DNA of 42,945 nt from Singulisphaera sp. (GTDB lineage: Bacteria > Planctomycetota > Planctomycetia > Isosphaerales > Isosphaeraceae), in the NCBI GenBank assembly GCA_027451445.1, contig DAIDJG010000350.1, forward strand, positions 1 through 42,945, given 5' to 3'. This document shows, in pieces, positions 1 through 42,945 of this stretch (positions are counted from its first letter, which is position 1; every line of letters starts with the position of its first letter). The position numbers were made by a program, and so were the translations under genes. The notes under the pieces were generated by a model. It ran no database searches, was not told the origin of the DNA, and saw nothing but the letters and a program-made list of their open reading frames with translations.

Positions 1-270
1 CAAAACGAGGAACTCCGCGTTCAGGCCGCGCTCCTGCGCCTTCCGCTTTGCTTCGGCGATGGGAAACTCAACGAAGTCAATGCCCAGCACGGCATGTCCC
101 CGTTCGGCAAAAAACAGCGCGGAGTCGCCGAGGCCGCACCCCGCGTCGAGAACGGCCCCGACGACTTCGTTGGCGGCGTCGACGAACGGCCGTTGCGGCT
201 TGCCAATGTCCCACGGGGCCTTGCCGGCGTAGGCTGACGCAAACGTTTCACGAGTGTGTAGAACGCTCAT
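1..270 (-). CDS. Class I SAM-dependent methyltransferase (partial, N-terminal 90 residues)
   Basis: The reading frame begins at the ATG at 270 and runs off the left edge, so only 90 residues are visible. GGGGAG lies a few bases upstream as a ribosome site. The protein opens with a segment containing APWDIGKPQ (about residues 18-26), common in small-molecule methyltransferases. It continues with motif I, VLDAGCGLGDSALFFA (about 41-56), the glycine-rich loop that binds S-adenosylmethionine. VLGIDFVEFPIAEAK (about 61-75) follows, where the acidic residue of motif II normally contacts the ribose. The family transfers methyl groups in the cytoplasm; the substrate cannot be read from this fragment. 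It lies 34 bases downstream of the acetyltransferase gene on the same strand, so the two are probably cotranscribed. The fold is secure; the acceptor is unknown. Confidence 0.85.
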   Translation of the reverse strand, partial: MSVLHTRETFASAYAGKAPWDIGKPQRPFVDAANEVVGAVLDAGCGLGDSALFFAERGHAVLGIDFVEFPIAEAKRKAQERGLNAEFLVL

Positions 271-304
271 CGCGACTCCCCATTCCCGTTCGAGACGACA
301 CAAC

Positions 305-841
305 TCAGAGTTCTCTGCGAATCGCTTCCTGCTTGAAGAGCGTGAAACCCGCGTTTCGATAATTCGGTAAGGCCGCGGGATGGTCGAGCGTGCACGTGTG
401 CAGCCAGAACCGTTTGGGGTCGTAGCTCCATGCCTTCTCGATCGTCCACTGTAGGAACCACTTGCCAAGCCCTTGGCCGATAAAGTCGGGCATCAGGCCG
501 AACTGGACGAGCTCGATCTCATCGGGCTGGCGGCGATCCATCTCGGCAAAGCCTGCGGGCGTGCCTGCAACGTGCAAGACGTGGAACTCGTTCCGCGCGT
601 CGCCGATCACCAACGCGAGCGCTTCGTCCGACATCTTGCGACGGGAGAGCCAGTAATAGTCCTGGCCCACGGCGTTATAGAGCCCACGGTAATATGGAAC
701 GCTCGGCGCGGGGACGTGCTGGACTACCAACTCATCTTGCGGCGCTGCGACGATGCGGTGCGAAGGGGCGAGCATCTCCAGGTAGTACACCGTGACGTCG
801 ACCAATTCCATGGCGTAGTTCTCCGGGAACGCTGGCGGCAC
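305..841 (-). CDS. GNAT-family N-acetyltransferase
   Basis: A 178-residue protein of typical single-domain GNAT length. Motif A, the acetyl-CoA pyrophosphate-binding strand and helix, is visible as [20 protein letters not shown] (about residues 112-131), with the Q-G-L-G-K-W core. The C-terminal segment LPNYRNAGF is the usual Y-x-x-x-G-F motif B region. An alternative start is Met11 ([10 protein letters not shown]). Such enzymes transfer an acetyl group from acetyl-CoA to an amine; the acceptor (small molecule or protein) is not predictable here. The gene is the first of a probable two-gene unit with the methyltransferase. It diverges from the ABHD14-like hydrolase across an 80-base gap that should hold both promoters. 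Confidence 0.88.
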
Positions 842-921
842 CGACTGGACCGGAACCGACGACTACCCTAGCGTTGTATCCGACTGTGCGCCGTGAATGC
901 AATCGAGCAAAGGAGGACAGC

Positions 922-1527
922 ATGATCGCGCAGCAATCCCGTTGGACCGAGGTTGAGGGCGGCCGGGTCCATTACTTGATCGAGGGTCCCGAGAACGGCC
1001 TTCCGGTCGTCCTACTGCACGGGGCGAGCTTCACGGCCGAGACATGGAAACAGATTGGCACAATGACTGCACTGGTTGGCGCTGGTTACCTCGTCTATGC
1101 GATCGACCTGCCGGGGTTCGGCAAGTCGTCGCCCACGCTCGGCACGCCGCGAACGTGGTTGAGGCTTCTGCTCGACCTGCTGAAGATCGAGCGCCCGGTC
1201 GTTGTCTCGCCGTCGATGAGCGGCCGGTTTGCCCTGCCGCTGGTGACCGACGATCCGCTTCGAGTCGCCGGCTTCGTGGCGGTGGCGCCTGTGGGCATTT
1301 CGAGCCATCAGAGCCAACTCGATCGAATCCAGGCGCCGGTACTGGCCATCTGGGGAGAGAACGATCGGACGATTCCCTTTGAGCACGCCGACATGCTGGT
1401 GAACGCGGTGAAGGTCGGCCGTAAGGTGATTATGCCGGGAGGCAGCCACGCACCCTACATGAGCGACCCGGCGGCTTTTCACGCAGAGTTGCTCAGGTTC
1501 CTCGGCGAGATCAATTCTGAGGTTTGA
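922..1527 (+). CDS. Alpha/beta hydrolase, ABHD14/CIB-like
   Basis: The ATG at 922 was chosen because AAAGGAGG sits just upstream; an earlier in-frame start at 874 lacks such a site. The product has 201 residues. It shows the oxyanion HG (33-34), a nucleophile elbow SPSMSG (96-101) with Ser98 as candidate nucleophile, Asp148 in WGENDRT and His176 in GGSHAPY. Most alpha/beta hydrolases have GxSxG at the elbow. The SPSxSG form is the signature of the ABHD14A/B (CCG1-interacting factor B) group, whose human member ABHD14B is reported to deacetylate lysines using CoA. A bacterial function is not established. The gene ends two bases before the ATG of the HD hydrolase gene, so the two are probably cotranscribed. 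Confidence 0.88.
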
Positions 1528-1529
1528 GT

Positions 1530-2006
1530 ATGCCGACAATCGACAAGGCACTCCAGGTAGCCGCCCGAGCGCATGAGGGGCAGAAGGACAAGAACGGCCA
1601 GCCTTATATCCTGCACCCACTCCGAGTCATGAGCGCTGTGGATGGAGAAACGACGAAGGTCGTGGCCGTCCTTCACGACGTGGTCGAGGACTCGTCGATC
1701 TCAATCGACGATCTCAGGCGCGAGGGGTTTGGCGAAGAGATTCTGGCGGCCGTCACGTGCCTGACGCATCACAAGGATGAGCCTTACGCCGATTACGTCG
1801 TCCGCTGCAAGGGCAATGCGGTCGCCCGGCAGGTCAAACTGGCCGACCTCGAAGACAACTCACGCCCCTCACGAGCATTGCTCCGGCCCGACCGAATCGA
1901 GCCCGACATGGCGCGGCTACGGAAGTATTTCCTGGCGTACAAGTATCTGACCGACTTGCTCACCGAGGAGGAGTACCGAAAGGCCATGGCCAAGGAAGAG
2001 GCGTGA
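1530..2006 (+). CDS. Small HD-domain phosphohydrolase, RelA/SpoT (MESH1)-like
   Basis: A 158-residue stand-alone HD domain resembling the hydrolase half of RelA/SpoT enzymes. The start at 1530 has TGAGG upstream, inside the end of the preceding gene; a TTG start six bases earlier is possible. Metal-ligand candidates are His29 in ILHPLRVM, His49-Asp50 and Glu53-Asp54 in AVLHDVVEDS, and Asp106 in KLADLEDN. This arrangement fits (p)ppGpp hydrolases of the small alarmone hydrolase type. There is no synthetase, TGS or ACT domain, and the length fits hydrolase-only proteins (about 170-200 residues). Hydrolysis of (p)ppGpp or another nucleotide such as NADPH is inferred from the family. It is probably cotranscribed with the upstream hydrolase gene and converges on mscL. 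Confidence 0.87.
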   Translation: MPTIDKALQVAARAHEGQKDKNGQPYILHPLRVMSAVDGETTKVVAVLHDVVEDSSISIDDLRREGFGEEILAAVTCLTHHKDEPYADYVVRCKGNAVARQVKLADLEDNSRPSRALLRPDRIEPDMARLRKYFLAYKYLTDLLTEEEYRKAMAKEEA

Positions 2007-2048
2007 CGCCGGCGCTGGGGATCGGACGGCATGCGACAAACCTCCGTC

Positions 2049-2492
2049 TCACAGCCCATCAATCGGCGTTTCCTCTTTCTCGGCGGGAAGTTCCGACGTG
2101 CAGTGAGCGCATTTGACGGCCTTCGCTGGGATCGTCGACAGACAGTATCGGCACTCCTTCGTGACGGGTTCGTCCGGCTTACGAAGCCGGGCGGCTTTCT
2201 CGATCGCTCCGAGGACCTTGACAATCAACACGAACATCGCGATTGCGAGGATCGTGAAGTTCACGAAATCGCCGAGAAACTCCCCGATCGCGACCCGGCC
2301 GATGTGCCAGTTCCGGTAGCCGCGCTCGTCGGGTGTTACGTAGCTCAGGATGGGCATGAGGACATGCTTGACCATCGAGTTGACGACGCCTCCAAAGGCT
2401 CCGCCGATGACCACGGCCACCGCCAGGTCGATCATATTCCCCTTGAGGGCAAAGACCTTGAACTCTTGCCAAAGCCTGGACAACTCACCCAT
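2049..2492 (-). CDS. mscL: Large-conductance mechanosensitive channel MscL with C-terminal zinc ribbon
   Basis: The ATG at 2492 is preceded by GGAGGAG. The 147-residue product begins with the MscL N-terminal helix (LWQEFKVFALKGN). It is followed by the pore-lining first membrane segment MIDLAVAVVIGGAFGGVVNS (20-39), a periplasmic loop and the second membrane segment at about 72-95 (FVNFTILAIAMFVLI). This is an inner-membrane homopentamer that opens under membrane tension to release solutes. The usual short C-terminal helical bundle is replaced or extended by a four-cysteine ribbon, Cys114-x2-Cys117 and Cys128-x2-Cys131. I believe similar tails occur in other bacterial MscL proteins. A longer upstream open frame exists but lacks channel sequence, so the internal ATG was chosen. 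Confidence 0.96.
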   Translation of the reverse strand: MGELSRLWQEFKVFALKGNMIDLAVAVVIGGAFGGVVNSMVKHVLMPILSYVTPDERGYRNWHIGRVAIGEFLGDFVNFTILAIAMFVLIVKVLGAIEKAARLRKPDEPVTKECRYCLSTIPAKAVKCAHCTSELPAEKEETPIDGL

Positions 2493-2824
2493 GTGCTCCT
2501 CCCCCGGCAACGTGTTTGCGCGTCGCCTCCGGCGGCCGTACACGGAGGAACGTGTCGCGACGTCACTTTTTTCTGGGATCCTTTTGAGGCAAACGTTGCG
2601 CCTCGATCCCAAAGTAATTTCATCGGCCTGCCGGAAGCCCAGGGTTTCTCCCTTGAGCGCAATGGGGCAAAACCACCATCCGTGCGGGAAAACCGAAGAT
2701 AAAATTTGACAGCCTGCGGCGTGCAACCTAGGGTCGCCTTAGAGGCCCATGGCGGCCCTGATGTGGTAACCGTGCAGCGAATGAGGATTTTCCTTTCTCC
2801 ACCCCGCTGTCGCTCGGCGGGACG
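2493..2824. other. Gap upstream of mscL without a convincing gene
   Basis: This 332-base stretch should contain the mscL promoter (minus strand). I could not pick out a credible -35/-10 pair. Open frames across it on both strands lack recognisable domains or ribosome sites. Confidence 0.4.
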
Positions 2825-3097
2825 ATGAGCGGTTATGGCAGCCGCATTCAAGCCAACGGTTCGGTGTCTCAACCGGCCTTCTTGGAAAGTGGTGCCATGT
2901 TCAAATCGATTCCCGCCCATGATGCTGCGCAGACGGCTGTCGAACCAACCTACTTCACCCGCGACGGCGGCGTTTATTTGCTCCGCGTCTGGTCGGAACG
3001 GGAGTGGGTCTCGATGCCGGCCGGCAATCGGCCCCAGGCGGAGTATGTGCTTGGCCTCGGTTGGGTCGGCGGCGAGTTCGTCGGGATGATGAACTAA
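2825..3097 (+). CDS. Small hypothetical protein
   Basis: An open frame of 90 codons ending in TAA. I do not recognise it. In favour of coding, the second half has strongly GC-biased third positions and reads as a plausible protein, for example TRDGGVYLLRVWSEREW and VLGLGWVGGEFVGMM. Against it, there is no convincing ribosome site at 2825 and no known domain. The true start could instead be the internal ATG at about 2897. No signal peptide or membrane segment is seen. It stands alone between mscL and a hairpin-rich region, so it may be a remnant of a longer gene. Confidence 0.3.
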   Translation: MSGYGSRIQANGSVSQPAFLESGAMFKSIPAHDAAQTAVEPTYFTRDGGVYLLRVWSEREWVSMPAGNRPQAEYVLGLGWVGGEFVGMMN

Positions 3098-3280
3098 ACC
3101 GCCTGACAGTTGAATCGCGCGGGCAACCCACTCGGGCTTCCCGCCGTTTCTCAAGTAAGAACATATGTCAAGTCTTTGCGCGGTTTTGAACTTGCGCGTT
3201 TTTGGTTCGGCGTCTACGACGGCGTTGGGTGTTCCACCCGCTTTCGAGTCATGAAAGGCGTTGCTCGCCAGTTTACGGTC

Positions 3281-3344
3281 ATCGATAGTCGGCTTTCGCT
3301 CCGCGAAAGAACGTGCGTTCGCGGAACGAACTTCGACTATCGAT
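3281..3344. repeat. Large imperfect palindrome (REP-like hairpin)
   Basis: Two 27-base arms, 3281-3307 and 3318-3344, pair at 23 of 27 positions around a 10-base loop. The outer 11 bases, ATCGATAGTCG and CGACTATCGAT, are perfectly complementary, and the inner TTCGC/GCGAA portion pairs with one mismatch. There is no T-tract on either side, so it is not a classic intrinsic terminator. The structure fits a dispersed extragenic palindrome. Confidence 0.7.
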
Positions 3345-3372
3345 TTGCGTATCCGGGCGAATAGTGAAAAAC

Positions 3373-3414
3373 GGGCGTAGCGCGAATCGACAAACTTCGA
3401 TCCGCACTGCGCCC
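3373..3414. repeat. Second imperfect palindrome
   Basis: Arms 3373-3390 and 3397-3414 pair at 15 of 18 positions around the loop CAAACT. The outer GGGCG matches CGCCC and the inner ATCGA matches TCGAT. It lies 28 bases after the first hairpin, so the pair could be a composite REP/REPIN-type element. Confidence 0.6.
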
Positions 3415-4058
3415 GCCGTTTCTCGATGGCATCGTGGTAAACTATGTAGATACCGCAGATTCTGGTCTGGCTTCGGCCTGGTCGATTCTTCATTTTCTCC
3501 ATATTGAAACGTCGAAAGTACCTTTCCCATCCCCCCGAGCGCGTTCATCATTTCAGCGACAGAGCGCATACGGGGCGCTACAGGCGGAGCGAACTTCGAC
3601 TGCCGCGGGTACGCGCCCCCAAGCCCTTTCGAGGTCCAACGCCTCTCGACAGCACGGAATCTTCCCGAACTCTTCATGGCTATCTAAAGATGAGGGCTTC
3701 TAAATTCCTAAGCAGATTGATAGAATCGGTTGTAGAAGTGTAGGCAGTGAGTCGCTAAACACAACGAGCTCCCCCCTCTCCGTCCGTTTCGGCAGACGAT
3801 TTGCGACGATTCTCGAAAAGAGGACGACTCTCGACCGGGAACGGTCGCACTGTCTGCGGGTTGGCCGAGCGTTCATCGAACCCCCCGAACGAGTCGCCCG
3901 ATCGTAAGCGAGTTACTGTCCGGTCTGCGCGCTGGGTCTTCAGCGTGCGAAGGCCCTTCTCCCCCCCTCGTGACGACCTGTGGTCTTCTAATCGACGGCG
4001 AACGCGCCGGCTTCAATGGAGACCGCACGGCAAGACTACCGAGAGAGAAAGGTTGATA

Positions 4059-4301
4059 ATGTCATACGTTTTTGAAGAAAGCACGGTTCGTTCCACGCGC
4101 GGAATTACGGTATTGAGCCGATCCGCAATCGCCGGAGCCGCGTCGTTGGTCTTTTGTTTTGCGGTCGCCGGCTGTGACAACACGACGACAGAGCCCACGA
4201 TGATGAAGCCGACGGCGGAACAGCAGGCCAAGATCGACGCAGCCAACAAGGCGCAAATGGAGATGGCCAAGGAGGCGAACCTGGCAAAACGGAAGAGATG
4301 A
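4059..4301 (+). CDS. Small exported lipoprotein
   Basis: An 80-residue protein starting at the ATG at 4059, with AAAGG seven bases upstream. After a 22-residue N-terminal region comes a hydrophobic stretch and a lipobox ending VAGC, so Cys39 should be lipidated after signal peptidase II cleavage. The mature part is about 41 residues, polar and charged: a Thr-rich start (NTTTEPTMMKP) then an Ala/Lys/Met helix (QAKIDAANKAQMEMAKEANL). The function is not known. Short lipoproteins of this sort commonly sit beside DUF1559 pilin-like genes in planctomycetes, and the next gene here is one. The N-terminal region before the hydrophobic core is unusually long for a signal peptide. An upstream extension of the frame has no ribosome site and was left out. 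Confidence 0.75.
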   Translation: MSYVFEESTVRSTRGITVLSRSAIAGAASLVFCFAVAGCDNTTTEPTMMKPTAEQQAKIDAANKAQMEMAKEANLAKRKR

Positions 4302-4568
4302 GCCGCAAGACGTTGGGCTGTGAAGGCAACGGGGATTGTCGGTGCGGGTTACCCGCGAAGGGCTCTGGGAGAACGACGGTCTGATGGTCAAGGGGTTCGT
4401 GCCCCCGCGAAGGGACCGCAGGCCCTGAGTGGGCGTGTGGCTCCTTCGAATGCAGCAGAGAGAAGAATCAGCGGCCCTATGGGATGGCCGCGGTCCGGAG
4501 GGCACGCTCGTTGCGCGCCTTGTCGTCCGAGTTCCGGGTCGTGGTGGACAGTCAGTTGGGAGTTTTTG

Positions 4569-5615
4569 ATGCAGACGCAAGTGAGATGGAAACGCGGTTT
4601 CACACTGATCGAATTGCTCGTGGTGATCGCCATCATCGCCGTGCTGATCGCGCTTTTGCTGCCGGCCGTCCAGGCCGCGCGTGAAGCCGCTCGGCGCGCG
4701 CAGTGCGTCAACAACCTGAAGCAGATCGGCCTGGCGCTACACAACTACCACCAGGCCAACGACAAGTTCCCGATCGGCGGGTCGCTCAACTCCTCCGCTT
4801 TGAACGGCGGCTGGATTGCCATGAGCGCCCAGGCGCAGATGCTCAGCTACATGGAGCAAACTCAGATTTACAACGCCATCAACTTTTCGCTCCCGGGTGA
4901 AAACTACCCGTACAACACGACGGCGGCTTATACCAGGATCAATAGCTTCCTTTGCCCGTCCGACGGCAACGCAGGCTTGACCCAGGCCGACAACGGCTTC
5001 ACGGACATCAATAGCTATTTCGGGTCGATGGGCACGACCAGCGGCACGGGCAACACGTACGGCAACTACTCCACCACATCGACGGGGCTGTTCGCCTACA
5101 CCAACTGCTATGGGATCCGCGACGCGGTTGACGGCACTTCCAATACCGTCGCATTCAGCGAGTGTCTCGTGGGCGACCCCCAGCTCACGTCCGCGAAACG
5201 GAGCAATGGGGTGATGTCGACCGGTGTCCCCGGGTACCCCGACGTCAACACCGTGGGTATCGCCGGACTCCAGGCCGGTGACCTTGCCACCTGCTCCGCC
5301 GCGTTTCTCAGCGGCAAGAACCTGCACAACTCGATTGGTTGTCACTGGATCCAGGGGTCCGCGGGCCAGACCATGTTCAATACGATCGTGCCACCCAACT
5401 CGACGCAGTATCGATGGGGCGGGTGCCGGGGCGGCGGCGGTGGCTGGAATGACGCGATGGATTACGTCAACGCCTCCAGCAACCACTCCGGCGGTGCGAA
5501 CGTCCTGATGGCCGACGGCAGCGTCCGGTTCGTGAAGAGCTCCATCAGCATGTATACGTGGTGGAATATCGGAACCCGCAACGGCGGCGAGGTCGTCGAC
5601 GCCAGCGCGTTCTGA
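4569..5615 (+). CDS. DUF1559 type IV pilin-like (prepilin N-terminus) protein
   Basis: The ATG at 4569 follows TTGGGAG at good spacing, giving 348 residues. The N-terminus is a class III prepilin signal: KRG (8-10), then the hydrophobic helix beginning [20 protein letters not shown], with Glu at mature position 5. Prepilin peptidase should cleave after Gly10. The body is the DUF1559 domain: [14 protein letters not shown] near residue 50, and near the C-terminus [17 protein letters not shown], the H-x-DG motif characteristic of the family. These proteins are massively expanded in planctomycetes and are thought to be pseudopilins or surface-associated proteins; individual roles are mostly unknown. 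The gene has its own strong terminator and is probably monocistronic or cotranscribed with the lipoprotein gene 267 bases upstream. Confidence 0.95.
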
Positions 5616-5668
5616 AGTCCTCGTCGATAATCCCTCCTGTTGACCGGTCGAGAATGATGGGATCCCAA

Positions 5669-5714
5669 GGGTGCGTCGGCTGCCGCCAAGGAACGGTGAC
5701 CGACGGCCCTTTTT
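5669..5714 (+). terminator. Intrinsic terminator after the DUF1559 gene
   Basis: GGGTGCGTCGG (5669-5679) pairs with CCGACGGCCC (5700-5709) with a one-base bulge. Further CCG/CGG pairing shortens the loop, and five T residues follow directly (5710-5714). It lies 54 bases past the stop codon of the DUF1559 gene. Confidence 0.75.
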
Positions 5715-5950
5715 CGTTTCTCATGAATGATTGAGTCGCGCGCAAGCCACTCAACGGCAAAGCTTCGATTTCGGAAGGTTATAGCGACGAATCCAACCTC
5801 CGGGGGCTCTGCGATTGAGGAAATCTCCACCCCCGATTAACGGCGAGAACGGACTTCGGAACATGGTTTTCGGGTCCAGCCTGCGTTAGCATAGGGACGA
5901 CCTGTGTCGCTGATACGACGCACGGGCACCTCTCGCCTGCGGAGGCAGTC

Positions 5951-8923
5951 ATGAGTACGCGATGGGATTTGATCCGACGCTCCCGATGGGCCGGCGCACT
6001 CATGGCCCTGGCTATTCTTGGGCTCGCCGCGCACGTCCAGGCGGACGATGACGGCACCATGCGCGCGAGCGTTGCGGGAACGGTCGTCGACGAGGCCGGT
6101 AAGCCGGTCGCCGCGGTCCGAGTCTCGACGGAGACCTGGGAACCGGTCGCGACGGTGACCACGGCCTCGGACGGCACCTTTCGGGTGAGCCTTCCGACCA
6201 ACCAGGGGTCGCGGGTCTACGCAACACTTGTCGCACGCTCAGACGACGGCCGCCGCGGCGTAAAGGTGATTTCATCGGAAGCCGCGAAGCCCGAGCCCGT
6301 CTCGATCGTCGTGAAGCCGGCCCGGCCGCTCCAGGTGCTCGTCGTCGATGGCGCCGGCCAGCCCATTGCCGGCGCGGAGACCCATGTCCTCTTCAATTTC
6401 GGGCAGGTCGCATCGGGACAGACCGACGCCGCGGGCCAGTGGTCGGCCGACGTGCCGGCCGATTTGGCGACCGCGTGGCGTGTCTACGCGCTCAAGTCGA
6501 AGGTCGGCTTCGACTATGCGCAGGCCGAACGGGCTCGAGGCTCGGCCGAGCCGCCCCTGGCGTTGCCGGACCGGCTCACGCTCACGCTGGACGTTGCCCG
6601 GCCGCCGCTGCGCATCAAGACCGTCGATCAGGAAGGAAAGCCGCTCGCCGGCGTTGAGGTTGGCCCGTGGCTGATCCAGAAGCCCGGCCATGACGGCCAG
6701 ATGAACGGGATCAGCGCGGCCTTCCCCAGGACCGATGCCGCCGGCGTCGCCACGATCGACTGGCTGCCGGCTCGGGTCGAGGGCAAGCTCTCCATCGTCT
6801 CGTACTCACCCAAGGGATACTACGCTCCCGACCACGCCACCTGGATCGATGCGGATCCGCCCGTCGACGAGGTGGTCTTGACCTTGCTCCCGCTCGAACG
6901 ACTTTCCGGGCGGGTGACCACAGGTGAACGAAGACCCGCGGCCGGCGCAACCGTGCGTGTGGAGGGCCAGGGCGCCGTACAAAACGGCTACCGCGGCGAA
7001 ACGCGCACCGACGCCAACGGGCGCTTCCAACTCAATGTCCACAGCGAGCAGGCGTACATCCTCACCGCCTCGAAAGACGATCTCGCTGCCCCGTACCGGT
7101 CGGGCGTGGTGGTGCGCACCGGCAAGCCGGTCGACGGGGTCGACCTGGTCCTCGGACCGGGCACGCGACTCAAAGGCCGGGTGACCGTGGGCAAGGGACA
7201 TACTCCCGCTGCTCAGGTCGGCATTGCGGCCGTCATCGACAAGGGGACCGTTCCGCCTGAGCTCAAGCGCGAGGGCGAACGGAACTATCATCATCCGATG
7301 ACCCTCTGGACGTGGACCCAGACCGACTCGGACGGCCGCTACGAGTTTCTCCTCGGGCCGGGCGAATACAGGGTTCAGGGCCCGCCGCACGTTGAGCCGA
7401 TCAAGCTGACGATTCCGGCCGACAATCCCCCGCGGGAACTCGTGCGCGACTTCAGCATGCCCCGGGCCGAGCGCGGGCCGTTCGCGATAACGGTCGTCGA
7501 TGAGTCCGGCAAGCCCGTCGCGAATGCCGAGGTCGACGGCGCGTACCACGCGATGAGCAGTTATTTCACCCGCGTCGTGACCAATGCGCAAGGGACGATC
7601 CGCCTCGAGCGCTCGCTCGATCCGCTCTTCCTCGTCGCCAGTACGCCCGAGCGTACCCTCGTCGGTACCTCGCACGTCAACGAGGAGGCGACCGAGGCGA
7701 AGGTCGTCGTGAAGACCGCGGCCAGCGCCTCGGGGCGGCTCGTCGACCCTCAGGGGAATCCCATCGTGCGACAGAAACTCACTTATGGAATTCGCGTTCA
7801 ACTGGGCCCCAATCAAAGCGGTCCATTCTCCTATCATTTCGGCGGTACACTTGTCACGGATGCCGCGGGCGAATTCCAGCTCAATGGGCTCCTCGTCGGT
7901 GAGTCGTACAGTCTCCAGGTGTACCACGAGGCCGACGGTCGCATCTCCGTCGCGAAAACTCCGGTTCAGCCGGCCGAACCAGGCCGGCTCGCGCTGGGCG
8001 ATGTGGCCATCGATCTGAGTCGACCGAAGCCCTACGTGCCGCCCACGCCCGTCGATCGCACGAAAGAGGCGTTCGCCGCTCGGAAAGAGAAGACGCCGCG
8101 CGAGAAGCTCGATTACACCCTCACCGAGGCCCGGCGCGAGTACACGCGGCCGCTCCTCCTGTTCGGCAACCCGAAGGACCCGGCCTGCGTCGAGCTCTTC
8201 CGGCTGTTCAACGAGCGGTCGAACGACGATCGCGCCAGCGACCAGACGCCGGCCGACCTGCGCTGGGAGTTTGAGCTGGCCGCGCTCGACTCCGGCCTCG
8301 CGGGCGTGCAGGCCCTGGCGAAGGACCTCGGCATCACACCGGACCGCGGCGAACCGCCCTATCTCGCCGTCCTCTCGAACGAAGGAAAGCTCGCCGCGAC
8401 CTACCCGCTTCGCGTCGGCCCGGACAAGAAACTCGACCCCCGTGCACTCTCGGCCTTCCTGCTCGAACACAAGCTCGCGACACGTGACGCCCAGGCGATG
8501 TTGTCCGAGGGCCTCGTGCAAGCGAAGGAAGGGGACCGGCGTGTGTTTTTGATCATGTCGGCCTCGTGGTGCGGCCCTTGCCGGCTGCTCGCACGGTTCC
8601 TCACCGCCAACAAGCCTGAACTGGGGCGGCATTACGTGTTCGTGAAGCTCGACGTCAGTCGCGACGCCCGCGCGCAGGAACTCTGCGATCGGTATGAAGG
8701 CAAGGACGCGTCCAACGGCATTCCGTGGTACGTGATCCTGGACGCGGCCGGCAAGCCGCTGATCACGTCGAACGCGAAGGAGAAGGAAGAGTACGGGTCG
8801 AGCAACATCGGGTTCCCGTCCTCGAAGTCGGGGATCGATCACTTCATGTCGATGCTCCGCGAGACCGCGCCGAGGCTTTCCGAACAGGTGCTGGCGTCCT
8901 TGCGCAAGGAGTTGGAGAAGTGA
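5951..8923 (+). CDS. Secreted multidomain protein: carboxypeptidase regulatory-like repeats plus C-terminal thioredoxin module
   Basis: A 990-residue protein starting at an ATG preceded by GGAGG. A signal peptide spans about residues 1-32, ending LGLAAHVQA. From about 37 to 700 there are at least six beta-sandwich units of the carboxypeptidase regulatory-like type. Each begins with a strand such as VAGTVVDEAGKPVAAVRV, LQVLVVDGAGQPIAGAE or FAITVVDESGKPVANAE and carries a T-D-A-x-G-x-F/W turn. Residues about 715-845 look like a thioredoxin fold without the CxxC pair. Residues about 850-985 hold an intact thioredoxin motif SASWCGPCRLL, Cys874 and Cys877, with the cis-proline region GIPW. The likely location is the periplasm, with a disulfide or redox role. 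The substrate is unknown. It ends 294 bases before the DUF1501 gene. Confidence 0.85.
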   Translation: MSTRWDLIRRSRWAGALMALAILGLAAHVQADDDGTMRASVAGTVVDEAGKPVAAVRVSTETWEPVATVTTASDGTFRVSLPTNQGSRVYATLVARSDDGRRGVKVISSEAAKPEPVSIVVKPARPLQVLVVDGAGQPIAGAETHVLFNFGQVASGQTDAAGQWSADVPADLATAWRVYALKSKVGFDYAQAERARGSAEPPLALPDRLTLTLDVARPPLRIKTVDQEGKPLAGVEVGPWLIQKPGHDGQMNGISAAFPRTDAAGVATIDWLPARVEGKLSIVSYSPKGYYAPDHATWIDADPPVDEVVLTLLPLERLSGRVTTGERRPAAGATVRVEGQGAVQNGYRGETRTDANGRFQLNVHSEQAYILTASKDDLAAPYRSGVVVRTGKPVDGVDLVLGPGTRLKGRVTVGKGHTPAAQVGIAAVIDKGTVPPELKREGERNYHHPMTLWTWTQTDSDGRYEFLLGPGEYRVQGPPHVEPIKLTIPADNPPRELVRDFSMPRAERGPFAITVVDESGKPVANAEVDGAYHAMSSYFTRVVTNAQGTIRLERSLDPLFLVASTPERTLVGTSHVNEEATEAKVVVKTAASASGRLVDPQGNPIVRQKLTYGIRVQLGPNQSGPFSYHFGGTLVTDAAGEFQLNGLLVGESYSLQVYHEADGRISVAKTPVQPAEPGRLALGDVAIDLSRPKPYVPPTPVDRTKEAFAARKEKTPREKLDYTLTEARREYTRPLLLFGNPKDPACVELFRLFNERSNDDRASDQTPADLRWEFELAALDSGLAGVQALAKDLGITPDRGEPPYLAVLSNEGKLAATYPLRVGPDKKLDPRALSAFLLEHKLATRDAQAMLSEGLVQAKEGDRRVFLIMSASWCGPCRLLARFLTANKPELGRHYVFVKLDVSRDARAQELCDRYEGKDASNGIPWYVILDAAGKPLITSNAKEKEEYGSSNIGFPSSKSGIDHFMSMLRETAPRLSEQVLASLRKELEK

Positions 8924-9217
8924 GCGGAGAAGGTGCCTGCGAAGCGCCGGTCCGCGCTGACCGCCGGTCGCCGTTCCGCGATCGCATCAGCCTGCGCCCT
9001 GCTTTCCGCGGACAAAGTTCTAGTGCATCGTGGCCGAAACCGGTATCGTAGTGGGGACGGAATCCCCGGTACGTACCCGCCTGCCTCCCCGAATCTCCCA
9101 CAGTGTCCGTCCTCGGCACACCCCGTTTGGGTCTGTTCGACCGGACCGTTGAGCACCGAAGAGGATGGGGCGGACCTTCATCGGGTCATGCCAACGAGGT
9201 CGAACAGGAGTTTCCCC

Positions 9218-10594
9218 ATGCTCACGTTCACTGGCGAAGGGCGGACGTCGACTTGCAACGGCGTGACCCGGCGCGATTTCTTGCAGGCGGGCGCATTGGG
9301 TGCCCTTGGTTTCGGCCTCCCTCAGTGGTTCGCGGCCCAGGCGGCCGGAGCGGTGAAGCCGGCGGCGAATGAGCGGGCGTGCATCATGATCTTCAACCTC
9401 GGCGCTCCGAGCAACATGGACCTCTGGGACATGAAGCCCGACGCCCCCGCCGAGGTGCGCGGGCCATTCAAGCCGATCGCGACCAAGGCACCCGCGATCC
9501 AGGTGTCGGAGATCCTGCCCCGGCTGGCCACGATCGCCGACAAGGTATCGCTCGTGCGGTCGTGCCACCACAGTGGCGCGGCGGTGCATGACGCGGGCTG
9601 GCAGATGATGCAGACGGGCCGGCTCTTCAGCGGCGGGGTTAACACACCGCACATCGGCTCGGTCGTCGACTACCTCGAAGGCCGGAAGACTGACCTCCCG
9701 CCGTTCGTTGTTCTCCCCGAGCTTATGGGGCGAGGCGGTGGCAACCTGCCGAACGGCCAGGCTGGTGGGTTCCTGGGCAAGGCGCACGACCCGTTTACCC
9801 TCAACGCCGATCCCTCGCAACCCAATTTCCGCGTGCCCGACCTGCTCCCGCCCAAGGAGATCGGCAGCGTCCGCCTCGACCGCCGCCGCAAGATCCGCGA
9901 GCTGGTGGACGACGCCGTGTCGACCTTCGAGGCCTCCGAAAACGCCGCGCTCCTGGACGGCAACTTCCAGTCGGCGTTCCGGCTGATGACGAGTACCCAG
10001 GCACGCGAAGCGTTCGACCTCTCGAAGGAAGAATCGGCGACGCGCGAACGCTACGGGATGACCCGCTTCGGCCAGTGCTGCCTGCTGGCACGCCGTCTGG
10101 TGGAGAGCGGCGTGCGTTTCGTGACGATCAACACCTTCCTGACGGTCTTCGACGAGATCACGTGGGACATTCACGGCTCGAAGCCGTTCACCTCGATCGA
10201 AGGCATGCGCGACATCGTCTGCCCGTTGTACGACAAGGCGTATAGCGCCCTGATCGAGGATCTTTCGCAGCGCGGGATGCTCGACAACACGCTCGTCTGC
10301 AACCTGGCCGAATTCGGTCGGACGCCCCGGGTGAACCCCGCCGGCGGCCGTGACCACTGGCCGCTCTGTTTCACGGTCGGCTTTGCCGGGGGCGGCGTGC
10401 AGGGCGGACGGGTCATTGGAGCCAGTGATCCGATCGGTGCGGTGCCGGCCGACCGGCCCGTTGAGCCGGCCGACGTCGCGGCAACGATCTTCCACAGCCT
10501 TGGGCTGGACCTTGAGACCAAGCTTCCCGGCCCTGCGGGCCGGCCCTTCCCGCTGGTGGATTTCGGCCATCGCGAGATCCGAGAGCTCTTCTGA
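9218..10594 (+). CDS. DUF1501 domain protein, Tat-exported
   Basis: The ATG at 9218 has AGGAG eight bases upstream; the frame is open further upstream but without a ribosome site. The 458-residue product has a twin-arginine signal, TRRDFLQAGALGALGFGLPQ, with Arg18-Arg19, so a folded protein is probably exported by Tat. The rest is DUF1501, a sulfatase/alkaline-phosphatase-like fold: NLGAPSNMDLWDMKP near residue 66, SLVRSCHHSGAAVHDAGW near 110, and a C-terminal region with LAEFGRTPRVN and GRDHW. Members are abundant in planctomycetes, nearly always beside DUF1549/DUF1553 genes, and their activity is not established. That neighbour starts 26 bases downstream, so the two are almost certainly one operon. 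Confidence 0.95.
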   Translation: MLTFTGEGRTSTCNGVTRRDFLQAGALGALGFGLPQWFAAQAAGAVKPAANERACIMIFNLGAPSNMDLWDMKPDAPAEVRGPFKPIATKAPAIQVSEILPRLATIADKVSLVRSCHHSGAAVHDAGWQMMQTGRLFSGGVNTPHIGSVVDYLEGRKTDLPPFVVLPELMGRGGGNLPNGQAGGFLGKAHDPFTLNADPSQPNFRVPDLLPPKEIGSVRLDRRRKIRELVDDAVSTFEASENAALLDGNFQSAFRLMTSTQAREAFDLSKEESATRERYGMTRFGQCCLLARRLVESGVRFVTINTFLTVFDEITWDIHGSKPFTSIEGMRDIVCPLYDKAYSALIEDLSQRGMLDNTLVCNLAEFGRTPRVNPAGGRDHWPLCFTVGFAGGGVQGGRVIGASDPIGAVPADRPVEPADVAATIFHSLGLDLETKLPGPAGRPFPLVDFGHREIRELF

Positions 10595-10620
10595 ATTCCT
10601 AGCCGTCCGAGGTGTCACGC

Positions 10621-13125
10621 ATGAGGATTCGACTCACAATGGCCCTGTCGTGGATCATTGGGGCCTCGTTCGCGATGATGCTCGAAGCCAGGGCGGCTGA
10701 GAGCGTTGCCCTGTTTCCGACCGAATCCAACATCAGCACGCCGCAAAGCCGCCAGCGGTTGATCCTCCAGGAAGTCGAGCGCGGGGAGGTCGGTCGGCAG
10801 GTTGTCTCGGCGATCGAGTGGTCGTCCAGCGATCCGGAAGTGGCCACCGTCGACAACGGAGTGATCACTCCCGTTCACGACGGCCAGGCGACGATCACCG
10901 CGAAATCGGGCGCACAAACGGCGACGGCCAAGGTAACGATCCGCGGCATGACGGCCCCCTTCGCCTGGAGTTTCCGCAACCACGTCGAGCCGGTGCTGGC
11001 GAAGCTGGGGTGTAACTCGGGAGCGTGCCACGGAGCACTTGCGGGTAAGGGCGGCTTCCGGCTCTCGCTGCGGGGCTACGACCCGGCGACGGACTATTTC
11101 AACATGGTCAAGCAGGACCGCGGCCGTCGCGTCGAGTTCGCCGATCCGGGGCGGAGCCTCATTCTGGCGAAACCGTCGGGAGCGATTGCTCACAAGGGAG
11201 GCGTCAAGTTCGCAACGAACTCGCCCGAATACCGGATCCTCTCTGAGTGGGTCGCGGCCGGCGCAAGCCCGCCCACCGAGGCTGATGCCCATGTCGACCG
11301 GCTTGAGATCCTGCCGGTGCGGTCGGTCCAGCACGTCGGTCAGTCGCAGCAGGTGATCGTCCGTGCTCGCTATTCCGATGGTCGAACCGAGGACGTGACG
11401 CGTTGGGTCAAGTGGTCGTCGGCCGACGAGTCGGTGGCTCGCGTCGACGAATCGGGCAAGACCCAGGTGATTGGTCCGGGCGAGGGTGCGATCGTGGCCT
11501 GGTACGCAAGCCGACTGGCGATCGCCCGAGTGACGGTCCCTTACGAGGGCCAGCCGAATGCGGGCGAGCTGGCCGATCGCCGCAAACCGCGGAACTTCAT
11601 CGACGAACACATCGATAAGCAACTCGCGAGGCTGAACCTGCCAGCCTCGTCGGCGTGCACGGATGCGGAGTTTGTCCGGCGAGCGTATGTCGACACGATC
11701 GGCCGGCCGCCGACGTCCGACGAAGCAAAGGCGTTCCTCGCAGATGAAAAACCGGCCAAGCGCGACGCATTGATCGACGCCTTGCTTGCCAAGCCCGAGT
11801 TCAGCGACTACTGGACCTACAAGTGGTCCGACCTGCTCATGCTCAACGGCACGCGGCTGCGTCCCGAGGCGCTCAAAACCTACTACAAGTGGATCCACCA
11901 GCAGGTCGCCGACGGCGTCCCCTGGGACCAGTTCGTACGCTCGATCGTCACCGCCACGGGCGAAAGCGTCGAAAACGGTCCCACCAACTTCTACGCCCTC
12001 AGTCAGTCGCCCGAAGACATGACGGAAAACGTCTGCCAGGCCTTTTTGGGGCTGTCGATCGGCTGCGCGAAGTGTCACAACCACCCGCTCGAAAAATGGA
12101 CCAACGACCAGTACTACGGCATGGCGAGCCTGTTCGCTCGCGTTCGCGCCAAGGGGTGGGGTGGCGAAGGCCGGTCGGGCGACGGCAAGCGGACGCTCTA
12201 CGTGGCCGAGTCGGGCGAACTCGTTCAGCCGCGGACCGGCAAACCCCAGCCGCCCACGCCGCTCGATGCCCAACCACTGGACTTCAACGATCCGGCCGAC
12301 CGTCGGGTGACCCTGGCGAAATGGCTCACCGCGCCCGAGAACCCATACTTCGCCCGCTCGATTTCAAACCGCGTCTGGGCCAACTTCTTCAACGTGGGCC
12401 TGGTCGAAAAAGTCGATGACATGCGGGTCTCCAACCCCTCCAGCAACGACGCCCTGCTCTCCGCGGCGGCCGACTACCTGGTGAAGCAGAAGTTTGATCT
12501 CAAAGCGTTGATGAAAGCCATCCTCCAGTCGAACGCCTATCAGCGCTCGAGCCGGCCCCTGCCGGGGAACCAAGCGGACCGCCGTTTCTACTCGCGCTAT
12601 TACCCCCGGCGCATGATGGCCGAGGTGTTGCACGACACGATCGTCCAGGTGACCGAAGTGCCGACGTTGTTCGACTCGATCGGGTTCCCCGGGGCCGACA
12701 AGCAGAAGACCGATTTCTACCCGCTCGGCACTCGGGCCGTGCAGCTCTACGATGCCGCGGTCGAGAACTACTTCCTCCAGACCTTCGGCCGCAACCAGCG
12801 GCGGATTGTCTGCGAATGTGAGCGGTCGGACGAGCCGACCATGGTCCAGGTGCTGCACCTCTCTAACGGCACCACGCTTAACGAAAAACTGCACGCTCCC
12901 GGTAACCGGCTTCACAAGCTGCTGAAGCTCCGTCGCGAAGGCATGTCGAGCGCGGCGCTCGTTGACGAGATCTACCTCGCGTGCCTCGCGCGCTACCCGA
13001 CAGAGACCGAGCGGCAGCACTTGCTCGATCTGCTCCCACCGTCTGGGACGCCGAGCGAAGCCGAAGTCGTCGAGGATGTCTTCTGGGGCCTCATGAGCAG
13101 CCGTGAATTTCTGTTTAACCATTGA
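10621..13125 (+). CDS. DUF1549/DUF1553 protein with Ig-like (Big2) domains and CxxCH-type motifs
   Basis: The ATG at 10621 is chosen, with GAGG eight bases upstream; a GTG nine bases earlier is possible. The 834-residue protein has a signal peptide ending near EARAA. A Big2 Ig-like domain follows (about 35-115; WSSSDPEVATVDNGVITP). Next is a cytochrome-like segment with LGCNSGACHG (C-x4-CH) and a second Big2 domain (WSSADESVARVDESG). DUF1549 spans about 320-540 and includes GCAKCHNHPLEKW, a classic CxxCH haem-type site. DUF1553 ends the protein (about 560-815; RVTLAKWLTAPENPYFARS). The family pairs with DUF1501 and is presumed to act in the periplasm, perhaps in carbohydrate oxidation. Haem attachment is not proven. 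Confidence 0.95.
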   Translation: MRIRLTMALSWIIGASFAMMLEARAAESVALFPTESNISTPQSRQRLILQEVERGEVGRQVVSAIEWSSSDPEVATVDNGVITPVHDGQATITAKSGAQTATAKVTIRGMTAPFAWSFRNHVEPVLAKLGCNSGACHGALAGKGGFRLSLRGYDPATDYFNMVKQDRGRRVEFADPGRSLILAKPSGAIAHKGGVKFATNSPEYRILSEWVAAGASPPTEADAHVDRLEILPVRSVQHVGQSQQVIVRARYSDGRTEDVTRWVKWSSADESVARVDESGKTQVIGPGEGAIVAWYASRLAIARVTVPYEGQPNAGELADRRKPRNFIDEHIDKQLARLNLPASSACTDAEFVRRAYVDTIGRPPTSDEAKAFLADEKPAKRDALIDALLAKPEFSDYWTYKWSDLLMLNGTRLRPEALKTYYKWIHQQVADGVPWDQFVRSIVTATGESVENGPTNFYALSQSPEDMTENVCQAFLGLSIGCAKCHNHPLEKWTNDQYYGMASLFARVRAKGWGGEGRSGDGKRTLYVAESGELVQPRTGKPQPPTPLDAQPLDFNDPADRRVTLAKWLTAPENPYFARSISNRVWANFFNVGLVEKVDDMRVSNPSSNDALLSAAADYLVKQKFDLKALMKAILQSNAYQRSSRPLPGNQADRRFYSRYYPRRMMAEVLHDTIVQVTEVPTLFDSIGFPGADKQKTDFYPLGTRAVQLYDAAVENYFLQTFGRNQRRIVCECERSDEPTMVQVLHLSNGTTLNEKLHAPGNRLHKLLKLRREGMSSAALVDEIYLACLARYPTETERQHLLDLLPPSGTPSEAEVVEDVFWGLMSSREFLFNH

Positions 13126-13150
13126 GCGGAAGGTCGCTCTTTGGGAATGC

Positions 13151-13530
13151 AAGATGCCAGATGCGAGATGGCAGATGCGAAAAGGGTAACGACACGCTGA
13201 AGGGGACGAATGTCGTTCGTCATTTTGCTAGGGGTTACGCAGTTGGAATCACCATGCCGCCGCGAACAGAGTACCCTCGTTCCCACGCTCCTGCGTGGGA
13301 ATGCCGTCTTGACCGCTCTGCGGTCGCCCCAGCGGTGCGTTTGCTGGGCCAAGCCAGGCGTTGCCAGTACCCGTCGGCGAGACCTGGCGCGGAAGACGAC
13401 GCAGAGCGTCGAAGACGGCATTCCCACGCGGGAGCGTGGGAACGAGGATTTCCGTGTGAGACGCACCAAAACGTCAACTGTGTAACTCCTATTTGCATCT
13501 GCCATCTGCCATTTCGCATCTGCGATTTCC
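13151..13530. repeat. Nested inverted-repeat element between DUF1549/1553 and cytochrome-WD40 genes
   Basis: Three nested sets of inverted arms share a centre near 13360. The outer set, 13151-13190 and 13491-13530, consists of short units like GCAGATGCGA and its complement. The middle set, 13229-13245 (TAGGGGTTACGCAGTTG) and 13475-13491, matches at 15 of 17. The inner set, 13276-13313 and 13408-13446, is 35 bases with one mismatch plus an interrupted extension (GCTCTGCG). It begins CTCGTTCCCACGCTCC. No transposase is encoded; short open frames here only reflect the repeat. It fills the whole gap between the two genes and looks like a non-autonomous mobile element or composite of several. Confidence 0.75.
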
Positions 13531-13590
13531 GCGCAACAACCACCAAGCAGTTTCCCATCCAGAGAGACTTAGATCGAGGGAGAGACCGCG

Positions 13591-16425
13591 ATGTCGAGGC
13601 TCACGATCCTGGCGGTCCTGGTCGCCGCGATTCCGGCCCAAGGGGCCGGCAGCGACTCGGCGCCGGATTACGGGAAGCAAGTCGCTCCCATCCTTAAGAA
13701 ATACTGCGCGGGCTGCCATAACGACGAAGACCGCGAGGGGAAGTTCTCGCTCGAGAGCTATGGGTCGCTACAGAAAGGGACCGCTCACGGTCCCGCACTT
13801 TTGCCCGGCGATCCCCAGGGGAGCCGGATGATCCGTGTTTTGACCGGCGCGGCGAAGCCGATGATGCCCCCGAAGGATGAACCGCGACCCGACAAGGAGG
13901 AGATTGCGCTCCTCCAATCGTGGATCGAGTTGGGTGCGCGCGGTCCGCAGGGCCAGGAGCCGGACCGTTTGACCCTGATCGTTCCGAAGGTCCCCACACA
14001 AACCAAGGCCCGTCCGATCGTGGCGATGGACGCCACGCGCGATGGCAAGTGGCTGGCCGTGGCACGTGGCAGCGAGGTGGGCCTCTACAAGGGGACCGGC
14101 TCGCACGACGGGGCGCCGGAGAGGACGGTGGGAAGCTTCCCGGGCAAGGTCACGGCCGTCCATTTCACGACGGATGGAAAGCGCCTGGTGACCGCATCGG
14201 GAGTCGCAGGTCTGGGTGGCGTTGCCGCGATCTGGAACATTGCCGATGGCGCACTCATCAAGCGATTCGATGGTCATCGAGACATCCTCTACGACGCTGA
14301 GCTCTCTCCCGACGGTAAGCATCTCGCGACGTGCAGCTACGACAAGATGATCACGGTGTGGGATGTTGAATCCGGCAAACCTTTGCGCACGCTGGAGGGT
14401 CACACGGGCGCCGTGTACGACGTGGCGTTCAGTCCGGACAGCCGCTTCCTTGTGAGTGCGAGTGCGGACGACACGTGCAAGGTCTGGCGCGTCGACGACG
14501 GCCAGCGCATGGATACATTGCCGCAGCCGCTCAAGGCGGAATACACCTGCACGTTTAGCCCCGATGGCCGCTTTATTGTTGCCGCTGGGGCTGACAACAA
14601 CATTCGCGTCTGGCGGTTCATCTCGCGCGACAAGCCCGAGATCAACCCGATGGAGCTCGCCCGTTTCGCCCACGAAGGGGCCATCGTACGGATTGCCTTC
14701 ACACCGGACGGAACCAGGCTGGTCTCGCTGGCGGAGGATCGCACGGTCAAGGTCTGGCGCACGAGCGACTACACCGAGCTCCAACTCTGGGACAACCAGC
14801 CGGATGTCGCATCGGCCCTCGCGTTTGCCGCGGATGGTTCTTCGTTCGAGGTCGGTCGACTGGACGGTTCGCTAGCGTCGCTCGTGATCCCCGCCGGAGC
14901 GCCTGTGGACGCGAAAGCTGCGCAGGTTCGAACCGAGCCGGCACAAATGCCGGCGTCGAGCGCGGCCCACGAGAGCGCGGAGCACGAGCCGAACAACGCC
15001 GTTGCCCAGGCGAACACACTAACACTCCCCGCCCGCGTGACGGGAGCGATCGATGGGGCGGCTGGCCAGGTTGACACCGACTTCTTCCGCTTCGCGGCCA
15101 AGGCCGGCGAGCAGTGGGTGTTCGAGGTAAACGGGGCCCGAGCGGGGTCGAAACTCGACTCGTTCCTCGAAATCCTCGACTCCCATGGCGAACGCATTCC
15201 TCGTGTGCTGTTGCAGGCGGTCCGCGACTCTTACTTCACGTTCCGCGGCAAGAGCGACAATGAGGTCGACGACTTTCGCGTCTTCAACTGGGAAGAAATG
15301 CGGATCAACGACTACCTTTATGCCAATGGCGAGGTCGTGAAGTTCTGGCTCTTCCCGCGCGGGCCGGACTCCGGGTTCCAGGTCTATCCCGGCCAGGGGA
15401 CTCGCTGGGGCTACTTCGACACGACACCCCTCGCACACGCCCTGGGCGAGCCGTGCTACATCGTCCAGCCTCACCCGCCGGGGACGAAGCTCGTGCCCAA
15501 TGGGCTGCCGCAGTTCTTGCTCTACTACGAGAATGACGACGACGCGCATCGGGAGCTCGGCAAAGACTCGCGCCTCTATTTCACAGTGCCGGCGGACGGC
15601 GAGTACGTGGTGAAGCTCAAAGACGTGCGCGGACTCCAAGGGCCTGACTTTCGCTATACCCTCGCCATTCGCGAGCGCCGTCCTGATTTCAAGGTAACGC
15701 TCAGTGGTGGCGACCCGAAGGTCGGGGCGGGGGGCGCCAAGGAATTCAAAGTGCACGCAGACCGGATTGATGGCTTCGACGGTCCAATTCGCGTCGACAT
15801 CGCAGGCGTTCCGCCCGGTTTCAGCGTGACCACTCCTCTGGTCATCGAAGCCGGACAACTCGACGCACTCGGGGTCATCGCGGCCGACGCATCGGCTCCG
15901 GCACCGAAAGCCGACGAGGCGAAAGCCACGACGGTGAAAGCGACGGCCAGCGTTGGCGATCATGAGGTGACTCACCCCGTGAACAACCTGGGAGTCATTC
16001 AACTTGCGGCTGCGCCGAAGCTGCGCGTGACGATCGTCCCCGCGGAAGGCGGGCCGCGTCCGCTCAACCCGTCCGGTCCCGAACCGCTGGAATTTGCGAT
16101 CGAGCCAGGGCAGACGATCATGTTGGCCGTCAAGGTGGAGCGCAACGGCTTCACGGGACAGGCCCCGTTCGGTAAGGAAGGGTCGGGCCGCAATTTGCCG
16201 TTCGGTGTCATCGTTGACAACCTCGGACTCAACGGCCTCTTGGTCCTTGAGAACCAGCAAGAGCGCACGTTCTTCCTCACGGCGGATCGCCAGACGCCGG
16301 AACAGGTTCGCCCTTTCCACCTGATGACGACCGCCGAGGGGGGCCAGTCGAGCCGACCAGTGATGCTGCGCGTTCGGAAGTCACGCGTTGAGGCCGCTGC
16401 GGTCTCCGCGTTGAATCAGCGCTGA
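13591..16425 (+). CDS. Secreted cytochrome c-type domain protein with WD40 propeller and pre-peptidase-like domain
   Basis: A 944-residue protein whose ATG follows GAGGGAGAG. A signal peptide (about 1-18) precedes a planctomycete cytochrome C domain with the haem motif CAGCH (Cys39, Cys42, His43). The distal PMMPPKDEPRP could supply a methionine ligand. Residues about 145-440 are WD40 repeats, for example HTGAVYDVAFSPDSRFLVSA followed by DDTCKVWRV, with at least five clear blades. Residues about 465-560 read as a pre-peptidase C-terminal domain (AEHEPNNAVAQANTL and DTDFFRFAAKAGEQWVFEV). The remainder is beta-rich with further Ig-like character. It should act in the periplasm as a haem protein with a protein-interaction platform. 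It lies downstream of the DUF1501/1549 pair but is separated by the repeat element. Confidence 0.92.
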   Translation: MSRLTILAVLVAAIPAQGAGSDSAPDYGKQVAPILKKYCAGCHNDEDREGKFSLESYGSLQKGTAHGPALLPGDPQGSRMIRVLTGAAKPMMPPKDEPRPDKEEIALLQSWIELGARGPQGQEPDRLTLIVPKVPTQTKARPIVAMDATRDGKWLAVARGSEVGLYKGTGSHDGAPERTVGSFPGKVTAVHFTTDGKRLVTASGVAGLGGVAAIWNIADGALIKRFDGHRDILYDAELSPDGKHLATCSYDKMITVWDVESGKPLRTLEGHTGAVYDVAFSPDSRFLVSASADDTCKVWRVDDGQRMDTLPQPLKAEYTCTFSPDGRFIVAAGADNNIRVWRFISRDKPEINPMELARFAHEGAIVRIAFTPDGTRLVSLAEDRTVKVWRTSDYTELQLWDNQPDVASALAFAADGSSFEVGRLDGSLASLVIPAGAPVDAKAAQVRTEPAQMPASSAAHESAEHEPNNAVAQANTLTLPARVTGAIDGAAGQVDTDFFRFAAKAGEQWVFEVNGARAGSKLDSFLEILDSHGERIPRVLLQAVRDSYFTFRGKSDNEVDDFRVFNWEEMRINDYLYANGEVVKFWLFPRGPDSGFQVYPGQGTRWGYFDTTPLAHALGEPCYIVQPHPPGTKLVPNGLPQFLLYYENDDDAHRELGKDSRLYFTVPADGEYVVKLKDVRGLQGPDFRYTLAIRERRPDFKVTLSGGDPKVGAGGAKEFKVHADRIDGFDGPIRVDIAGVPPGFSVTTPLVIEAGQLDALGVIAADASAPAPKADEAKATTVKATASVGDHEVTHPVNNLGVIQLAAAPKLRVTIVPAEGGPRPLNPSGPEPLEFAIEPGQTIMLAVKVERNGFTGQAPFGKEGSGRNLPFGVIVDNLGLNGLLVLENQQERTFFLTADRQTPEQVRPFHLMTTAEGGQSSRPVMLRVRKSRVEAAAVSALNQR

Positions 16426-16489
16426 CTGAACACCGACACAGGATCGACTCCGTCCGCAATGCCCAAACCTGGATCGAGGACGATACAGC

Positions 16490-18241
16490 ATGAGAACGAC
16501 CGCGATCGCGAGCGTCGCACTCGCCCTCTTTGTTGGGCTAGGCGCCCCTGCCCTTTCCGCGGATCAGCCCGCGGACCTGGTCGTCGTCAATGGCGCGGTG
16601 TGGACGGGCGACGTGAAATCGCCGACGGCGGAAGCATTGGCGATTCGAGACGGTGTGTTCGTCCGAGTCGGCTCGAATGCGGATGTTCGCAAGCTCGTCG
16701 GTGAGCGCACGCGCGTGATCGACGCGGGTGCGAAGCGTGTGGTTCCCGGTCTGATCGAGAGCCACGTCCATGCCACGGGCGCAGCGAGGGGCGAGGTGAT
16801 CCAGCCATTCGTGCAGCTCGGGTCGGTCGCGGAGATGCAAGATTGGGTTCGGAAGCAGGCCGCGTCGGTCCCGGAGGGATCGTGGATTCAGCTCCCCAGG
16901 GCGGACCTGACGCGGATCCGTGAGCGTCGACTTCCGACGCGCGAGGAGCTCGACCAGGCCGCTCCCAAACATCCCGTGTTGTTCAACTGGCAATATGCAC
17001 GCCGGCAGATTCAGATCTTGAACACCGAGGCCCTGCGCGTCGCGGGGATCACCCGCGACACGCCGGATCCGCCAGGCGGCAAGATCTTCAAAGGATCGGA
17101 TGGCGAACCGACCGGGCGTCTTGAAGATGCAGGCGTTTTGGTCTCGAAGCACCTGCCCGCCCGGCAAGTGTCGGACGAGGAGTATCTGCGATCGCTGGAG
17201 ACCCTCCTGCATCGCTACAACGCCATCGGAATCACGAGCATCTTTGAGCGTAACTCGAACGTCGACGGCTTCCGAGCGTACGAAGCCCTGAAGAAGCAGG
17301 GCAGGCTCCCGGTCCGTGTGACGGTCACGATCGGCTTGCAGTCCGACGGCACGGTGGAGGGAACCGAGAAATTCATCAAAGCGCTTCCGTTCCGTTTCGG
17401 GGACGGCGACGAGTGGGTTCGCGTGGGTCCGCTCAAGATCGGCGTCGATGGCGGAATCCTGTACGGTACCGCGTACATGCGCGACCCCTACGGTCCCAAG
17501 GCCGCGTCGTTCTATGGTTTCGCGGACGCGGACTACCGAGGGACGTTGAGCCTGACCCCCGACAAGGTGAAAAACATGATCCGCACCGGCCACAAGTTGG
17601 GATGGCAGATGTCCTCTCACGTGACCGGAGACGCCGGGGTGGATGTCGTGCTCGATGCGGTCGAAGCCGCAAACGGCGACCAGCCGATCCGCGACCGCCG
17701 TTACACGCTGATCCACGCCTACTTTCCTCGTCCGGACGCGATCCGCCGCGCCGCTGCGCTGGGGGTTTGCGTCGATACACAGCCGGCCTGGTACTACAAG
17801 GACGGGGACGCCTTGGCTCCCGTGCTTGGTGAGGATCGGATGTCCGTCTTCATCGGGGTCGCCGACTGGCTGCGCGGTGGAGTCAAAACGGCGATCAATT
17901 CGGATCATATGAACGGTTTTGATCCCAACACCTCACTCAATCCTTACAACCCGTTCCTCGCGATGGGCACGGCCGTGACCCGCAAGACCGAGCAGGGACA
18001 GGTCTTCGGTTCCCAGCAGCGCATCTCGCGCGAGACGGCGTTGCGTCTGGTCACGAGCGACGCCGCTTACCTCAGCTTCGACGAATCGCGTAAGGGCTCA
18101 ATCGAGGTCGGGAAACTGGGCGACCTTGCGGTGCTCGAGCAGGATCTGCTTACCTGTGATCCCGATCACATCAAGAACATCCGGGTGGCCCTCACGGTCG
18201 TCGGGGGCAAGGTCGTCTACCAGGCGCAGCCCACACCCTGA
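16490..18241 (+). CDS. Exported amidohydrolase (YtcJ-like, amidohydrolase_3)
   Basis: A 583-residue protein starting at ATG 16490 with a signal peptide (about 1-24, ending APALSA), so export is likely although most relatives are cytoplasmic. The small beta domain (about 29-85) leads into the metal-binding strand PGLIESHVHATG, with His92 and His94. Further candidate metal or catalytic residues are the His in MSSHVTGDAG, the His in LIHAYFP and the Asp in NSDHM near the C-terminal third. The C-terminal strand IEVGKLGDLAVLEQDLL is the typical closing segment of the family. Members hydrolyse amide or ester bonds in varied small molecules; the substrate cannot be predicted. It follows the cytochrome-WD40 gene by 64 bases and is probably in the same transcript. 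Confidence 0.92.
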   Translation: MRTTAIASVALALFVGLGAPALSADQPADLVVVNGAVWTGDVKSPTAEALAIRDGVFVRVGSNADVRKLVGERTRVIDAGAKRVVPGLIESHVHATGAARGEVIQPFVQLGSVAEMQDWVRKQAASVPEGSWIQLPRADLTRIRERRLPTREELDQAAPKHPVLFNWQYARRQIQILNTEALRVAGITRDTPDPPGGKIFKGSDGEPTGRLEDAGVLVSKHLPARQVSDEEYLRSLETLLHRYNAIGITSIFERNSNVDGFRAYEALKKQGRLPVRVTVTIGLQSDGTVEGTEKFIKALPFRFGDGDEWVRVGPLKIGVDGGILYGTAYMRDPYGPKAASFYGFADADYRGTLSLTPDKVKNMIRTGHKLGWQMSSHVTGDAGVDVVLDAVEAANGDQPIRDRRYTLIHAYFPRPDAIRRAAALGVCVDTQPAWYYKDGDALAPVLGEDRMSVFIGVADWLRGGVKTAINSDHMNGFDPNTSLNPYNPFLAMGTAVTRKTEQGQVFGSQQRISRETALRLVTSDAAYLSFDESRKGSIEVGKLGDLAVLEQDLLTCDPDHIKNIRVALTVVGGKVVYQAQPTP

Positions 18242-18785
18242 TGGTGGGTCTTGCCCCGATGATGGCAACCGTGATCGTGCGAATCTGCTTGCCCGCAACT
18301 GGGAGTGTTCCGTCACCCGTGCACTCGGCTCACCTCGTCAGTGAGCGGTGGCACGCTGTTTTGCGAATCGGCCTTCCCTCACTCTCATTCTTTAGAACGT
18401 CATGCCATTGGTCAAGCGACGATAGAAATTCTCGCCTGAACATCAACTGGCGTAACGACAGACCGAAGTCTTTGTGGGCCTCAAATGCCCCCTCGACGGA
18501 CTGTCCTGACCGTATCGGAATTGGCTCGAGCGCGACGGCAACGGCCGCGGGTGGCATCGCGTTTGCCTCAAAGGTCTAACAGCACCTCACGCCTCGCTGG
18601 CGGACGTCAGTCCTCGCCCGAACCCGCGATGCGCCCTTGCGCAAGCGCGAACGATCGGTTCGTGCTTGCGAAGGAGTAAGTCGCGATCGGGATGCGAAGC
18701 TGGGTGACCGTGTGCGCTTCGTTTGTGAGCCGCCGTTTGCTCGGCGGTGTTCAGACAGATTCGAAGTCTCACAGTAAGGAGTTTG
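18242..18785. other. Gap without a convincing gene
   Basis: About 540 bases. Short open frames exist on both strands (for example 18330-18557 minus) but none has a ribosome site or a recognisable domain. A small perfect hairpin, CCGCCG (18730-18735) pairing with CGGCGG (18742-18747), lies about 40 bases before the next gene's start and may sit in its leader. Confidence 0.4.
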
Positions 18786-19145
18786 ATGATGCGAGTTGCA
18801 AAGGCATGGGTATTCGGTGCGGTCCTGATGGCGATGGGGGCTGTGACGGTGTTGAACAGCACGCCGTCGAGCTTTGCTCAGACGCCGAGGCAGGAGCGCA
18901 GGGCTGAGAAGGCCTACTGGCGTTTCCACGACGGGCGCTGGAATTACTGGGATCCGGTCGATAGCCGTTGGTATTACACGAACGGCACGAACTGGTTCTA
19001 CTACGGCAACAATGCCTGGAACGTGTACCGCTTTGACAAGAACTTCGGCCGCGACGCATTCGAGCGGGGTTCGTATGTCGTTCCGGCCCCGAACGCGACG
19101 ATTGCCGTGCCGACGCATGGCGTGTACGTTCCGCCGTTGCGGTGA
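18786..19145 (+). CDS. Small exported Trp/Tyr-rich protein
   Basis: A 119-residue protein starting at one of two consecutive ATGs (18786 or 18789). AAGGAG at 18776-18781 gives better spacing to the second. A signal peptide covers about residues 1-31, ending SSFAQ. The mature chain is dominated by aromatic residues between about 44 and 82: AYWRFHDGRWNYWDPVDSRW followed by YYTNGTNWFYYG. The rest is a Pro/Val-rich tail (VVPAPNATIAVPTHGVYVPP). It is reminiscent of short repeats in cell-surface proteins that bind glycans, but no specific family is recognised. It stands alone on the plus strand and converges on the TPR gene, with a strong hairpin between them. Confidence 0.8.
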   Translation: MMRVAKAWVFGAVLMAMGAVTVLNSTPSSFAQTPRQERRAEKAYWRFHDGRWNYWDPVDSRWYYTNGTNWFYYGNNAWNVYRFDKNFGRDAFERGSYVVPAPNATIAVPTHGVYVPPLR

Positions 19146-19294
19146 CCTCCTGCACTGAGGATGGTCGACCGATCCGGGGAAAGTGTGTGAAGAAAACTGG
19201 GATCGCATAACGCCAAGTTACCGGACATGGCTGTCGCGATCCCAAAAAGACGCGTGCAACTTGAATCTCATCGCTCAGACAGAGCGTGCGGTGT

Positions 19295-19320
19295 GCCGGG
19301 GTGATCTTACGCACCCCGGC
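19295..19320. terminator. Perfect hairpin between convergent genes
   Basis: GCCGGGGTG (19295-19303) pairs perfectly with CACCCCGGC (19312-19320) around an 8-base loop. It lies between the ends of the plus-strand Trp/Tyr-rich gene and the minus-strand TPR gene, where a bidirectional terminator would be expected. Neither side has a clear T-tract, so termination is inferred from position and stem strength. Confidence 0.45.
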
Positions 19321-19338
19321 CATGTCGCACCGACTTTG

Positions 19339-20304
19339 TCACTGAGGCGCGTGGGAATGCTTGTGCTTCTCCTGAATCGATTTCGCACGAGCGTCGTACT
19401 TCTTGGCGGCGTCGGCATGCCCCATTGTCTGGCAGCACTTCGCCATGTTCTTGCAGCAACGCGCCACGTCCGGATGGTCGGCCCCGACCGTCGATTCATA
19501 GATTGCCAACGCTCGCTTCAACAGCGGCTCCGCATCGGCGGTCTTGCCTTGCTTCGTGTAGTGATTGCCGAGGGCTTCGAGACTCGCCGCCACGTCCGGG
19601 TGGTCGGAGCCCAGCGCTTTTTTGCGGATCTCCAGCGCACGTTTCAGCAGAGGATCCGCCTCGTCATGCTTTCCCTGATCGTGATAAAGCAGGCCGAGGT
19701 TGTGGAGCGTCGGTGCGAGTTCGATCGGCTTGGTCTCCGGCGACTTTTCCCGAATGGCCAGGGCCCGCTTGTAGGCGGACTCCGCCTCGTCATTTTTGCC
19801 CAGGACGTGGTCGACGGTAGCGAGATTGTCGAGGACCGCCGCGACCTTCAGACTATCGTTCCCGGACGTTTTCTCGGTAATGGCAAGACACCGCTCGTAG
19901 AGTGGCTTCGCCTGCTCCGGTTTGCCTTCCATGTCGTAAACGCACGCCAGTGTATTCAAGCTCTTGGCCACGTCGGCGTGGTCGCCGCCGAGCGTCTTCT
20001 CCCGGATCGAGAGTGCTGACCTGGCCATAGCTTCGCCCTGGGTGGTTTTGCCCAAAGCGCAAAGCACCCACGCGAGGTGGTCGCGGGACAGCGCGAGTTT
20101 CGGGTCGTTCGCCCCGAATGCCGTCGCCTCCTTTTCCGCCGTTTGCAGCCGCGCCAGCGCGTCGCCGAGTCGGCCTTCCTGGTAGGCCTTCCAGCCGGCA
20201 TCGTGATCGGCCTGCCATTTCGTGTCTTCGGCGTACGTCGAGTCAGCGACGCCTGCCACGCCCATCACGACCACCGCCAACCAGCCGCCCATCTTGCGAA
20301 TCAT
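19339..20304 (-). CDS. Exported tetratricopeptide (kinesin-light-chain-type TPR) protein
   Basis: A 321-residue protein with a signal peptide (about 1-25, ending ADSTYAED). The rest is consecutive 42-residue TPR units of the TPR_10/TPR_12 kind, with recurring pieces such as LNTLACVYDMEGKPEQAKPL, LDNLATVDHVLGKNDEAE, LHNLGLLYHDQGKHDEADPL and LEALGNHYTKQGKTADAEPL. About seven units are visible from residue 30 to 305. The tail is Lys/His-rich (EKHKHSHAPQ), which could bind metal. TPR arrays form protein-binding superhelices; the partner is not known. It lies 75 bases downstream of the exported protein encoded at 20380-21060 and on the same strand, so it may be the last gene of that transcript. 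Confidence 0.92.
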   Translation of the reverse strand: MIRKMGGWLAVVVMGVAGVADSTYAEDTKWQADHDAGWKAYQEGRLGDALARLQTAEKEATAFGANDPKLALSRDHLAWVLCALGKTTQGEAMARSALSIREKTLGGDHADVAKSLNTLACVYDMEGKPEQAKPLYERCLAITEKTSGNDSLKVAAVLDNLATVDHVLGKNDEAESAYKRALAIREKSPETKPIELAPTLHNLGLLYHDQGKHDEADPLLKRALEIRKKALGSDHPDVAASLEALGNHYTKQGKTADAEPLLKRALAIYESTVGADHPDVARCCKNMAKCCQTMGHADAAKKYDARAKSIQEKHKHSHAPQ

Positions 20305-20379
20305 CGAAGTATCCTTGTATCAATTTCCGTCGAAATAAGCTCGGGGATGTTGTACGTCACCGCTCCCGGCGACTGGGAT

Positions 20380-21060
20380 TCAATCCAAGGGACGCAGCCA
20401 GGGCTTGGCGAGCGGCGATTCACGACCGGTGGACCAATCGCGGTAGCCGGGTCCGACGGTCATGCCTCCTGGTCCGAACATGCCGGGAATGGAGCTCATG
20501 TAACTGTGGTTCCCCGTTGAAGTGGAATTCGTTCCCGAGCTCGTGTGCTCGTAGTAGCCGTAGCCTTCGTAACCGAGGCCGTAGACGTAGCGCGGGACCG
20601 AGGGGCTTCCGCCTTGCGGAGGCGCCGGCGTCGAGACGAGCTCCAGGGGTGTGGTGAAGCTGGCCGTGGACTCAGAGGAATCGGCAAGACCGCTGATCTC
20701 GAAAGTCACGGTACCGCCGGTCGATGGAGCTTTCTCCAGACCGATGCCGACGTCGAGATACCCATTCTCTGCGCGAAGTGGGCGCGAGAACCAGGGCTTG
20801 GACGAATTGGGGTGGTAGAAGGTGGCGGTCCCAGTGAGCCGTGCGGTATTCAGGGCTGCCCCGGCCTTGTCCTGAACGAAAACCCTCACCCCTGTCGGAT
20901 AAACGAACACCTCGAACTGGTGCTGCGCCGTCTTCGCCAGATGCCCGCCCCGCGCGGACTTGACCGATTGGACGGCCTCCTGAGCGTCGATGCGGCCAAC
21001 GGCCCAAAGACTGGTCGCGACCATGGCCGCGAGCGCAAGAAAACCGAATACCCGTCGCAT
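20380..21060 (-). CDS. Exported protein, paralogue of the neighbouring YHS-like-domain protein
   Basis: The start at 21060 is preceded by GAGG close to the ATG; upstream frame extension lacks protein character. The 226-residue product has a signal peptide ending GRIDA (about residue 26). Residues about 37-150 share a domain with the product of 21760-22473: GGHLAKTAQHQFEVFVYP here against GGTLEKTQHHQFEVVFTE there, and an identical LTGTATFYHPNS. The shared region ends with a beta strand rich in Ser/Thr. The C-terminal 75 residues differ: a Gly/Tyr/Ser-rich segment (VYGLGYEGYGYYEHTSSG) and no Cys motif. The family function is unknown; its placement beside a metal-efflux operon suggests a periplasmic role linked to metal. 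Confidence 0.8.
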   Translation of the reverse strand: MRRVFGFLALAAMVATSLWAVGRIDAQEAVQSVKSARGGHLAKTAQHQFEVFVYPTGVRVFVQDKAGAALNTARLTGTATFYHPNSSKPWFSRPLRAENGYLDVGIGLEKAPSTGGTVTFEISGLADSSESTASFTTPLELVSTPAPPQGGSPSVPRYVYGLGYEGYGYYEHTSSGTNSTSTGNHSYMSSIPGMFGPGGMTVGPGYRDWSTGRESPLAKPWLRPLD

Positions 21061-21273
21061 TGTCCTCACCTCACTTTGTTGGGAAAATGTTCCGTTTCGT
21101 TCCCAGTGCGAAGGTGAGCCCTCCATCGCGGGCCGGGGACAAAACCCTACCGACTTTTGACCGCCCAAGGCGGATTCGGCTGTTGCAGAATCGAATCACG
21201 AGTCATCAGAAGTGCCCCTGGCCGTTGCCAGCCGAGATCGGCCGCCGAACGGTCTGTCGTGATGAGGCGCAAC

Positions 21274-21316
21274 AAAAAACCCCGCCGGCGTGATGAGTTA
21301 CATCACACAGCGGGGC
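21274..21316 (-). terminator. Intrinsic terminator (minus strand)
   Basis: Read on the minus strand, GCCCCGC pairs with GCGGGG, and an inner GTGATG pairs with CATCAC around the loop TAACT. Six T residues follow directly (21279 down to 21274). On the plus strand the hairpin is not followed by T residues, so it acts on minus-strand transcription. It lies about 215 bases upstream of the start at 21060. Confidence 0.8.
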
Positions 21317-21356
21317 CGTCATTGCCGTCCTCTTGCCCGTCGTGAGTCAGAGGGAT
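21274..21356 (-). ncRNA. Candidate small RNA or attenuated leader
   Basis: Defined only by the promoter at 21363-21392 and the intrinsic terminator at 21274-21316, this would be a transcript of about 83 nucleotides. It contains no obvious open frame with a ribosome site. Two readings are possible: a free-standing small RNA, or the 5' part of the leader of the exported-protein gene beginning at 21060, with the hairpin acting as an attenuator. No known RNA family was recognised. Confidence 0.35.
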
Positions 21357-21362
21357 GGAAAA

Positions 21363-21392
21363 AGGATAGGTAGTCATGAACCGTGATGTCAA
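21363..21392 (-). promoter_or_regulatory. Sigma-70-like promoter (minus strand)
   Basis: A perfect -35 hexamer TTGACA (21392-21387) is followed after 18 bases by TATCCT (21368-21363), matching the -10 consensus at four of six. Transcription would begin near 21356 and meet the terminator at 21316-21274 after about 80 bases. It may drive a small RNA or an attenuated leader of the gene at 20380-21060. Confidence 0.5.
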
Positions 21393-21759
21393 GACCACAC
21401 ACGGATATTTTTTCGTGCTCGGGATCAAATTCGTCGTGGAGTCTGGATGGCGCATGATTACACCGAGCGGAGTTCCGACGTTGCCTCGTCGTCGCGTGAG
21501 TTTGACGGACCGGTAGAATGGCAATGTGCCAATGCGACGGGGCCACGTTCACTAATGGATCACGGCTGCTTGACTCCGGCACGGTCCGCCGCCCGCCTGA
21601 CCTGGGCCGGCCCCGATGGATTCCGTCCGCCGCGGGGCTCAAGATCGCGACGGCGGTCCCACCGAGGTTTCACCAGGGGACGGGCGGCGGGCCGTGCCGG
21701 AGTCACATTCCTTATCTCGCCTCGGCGCTTGAGCTCGCGAGCACTCGGGGGAGATCCCT

Positions 21760-22473
21760 TTACTCGTTCTTGGGTGCTGCCGGGGCTGTGGGTTTGCCGA
21801 AGTATCGGTCCGGGTCGGCCGTGACTGCCCTCAGGCACGACTGACAGCAGAGGAAGACGCTTCGCTCGCCGCGCGTGACCTTGATCGGCGTTCCCATGGA
21901 GCCAAGAGACCCACCGCTGACCTTGCACACGCGCTGCGCACTAATGGCAGCTTGGTCAGCACGCGTGGCCCGCGCATAGGTAATCGCCGCGGGAGCCGGC
22001 CGCACGGCAGGCGGTGGCGCCTGAGCGAGGGTAAAGGGCACGGTGAACGACACATCGGGCTCCGTCGATTCCGCCAGGTCCTTGATCTGAAAGGTGACTT
22101 TCGCACCGGTGATCGGGACCTTGCTCAGACCGACCCGCACGCCGAGCGCAGGGGACGCTTGGCCGGGAGTCGCGGGTGCAGGCTGAAGCGGGCGATTGAA
22201 CCACGGATCGGGCGAGTTGGGGTGATAGAACGTCGCCGTCCCTGTGAGTTTGGAGGCGTCAAGCGGTTTGCCGTCGATCGTGAACGGATAGACGTTGAGA
22301 CCATGCTCGGTGAAAACGACTTCGAATTGATGATGTTGAGTCTTCTCGAGCGTTCCGCCATGCGCTGCGGCTGGTCGCAGCGGATCGGCAAACGCCGTTG
22401 TCGGTACGGCGGATCCGAGCCCGAGCGACGAAACGATGCCACAGGCAACGATGTGCGTCTTCACGAAATTCAT
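21760..22473 (-). CDS. Exported protein with C-terminal YHS/TRASH-like Cys module
   Basis: The ATG at 22473 gives 237 residues and a signal peptide ending TTAFA; an ATG 24 bases upstream is also possible. Residues about 36-165 form the domain shared with the product of 20380-21060 (GGTLEKTQHHQFEVV, LTGTATFYHPNS, PWFNRPL). A Pro/Ala linker leads to a Cys module at about 185-230: VCKVSGGSLGSMGTPIKV, then VFLCCQSCLRAV and PDRYFGK. The same pattern, C-x-V-...-LGSMG-...-CC-x2-C-...-P-x-x-Y, occurs twice in the adaptor of this operon. It resembles YHS/TRASH metal-binding domains. The start follows the pump gene's stop codon by 84 bases. A periplasmic metal chaperone or sensor role is an inference. 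Confidence 0.85.
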   Translation of the reverse strand: MNFVKTHIVACGIVSSLGLGSAVPTTAFADPLRPAAAHGGTLEKTQHHQFEVVFTEHGLNVYPFTIDGKPLDASKLTGTATFYHPNSPDPWFNRPLQPAPATPGQASPALGVRVGLSKVPITGAKVTFQIKDLAESTEPDVSFTVPFTLAQAPPPAVRPAPAAITYARATRADQAAISAQRVCKVSGGSLGSMGTPIKVTRGERSVFLCCQSCLRAVTADPDRYFGKPTAPAAPKNE

Positions 22474-22556
22474 CACTTGTGCCAAACTCCCATGCAAAGG
22501 CCAGAGTCGGGTCGCCCGAGACGTTCGGGTGCCTGGTCAAAGTTGACGTCAGTGAA

Positions 22557-25500
22557 TTAATGCGCCTCCGATCGGTCATTAGGAGCGGGCGAGGTCGCCG
22601 CCTGGGACACCGCGACCGGCCGGTGTCGTCGCCCTGAGCTGACGTACTCAGCCCATAGGTTCACCCGGTGCAGCTTGGCCCAGCGCCGTTTCTGCACGGC
22701 GAAGTACAGTACGGGCAAAAACACGTCGATCACTTCGTCGGCAATGAGCAGTCCGCCCAGCACGGGCGCCGCCATCGGCCGGATCACCTCCGCGCCCACG
22801 CCGCTGGCCCAGAGCATCGGAGCGATGGAGATAATCGCTGCGCCTTCCGTCAGCAACTTGGGTCGCAATCGATGGATGGCCCCTTCAAGGATCGCCTGCC
22901 GCAACTCCGCGATCGAGCCAATCCGCTCCAGGCCTCCACGTTCTTCGATGGCCTCGTGCAGGTAAACCAGCATCACGACACCGGTCTCCACCGCCATGCC
23001 GAAGCATGCGATGTACCCGACCTGCACGGCCACGCTGAAGTTGAAGCCGAAGAGCCACTGGAAGATCGCGCCACCCGCCAGTGCGCCGAGCACGCTTATC
23101 ATCATCAGCAGAGCGTCGATCCAGCTCTTGTGCGTGATGTACAGGATCAGCGCGATCAGGGCGATGACCGCGGGGAAGATGATCCGCAGCGTCTTGTTGG
23201 CGCGGACCTGGTGCTCGAACGTACCGGTCCATTCGAGGTACATGCCCGGCGGCAGGGTCTTCAAGATCTTGTCAGCGACGATCTGCTGCGCTTCTTCGAC
23301 GAAACCGACCTCGTCGCGGTTCTGAACGCGAAGCTGAATGTAGGAACGGAGCAGGCCGTTCTCGCTCTTGATCATCGACGGCCCTTCGACGACGCGGATA
23401 TCCGCGACCGCCGCCAGCGGAATTTGCAGCGGCGGACCCTGGTCCTTTGAGCCGGCCGAAGGCAGCGCGTTACCCATCGCTCCCATCCCGCCCATGCCTC
23501 CGCTCGTCGCAGCACTCGCCGCCATGCCTGGTGCCGACACGAGGATCCCCTTGAGCGCCTCGACATCGTCGCGGTAATCGCGACCGTAACGGACGCGGAC
23601 CGGATAGCGCTCGCGACCCTCGACGGTCATCGTCAGCGGCCGCCCACCCATCGCGACCTCGACAACATCCTGGATGTCGCCGATGTTAATGCCGTATCGG
23701 GCGGCCTTCTTGCGGTTGATCTTGATCTCCACATAGCCCTTGCCGACGACCTGATCGGGGAATACATCCGCTGCTCCGCGTACCCCGCGCAGGACTGTTG
23801 CGATGTCCTGACTGACGCGCTGGATGTCGTCGAGCTTGGAGCCGAAGACCTTGACGGCCACCGGCAGGCGCACGCCGGTGGACAGCATTTCGATCCGGTT
23901 GGCGATCGGCTGGGTGAAGCTGTTCCCCCAGCCTGGCATCTGCAAGGCGGTGCTCATTCCCTCGACGAGGTCGGTCTTCGTCTTCTTCCAGAGCAAGAGC
24001 CGATCCCCGAACGGCTTATCCAGCGCCGCTCGCAACGAAGCCAACTCCTCCGAGGCCGGGTCTCGCGCGAGCAACTTGCGCTCGCGGCCGAGCTTGACCA
24101 GCTCTTCGAGGGCGGCCCAGTCGGCGGCCCCGACGGCTCGGTCGAACAGCTCCCAGTTGAGCGACTTCATTTGCTCCTTGAGCCGCCGTGTGTGATCGGC
24201 TTCGAGATGATCGCTGATCTTGGTGAAGAGCGTCGGCTTGGTGAACCCAAGTACGTCGCCCGCGACCGAAGTGATCCGCTCGGTGACTGTGGGCTGCGGC
24301 GTGAGCAAGTCCGGGCGGTTGCGGAGTACTCCCCGATCGACGAGCGTCTTGGCCGCCGCGGTGACCAGGTCGCCGATGTCGTCGGAAAGCACCTGGACGG
24401 CCAGTCGGTCGCCGTAGGTCTTCGCCAGCGAGTCGATCACCGCCGCACGTTCCTCGGACGTCGGTTTGCGAGCAATGCTCGCGGGATCGACCTGTGCGAG
24501 CAAGGTGTCGATCGCTTCGCCGATGAGTGCGCGGCCGAGCTCGGGACGAAATTCCGTCAGGCGCGCGACGGCCATGTCGCGCAGGATCTCATCGACGCTA
24601 CTCGCAACGGTCATTGCCGCTTCGTTGATGAGTGCTTCACGCGCCTCTTCGAGGGCGTGCGCTTCTTGCGTGTCCATCGAGGTCGGGCGTTTGAGCAGTC
24701 CCTTGGCCTCGAGCGTGGTCAACACGACCCGCGTCTGGGCCACGGCGTCATCGAACTTGAGCTTCCGTTTGGGCCAGACCTCGTGATCGCGCAGGTTGAT
24801 GACGGTCTCGATCATGTCGAGCGGCGCAGCGTCCGTGGGGGTCTCCGCGCGGCCCGCCTTGCCGACGACCTGCCAGACTTCCGGGAAGCCGCGCAGCACC
24901 TCGTCGCGCACGCGCAGGTCCCGCTCCGCCTGGGCGATTGACGCGCGTGGAACCGTGGTCGGCATGTCCATCAGACTCTGTTCGTCCAGGTCCGGCATGA
25001 ACTCCCGTCCGAGCTTCGTCGAGGCCACATAACCCAGGCCGAGGATGATGACGAACAGCCAGCAGACCAGCGTCGTCCGTTCCATCAGCCAGGCGAGCAT
25101 CGGCTTGAAAATCTCGATCATGGTCCGAACGATCCAGTTTTCGTCTTCGGACTTGATGCGGCCCTTGAGGAAGATCGGGATCAGGGCCGGCACCAGCGTG
25201 ATCGACAGCAGCGCCACGCCGACGAGCGCAAAGGTCTTCGTATACGCCAGAGGATGGAACATCTTCCCTTCGCGGCCCGAGAGCGCGAACACCGGCAGGA
25301 ACGAGAGAATCGTGATCAGGACGGAGAAGAAGATCGGCCGTCCGACCGTTCGGCATGCCCGGATCACGATGTCGGTTGTGTCGCCTCGAACGCGCTCGTG
25401 GCCGAAGTGGCGGGTCAGGTGATGAGCGGCGTTTTCGCCCATAACCACAGCCTGGTCGATCAGGATGCCGACGCTGATCGAAATCCCCGCCAGGCTCATG

Positions 25501-26660
25501 ATGTTCGACGACATCCCGAACAGCCGCATCATCAGGAAGCTGAAGAGAATCGCCATCGGCAGCGTGACCGCGACGACGAAGGCGTTGCCGACATGGCCCA
25601 TCACCAGCAAGATCGCGATCGTGCAGACGATCAGCTCCTCCTTGACCGTGCCGCTGACAGTTTCGAGCGCCTTGTGAATCAGCGGGCTCCGCTCGTAGAA
25701 CGGGATGATCCGCACGCCTTCGGGTAGCCCGGCCTGGAGGGTCGAGATCTTTTCCTTGATGCGGCGTGTCACCTCCAGGGGGTTCTCGCCGTAGCGCATC
25801 AACACGACGCCGCCGACCACTTCCTTACCGTCTTTCTCCAGCACGCTGCGTCGGAACGCAGGGCCAACCTGGACGGTTCCCAGCATCCCGACATTGATTG
25901 GGGTCCCGTTGTTGCGCTCGGCAACGACCGTTTCGCGAATGTCGTCGATCGACTCGATCCAGCCGACGGAACGGATCAGGAATTCGGCATTTCCCTGGTG
26001 GACGACTCTCCCGCCCACGGACGAGTTCGACCGGGCGACGGCCGAGTAAACCTCGCCCAGGCTGATGCCGTAGGCACGCAGCTTGTTGGGGTCGAGGTCG
26101 ATCTGATACTCCTTGGGAGCGCCGCCGACGCTGGCGACCTCGGCGACGCCGGGCACGCTGTTGAGCTGGTAGCGGACGTACCAGTCCTGGATCGAGCGCA
26201 GCTCGCTGAGGTTCTTGTCGCCCCCTTCGACCGTGTACCAGAAGATCTGACCAACGGCCGTGGCATCCGGTGCGAGGTAAGGGATCACACCTTGCGGCAG
26301 AAAAGTCGAGGCGATGGAGAGTCGCTCGAGCACGCGCTGGCGGGCGAAGTAGTAGTCGGTCTCGTCCTTGAAGATGATCGTGATCATCGAGAAGTTGAAT
26401 TCGCTCGACGAGCGCACTACCTTCACGCCGGCCAGCCCCTGCAGGTTGACCGAGAGCGGGTAGGTGATCTGGTCTTCGATTTCCTGGGGGCTGCGGCCCA
26501 TCCAGTCGGTGAAGACGATGACCTGATTCTCGGAGAGGTCGGGAATCGCGTCCACGGGCATCGTCAGCATCGCGCGGAAACCTGCGACCCCAAGCACCAG
26601 CGACGCCAGGATGACGAGGAAACGATTGCGGATCGACCACTCGATGATCGACTCAATCAT
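22557..26660 (-). CDS. cusA: CusA-like heavy-metal RND efflux pump with a 260-residue insertion
   Basis: An inner-membrane proton-driven RND transporter. The start MIESIIEWSIRNRFLVI at 26660 is the canonical CusA/CzcA N-terminus; frame upstream of it is not pump-like. The three methionines of the E. coli CusA metal pathway (573, 623, 672) have counterparts here: Met566 in MDMPTTV, Met616 in LDMIET and Met925 in RIEMLSTG, which argues for Cu(I)/Ag(I). A membrane aspartate in GILIDQAVVMGEN fits the proton relay. At 1367 residues it is about 320 longer than CusA. The spacing from Met616 to Met925 is 309 instead of 49, so about 260 helical, hydrophilic residues (about 633-890) are inserted in the periplasmic porter region. 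A Met/Gly-rich insert occurs near 1043-1069. The adaptor gene ends 19 bases upstream. Confidence 0.95.
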   Translation of the reverse strand: MIESIIEWSIRNRFLVILASLVLGVAGFRAMLTMPVDAIPDLSENQVIVFTDWMGRSPQEIEDQITYPLSVNLQGLAGVKVVRSSSEFNFSMITIIFKDETDYYFARQRVLERLSIASTFLPQGVIPYLAPDATAVGQIFWYTVEGGDKNLSELRSIQDWYVRYQLNSVPGVAEVASVGGAPKEYQIDLDPNKLRAYGISLGEVYSAVARSNSSVGGRVVHQGNAEFLIRSVGWIESIDDIRETVVAERNNGTPINVGMLGTVQVGPAFRRSVLEKDGKEVVGGVVLMRYGENPLEVTRRIKEKISTLQAGLPEGVRIIPFYERSPLIHKALETVSGTVKEELIVCTIAILLVMGHVGNAFVVAVTLPMAILFSFLMMRLFGMSSNIMSLAGISISVGILIDQAVVMGENAAHHLTRHFGHERVRGDTTDIVIRACRTVGRPIFFSVLITILSFLPVFALSGREGKMFHPLAYTKTFALVGVALLSITLVPALIPIFLKGRIKSEDENWIVRTMIEIFKPMLAWLMERTTLVCWLFVIILGLGYVASTKLGREFMPDLDEQSLMDMPTTVPRASIAQAERDLRVRDEVLRGFPEVWQVVGKAGRAETPTDAAPLDMIETVINLRDHEVWPKRKLKFDDAVAQTRVVLTTLEAKGLLKRPTSMDTQEAHALEEAREALINEAAMTVASSVDEILRDMAVARLTEFRPELGRALIGEAIDTLLAQVDPASIARKPTSEERAAVIDSLAKTYGDRLAVQVLSDDIGDLVTAAAKTLVDRGVLRNRPDLLTPQPTVTERITSVAGDVLGFTKPTLFTKISDHLEADHTRRLKEQMKSLNWELFDRAVGAADWAALEELVKLGRERKLLARDPASEELASLRAALDKPFGDRLLLWKKTKTDLVEGMSTALQMPGWGNSFTQPIANRIEMLSTGVRLPVAVKVFGSKLDDIQRVSQDIATVLRGVRGAADVFPDQVVGKGYVEIKINRKKAARYGINIGDIQDVVEVAMGGRPLTMTVEGRERYPVRVRYGRDYRDDVEALKGILVSAPGMAASAATSGGMGGMGAMGNALPSAGSKDQGPPLQIPLAAVADIRVVEGPSMIKSENGLLRSYIQLRVQNRDEVGFVEEAQQIVADKILKTLPPGMYLEWTGTFEHQVRANKTLRIIFPAVIALIALILYITHKSWIDALLMMISVLGALAGGAIFQWLFGFNFSVAVQVGYIACFGMAVETGVVMLVYLHEAIEERGGLERIGSIAELRQAILEGAIHRLRPKLLTEGAAIISIAPMLWASGVGAEVIRPMAAPVLGGLLIADEVIDVFLPVLYFAVQKRRWAKLHRVNLWAEYVSSGRRHRPVAVSQAATSPAPNDRSEAH

Positions 26661-26679
26661 GATCCGTACTCCGTTCGGC

Positions 26680-28563
26680 TCAATGCCGGTGTGCGCTTGG
26701 GGTCGGGGCGGCCGCGGAGCGGGTGGGCTCGACATCGGGCTTGGGAGGCGTCTTTTCTTCGGCGGGCGCCGGAGCGGCACCGGGGTTGATGCGGCTTTCG
26801 GCGTCAATCAGGAACGCGCCGCTCTCCGCCACGCGTTCACCGGGGGCAAGGCCGTTGATCACCGGAAAACGGTCGCCGATGCGAGGCCCGAGGGAGACTT
26901 CGCGCCCCTCGAAGACGCCGGGCTCGCTCTCGATGTACACGACCTTGCGGTTCCCCGTGTCGACGACCGCCGATTCCGGGACCGTGAGCACCCCGTCACG
27001 CGGCGGAGGCGCCAGGCGAGCGAGGTATCGGGCGGGCGTCGCCTTCAGCTTGGGCGGGCACGCTGCACAGCAGGTCCACACTTTCCGCCCCTCGACATCA
27101 ACGGCGATGGGATCGCCCATGGAACCCAGCTTGAGGCTGGTCACCGGGCAGATCTTTTGATCCGCAGCGTTGACCGTTTTCGGCGTAACGGCGCGGGTCG
27201 CCTTTGGTAGTTTCGCCAGGTACTTGGCAGGATTCGCCTTCACTTTAGGAGGACAAGCATCGCAGCACAGAAGGATCTTCCGCCCCTCGATCTCCATCGA
27301 GACGGGCGGTCCCATCGTGCCAAGCTCTGCGCTGGTCACCGGACAGAGTTTCTGCTCATGCGCGTCCACCTCTCCGACACGGCCTTCGGCGGCCCGGGCC
27401 TGGTATTCCGGGGTCTCTGCGATGGGCGTCTTGAGGGTGACGGTGGCGAACATGCCGGGGCGGAGCCGATGTCCGGGATTCTCCAGCGCATAGCGGACCT
27501 CGACTGTACGTGTCGCCGGATCCAGGTGTGGCTGGATGAACTCGACCTTGCCATCGAAGGTCTTGCCCGGATAGGCCTCCACGGTGGCCTCAACAGGCTG
27601 ACCCATATGGATCAATCCCATTTGATGCTCATAGATCTGGGCCTGAACCCAGACGGTCTGCAGGTCGGCCACTTCAAACATCGCAAAGCCTTCCTGCACC
27701 TCCTGACCCGCAACGACATTCTTCTTGAATACGTGACCGGTGGTCGGCGACAGGATCGGGAAGGTAAAGTCGGTCTTGCCCGTCTTGAGGATCTCGTCGA
27801 TCTGGCCCTGCGTGATCCCCCAGCGCTTGAGCTTCTCGGCCGAGGCATGGACCATCTCGCGCCGGTCGGCGATAAGAGAACGCCCCACGGCGGTCGTCGG
27901 TTGGATCGAGGACTCGGCACGCCGAGCGGAACTGAGCAGTTCATGAATCGCTTGCGACAACTCGGGGCTATATAACTCGGCCAGCGTCTGTCCCTCAGCG
28001 ACGTCCTGACCCGTGAAGTTCACGTACAGCTTCTCGACCCGCGTCTTGCCGGGCACCTTGGACACGATATTCGCAATGGCCCGCTCGTCGAACGCGACGT
28101 ACCCAACGGTGGAGAGCGTCTGTGTGAGTGGCGCGTAGCGGATTTCGGTCGTCTTGATTCCCGCTTGTCGCACGCGGAGCGGCGTCAGCTCAACCCAGGC
28201 GGTCACACCCGGCGGCAATGTCGCCTTCTCTCCCTTCTTCCGTTTGGCCAACGGCATACCGCAAATCGGGCACGTTCCCTGAGCATCCTGAACGACTTGC
28301 GGATGCATCGGGCAGTAGAACTCAATGCCCGACGCGGTGGCGTGCGCCATCGCGGCCGGCCGCATGAGTTTGTCGTAGCGGTTCCAGAGGTAGTCCCAGT
28401 ACGCGAACACGAGCGCCGTGATCGCCATGAGGGCGATGAATCGCAGCCGAAGCTCAACGACCTTGACGACCAGACGAACTTTCTGCCAGCGAGTGAGCGG
28501 AACTTCTTGCACGACGTCAGCGGAGAGACGCGCAAGGTCTTCCGGAGGACCGTTTGGAGACAT
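26680..28563 (-). CDS. CusB-like periplasmic adaptor with N-terminal HMBD and two inserted Cys modules
   Basis: The ATG at 28563 follows GGGAGAG. The 627-residue protein has one membrane segment (about 41-60) and then a heavy-metal-binding domain, YCPMHPQVV with Cys84, and CPICGM with Cys98 and Cys101. The membrane-fusion core spans about 120-380: VEKLYVNFTGQDVAEGQTL is the barrel-sandwich half-motif and WVQAQIYEHQMGLI the beta-barrel strand. Inserted before the C-terminal proximal domain are two tandem copies of a module, CPVTSAELGTMGPP...CCDAC (Cys407, 433, 434, 437) and CPVTSLKLGSMGDP...CCAAC (Cys472, 498, 499, 502). The adaptor resumes at about 523 (DGVLTVPESAVVDTGNRKVV). The tail ends HRH. 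It joins pump and outer-membrane channel; the extra modules suggest added metal capture. Confidence 0.95.
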   Translation of the reverse strand: MSPNGPPEDLARLSADVVQEVPLTRWQKVRLVVKVVELRLRFIALMAITALVFAYWDYLWNRYDKLMRPAAMAHATASGIEFYCPMHPQVVQDAQGTCPICGMPLAKRKKGEKATLPPGVTAWVELTPLRVRQAGIKTTEIRYAPLTQTLSTVGYVAFDERAIANIVSKVPGKTRVEKLYVNFTGQDVAEGQTLAELYSPELSQAIHELLSSARRAESSIQPTTAVGRSLIADRREMVHASAEKLKRWGITQGQIDEILKTGKTDFTFPILSPTTGHVFKKNVVAGQEVQEGFAMFEVADLQTVWVQAQIYEHQMGLIHMGQPVEATVEAYPGKTFDGKVEFIQPHLDPATRTVEVRYALENPGHRLRPGMFATVTLKTPIAETPEYQARAAEGRVGEVDAHEQKLCPVTSAELGTMGPPVSMEIEGRKILLCCDACPPKVKANPAKYLAKLPKATRAVTPKTVNAADQKICPVTSLKLGSMGDPIAVDVEGRKVWTCCAACPPKLKATPARYLARLAPPPRDGVLTVPESAVVDTGNRKVVYIESEPGVFEGREVSLGPRIGDRFPVINGLAPGERVAESGAFLIDAESRINPGAAPAPAEEKTPPKPDVEPTRSAAAPTPSAHRH

Positions 28564-28646
28564 GAATCACTCTCCCAACTCCGGACCGGGTCAAGCCCTG
28601 CCGGAGAGAGCCGTCAGTGGATACCGAGGCAAGAACGATGGGATGA

Positions 28647-28661
28647 CGATGCGACGCATCG
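28647..28661. promoter_or_regulatory. Perfect 7+1+7 palindrome in the adaptor leader
   Basis: CGATGCG-A-CGCATCG is a perfect dyad about 85 bases upstream of the adaptor's start codon. It could be an operator or a small hairpin. No matching second copy was noticed, so its meaning is uncertain. Confidence 0.25.
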
Positions 28662-28732
28662 GGCGCAGCGATCCCGAACGGAGTCGGGAGCCGAGCACAT
28701 CGGTCGCGAACCTTGCGATGTGGAGAGGATTC

Positions 28733-29203
28733 TTAGATCAGCAGGCGCGCAGTGCTAAGATAGAGGGGCGTTCGAGGTGGGCTCGCGGCGGCAAGGACGC
28801 TGCGAAAACGAACGGACGACAACGGAGAGACGATTACATCAGTGACAACCGCCTCGCCCGAATCGGTGTCGACGCGGTTCTCAATCGAGGTCGAACCTTG
28901 CGCTGACGCCGGTGGGACAGGACTACCCGAGCGGCATTCGCAAGATCGTGTCGGCAGCGATAGAGCACGGTCGCCGACCAGCGTTGCAACGGTGATGCTT
29001 CGCGATGCTCGGCTCGACGCGGCGCTCGCCGGACGGCAGCAACACACCGTGCAAACGCGATTGAGGCAGCAGGCACGGGCGCCCGATCGGGGAATTGGAC
29101 GCGGCGTCGATGCCGAAGCCGTTTCCGCCAGCGACAACATGCCCACGACCGCCAGAATGGCGATCGAAGCGAGTCGGATTTGGCGGCCAATGTTTCTCAT
29201 CAT
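28733..29203 (-). CDS. Small exported Cys-rich protein heading the metal-efflux operon
   Basis: A 156-residue protein beginning at tandem ATGs (29203 or 29200). Residues about 1-31 form a signal peptide (RLASIAILAVVGMLSLAETA). The mature part opens with a dense cysteine cluster: ACCLNRVCTVCCCRP (Cys45, 46, 51, 54, 55, 56) and then SCECRSG (Cys88, 90). The remaining 65 residues have no cysteine and are Ser/Val-rich. No known family was recognised. The gene is the first on the minus strand, 169 bases ahead of the CusB-like adaptor, and has a plausible promoter 41 bases upstream. A periplasmic metal-binding protein is a reasonable inference from the eight clustered cysteines and the context. A clear ribosome site is lacking, which lowers certainty about the start. 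Confidence 0.6.
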   Translation of the reverse strand: MMRNIGRQIRLASIAILAVVGMLSLAETASASTPRPIPRSGARACCLNRVCTVCCCRPASAASSRASRSITVATLVGDRALSLPTRSCECRSGSPVPPASAQGSTSIENRVDTDSGEAVVTDVIVSPLSSVRFRSVLAAASPPRTPLYLSTARLLI

Positions 29204-29513
29204 TACACCGAGAGAGTAACCACCCTGCTTCCAATCACCCTAAAGTATAGCCGACTTACGATACCGGGCAAGCCCAGTGCTCGTAAACACGCGTCGTTAC
29301 GATCATGCTATCGATGTTGTCAGGAACGCCCTCCGATCGAGATCATCCGGCATCTCGAGTCGACCCCCCAAAACGGAAAAACCCGCGCAAATCGGACAAT
29401 CCTTCAAAGTGGCCGAGGCGTACCTGCCGATTCATCCTGCGGGCTCATTGTATCGGCATCGCCGGCTGCGCGGAGGGTTCGCGCAATGCGGCGGTTCTGC
29501 CAAGAGGCCGGCG
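29204..29513. other. Divergent promoter region between the Cys-rich and TolC-like genes
   Basis: 310 bases shared by the efflux operon (minus) and the outer-membrane channel gene (plus). A minus-strand promoter candidate is described at 29244-29271. I saw no clear plus-strand promoter and no CueR- or CzcR-like operator. The plus-strand frame is open from 29277 but lacks a start signal before 29514. Confidence 0.4.
29244..29271 (-). promoter_or_regulatory. Candidate sigma-70 promoter of the metal-efflux operon
   Basis: On the minus strand TTGCCC (29271-29266) is followed after 16 bases by TATACT (29249-29244), five of six matches to the -10 consensus. It lies 41 bases upstream of the Cys-rich gene's start. 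The 16-base spacer is unlike the 19-base spacer of MerR/CueR-regulated promoters. Confidence 0.4.
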
Positions 29514-31013
29514 ATGAAACGACAATGGTCCCACGCCCTCACTGCGTGTTTCCTCTATGGGCTCAGCGGCTGCGCTCATACATCCCCGATTCGGAACGTT
29601 GCCGAACGCGATCCCGACGTTCGGCCAGCCACATACCAGAGCGAAATACCTCCTCACCCCGAGCAGCCGATGGCGGCGCTGGTAGACGCGGCCGTCGCTC
29701 CGCCCGAGCTGGCGGGACCACAGTCGGTAGACGTCTTCATCCGTCGAGCGCTCGCCGAGAACCGGACGGTCCAGGCAGCCTATCACAACGTTGAATCGCT
29801 CCGGCACCGTATTCCGCAGGTTACCACGCTCGATGATCCCGTCGCCTCCAACGCCATTTTTCCCATCCCAGCGGCTGCGCCGCAGTATTCGTTGATGGGT
29901 TACAATCCCTACAACGTCACTCTGGCCCAACAGTATCCGTGGTTCGGCACCCTTCGTCTCCGAGGCGAGGCCGCTGCGCACGACGTGCAGGTCGCGCTGG
30001 CCGAGCTGGCCGCCGCCCAGCTCGATACCGTCGCTGCCGTAAAGCGGTTCTATTACAACCTTTACGTGAGCCAGAAGACCGAGGACATCCTGGTCGAGAA
30101 CCGCAAGATCCTCGAAGACTTTCGGGGAATCGCCCGTGAACGGCTCAAGACTGGCGGCACGCAGCAGGACGTCATCCGGGCCGAGGTCTTGATCAGCGAG
30201 CTCGACCGCGACCTGGCCAATAACAAACAGTCGGTCGCGGCGGCACGCGCGGCGCTTGCACGACAGTTGCACGTTAGCCCGGAAACGGAGTTCAGAACTC
30301 TACCCGAGCTAGCTCTCGCCGGCGTCCCCGGCGAGTTCGACCGCCTCTATCAGCTCGCGCTCACGGCTCGACCGGAACTCCAGGGGCGACTCGCCGCTGT
30401 CGTGCGCGACGAGAAGGCGGTCGAGCTCGCGACGAAGCGGTTCTATCCCAACATCACGTTGGGAGTGACGTACATGGACATGGAGAAGACGAACGCGACG
30501 ACGCCCAAGACGGCCGGCGGCATGCCGAATATTGGCCTGTTCGTCGCCTTCAATCTGCCGGTCTACCGCGATAAATATCGCGCGGGGGTGTGCGAAGCTC
30601 AGGAGCGCGCCCTCGCCGATGCGAAGCTCTATGAAGCTCAGCGGGATGAAGCCTCCAGCGAGATTCAGGAGTTGATGTTGCAGGTGCGGACCCAGCAAAA
30701 CGTGCTGGCCTTGCTCCGCGACAGCATTCTCCCGCGCACCCGATCGGCGTTCGACCTGGCCCGGAGCGACTACGCCAAGAGCAACGTCGATTACGCGACG
30801 GTCCAGTCGGCGCTGCGAGAGGTGCTCCAGGTCGAGTTGCAGATCGCCCAGATCGAAGCTGAACTCGGCAAGGCGATCGCCTCCCTGGAACGGGCGGTCG
30901 GGTCGGAAATCAACGAGCATCCGCCGGCGCCCACCACAACCGGAAGACCGGCCTCTCCCCCGTCCCCGCCCCCTGCGACGCCTGGTCCTTTCCGTCCCGC
31001 CGCTTTGCCGTGA
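29514..31013 (+). CDS. TolC/CusC-family outer-membrane efflux lipoprotein
   Basis: The ATG at 29514 has AGAGG six bases upstream and gives 499 residues. A signal peptide with lipobox LSGC places the lipidated cysteine at residue 20, as in CusC. The two long outer-membrane-efflux repeats are visible. The first runs from about 80 with ENRTVQAAYHNVESLR and the periplasmic helix AVKRFYYNLYVSQKTEDILV. The second starts at about 280 with LTARPELQGRLAAVVRDEKA and continues with FYPNITLGVTYMDM and FNLPVYRDKYRA. A helix rich in QLIEAELGKA-like heptads ends the barrel region, and the tail is Pro/Thr-rich. It should form the trimeric channel used by the pump and adaptor encoded divergently. The gene starts about 310 bases from the operon's first gene. 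Confidence 0.92.
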   Translation: MKRQWSHALTACFLYGLSGCAHTSPIRNVAERDPDVRPATYQSEIPPHPEQPMAALVDAAVAPPELAGPQSVDVFIRRALAENRTVQAAYHNVESLRHRIPQVTTLDDPVASNAIFPIPAAAPQYSLMGYNPYNVTLAQQYPWFGTLRLRGEAAAHDVQVALAELAAAQLDTVAAVKRFYYNLYVSQKTEDILVENRKILEDFRGIARERLKTGGTQQDVIRAEVLISELDRDLANNKQSVAAARAALARQLHVSPETEFRTLPELALAGVPGEFDRLYQLALTARPELQGRLAAVVRDEKAVELATKRFYPNITLGVTYMDMEKTNATTPKTAGGMPNIGLFVAFNLPVYRDKYRAGVCEAQERALADAKLYEAQRDEASSEIQELMLQVRTQQNVLALLRDSILPRTRSAFDLARSDYAKSNVDYATVQSALREVLQVELQIAQIEAELGKAIASLERAVGSEINEHPPAPTTTGRPASPPSPPPATPGPFRPAALP

Positions 31014-31035
31014 TCGCCGACCCCGTCGCGTCTGA

Positions 31036-31554
31036 TTACATGGACATTCCCGTGCTCGAAGACGAGGGACCCAAAAGGCTCGGCGGCTGGCGGAAGGGAT
31101 AGCCGAAATTTGGAGGCATCACGCCCTTACCCCCGGACATCGGCATCCCCCCTGCTCCGCTCATGCCCTGCGGGACGAGTGAGGAAACCGGACTGCCGCT
31201 CATGCCGACGCCGGAACGCATGCCGCCGGACATCGACGACATACCGCCAGCGGACATCGACGACAGGCTAAATGATGTGCGCGGCGACCCCAGTGACGAG
31301 GCCGATCGGTCGGAAAACGAGAGGCTCCCGCTGCCCGGCATGCGCGACGGCATGAACCCGCCGAATCGGCCCGCGAACGGGATGGCCGGCCCGCTCATCG
31401 ACATGCCGGAATCGAAGTTGGTCATGGCCCCGCCGTACCCTCCCAGAGAGCCGCGAGGGTTTAACCCTTGTGCACGCGCGGGGGTGAGTCCCCATGCATG
31501 ACATGCTGCGATCGTTAGGGGTATGTAGAGGAGGGCACGCGTTAGGAGTTGCAT
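31036..31554 (-). CDS. Exported Met/Gly/Ser-rich low-complexity protein
   Basis: The ATG at 31554 begins a signal peptide, LLTRALLYIPLTIAACHAWG, ending near residue 29 (PARAQ); the frame extends upstream without signal. The mature 143 residues are low complexity: Ser, Gly, Met and Pro, with recurring GMS/MSG units such as SAGGMSSMSGGMRSGVGMSG and SGAGGMPMSGGKGVMPP. No family is recognised. Met-rich periplasmic proteins in copper-resistance loci (CopA/PcoA-type tails) bind Cu(I) through methionine thioethers. This gene lies just past the TolC-like gene, tail to tail, so a metal-binding role is a possibility. It could equally be an unrelated structural protein. Confidence 0.7.
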   Translation of the reverse strand: MQLLTRALLYIPLTIAACHAWGLTPARAQGLNPRGSLGGYGGAMTNFDSGMSMSGPAIPFAGRFGGFMPSRMPGSGSLSFSDRSASSLGSPRTSFSLSSMSAGGMSSMSGGMRSGVGMSGSPVSSLVPQGMSGAGGMPMSGGKGVMPPNFGYPFRQPPSLLGPSSSSTGMSM

Positions 31555-31730
31555 GAGGTTGGCTTCCGATCGTCGAGAAACTTGGGCCGTGCCGTACTCC
31601 CCGTCTTCGTCGTCGTGCAAAGGGAGCCCGGACGACCCTTCTCAAGAAGATTTCGGCTCGATCGTCGCTCGAGCCGTAGTGATCGTTCCGATTCGTCCAC
31701 GCCCGGATGCCATGGGTCGTCGACCGACGA

Positions 31731-32597
31731 TTACACGGCCACATAAGTCAGTTTATCCGGATTGCGGATGATATAACACACGGCGATGCGCCCGTCGTAC
31801 ACATCCAGCGTCAAGACGTGGACGAGCTCGCCGTTCAGGAGGGTTACGAGGCCAGGTTGTCCATTGACCCGCACGGGGCGGATTTCCAGGCCGGGAGGGG
31901 CCTTCTTGCGAAGCCCAATGAAAAAGCGGGCGATCCTGTCGGCACCCTCAATGGGTGCGAGCGCAGCGGGGACCTTTCCGCCGCCGTCGCTGTAGAGAAC
32001 GGCATCGGTCGCGAGGAGATCGACCAGGCCGTGCAAGTCGCCCGTCGATACGGCTTCGAGGAACGCCCCGGTGATCCGCTCGGCTTCTCCCGGCTGCGGG
32101 TCGAATCTCGGCCGGCGTGCGCGAATGCGCTCCTCCGCACGGCTCACAAGCTGGCGGCAGTTAGGCTCCGACTTTTCGAGGATCGTGGCGATCTCGTCGT
32201 ACTCGTAGTCGAAAACCCTGCGCAAAAGGTACGCCGCACGCTCCACAGGGGAAAGGCTTTCGAGCACAACGAGAAACGCCAGCGACACCGATTCCGCTGT
32301 CTCGGCCTTGGCCGAAGGGTCCCGCAAGCCCGATTCCACGATCGGCTCGGGGAGCCAGGGGCCGATGTAATTCTCCTTGCGTGCGTCCAACAGCCGGCGC
32401 TGGTTGATGCACAGGTTGGTCACCACCGAATACAGGTACGCCCGAGGCGACTGGACGTTCTCTCGGCCCTCCCGGCGCCAGCGTATGTAGGCTTCCTGCA
32501 CCACGTCCTCCGCGTCGTTCAGCGTACCGAGCATCCGGTACGCCAGTCGCGACAGACCGGGGCGGTTCTGCTCGAAAACGGTATCAGCGTGTGACAT
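31731..32597 (-). CDS. ECF41-family sigma factor with fused SnoaL-like C-terminal domain
   Basis: A 288-residue sigma factor starting at 32597 with GGAG upstream. Region 2 lies at about 8-75 (LAYRMLGTLNDAEDVVQEAY) and region 4 at about 112-162 (LSPVERAAYLLRRVFDYEYD). The C-terminal 120 residues form a SnoaL/NTF2-like domain. All three ECF41 hallmarks are present: WLPEP (81-85) in the linker, DGGGK (204-208) and NPDKL (279-283). In this group the fused tail takes the place of an anti-sigma factor and modulates activity. The start codon lies inside the last codons of the oxidoreductase gene (14-base overlap), so translation is probably coupled. ECF41 factors usually control a neighbouring oxidoreductase-type gene and their own expression, which fits. 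Confidence 0.95.
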   Translation of the reverse strand: MSHADTVFEQNRPGLSRLAYRMLGTLNDAEDVVQEAYIRWRREGRENVQSPRAYLYSVVTNLCINQRRLLDARKENYIGPWLPEPIVESGLRDPSAKAETAESVSLAFLVVLESLSPVERAAYLLRRVFDYEYDEIATILEKSEPNCRQLVSRAEERIRARRPRFDPQPGEAERITGAFLEAVSTGDLHGLVDLLATDAVLYSDGGGKVPAALAPIEGADRIARFFIGLRKKAPPGLEIRPVRVNGQPGLVTLLNGELVHVLTLDVYDGRIAVCYIIRNPDKLTYVAV

Positions 32598-33921
32598 GGG
32601 CGACACTCCGCTCGGATTGCGCCAGTGCGCTAAGCACGGCCTGCGACGCCTCCTCGGCGCTCGCGGCCGAGGCATCCGCAAGCATCCCGCGGGCGCCCAC
32701 CCAGTCGCCGGCGAGAAACACGTCAGGCCGATCGGTCACGCGGACGGCGGGCCGTCCTGTGAGGCCTCCTTCGTCGGCGCTCGGCAAATGATGCGCGACG
32801 ACCATACCCGGCAAGAACCGTCGCTGAATTGTACGCTCGTGCCAACCCGGCTGGAGGCGATCCATGAGCGCTTCCAGCTCGCGCTCGACCACGTCGTTCG
32901 CCGAGGTATCGCGACCGAGATACTTCAGCGCGTGGATCACCGCGGTCCCCTCGGGAGCAAGTTGGGCCGTGGCCGAATGCACTGAGTAATAGAGCGGTCG
33001 GTCCAGCCCGAGTGCGAAGCGATGATCGGGCTTTGGCAGGCCGTCAAGCGCCAAATCGAGGCATGCGGCGCGCACCGGAATGAGATTGTCGACGTGACGG
33101 GCGAAGGGCGAGCCGGCCGGCATTCCAAGCAATTCGCAAACGGTGCCTGGGCTCACGGCAAGCACGGCCTTGCGAGCTCGCACGGTTTCACCACCCACCC
33201 AATCGACGGAGACGCCCTCATCGACGCTTCGCACTGTTTTGACCCAAACCCCGGTCCGCACCTCGGCGCCTGCTTGCACCGCGACGTTGCGGAGACCATC
33301 CGCGAGCGTCTGCCAACCCCCGTTCAGATACCAAACGCTACCTGCAAGTCCGAGCTTCAGTTGTTCGATCGCGGCGCCCGCCGACATCCGATCGGGATCG
33401 TCGGCATAAGTACTGACGCGGAACAAAGTTCGAAGAAGTGTGGCGAGATTCCCCGGCCCCGCCACTTCGGCAATCCAGTCGCGAAGCGGGACACTATCGA
33501 ATTGCCGGGGGTCCAGTCGCGGCAGGCGCGTGAGAAGCTGGCTGAAGCGCCATTTCTCGCGGAGTGACAGGTATGGGCACGCCAGCAGCGAGCCGAGGCC
33601 GGTCGGCAACGTCGCGAGCGTGTCACCATCGATTATGAGGCCGCGTCCGGTCTTCGGAAAACGTCCCTTGAAGGGGACTTCCAGACGCTGGAGCAGCCGG
33701 AACGCGTGCCCGCCGCAGTACAAGGCATGAGGTCCGAGGTTCCAGTGCACCTCGTGTTGTACCTGCGTCGCCGCCCTCCCGCCGACGGCGGCTTTTTGTT
33801 CCAACAGAACGACAGAGCGCCCCTCCTGCGCCACGAGCGCCGAGACCGCCAGGCCGGCCAGGCCGCCACCTACAACAACGACGTCGACTTCGCGAGGGAG
33901 TGTATCGATGGAGTGTGACAT
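32584..33921 (-). CDS. FAD-dependent oxidoreductase, phytoene desaturase/amine oxidase-like
   Basis: The ATG at 33921 follows AAAGGAG. The 445-residue protein opens with the FAD dinucleotide-binding fold VDVVVVGGGLAGLAVSALVA (Gly18, Gly20, Gly23) and an acidic end of the second strand (VVLLEQK). GGRAATQV follows, the family's G-G-R motif. Near the C-terminus VFLAGDWVGARGMLADASAA matches the second FAD-contact motif. This layout is typical of NAD(P)-binding Rossmann-like amine oxidases and carotenoid desaturases. The substrate is not predictable. It precedes and overlaps the ECF41 sigma gene and lies just behind a likely ECF41-type promoter. It is therefore the probable main target of that sigma factor. 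Confidence 0.92.
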   Translation of the reverse strand: MSHSIDTLPREVDVVVVGGGLAGLAVSALVAQEGRSVVLLEQKAAVGGRAATQVQHEVHWNLGPHALYCGGHAFRLLQRLEVPFKGRFPKTGRGLIIDGDTLATLPTGLGSLLACPYLSLREKWRFSQLLTRLPRLDPRQFDSVPLRDWIAEVAGPGNLATLLRTLFRVSTYADDPDRMSAGAAIEQLKLGLAGSVWYLNGGWQTLADGLRNVAVQAGAEVRTGVWVKTVRSVDEGVSVDWVGGETVRARKAVLAVSPGTVCELLGMPAGSPFARHVDNLIPVRAACLDLALDGLPKPDHRFALGLDRPLYYSVHSATAQLAPEGTAVIHALKYLGRDTSANDVVERELEALMDRLQPGWHERTIQRRFLPGMVVAHHLPSADEGGLTGRPAVRVTDRPDVFLAGDWVGARGMLADASAASAEEASQAVLSALAQSERSVAHVTR

Positions 33922-33964
33922 GGTTGGCTCCTTTCAGTGAGGAATCGTCGGACACTCTCTGTGA

Positions 33965-33990
33965 GACAATCAGCCCGCCGTTTTGTGACA
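33965..33990 (-). promoter_or_regulatory. Candidate ECF41-type promoter
   Basis: On the minus strand TGTCACA (33990-33984) is followed after 15 bases by TGTC (33968-33965), about 44 bases upstream of the oxidoreductase start. As I recall, ECF41 promoters carry TGTCACA at -35 and CGTC at -10 about 16 bases apart. The first element matches exactly and the second at three of four. Confidence 0.6.
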
Positions 33991-34064
33991 ATCCGCTCGT
34001 CCAATGGACGCATTGTCAGTGTCTTCAATCCCAATCAAGCATTGGCCTGAATCCCGGGACAGAC

Positions 34065-34095
34065 TTCACCTCGTTGCGTTTATTGCGCATAATGC
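34065..34095 (+). promoter_or_regulatory. Candidate promoter and operator of the toxin-antitoxin pair
   Basis: TTCACC (34065-34070) and CATAAT (34088-34093) are separated by 17 bases and lie about 60 bases before the antitoxin start. The -10 box overlaps the perfect palindrome GCATAATGC (34087-34095), a reasonable operator for autorepression by the antitoxin. Confidence 0.4.
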
Positions 34096-34152
34096 ACGAT
34101 TGGGGTACGCCTGCTCATTGGATTGGCCGGGACTCTCCCACGAGGGTGACTT

Positions 34153-34653
34153 ATGACAGTTCTTAGATCGCGTTCTCGCCCGACAAGGCTTCCCACAGCC
34201 ACAGAGCGTCAGGTTGCGCGTGACCTCAACCGGCGCCTCATCCCGGCGTTTGCCGACGCGGTGCGGCCGGCCCACGACGAGGATGCGCCATCGGTGATTG
34301 AAATCACGCTTCAGGTCAAGGGGCAGCCGCCACTAGAAACAGTGGAGATACCACTCTCGGCGATTCAGTTGTTTGCCCAGATCGTCGCCGAAATGGCTCG
34401 CGGCAACGCCGTCACTTTGGTTCCGATTCGTGCGGAACTGACGACACAACAAGCCGCAGACGTGCTCAACGTTTCTCGACCTTACCTCTGCAAGCTGCTG
34501 GACGAGGGCAAGATTCCCCATCGCAAAATCGGGCGCCATCGCAAAGTCCGGCTTACGGATCTCCTGGAGTATAAGGAAAGAATTGACTCCGAACGATCGA
34601 AAGCTCTCGACGAATTGGCCGCGCAGGCTCAAGAGCTTAATATGGGATATTAA
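34153..34653 (+). CDS. Helix-turn-helix (excisionase-family) antitoxin-like protein
   Basis: A 166-residue protein with GAGGG six bases before the ATG. The N-terminal 90 residues are not recognised in detail. Residues about 96-142 are an excisionase/MerR-type winged helix-turn-helix: [20 protein letters not shown], then [20 protein letters not shown], followed by DLLEYK. This domain in this length and position is common in antitoxins paired with PIN toxins. Its stop codon is two bases before the PIN gene's GTG start, so the two are translated together. The protein probably binds its own promoter as well as the toxin. Confidence 0.88.
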
Positions 34654-34655
34654 GT

Positions 34656-35186
34656 GTGGCGACGTTTACCATAATATATGATGCGTGCGTTTTGTATTCG
34701 GCGCCGCTGCGAGACCTTCTCATGGAGCTCGCGATGACCGACGTCGTTAGGGCTCGCTGGACCGACGATATCCACGACGAATGGATTAGGAATCTTCTCG
34801 CAAAGCGACCGGACTTAACGCCGGTGCAACTGGGACGGACTCGTATCTTGATGAATTCGCATGATCGGGACTGTCTAGTGACTGGATATGAAGATCTTAT
34901 TGAAAGCCTTGTTCTACCTGACCCAGGTGATCGCCACGTGTTGGCGGCTGCGATCCGGTGTGGAGCGACCGCGATTGTAACGATGAATGAAAAGCATTTT
35001 CCCGCCGAGGCGCTTAGCGTTTACAACGTCGAATGTCTCCATCCAGACGACTTTATTGCGGATCTCATCGATCTACACGAGGAAGTCGTTTGTGCAGCCG
35101 CAAAGAAGGTGCGGAGTCGGTTAAAAAAACCCTCCGCGGACGATAGAAGAATATCTAAACGGATTGCTGCGATGTGGGCTCACTGA
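34656..35186 (+). CDS. PIN-domain toxin (VapC-like, PIN_3)
   Basis: A 176-residue protein that begins at a GTG directly behind the antitoxin's stop codon. Acidic residues expected for a PIN nuclease are present: Asp9 in IIYDACVLYS, Glu42 in HDEWIRN, and Asp89/Asp92 in PDPGDRHVLAAAI; Asn111 follows in TMNEKHF. These would hold Mg2+ or Mn2+ for RNA cleavage. The tail is rich in Arg/Lys (KKVRSRLKKPSADDRR). The local base composition and codon choice (for example ATA, TTA, ATAATATATG) are more AT-rich than in neighbouring genes, in keeping with horizontal acquisition. The RNA target is unknown. It converges on the ThuA-DUF1080 gene, with nothing notable in the 142-base gap. Confidence 0.9.
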   Translation: MATFTIIYDACVLYSAPLRDLLMELAMTDVVRARWTDDIHDEWIRNLLAKRPDLTPVQLGRTRILMNSHDRDCLVTGYEDLIESLVLPDPGDRHVLAAAIRCGATAIVTMNEKHFPAEALSVYNVECLHPDDFIADLIDLHEEVVCAAAKKVRSRLKKPSADDRRISKRIAAMWAH

Positions 35187-35328
35187 GACCGTTGCGTTGC
35201 TCGAGAAGTTTGCGGACCTGCTCTAATTCGCCCTTATGTTTTGCCGTCAAGCCAATCCCTGCGCTCCGTCAGCAGCTACGACAACGCTTCGCCGTGTCCG
35301 ATTCTCAGTGACCGAGTCAGCCCAGGAA

Positions 35329-36993
35329 TCACTGCACGTCAACCTTTTTGGGTTTGTCCCGCCCTTGCGGCTCGACCTTCACGGCATCTGCGGGGATGAC
35401 GGCTTGCTCAGAGGTGATGAGCGGCAAGTCGTCGGGCAGGGGCTTCAGAAAGAAGTCCTTGTACTGGATCGTCATCGGCGGACCGACGTGGACTTGCACG
35501 GCGAGCACGCCATCGAGCTTCCGGCCCTTCTCGTCGAGGTCGATCACGTCCACGGTCGGGTGCCCGTCGATCCAGTGGCGCTGATGGTTCCCTTCGGCCA
35601 GAACGCGGAAGTCGTGCCACTCGCCCGCCGGGAACGCCTTGAGCGGAAACCGGCCGGTGACCCAGGGCTGCCCCTGTGTGTCGATGATCACCTTCTCACT
35701 CGTGTGGGCCAGGATGCGTCGCCCGCGCTCTTCGTAGAGCATCCCGTTGTAATCCGGCCGGTTCGCCACGACGTCGCACTGGTATCCTGTGACGACCGAC
35801 TCGCCGAGGTCCGGCCGCTCGGTCCCTCGGTATTGAAGCCCGCTGTTGCCGCCGGGCGAGACCTTTACTTTGACCCTTAGCTCGAAGTTGCGGACCTTTC
35901 CCCCGCGCCACGTGATGAACCGGTTGAACTTAAGCGTCCCGTCGGCCTTGCCCGTAAGGCAGCCGTCCTCGACCGACCAGTACTGCGGGCTCCCCTCCCA
36001 GCCGGTGAGGTCGCGGCCATTGAAAATCGACTGGAATCCATCAGGCGGATTTGAACCAGTGGCGTTATCGACTTTGAGCCGGATCTGCGAGGCGGTGGGG
36101 AAGTCGTCCGGCACGGATTCGCTCGCGTTGCCCGTGGCGGCCCACTCGACACCTCGGACGAACGTGGTGCGGAACCCCACGCACCGAAGCGCCGTGTCGG
36201 GACCGTTCTTCCAGAGGTGGCCGAGCATCGTTGTATAAACACGCCCCTTGCCGTAAGGGATCACCCAGTCCATCACTTCGTTCTGCTTCGTGTCCTTCGA
36301 GTACGCATACGAAAGTACCGTCATATCCCGGGCGGGTCCGTGCTGGCCGTGAGTCAGTTGCTCGTGAGGATGCAACCAGGTGCGGGGCAAGCCTCGGGTG
36401 ATGGGATGATCGGGCTTCAGGACCGTGATCACAAAATCATGTTCCGGGCCGTGACCGGGCCCTCGTCCCTGGCCCTTGGGGATCTCGACGACCTTATCGT
36501 GCTCGTCGACGATGAGCGACGGGCCAAAGTCCTTGTCGCGCCAGCCGAGCCCGATCATCCGGTTGTATGCGGGCCAGTTGGGAAAGGAATTGTTGGCCGC
36601 GTGGTAGCTGACGAGCCCGCCCCCTTGGCTCACGTAATCCTCGAGCGCCTTCTCCAACGCCTTCGGCCAGTGGACGCCCTGGGGTGTGTGGCCGCCGTTG
36701 AAGTTCATCACCACCACGTCGTAGCGCGCGAAGTCCGGTTTCCAGGCGTCCCAATCCGCCTGCGAGGCCTTGGCCGGCGGACTGGTCGAGACGTCGACGG
36801 TCGCGAATCGTCCGCTCTCGAGCAGGATCGACTTCAGGATGTGGGTCGCCCGCTCCCAGTCGTGGTTGTTCATCCCGTCCACGATCAGGACGGCGATCTT
36901 TTTCGCGGGCGCGGGCTCCGCGCCGGTGGCGGCCCCAGGCAGGAGACCGGCGACGAGGGGCAACGTGAAGATCAAGATCAGCGCTCTCATCAT
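35329..36993 (-). CDS. Exported ThuA / DUF1080 (3-keto-disaccharide hydrolase) fusion
   Basis: A 554-residue protein starting at tandem ATGs (36993/36990) with GGAG upstream. The signal peptide ends GAATGAEP (about 24). Residues about 31-290 are a ThuA-type (glutamine-amidotransferase-like) domain: AVLIVDGMNNHDWERATHIL, VVVMNFNGGHTPQGVHWP and SYHAANNSFPNW. Residues about 320-530 are DUF1080, a concanavalin-like beta-sandwich associated with keto-glycoside hydrolysis: GFQSIFNGRDLTGWEGS, SVEDGCLTG, GNSGLQYRGTE and WHDFRVLAEGN. Both families are abundant in planctomycetes and are linked to 3-keto-sugar metabolism. The protein is presumably periplasmic. It probably forms no operon with the TA pair. 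Confidence 0.93.
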   Translation of the reverse strand: MMRALILIFTLPLVAGLLPGAATGAEPAPAKKIAVLIVDGMNNHDWERATHILKSILLESGRFATVDVSTSPPAKASQADWDAWKPDFARYDVVVMNFNGGHTPQGVHWPKALEKALEDYVSQGGGLVSYHAANNSFPNWPAYNRMIGLGWRDKDFGPSLIVDEHDKVVEIPKGQGRGPGHGPEHDFVITVLKPDHPITRGLPRTWLHPHEQLTHGQHGPARDMTVLSYAYSKDTKQNEVMDWVIPYGKGRVYTTMLGHLWKNGPDTALRCVGFRTTFVRGVEWAATGNASESVPDDFPTASQIRLKVDNATGSNPPDGFQSIFNGRDLTGWEGSPQYWSVEDGCLTGKADGTLKFNRFITWRGGKVRNFELRVKVKVSPGGNSGLQYRGTERPDLGESVVTGYQCDVVANRPDYNGMLYEERGRRILAHTSEKVIIDTQGQPWVTGRFPLKAFPAGEWHDFRVLAEGNHQRHWIDGHPTVDVIDLDEKGRKLDGVLAVQVHVGPPMTIQYKDFFLKPLPDDLPLITSEQAVIPADAVKVEPQGRDKPKKVDVQ

Positions 36994-37151
36994 AGGGTCT
37001 CCGTTGCCAACGGTGTCAGTTTCCCAGCGGATTCGTTCTAACCGAAGTGCCGGGGGACCTCAACTCACCACACTCCGCGCCCGACGGGGCGACGTCAGAG
37101 ACTCAACGTGACCAGACTTCGCGGATGCTGGGTCTATCCCACGGGAAATCG

Positions 37152-38030
37152 TCAGTTGGGCCTGACCGATGTGGGTTCGGCCGAGTCGTCCGGCGGGTTG
37201 ACTCCTTCGCCCGGCCGGAAGGTGAAGAGCGTATACGGCTCTCGGGGGTTGTGCGCCTGTGGCCAGGGGATCGTGGGGACCGACCAGACCTCTCGCGCCT
37301 TGTGGGAGACGCGGAAGTTCACGCTATTCATCCGCGCGAGGGCATAATGCCAGACGGAATCTTTCTTGCCCTCCGTGCGGCGAGCTTCGATGAGCAGGAA
37401 GACTTCGGGATCGGTCCCCTCGACGAAAGCGAAGAGAGCGCCGTCCACGACGCCTTGGCTCGCGGACTGGTAGCGGTAAATCGGCTGGGTGAGCAGGCGC
37501 AGGGGGCGGGTGACGTCCTTGCGATCGGTCTTTGTGGCGGTAAACTCCCGCGCCAGCGCGCGCAACTGGCGGAGGCGCTGGGCGTCCGAGTCGGCCGGCG
37601 TAGCGGCGTCCGCCACGGGCTCGGGGGCGGCGATTCCCGAGGCGGGGAACCACTCGGGATGCCCATCGCGCCCGGCCGACACCTGGGCGTTTGTCAGCGA
37701 GTGGAATTCAATGCCAAGGTGCGGCGGGGTCGGCACATACTTCCGGTAGATCGACGCGATCACGTCAGGGCGGCCGTCCGCGGTCCAGATGAAGACCGCC
37801 CCATGGAACGAGCCGCCGACGGGGTTCGACCACTGCAGCAGGGGCTCGGGGTGGAACTCGAGCGTCACCTTTCCCACGGGACGCTCCTCGACGACCACGT
37901 ACGACTCCGCCGCCTTTCGCACCACAGGCAACGATTCGGTCGCTCGCGCGGCCTCGGTCTCGTCGTCCGACGGCGCCTGGGCCCATGCAGATGTGGTCGA
38001 CAAAGCGATCAGAAACAAGGCGGGTTGCAT
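37152..38030 (-). CDS. Conserved exported hypothetical protein
   Basis: A 292-residue protein with a short signal peptide (MQPALFLIALSTTSAWAQ, cleaved near residue 18). I do not recognise a named domain, but the composition is that of a real, folded protein, with well-spaced hydrophobic segments such as GGSFHGAVFIWTADGRPDVI, VVDGALFAFVEGTDPEVFLL and WHYALARMNSVNF. The C-terminus has PREPYTLFTFRPGEGVNPP. The same general layout occurs in uncharacterised exported proteins of planctomycetes. It lies 158 bases upstream of the ThuA-DUF1080 gene and on the same strand, so cotranscription is possible. Confidence 0.8.
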   Translation of the reverse strand: MQPALFLIALSTTSAWAQAPSDDETEAARATESLPVVRKAAESYVVVEERPVGKVTLEFHPEPLLQWSNPVGGSFHGAVFIWTADGRPDVIASIYRKYVPTPPHLGIEFHSLTNAQVSAGRDGHPEWFPASGIAAPEPVADAATPADSDAQRLRQLRALAREFTATKTDRKDVTRPLRLLTQPIYRYQSASQGVVDGALFAFVEGTDPEVFLLIEARRTEGKKDSVWHYALARMNSVNFRVSHKAREVWSVPTIPWPQAHNPREPYTLFTFRPGEGVNPPDDSAEPTSVRPN

Positions 38031-38176
38031 GGAACGGCCTCAACTGTGGTTGAATCTCGCCAACGCTGAACTCTGGCGCTGATTCTAGACAGGCCGGGAG
38101 GTTGAACGGAAGCGGCTTGGGCGGGAATTCACGGTGATGAGGCACGCCGGGGGCTTTCGATTGAGGGGGGCAAGAA

Positions 38177-38485
38177 CTACTCCGGTTCCGGCGGATCGGG
38201 AGGAACGGGGAGCCAGGGACGATGGGCGGCTGAGCGGTACTTTGCCGCCATCGCGCGATGCCAGTCATCTCGTTTGACCTGCTCGTAAGAAATTTCCACG
38301 TTCTTTGAGTCAAACCAAACGTGGATGCGATCGCCGTTGGTCGTCGTGGCGAAGACCGCACTGACACCGACGATTCGAGCTTCGTGTGCCATTGCTAACT
38401 TCAGGAAGCTCAAGTGGCGATTCGTTCCCCAAGCCAGAGGCACCGCCACCACCACCACGGCGATCATCCACCGACGCGTTGTCAT
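38177..38485 (-). CDS. Small membrane-anchored protein of planctomycete type
   Basis: Starting at the ATG at 38485, which directly precedes the membrane segment TTRRWMIAVVVVAVPLAWG, the product has 102 residues. The frame is open 72 bases further upstream but adds nothing recognisable. After the single N-terminal membrane helix comes a charged region with MAAKYRSAAHRPWLPVPPDP, ending PPEPE. This RRW...AAxxYRxAAxxPWLPVxPDPPEPE layout is familiar from many small planctomycete proteins of unknown function. A good ribosome site was not seen. No partner is evident. Confidence 0.65.
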   Translation of the reverse strand: MTTRRWMIAVVVVAVPLAWGTNRHLSFLKLAMAHEARIVGVSAVFATTTNGDRIHVWFDSKNVEISYEQVKRDDWHRAMAAKYRSAAHRPWLPVPPDPPEPE

Positions 38486-38819
38486 GCGAGGAAGGTGCAC
38501 CACGGCAGAAAGACCCCCCGGCGCGTTTTGGGCCACAACTTGAACGCGCCACTGCAATTATCACCTGACCGATCGAAACGAAGAATCTGTGGTCGATGGT
38601 ATTCTTTGTCGGTAAACTCAACGACGGTCGATTCTACGGCGGCGAACCCTATCGAAAAAGCGAATCCTCGAAGCTCCTGTTTCGCGTTCGCGAAGGAACA
38701 CACTATCGAGTTTGGCTCCAGCCTCCGCTTTGAGTTACCCATTGTCGCGGGGTCGGGAAGCATGTGATATAACGACGCTCGAACCGCGACCGACGCCGCG
38801 CCCCGAGGGTTGTTGAGCC
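38486..38819. other. Gap with one possible very small gene
   Basis: 334 bases between the minus-strand small membrane protein and the plus-strand Hsp20 gene. Apart from the 45-codon frame at 38596-38733, described separately, nothing was recognised; promoters for both flanking genes should lie here. Confidence 0.4.
38596..38733 (+). CDS. Possible 45-residue protein
   Basis: A short frame beginning at ATG 38596 and ending in TGA. The translation reads as a plausible beta-rich peptide, for example MVFFVGKLNDGRFYGGEPYR and LLFRVREGTHYRVWLQPP, with none of the Arg/Pro/Ser bias that marks shadow frames in this DNA. There is no good ribosome site. It could be a genuine small protein or the remnant of a longer one. 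Confidence 0.3.
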   Translation: MVFFVGKLNDGRFYGGEPYRKSESSKLLFRVREGTHYRVWLQPPL

Positions 38820-39341
38820 GTGTCGAACACATGGAAAGCCTCGTTTGTCGATCTCCGCCACCAACTGGACGAGATGTTCGACGAGTTGATCTACCGTCGC
38901 TGGTCGGTCGAAAGCCCGCAGGAATGGCGGCCGGCACTTGACTTCGCCGAGACGCCCGGGGCCTATTTCGTGGAAATCGACCTCCCTGACGTGGCGCCGG
39001 AACTGGTCCACATCGAGCTTACGGAACACGGTCTGACGATCACCGGAAGCCGTAGCCCTGTACCGCCCGAAGGGCTCGTCGCCAGCCGTCGCGAGCGGAT
39101 GCACGGCCGGTTTCAGCGTGCCGTCGAGTTCCCGCACGCCGTTGACCTTGAGCGGGCCGAGGCCTATTGCCATCACGGCACTTACCGCGTCCGCCTCCCC
39201 AAGAAAAGTGGTGCGGACAGTTCCTCGACGGTGGGGGGGCTCAATGAGGAGCGGTCGCCAGTAGTATTGCGTGTGACCCTCCTGGAGCCGCGAAACCCTG
39301 ATCTCCGCACCGATCCCCAAAGTTCGGGACCCCGTTCCTGA
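38820..39341 (+). CDS. Hsp20/alpha-crystallin-type small heat-shock protein
   Basis: A 173-residue protein beginning at a GTG; GAGGG lies about a dozen bases upstream. Residues about 38-128 make up an alpha-crystallin domain: DFAETPGAYFVEIDLPDVAP, ELVHIELTEHGLTITGSR, GRFQRAVEFPHAVDLERAEA, then GTYRVRLPKK, the family's conserved G-x-Y-R-V-x-L-P strand. The N-terminal region is short (LDEMFDELIYRRW) and the C-terminal tail carries PVVLRVTLLEP. It is a cytoplasmic ATP-independent chaperone that holds unfolding proteins. Its TGA stop shares a base with the ATG of the Lon-like protease gene (TGATG), so the two are translated in a coupled manner. Confidence 0.92.
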   Translation: MSNTWKASFVDLRHQLDEMFDELIYRRWSVESPQEWRPALDFAETPGAYFVEIDLPDVAPELVHIELTEHGLTITGSRSPVPPEGLVASRRERMHGRFQRAVEFPHAVDLERAEAYCHHGTYRVRLPKKSGADSSSTVGGLNEERSPVVLRVTLLEPRNPDLRTDPQSSGPRS

Positions 39342-41800
39342 TGAACGACACCACAGAACGCTTCAAGCTGGCGCCGAGCGAGCTGAGCCTCCAGCTTGAC
39401 CCCGCAGAGCTCGGTTTTCGAACCACCGCCGAGCTGGAGCCACTTGCCGATGTTGTGGGCCAAGGTCGAGCGCTGAGTGCGCTGGATCTTGGGCTCTCGA
39501 TCCGCCAGCGCGGCTATAACATCTACATTTGCGGGGAGAGTGGCACCGGCCGCAAGCGACTGGTTCAGCAGGTGCTCACCGAACGCGCGAAGCAAGCGAC
39601 ACCACCGAGCGACTGGGTCTACGTTCATCATTTCGGCGAGCCCGACACCCCGCTGGCCATTCGACTGCCGAGCGGTCATGGCTGCCGGCTCCGCGCCGCG
39701 CTCGATCAGCTCGTCCGGCGCATGCGAGAAGACCTTCCCAAGTCGCTCAAGGCCGAGGACTTCAGCACCGAGCGCGACCGGTTGGGTGCGACTTTCGAGG
39801 CGCGGAGCGAAGCGCTTTACCACGAGCTGGTGAAGCGCGCCCAGCAACTCGGCATGCTCGTCAACCGGCTGCCCAACGGGGTCGTTGCGTTCGTTCCGCT
39901 CAAGGACGGCCGGCCCATGGAGAGCAAGGAGCTCGAACAGCTTACCGACGCGGAACGAGCCGACATCGAGCATCGTCAGGAGGCGCTCCGGGACGATGTC
40001 GCCCGGCTCATGATCAAACAACAGGAGCTGATGCGCGAGCTTCGGGCGGCTGTCGAAGAGATCGTCCACTCCTACGCGAGGCGCATCCTCGACCCCCTGA
40101 TCGCGCAGACGAAGCGTGATTTCCCTGATGAGCCGGTCGTTGCCTGGCTCGACCAACTGCGCGATCACATGATCGCCAACCTCGATCGCTTCCAGGAAGA
40201 ACGCCCCGCCGAGAATCCGCAGGCCGCGATGATGGGCCGGGATGATCCCTGGCTGGAATATCGGGTCAACGTCGTCGCCGATAATTCCGCCGTGCAGGGG
40301 GCTCCCGTCATCGTCGAGCTCTCGCCCAGCTACAAGAACCTCTTCGGCACCATCGAGCGCGAGGTGAACCTGTTTGGCCGGGTGAGCACGGACTTCACCC
40401 GCATCAAGCCCGGCAGCCTGCTGCGCGCGAACGGCGGCTACCTGGTGTTCGACCTCGAGGACGCGCTCACCGAGCCCCTCGTCTGGAAGCAGCTCAAGCG
40501 GACGCTTCAGTCGGGTCTGTTGCTTACCGAGACCTATGACCCGTTCGCGTTCTTTACCAGCTCGGCGCTGAAGCCCCAGCCGATTCCCATCGATACGAAA
40601 GTCATCGCCATAGGCTCGCCCGCACTCTATTATTTCCTCCTTCATGCCGACGACGACTTCCCCAACCTGTTCAAGGTCCGCGCCGATTTCGAGCCCGAAG
40701 CGCCCCGCGACGCCGACGGTCAGCTTGCGTACGCTCGGTTTATCGCACGCATGGTTCGCGCGGAAGGTTTGTTGCCGTTCGCGGCTTCCGCGGTCGCGGA
40801 GGTGATCCGTTTCGGCACGCGTGAGGCAGGGCACACGCGCAAGCTCTCCGTCGAGCTCGGAAAGGTCGGTGACCTCGTCCGAGAGGCCGACTACTGGGCG
40901 AAGTGTGCCGGGGGAGACCGGGTCGAGGCGGCCCATGTCGAGAAGGCTCTGGACCAGCGCACTTACCGGAGCGGCCGAATCGCCGCCAAGATCCGGGAGA
41001 TGATCGCCGAAGGCGCGCTGCGCATCTCGCTGGAGGGGCACCGGGTGGGGCAGATCAACGGCTTGCCGTTGATCGAGCTGGGCGACCAGCGCTTCGGCTG
41101 GCCCAGCCGCGTTTCCGCCTCGGTCGGAGTCGGCCGCGAGGGCCTCGTGAATATCGAGCGCGAGTGCGAGCTGAGCGGCGATATCCACAACAAGGGCGTT
41201 CTCATTCTCGAAGGTTACCTCCGCAATCGCTACGCGCAGACGCACCCGCTGGCGGTCTCCGCCAGCCTTGTGTTCGAGCAGTCGTATGGCTGGATCGAGG
41301 GCGACAGCGCCTCGTCGGCTGAGCTCTACTGCCTGCTGAGTGCTCTGGCCGCGGTTCCCCTTCGCCAGGATATCGCGGTGACTGGCTCGGTCAACCAGCA
41401 TGGCGAAGTTCAGGTTGTGGGGGGCATCAACGAGAAGATCGAGGGCTTTTTCGAAGTGTGCCGTCAGAAAGGGCTCACGGGAACCCAGGGCGTTTGCATT
41501 CCGCGCACGAACGCGCCCCACGTCATGCTGCACCGCGACGTCGTCGAGGCCGTCAGGGCTGGGCAATTTCACGTCTGGGCCGTCGACACGATCGCCGAAG
41601 GGATCGAGCTCTTGACCGGGATGCCCGCCGGCGACATTGACCAGGAAGGGACGTTCCATTACCAGCTTGACCAGCGCCTGCTTCAGATTCTCTCGGCACT
41701 GGAGGTGGAGCCGGTCGGAGGCGGGGTCTCCAGGACGCGCGTCGTCGAAGCGGACGAGTCGCCCGCGGCCCCGCCGCCATTACCCGGTAACTGGGGATGA
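39341..41800 (+). CDS. Lon-like ATP-dependent protease (AAA_32/LonB-type)
   Basis: A 819-residue protein of the Lon-related family that lacks the classical N-domain. The ATPase part starts with ADVVGQGRALSALDLGLSIR; the P-loop is GESGTGRKR (Gly65-Lys72), with Arg71 where most P-loops have Lys. A long coiled insertion (about 120-280) follows. GGYLVFDLEDAL is the Walker B region and VIAIGSPALYYFL the sensor 1 region. The protease domain has Ser656 in GDSASSAE and Lys699 in GGINEKIEGF, spaced 43 residues apart, exactly as the catalytic Ser679/Lys722 dyad in E. coli Lon. It should degrade damaged proteins in the cytoplasm and works naturally with the chaperone made from the same transcript. It ends 40 bases from the phoU stop codon. 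Confidence 0.94.
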   Translation: MNDTTERFKLAPSELSLQLDPAELGFRTTAELEPLADVVGQGRALSALDLGLSIRQRGYNIYICGESGTGRKRLVQQVLTERAKQATPPSDWVYVHHFGEPDTPLAIRLPSGHGCRLRAALDQLVRRMREDLPKSLKAEDFSTERDRLGATFEARSEALYHELVKRAQQLGMLVNRLPNGVVAFVPLKDGRPMESKELEQLTDAERADIEHRQEALRDDVARLMIKQQELMRELRAAVEEIVHSYARRILDPLIAQTKRDFPDEPVVAWLDQLRDHMIANLDRFQEERPAENPQAAMMGRDDPWLEYRVNVVADNSAVQGAPVIVELSPSYKNLFGTIEREVNLFGRVSTDFTRIKPGSLLRANGGYLVFDLEDALTEPLVWKQLKRTLQSGLLLTETYDPFAFFTSSALKPQPIPIDTKVIAIGSPALYYFLLHADDDFPNLFKVRADFEPEAPRDADGQLAYARFIARMVRAEGLLPFAASAVAEVIRFGTREAGHTRKLSVELGKVGDLVREADYWAKCAGGDRVEAAHVEKALDQRTYRSGRIAAKIREMIAEGALRISLEGHRVGQINGLPLIELGDQRFGWPSRVSASVGVGREGLVNIERECELSGDIHNKGVLILEGYLRNRYAQTHPLAVSASLVFEQSYGWIEGDSASSAELYCLLSALAAVPLRQDIAVTGSVNQHGEVQVVGGINEKIEGFFEVCRQKGLTGTQGVCIPRTNAPHVMLHRDVVEAVRAGQFHVWAVDTIAEGIELLTGMPAGDIDQEGTFHYQLDQRLLQILSALEVEPVGGGVSRTRVVEADESPAAPPPLPGNWG

Positions 41801-41840
41801 GCGCCGATGTCTCGCGTGCTGACGCGGCGATCGCCGACTG

Positions 41841-42515
41841 CTATGCCGCGCCCGGCTGTTTTGTCGGTTGATGGCGAATGATAGTTCCTTCTTCAGTGTA
41901 GATCACGTCCTCGGCAATGTTGGCCGCATGGTTGGCGATTCGCTCGAGGTACCGTGCCGCGGAGACGAGCTGAAAACCGGCGTCGATCTGCTCCGGGTGG
42001 GAACGGATCATCGCCTTGATTTCCTCGACAATCTCCCGATGACGCCTGTCGGCCTCGTGGTCCAAGGCGCACACTGCGCGTGCGGCGCCGGCGTCGGACC
42101 GCACGAACGCGTCGAGGCAATCCCTGACCATTCGCACAACCAGACTTGTTTGCGCCAGGAACTGCGGAGGGATCGGCGCATGGTCCGAGAGCCGGGCGAA
42201 TTCGGTCGCTTGTTCGGCGATATCGGCCGCCAGATCGGCCATACGCTCCAGGTCGCCGTTGATTTTCAACGCTGCGATCACCCGCCTGAGATCGATGGCC
42301 ACCGGCTGCTGGAGCACCAGGATCCGGACGCACTCTTCCTCGATCCGTACTTCCTCGCGGTCGATGGCATCGTCGCCCGCGATGACTTGTTGCGCCAGCT
42401 CCGGGCGGCGCTCGCACAGCGCCACGGTCGCCTTGAGAATCGTCGCGGTTACGGTCTCGGCAAGTTCGTCGAGATCGTGAGTGAGTTTTTCCATCTCCTG
42501 GAGGAAGTGCTTCAT
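41841..42515 (-). CDS. phoU: PhoU-family phosphate transport regulator
   Basis: The ATG at 42515 (MKHFLQEMEKLTHDLDELAE) has GAGGA upstream; an upstream in-frame ATG at 42608 adds 31 residues without PhoU character. The 224-residue protein shows two three-helix PhoU repeats. Each has the metal-binding E/D-x-x-x-D-motif helix: INGDLERMADLAADIAEQA (about 95-114) and ARYLERIANHAANIAEDVIY (about 190-210). PhoU damps the PhoR-PhoB phosphate response through the PstSCAB transporter. No pst or pho partner lies in this window; such isolation occurs in many bacteria. It converges on the Lon-like protease gene. Confidence 0.95.
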   Translation of the reverse strand: MKHFLQEMEKLTHDLDELAETVTATILKATVALCERRPELAQQVIAGDDAIDREEVRIEEECVRILVLQQPVAIDLRRVIAALKINGDLERMADLAADIAEQATEFARLSDHAPIPPQFLAQTSLVVRMVRDCLDAFVRSDAGAARAVCALDHEADRRHREIVEEIKAMIRSHPEQIDAGFQLVSAARYLERIANHAANIAEDVIYTEEGTIIRHQPTKQPGAA

Positions 42516-42945
42516 CGGTCTTTCCTCGTCATGGGTTCGATTGATCAATTCCCAGAGCGGATAACGATTGCATTGCACACGGCCGATCGCTCCAAGGCGC
42601 TCACTCATCGCCTCTCAAAGAGAGGAATATATAACTCCCCCCCTTGGGAAGGGGGGTGGGGAGAGGCCGCCGTTATTGGCTCCAGCGCCTGCACGCGTGT
42701 GGAGGATTACTGTCGTTTCCTGGGAAATGACGGGTTCGCGACGGCGGAATGCCGTTGCCCGTGAGCGGAGGTCGAGGCCCCACCCCCCCTACCCCCCCTT
42801 CCCAAGGCTGGCCACCCGACACTTTTTGCGCGGCGGAACGTCTTGCAAGGCTTGCACTTATGATCCGACAGGCGATGATCGCTCCAAAATGGCTGTTTTT
42901 CAGCCACCATAGCCTTGTTCGTTCCCCAGCAAGCTCAGCCATTCG
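42516..42945. other. Non-coding right edge
   Basis: 430 bases upstream of phoU. It contains inverted G/C tracts (42643-42661 and 42777-42805, described separately) and a small hairpin, TGGCTG and CAGCCA around TTTTT at 42890-42906. Open frames here are dominated by these repeats and not credible as genes. The phoU promoter is expected near 42516-42640. Confidence 0.4.
42643..42805. repeat. Inverted G/C-tract repeat
   Basis: CTTGGGAAGGGGGGTGGGG (42643-42661) recurs inverted at 42777-42805 as CCCC, CCCCCCT and CCCCCCTTCCCAAG. The right arm has an extra G/C block inside. The 115 bases between carry no open frame of note. The arrangement resembles the ends of a small non-autonomous element or a dispersed intergenic repeat. 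Confidence 0.55.

Follow-up and report, generated by a model that had tools for sequence, protein, structure and literature searches.

Within the window, that is, the whole 42,945-nucleotide stretch of Singulisphaera sp. DNA that was analysed, a CusA-type HME-RND permease is encoded on the minus strand at 22557-26807 (1416 residues when counted from TTG), and all the features of this pump given below lie on the same strand. The true start is likely to be the ATG at 26660, which gives a protein of 1367 residues; the pumps of the same clade align from the same Met. For comparison with E. coli CusA, residues were numbered with Met50 of the pump aligned to Met1 of CusA (Met50 numbering). The pump ORF scored 998.8 bits against TIGR00914 (HME-RND, CusA/CzcA), above the curated cut-off of 701.45, and its closest solved relative was E. 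coli CusA (3k07; phmmer E 7e-240). The alignment of the two proteins is unbroken except at two sites, one occupied by a large insert and the other by a smaller Gly/Met-rich insertion.

Based on this alignment, the methionines equivalent to CusA M573, M623 (within beta3 of PC1) and M672 were located at 24963-24965, 24813-24815 and 23886-23888, respectively, corresponding to residues 566, 616 and 925 in Met50 numbering, while the equivalent of E625 is E618. An earlier reading made from the sequence alone (the sequence-only reading) had given the spacings as 50 residues for 573-623 and 309 residues for 623-672, and both values are correct. The residues M573, M623, E625 and M672 were retained by every insert-bearing pump whose sequence covers these sites. 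As judged from its sequence, the pump is a bona fide HME-RND transporter of the CusA type (Met triad, Cu(I)/Ag(I)-like), for which the transport of Cu(I)/Ag(I) is predicted.

The cognate adaptor and outer-membrane factor are encoded near the pump. The CusB-type periplasmic adaptor (26680-28563, minus strand; Pfam HlyD_D23, E 6e-73) includes an HMBD module (E 2e-10) and two YHS-like CC..C modules, the latter assigned by motif reading of the sequence (CPVT...LG.MG...CC..C). The outer-membrane factor of TolC/CusC type is divergently encoded at 29277-31013 on the plus strand (Pfam OEP, E 2e-32; TIGR01844/01845 below cut-off). Downstream of the pump, a small protein with a YHS-like C-terminal module is encoded at 21760-22497 (minus strand), and synteny places it beside the pump also in many Isosphaeraceae. 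This protein and a second small one, encoded at 20380-21168, are apparently related, both carrying HGG.L.KT..HQFEV and one ending in the YHS-like module. Neither matched any family (Pfam and NCBIfam for the former), and both are possible copper-operon accessory proteins.

The smaller insertion is a Gly/Ala/Met-rich segment of 35 residues (1094-1128; 23424-23528), apparently disordered, which aligns at about 791-794 of CusA and by homology would be a loop of the docking domain. The loop is 21-79 residues long in most full-length insert-bearers and usually 4 residues in insert-free pumps, and its Met content is 7.6% vs 2.9% overall. It is short in three insert-bearers (L032, L034 and L035) and in the paralogues with a 184-204-residue insert. 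The co-occurrence of loop and insert, which is a correlation only, hints at a further change in the periplasmic part within this lineage.

Position of the insert in the porter region

The large insert, a domain of 265 residues (ORF residues 680-944), was mapped at 23976-24770. The sequence-only reading had placed a large insertion of a CusA-like pump at 23988-24776, which is borne out to within a few residues. The alignment to CusA chain 3k07 breaks between query 679/chain 645 and query 945/chain 651, so that the 265 residues of the pump stand where E. coli CusA has about five. In both composition and codon-position GC, the insert is the same as its flanks.

In a predicted model of 1200 residues of the pump, the elements of PC1 appear in the order alpha1 (575-589), beta2 (595-605), beta3 (614-623), the insert from 631 and alpha2 (895-905), and the assignment of these elements, which comes from a weak whole-chain model, is consistent with the alignment to CusA. 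By model and sequence alike, the predicted splice point is between beta3 and alpha2 of the porter subdomain PC1. This site matches none of the reviewed hotspots for insertion into RND porter domains. The large domains of RND porters are inserted at the beta2-beta3 tip and small beta-hairpins at a second point, beta1-alpha1, while the porter insertion of SecDF sits after alpha2 (PMC8277102, section 5.7.6.4 for the two hotspots).

The insert was originally described as lying between two metal-site methionines and next to the metal path. The first is true of the sequence and only putative in space. The adaptor contacts named along with the metal path are possible. The second is not supported, because in the model the equivalent of M623 (residue 616) is near the start of beta3 while the insert departs past the opposite end of the strand, 14 residues on, and carries no conserved Cys or His. 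The transport route through the Met triad and E625 would be unchanged from CusA.

The position in sequence between two Mets of the triad, together with the Gly/Met-rich loop that usually accompanies the insert in the same pumps, could be taken as a sign of a metal-handling domain, which would bind or sense Cu(I)/Ag(I) and pass it on to the triad close by. This is quite improbable, since the splice point lies beyond the end of beta3 that is remote from the triad, and in the insert only 1.5% of the residues are Met and 0.1% Cys. In the alignment of 34 members, no conserved Cys or His was found, and M53 is the sole near-invariant Met. Given this composition, carriage of metal by the insert is unlikely.

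Fold and internal duplication

AlphaFold2 prediction of the insert on the 34-member alignment gave an all-helical structure (pLDDT 92.5, pTM 0.83) with helices at 6-22, 34-93, 105-125, 129-145, 162-174, 181-230 and 240-257. The same helices appeared in the 1200-residue model of the pump and were among its best-scored parts; the quality of the whole model is low (pTM 0.40), too low for the insert to be placed on the pump, and neither orientation nor contacts are derivable from it. The hydrophilic, helical and periplasmic character that the sequence-only reading attributed to this part of the porter region is supported.

The two halves of the insert, residues 1-127 (24390-24770) and 128-265 (23976-24389), align with each other by profile comparison (hhalign, E 3e-8, score 44), the highest score with shuffled columns being 9.7. 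The quarters correspond in the same order, the second with the fourth (E 1.6e-7) and the first with the third (E 3e-4). The profiles indicate that the insert is an internal duplication of a unit of about 127 residues. Each of the two copies would consist of a helix, a G-x-L-x-R-x-P turn, a long helix, a turn and a helix.

The invariant residues of the insert are R2, D60, R64, G175, LNWE, D210 and LW, and its length is about 250-257 residues in most members. The conserved residues cluster in the middle of the two long helices. The 60-residue helix (insert 34-93; 24492-24671) carries the invariant D60 and R64 together with the near-invariant M53, R70 and E73, while the 50-residue helix (insert 181-230; 24081-24230) carries the invariant LNWE (L204-N205-W206-E207) and D210. 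The most conserved stretch of all is the signature LNWELFDRA at 24135-24161.

No family match for the insert was obtained in Pfam and NCBIfam searches with either the insert or the whole pump, and a PDB sequence search with the insert gave no significant match. Foldseek comparison of the insert model with the PDB and viral libraries gave no trustworthy match, and the best Z of VIA-align, 6.8, is within noise for helical models.

From the helix lengths and the duplication, we infer an elongated rod that is capped in a similar way at either end. A rod of this kind might reach the neighbouring protomer, thereby stabilising the trimer or coupling the opening of the cleft between protomers, with no outside partner involved. 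The opening of the PC1/PC2 cleft is the main motion of CusA, the protomers of which are otherwise independent (PMC8092243), and the 60- and 50-residue helices, which if straight would measure about 90 and 75 Angstrom, could bridge the distance between protomers, the duplication implying similar caps at both rod ends. The distal cap, however, could equally bind another protein, and we consider an internal brace or allosteric element of the trimer rather unlikely.

Distribution and evolution of the insert family

Searched with the insert alone, 15 of 294 genomes of the phylum gave matches. With a profile of the 34 insert members, which was used for both the order and the phylum searches, the insert was detected in 38 of 45 genomes of the same order (Isosphaeraceae), or 22 of 26 when those of good quality are considered, and in 21 of 392 genomes across Planctomycetota. 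The listed matches all lie within a long open frame, mostly of 1300-1760 residues and often shorter on short contigs. A scan of 84,980 species genomes for LNWE[LI][QFE]D[RQ], the one search that reached beyond Planctomycetota, gave 36 confirmed loci, all within this phylum, including Singulisphaera, Paludisphaera, Aquisphaera and Tautonia and, among them, the complete chromosome of S. acidiphila (NC_019892). The insert was not found on the plasmids of PLSDB. Outside Isosphaeraceae, other planctomycetes carry the insert only scatteredly. The profile search that the sequence-only reading had proposed for the segment by itself thus shows that it exists in other planctomycete pumps, never outside a pump-sized frame.

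The window comes from an assembly of 622 contigs, and an assembly or frameshift artefact was therefore considered. This candidate was refuted by the occurrence of the same domain in the complete Singulisphaera acidiphila chromosome and in dozens of other assemblies, and its probability is practically nil. Dozens of independent genomes have the insert at this very position; it is therefore genuine, being due neither to chance nor to assembly, and the assembly artefact that the sequence-only reading had named as a possible refutation is ruled out. An intein or another parasitic in-frame element would likewise be large and in frame. For this insert, such an origin is hardly credible: Pfam gave no intein/Hint or nuclease family, the insert occupies a variable loop and forms one clade that follows the host phylogeny, and it was never seen outside the pump-sized frame.

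In a core-only tree (FastTree), the pumps with this insert family formed one clade (48 of 48), and in core-only IQ-TREE all 41 of 41 insert-bearers fell in one clade with an ultrafast bootstrap of 100 and a long stem. The phylogeny indicates that the insert was gained once, by the ancestor of one planctomycete clade of CusA-type pumps. The genome of the window itself encodes a second pump with a related, shorter insert of 186 residues, plus several insert-free CusA-type pumps. The second pump belongs to a paralogous subfamily, L102:531-4688 (contig C566 of the same genome), L066:9029-13162 and L173:1254-5378, in which the insert of 186-204 residues retains the outer parts without the middle.

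Over 81 pump sequences, the length at the insertion site was 5 (E. coli), 15-45, 83-119 or 184-359 residues. A second insert family, of 112-119 residues, occupies the same PC1 site in L144, L148, L196, L197 and L198, which form a separate clade (bootstrap 99); in L196 it is doubled in tandem to 256 residues. No homology between the two families was detected by profile comparison. The presence of two insert families at one site of PC1 marks this site as a hotspot in planctomycete pumps. At another position, the region linking TM6 and TM7 is 110-146 residues long, instead of the usual about 51, in other planctomycete pumps, namely L149-L151, L153-L155, L157, L158 and L166-L168.

The dN/dS ratio was about 0.1-0.3 for the insert and about 0.02-0.1 for the core, the insert evolving at several times the rate of the core. 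By these ratios, the insert is under purifying selection, constrained yet peripheral, which is what a functional surface domain at the periphery would show. The faster evolution would also fit a weakly constrained decoration, that is, an expandable loop that has drifted to a large size and is folded with little function, and so would the very different lengths accepted at the site and the second insert family without detectable similarity at the same place. The purifying selection, the invariant residues, the near-constant length across the whole family and the high-confidence fold all speak against this explanation, which we regard as improbable.

The partners of the pump were also compared. 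The operon partners of insert-bearers are intact, consisting of a CusB-type adaptor and usually an outer-membrane factor. HMBD modules are present also in the adaptors of insert-free relatives. YHS-like CC..C motifs were found in the adaptors of many, though not all, insert-bearers; the adaptors examined from insert-free pumps had none, a difference confounded by kinship. A tight link between the insert and a particular type of adaptor was tested and rejected, as no adaptor feature tracks the insert cleanly.

Proposed role and comparison with known systems

Taken together, the insert probably serves the pump as an additional arm, for structure or docking, and not for the binding of metal. In CusA, the working motion is that of PC2 away from PC1 (PMC8092243), so that a rod fixed to PC1 would be a natural strut or docking arm. 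The rod would project from PC1, the wall of the cleft that PC2 leaves as it swings out, and would act as a strut or docking platform that holds a partner in the periplasm. Possible partners are the metal-binding adaptor (HMBD plus YHS-like modules), a copper-delivery module or protein, and the neighbouring protomer. Where the rod sits on the trimer, that it serves for docking and which partner it holds are what we infer rather than observe directly. The proposal that the insert is an accessory domain, gained once and kept by selection as a PC1-borne strut or docking platform for a periplasmic partner, stands in our judgement an even chance of being right. A more novel reading, offered tentatively and with a chance somewhat short of even, is that a new, internally duplicated, all-helical domain at an unreported beta3-alpha2 point of PC1 serves as an extra assembly or regulatory arm, an Isosphaeraceae-wide innovation in copper export that is used together with the Met-rich loop of the docking domain.

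Gram-negative bacteria export metals and drugs mainly through RND pumps, the periplasmic architecture of which has been thought fixed apart from a few insertion hotspots. As this conserved domain of 250-265 residues illustrates, a tripartite pump can acquire an accessory arm while its metal site is unchanged. As it is removable as a unit, it offers a testable handle on the coupling between adaptor, transporter and metal delivery.

The sequence-only reading considered the insertion undescribed in CusA and named, as a finding against this, that it be both common and already described. It is indeed carried by almost every Isosphaeraceae genome, and other planctomycetes have it here and there; the open full-text literature, to which most subscription journals do not belong, gave no earlier description. 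The protein is a CusA-type pump that carries, at a new point of insertion, an accessory domain apparently not described before.

The pump shares with E. coli CusA the whole core, M573/M623/M672 and E625, and the adaptor and outer-membrane partners, and differs from it at the splice point, where CusA has only those few residues, and in the Gly/Met-rich loop, which CusA lacks. The P1-head of SecDF, likewise an added periplasmic domain, is carried by the first PD domain and engages a partner, but it is spliced after alpha2 (PMC8277102). In HpnN, an HAE-3 hopanoid exporter, helical domains are spliced into the porter domains PD3 and PD4 as in the present pump, but the inserts are at beta2-beta3 and the protein is a dimeric lipid transporter (PMC8277102). 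A likeness is also found in MmpL7, a mycobacterial RND lipid exporter, in which an all-helical domain of about 230 residues without known relatives is located within the RND porter domain PD2 and has been reported as a protein docking platform (PMC8427324). In that MmpL-type protein the domain interrupts PD2 at beta2-beta3, whereas in the present metal pump, of the trimeric CusA type, the insertion falls between beta3 and alpha2 of PC1. By analogy, the PD2 insert of MmpL7 would be the best precedent for the pump insert as a docking arm.
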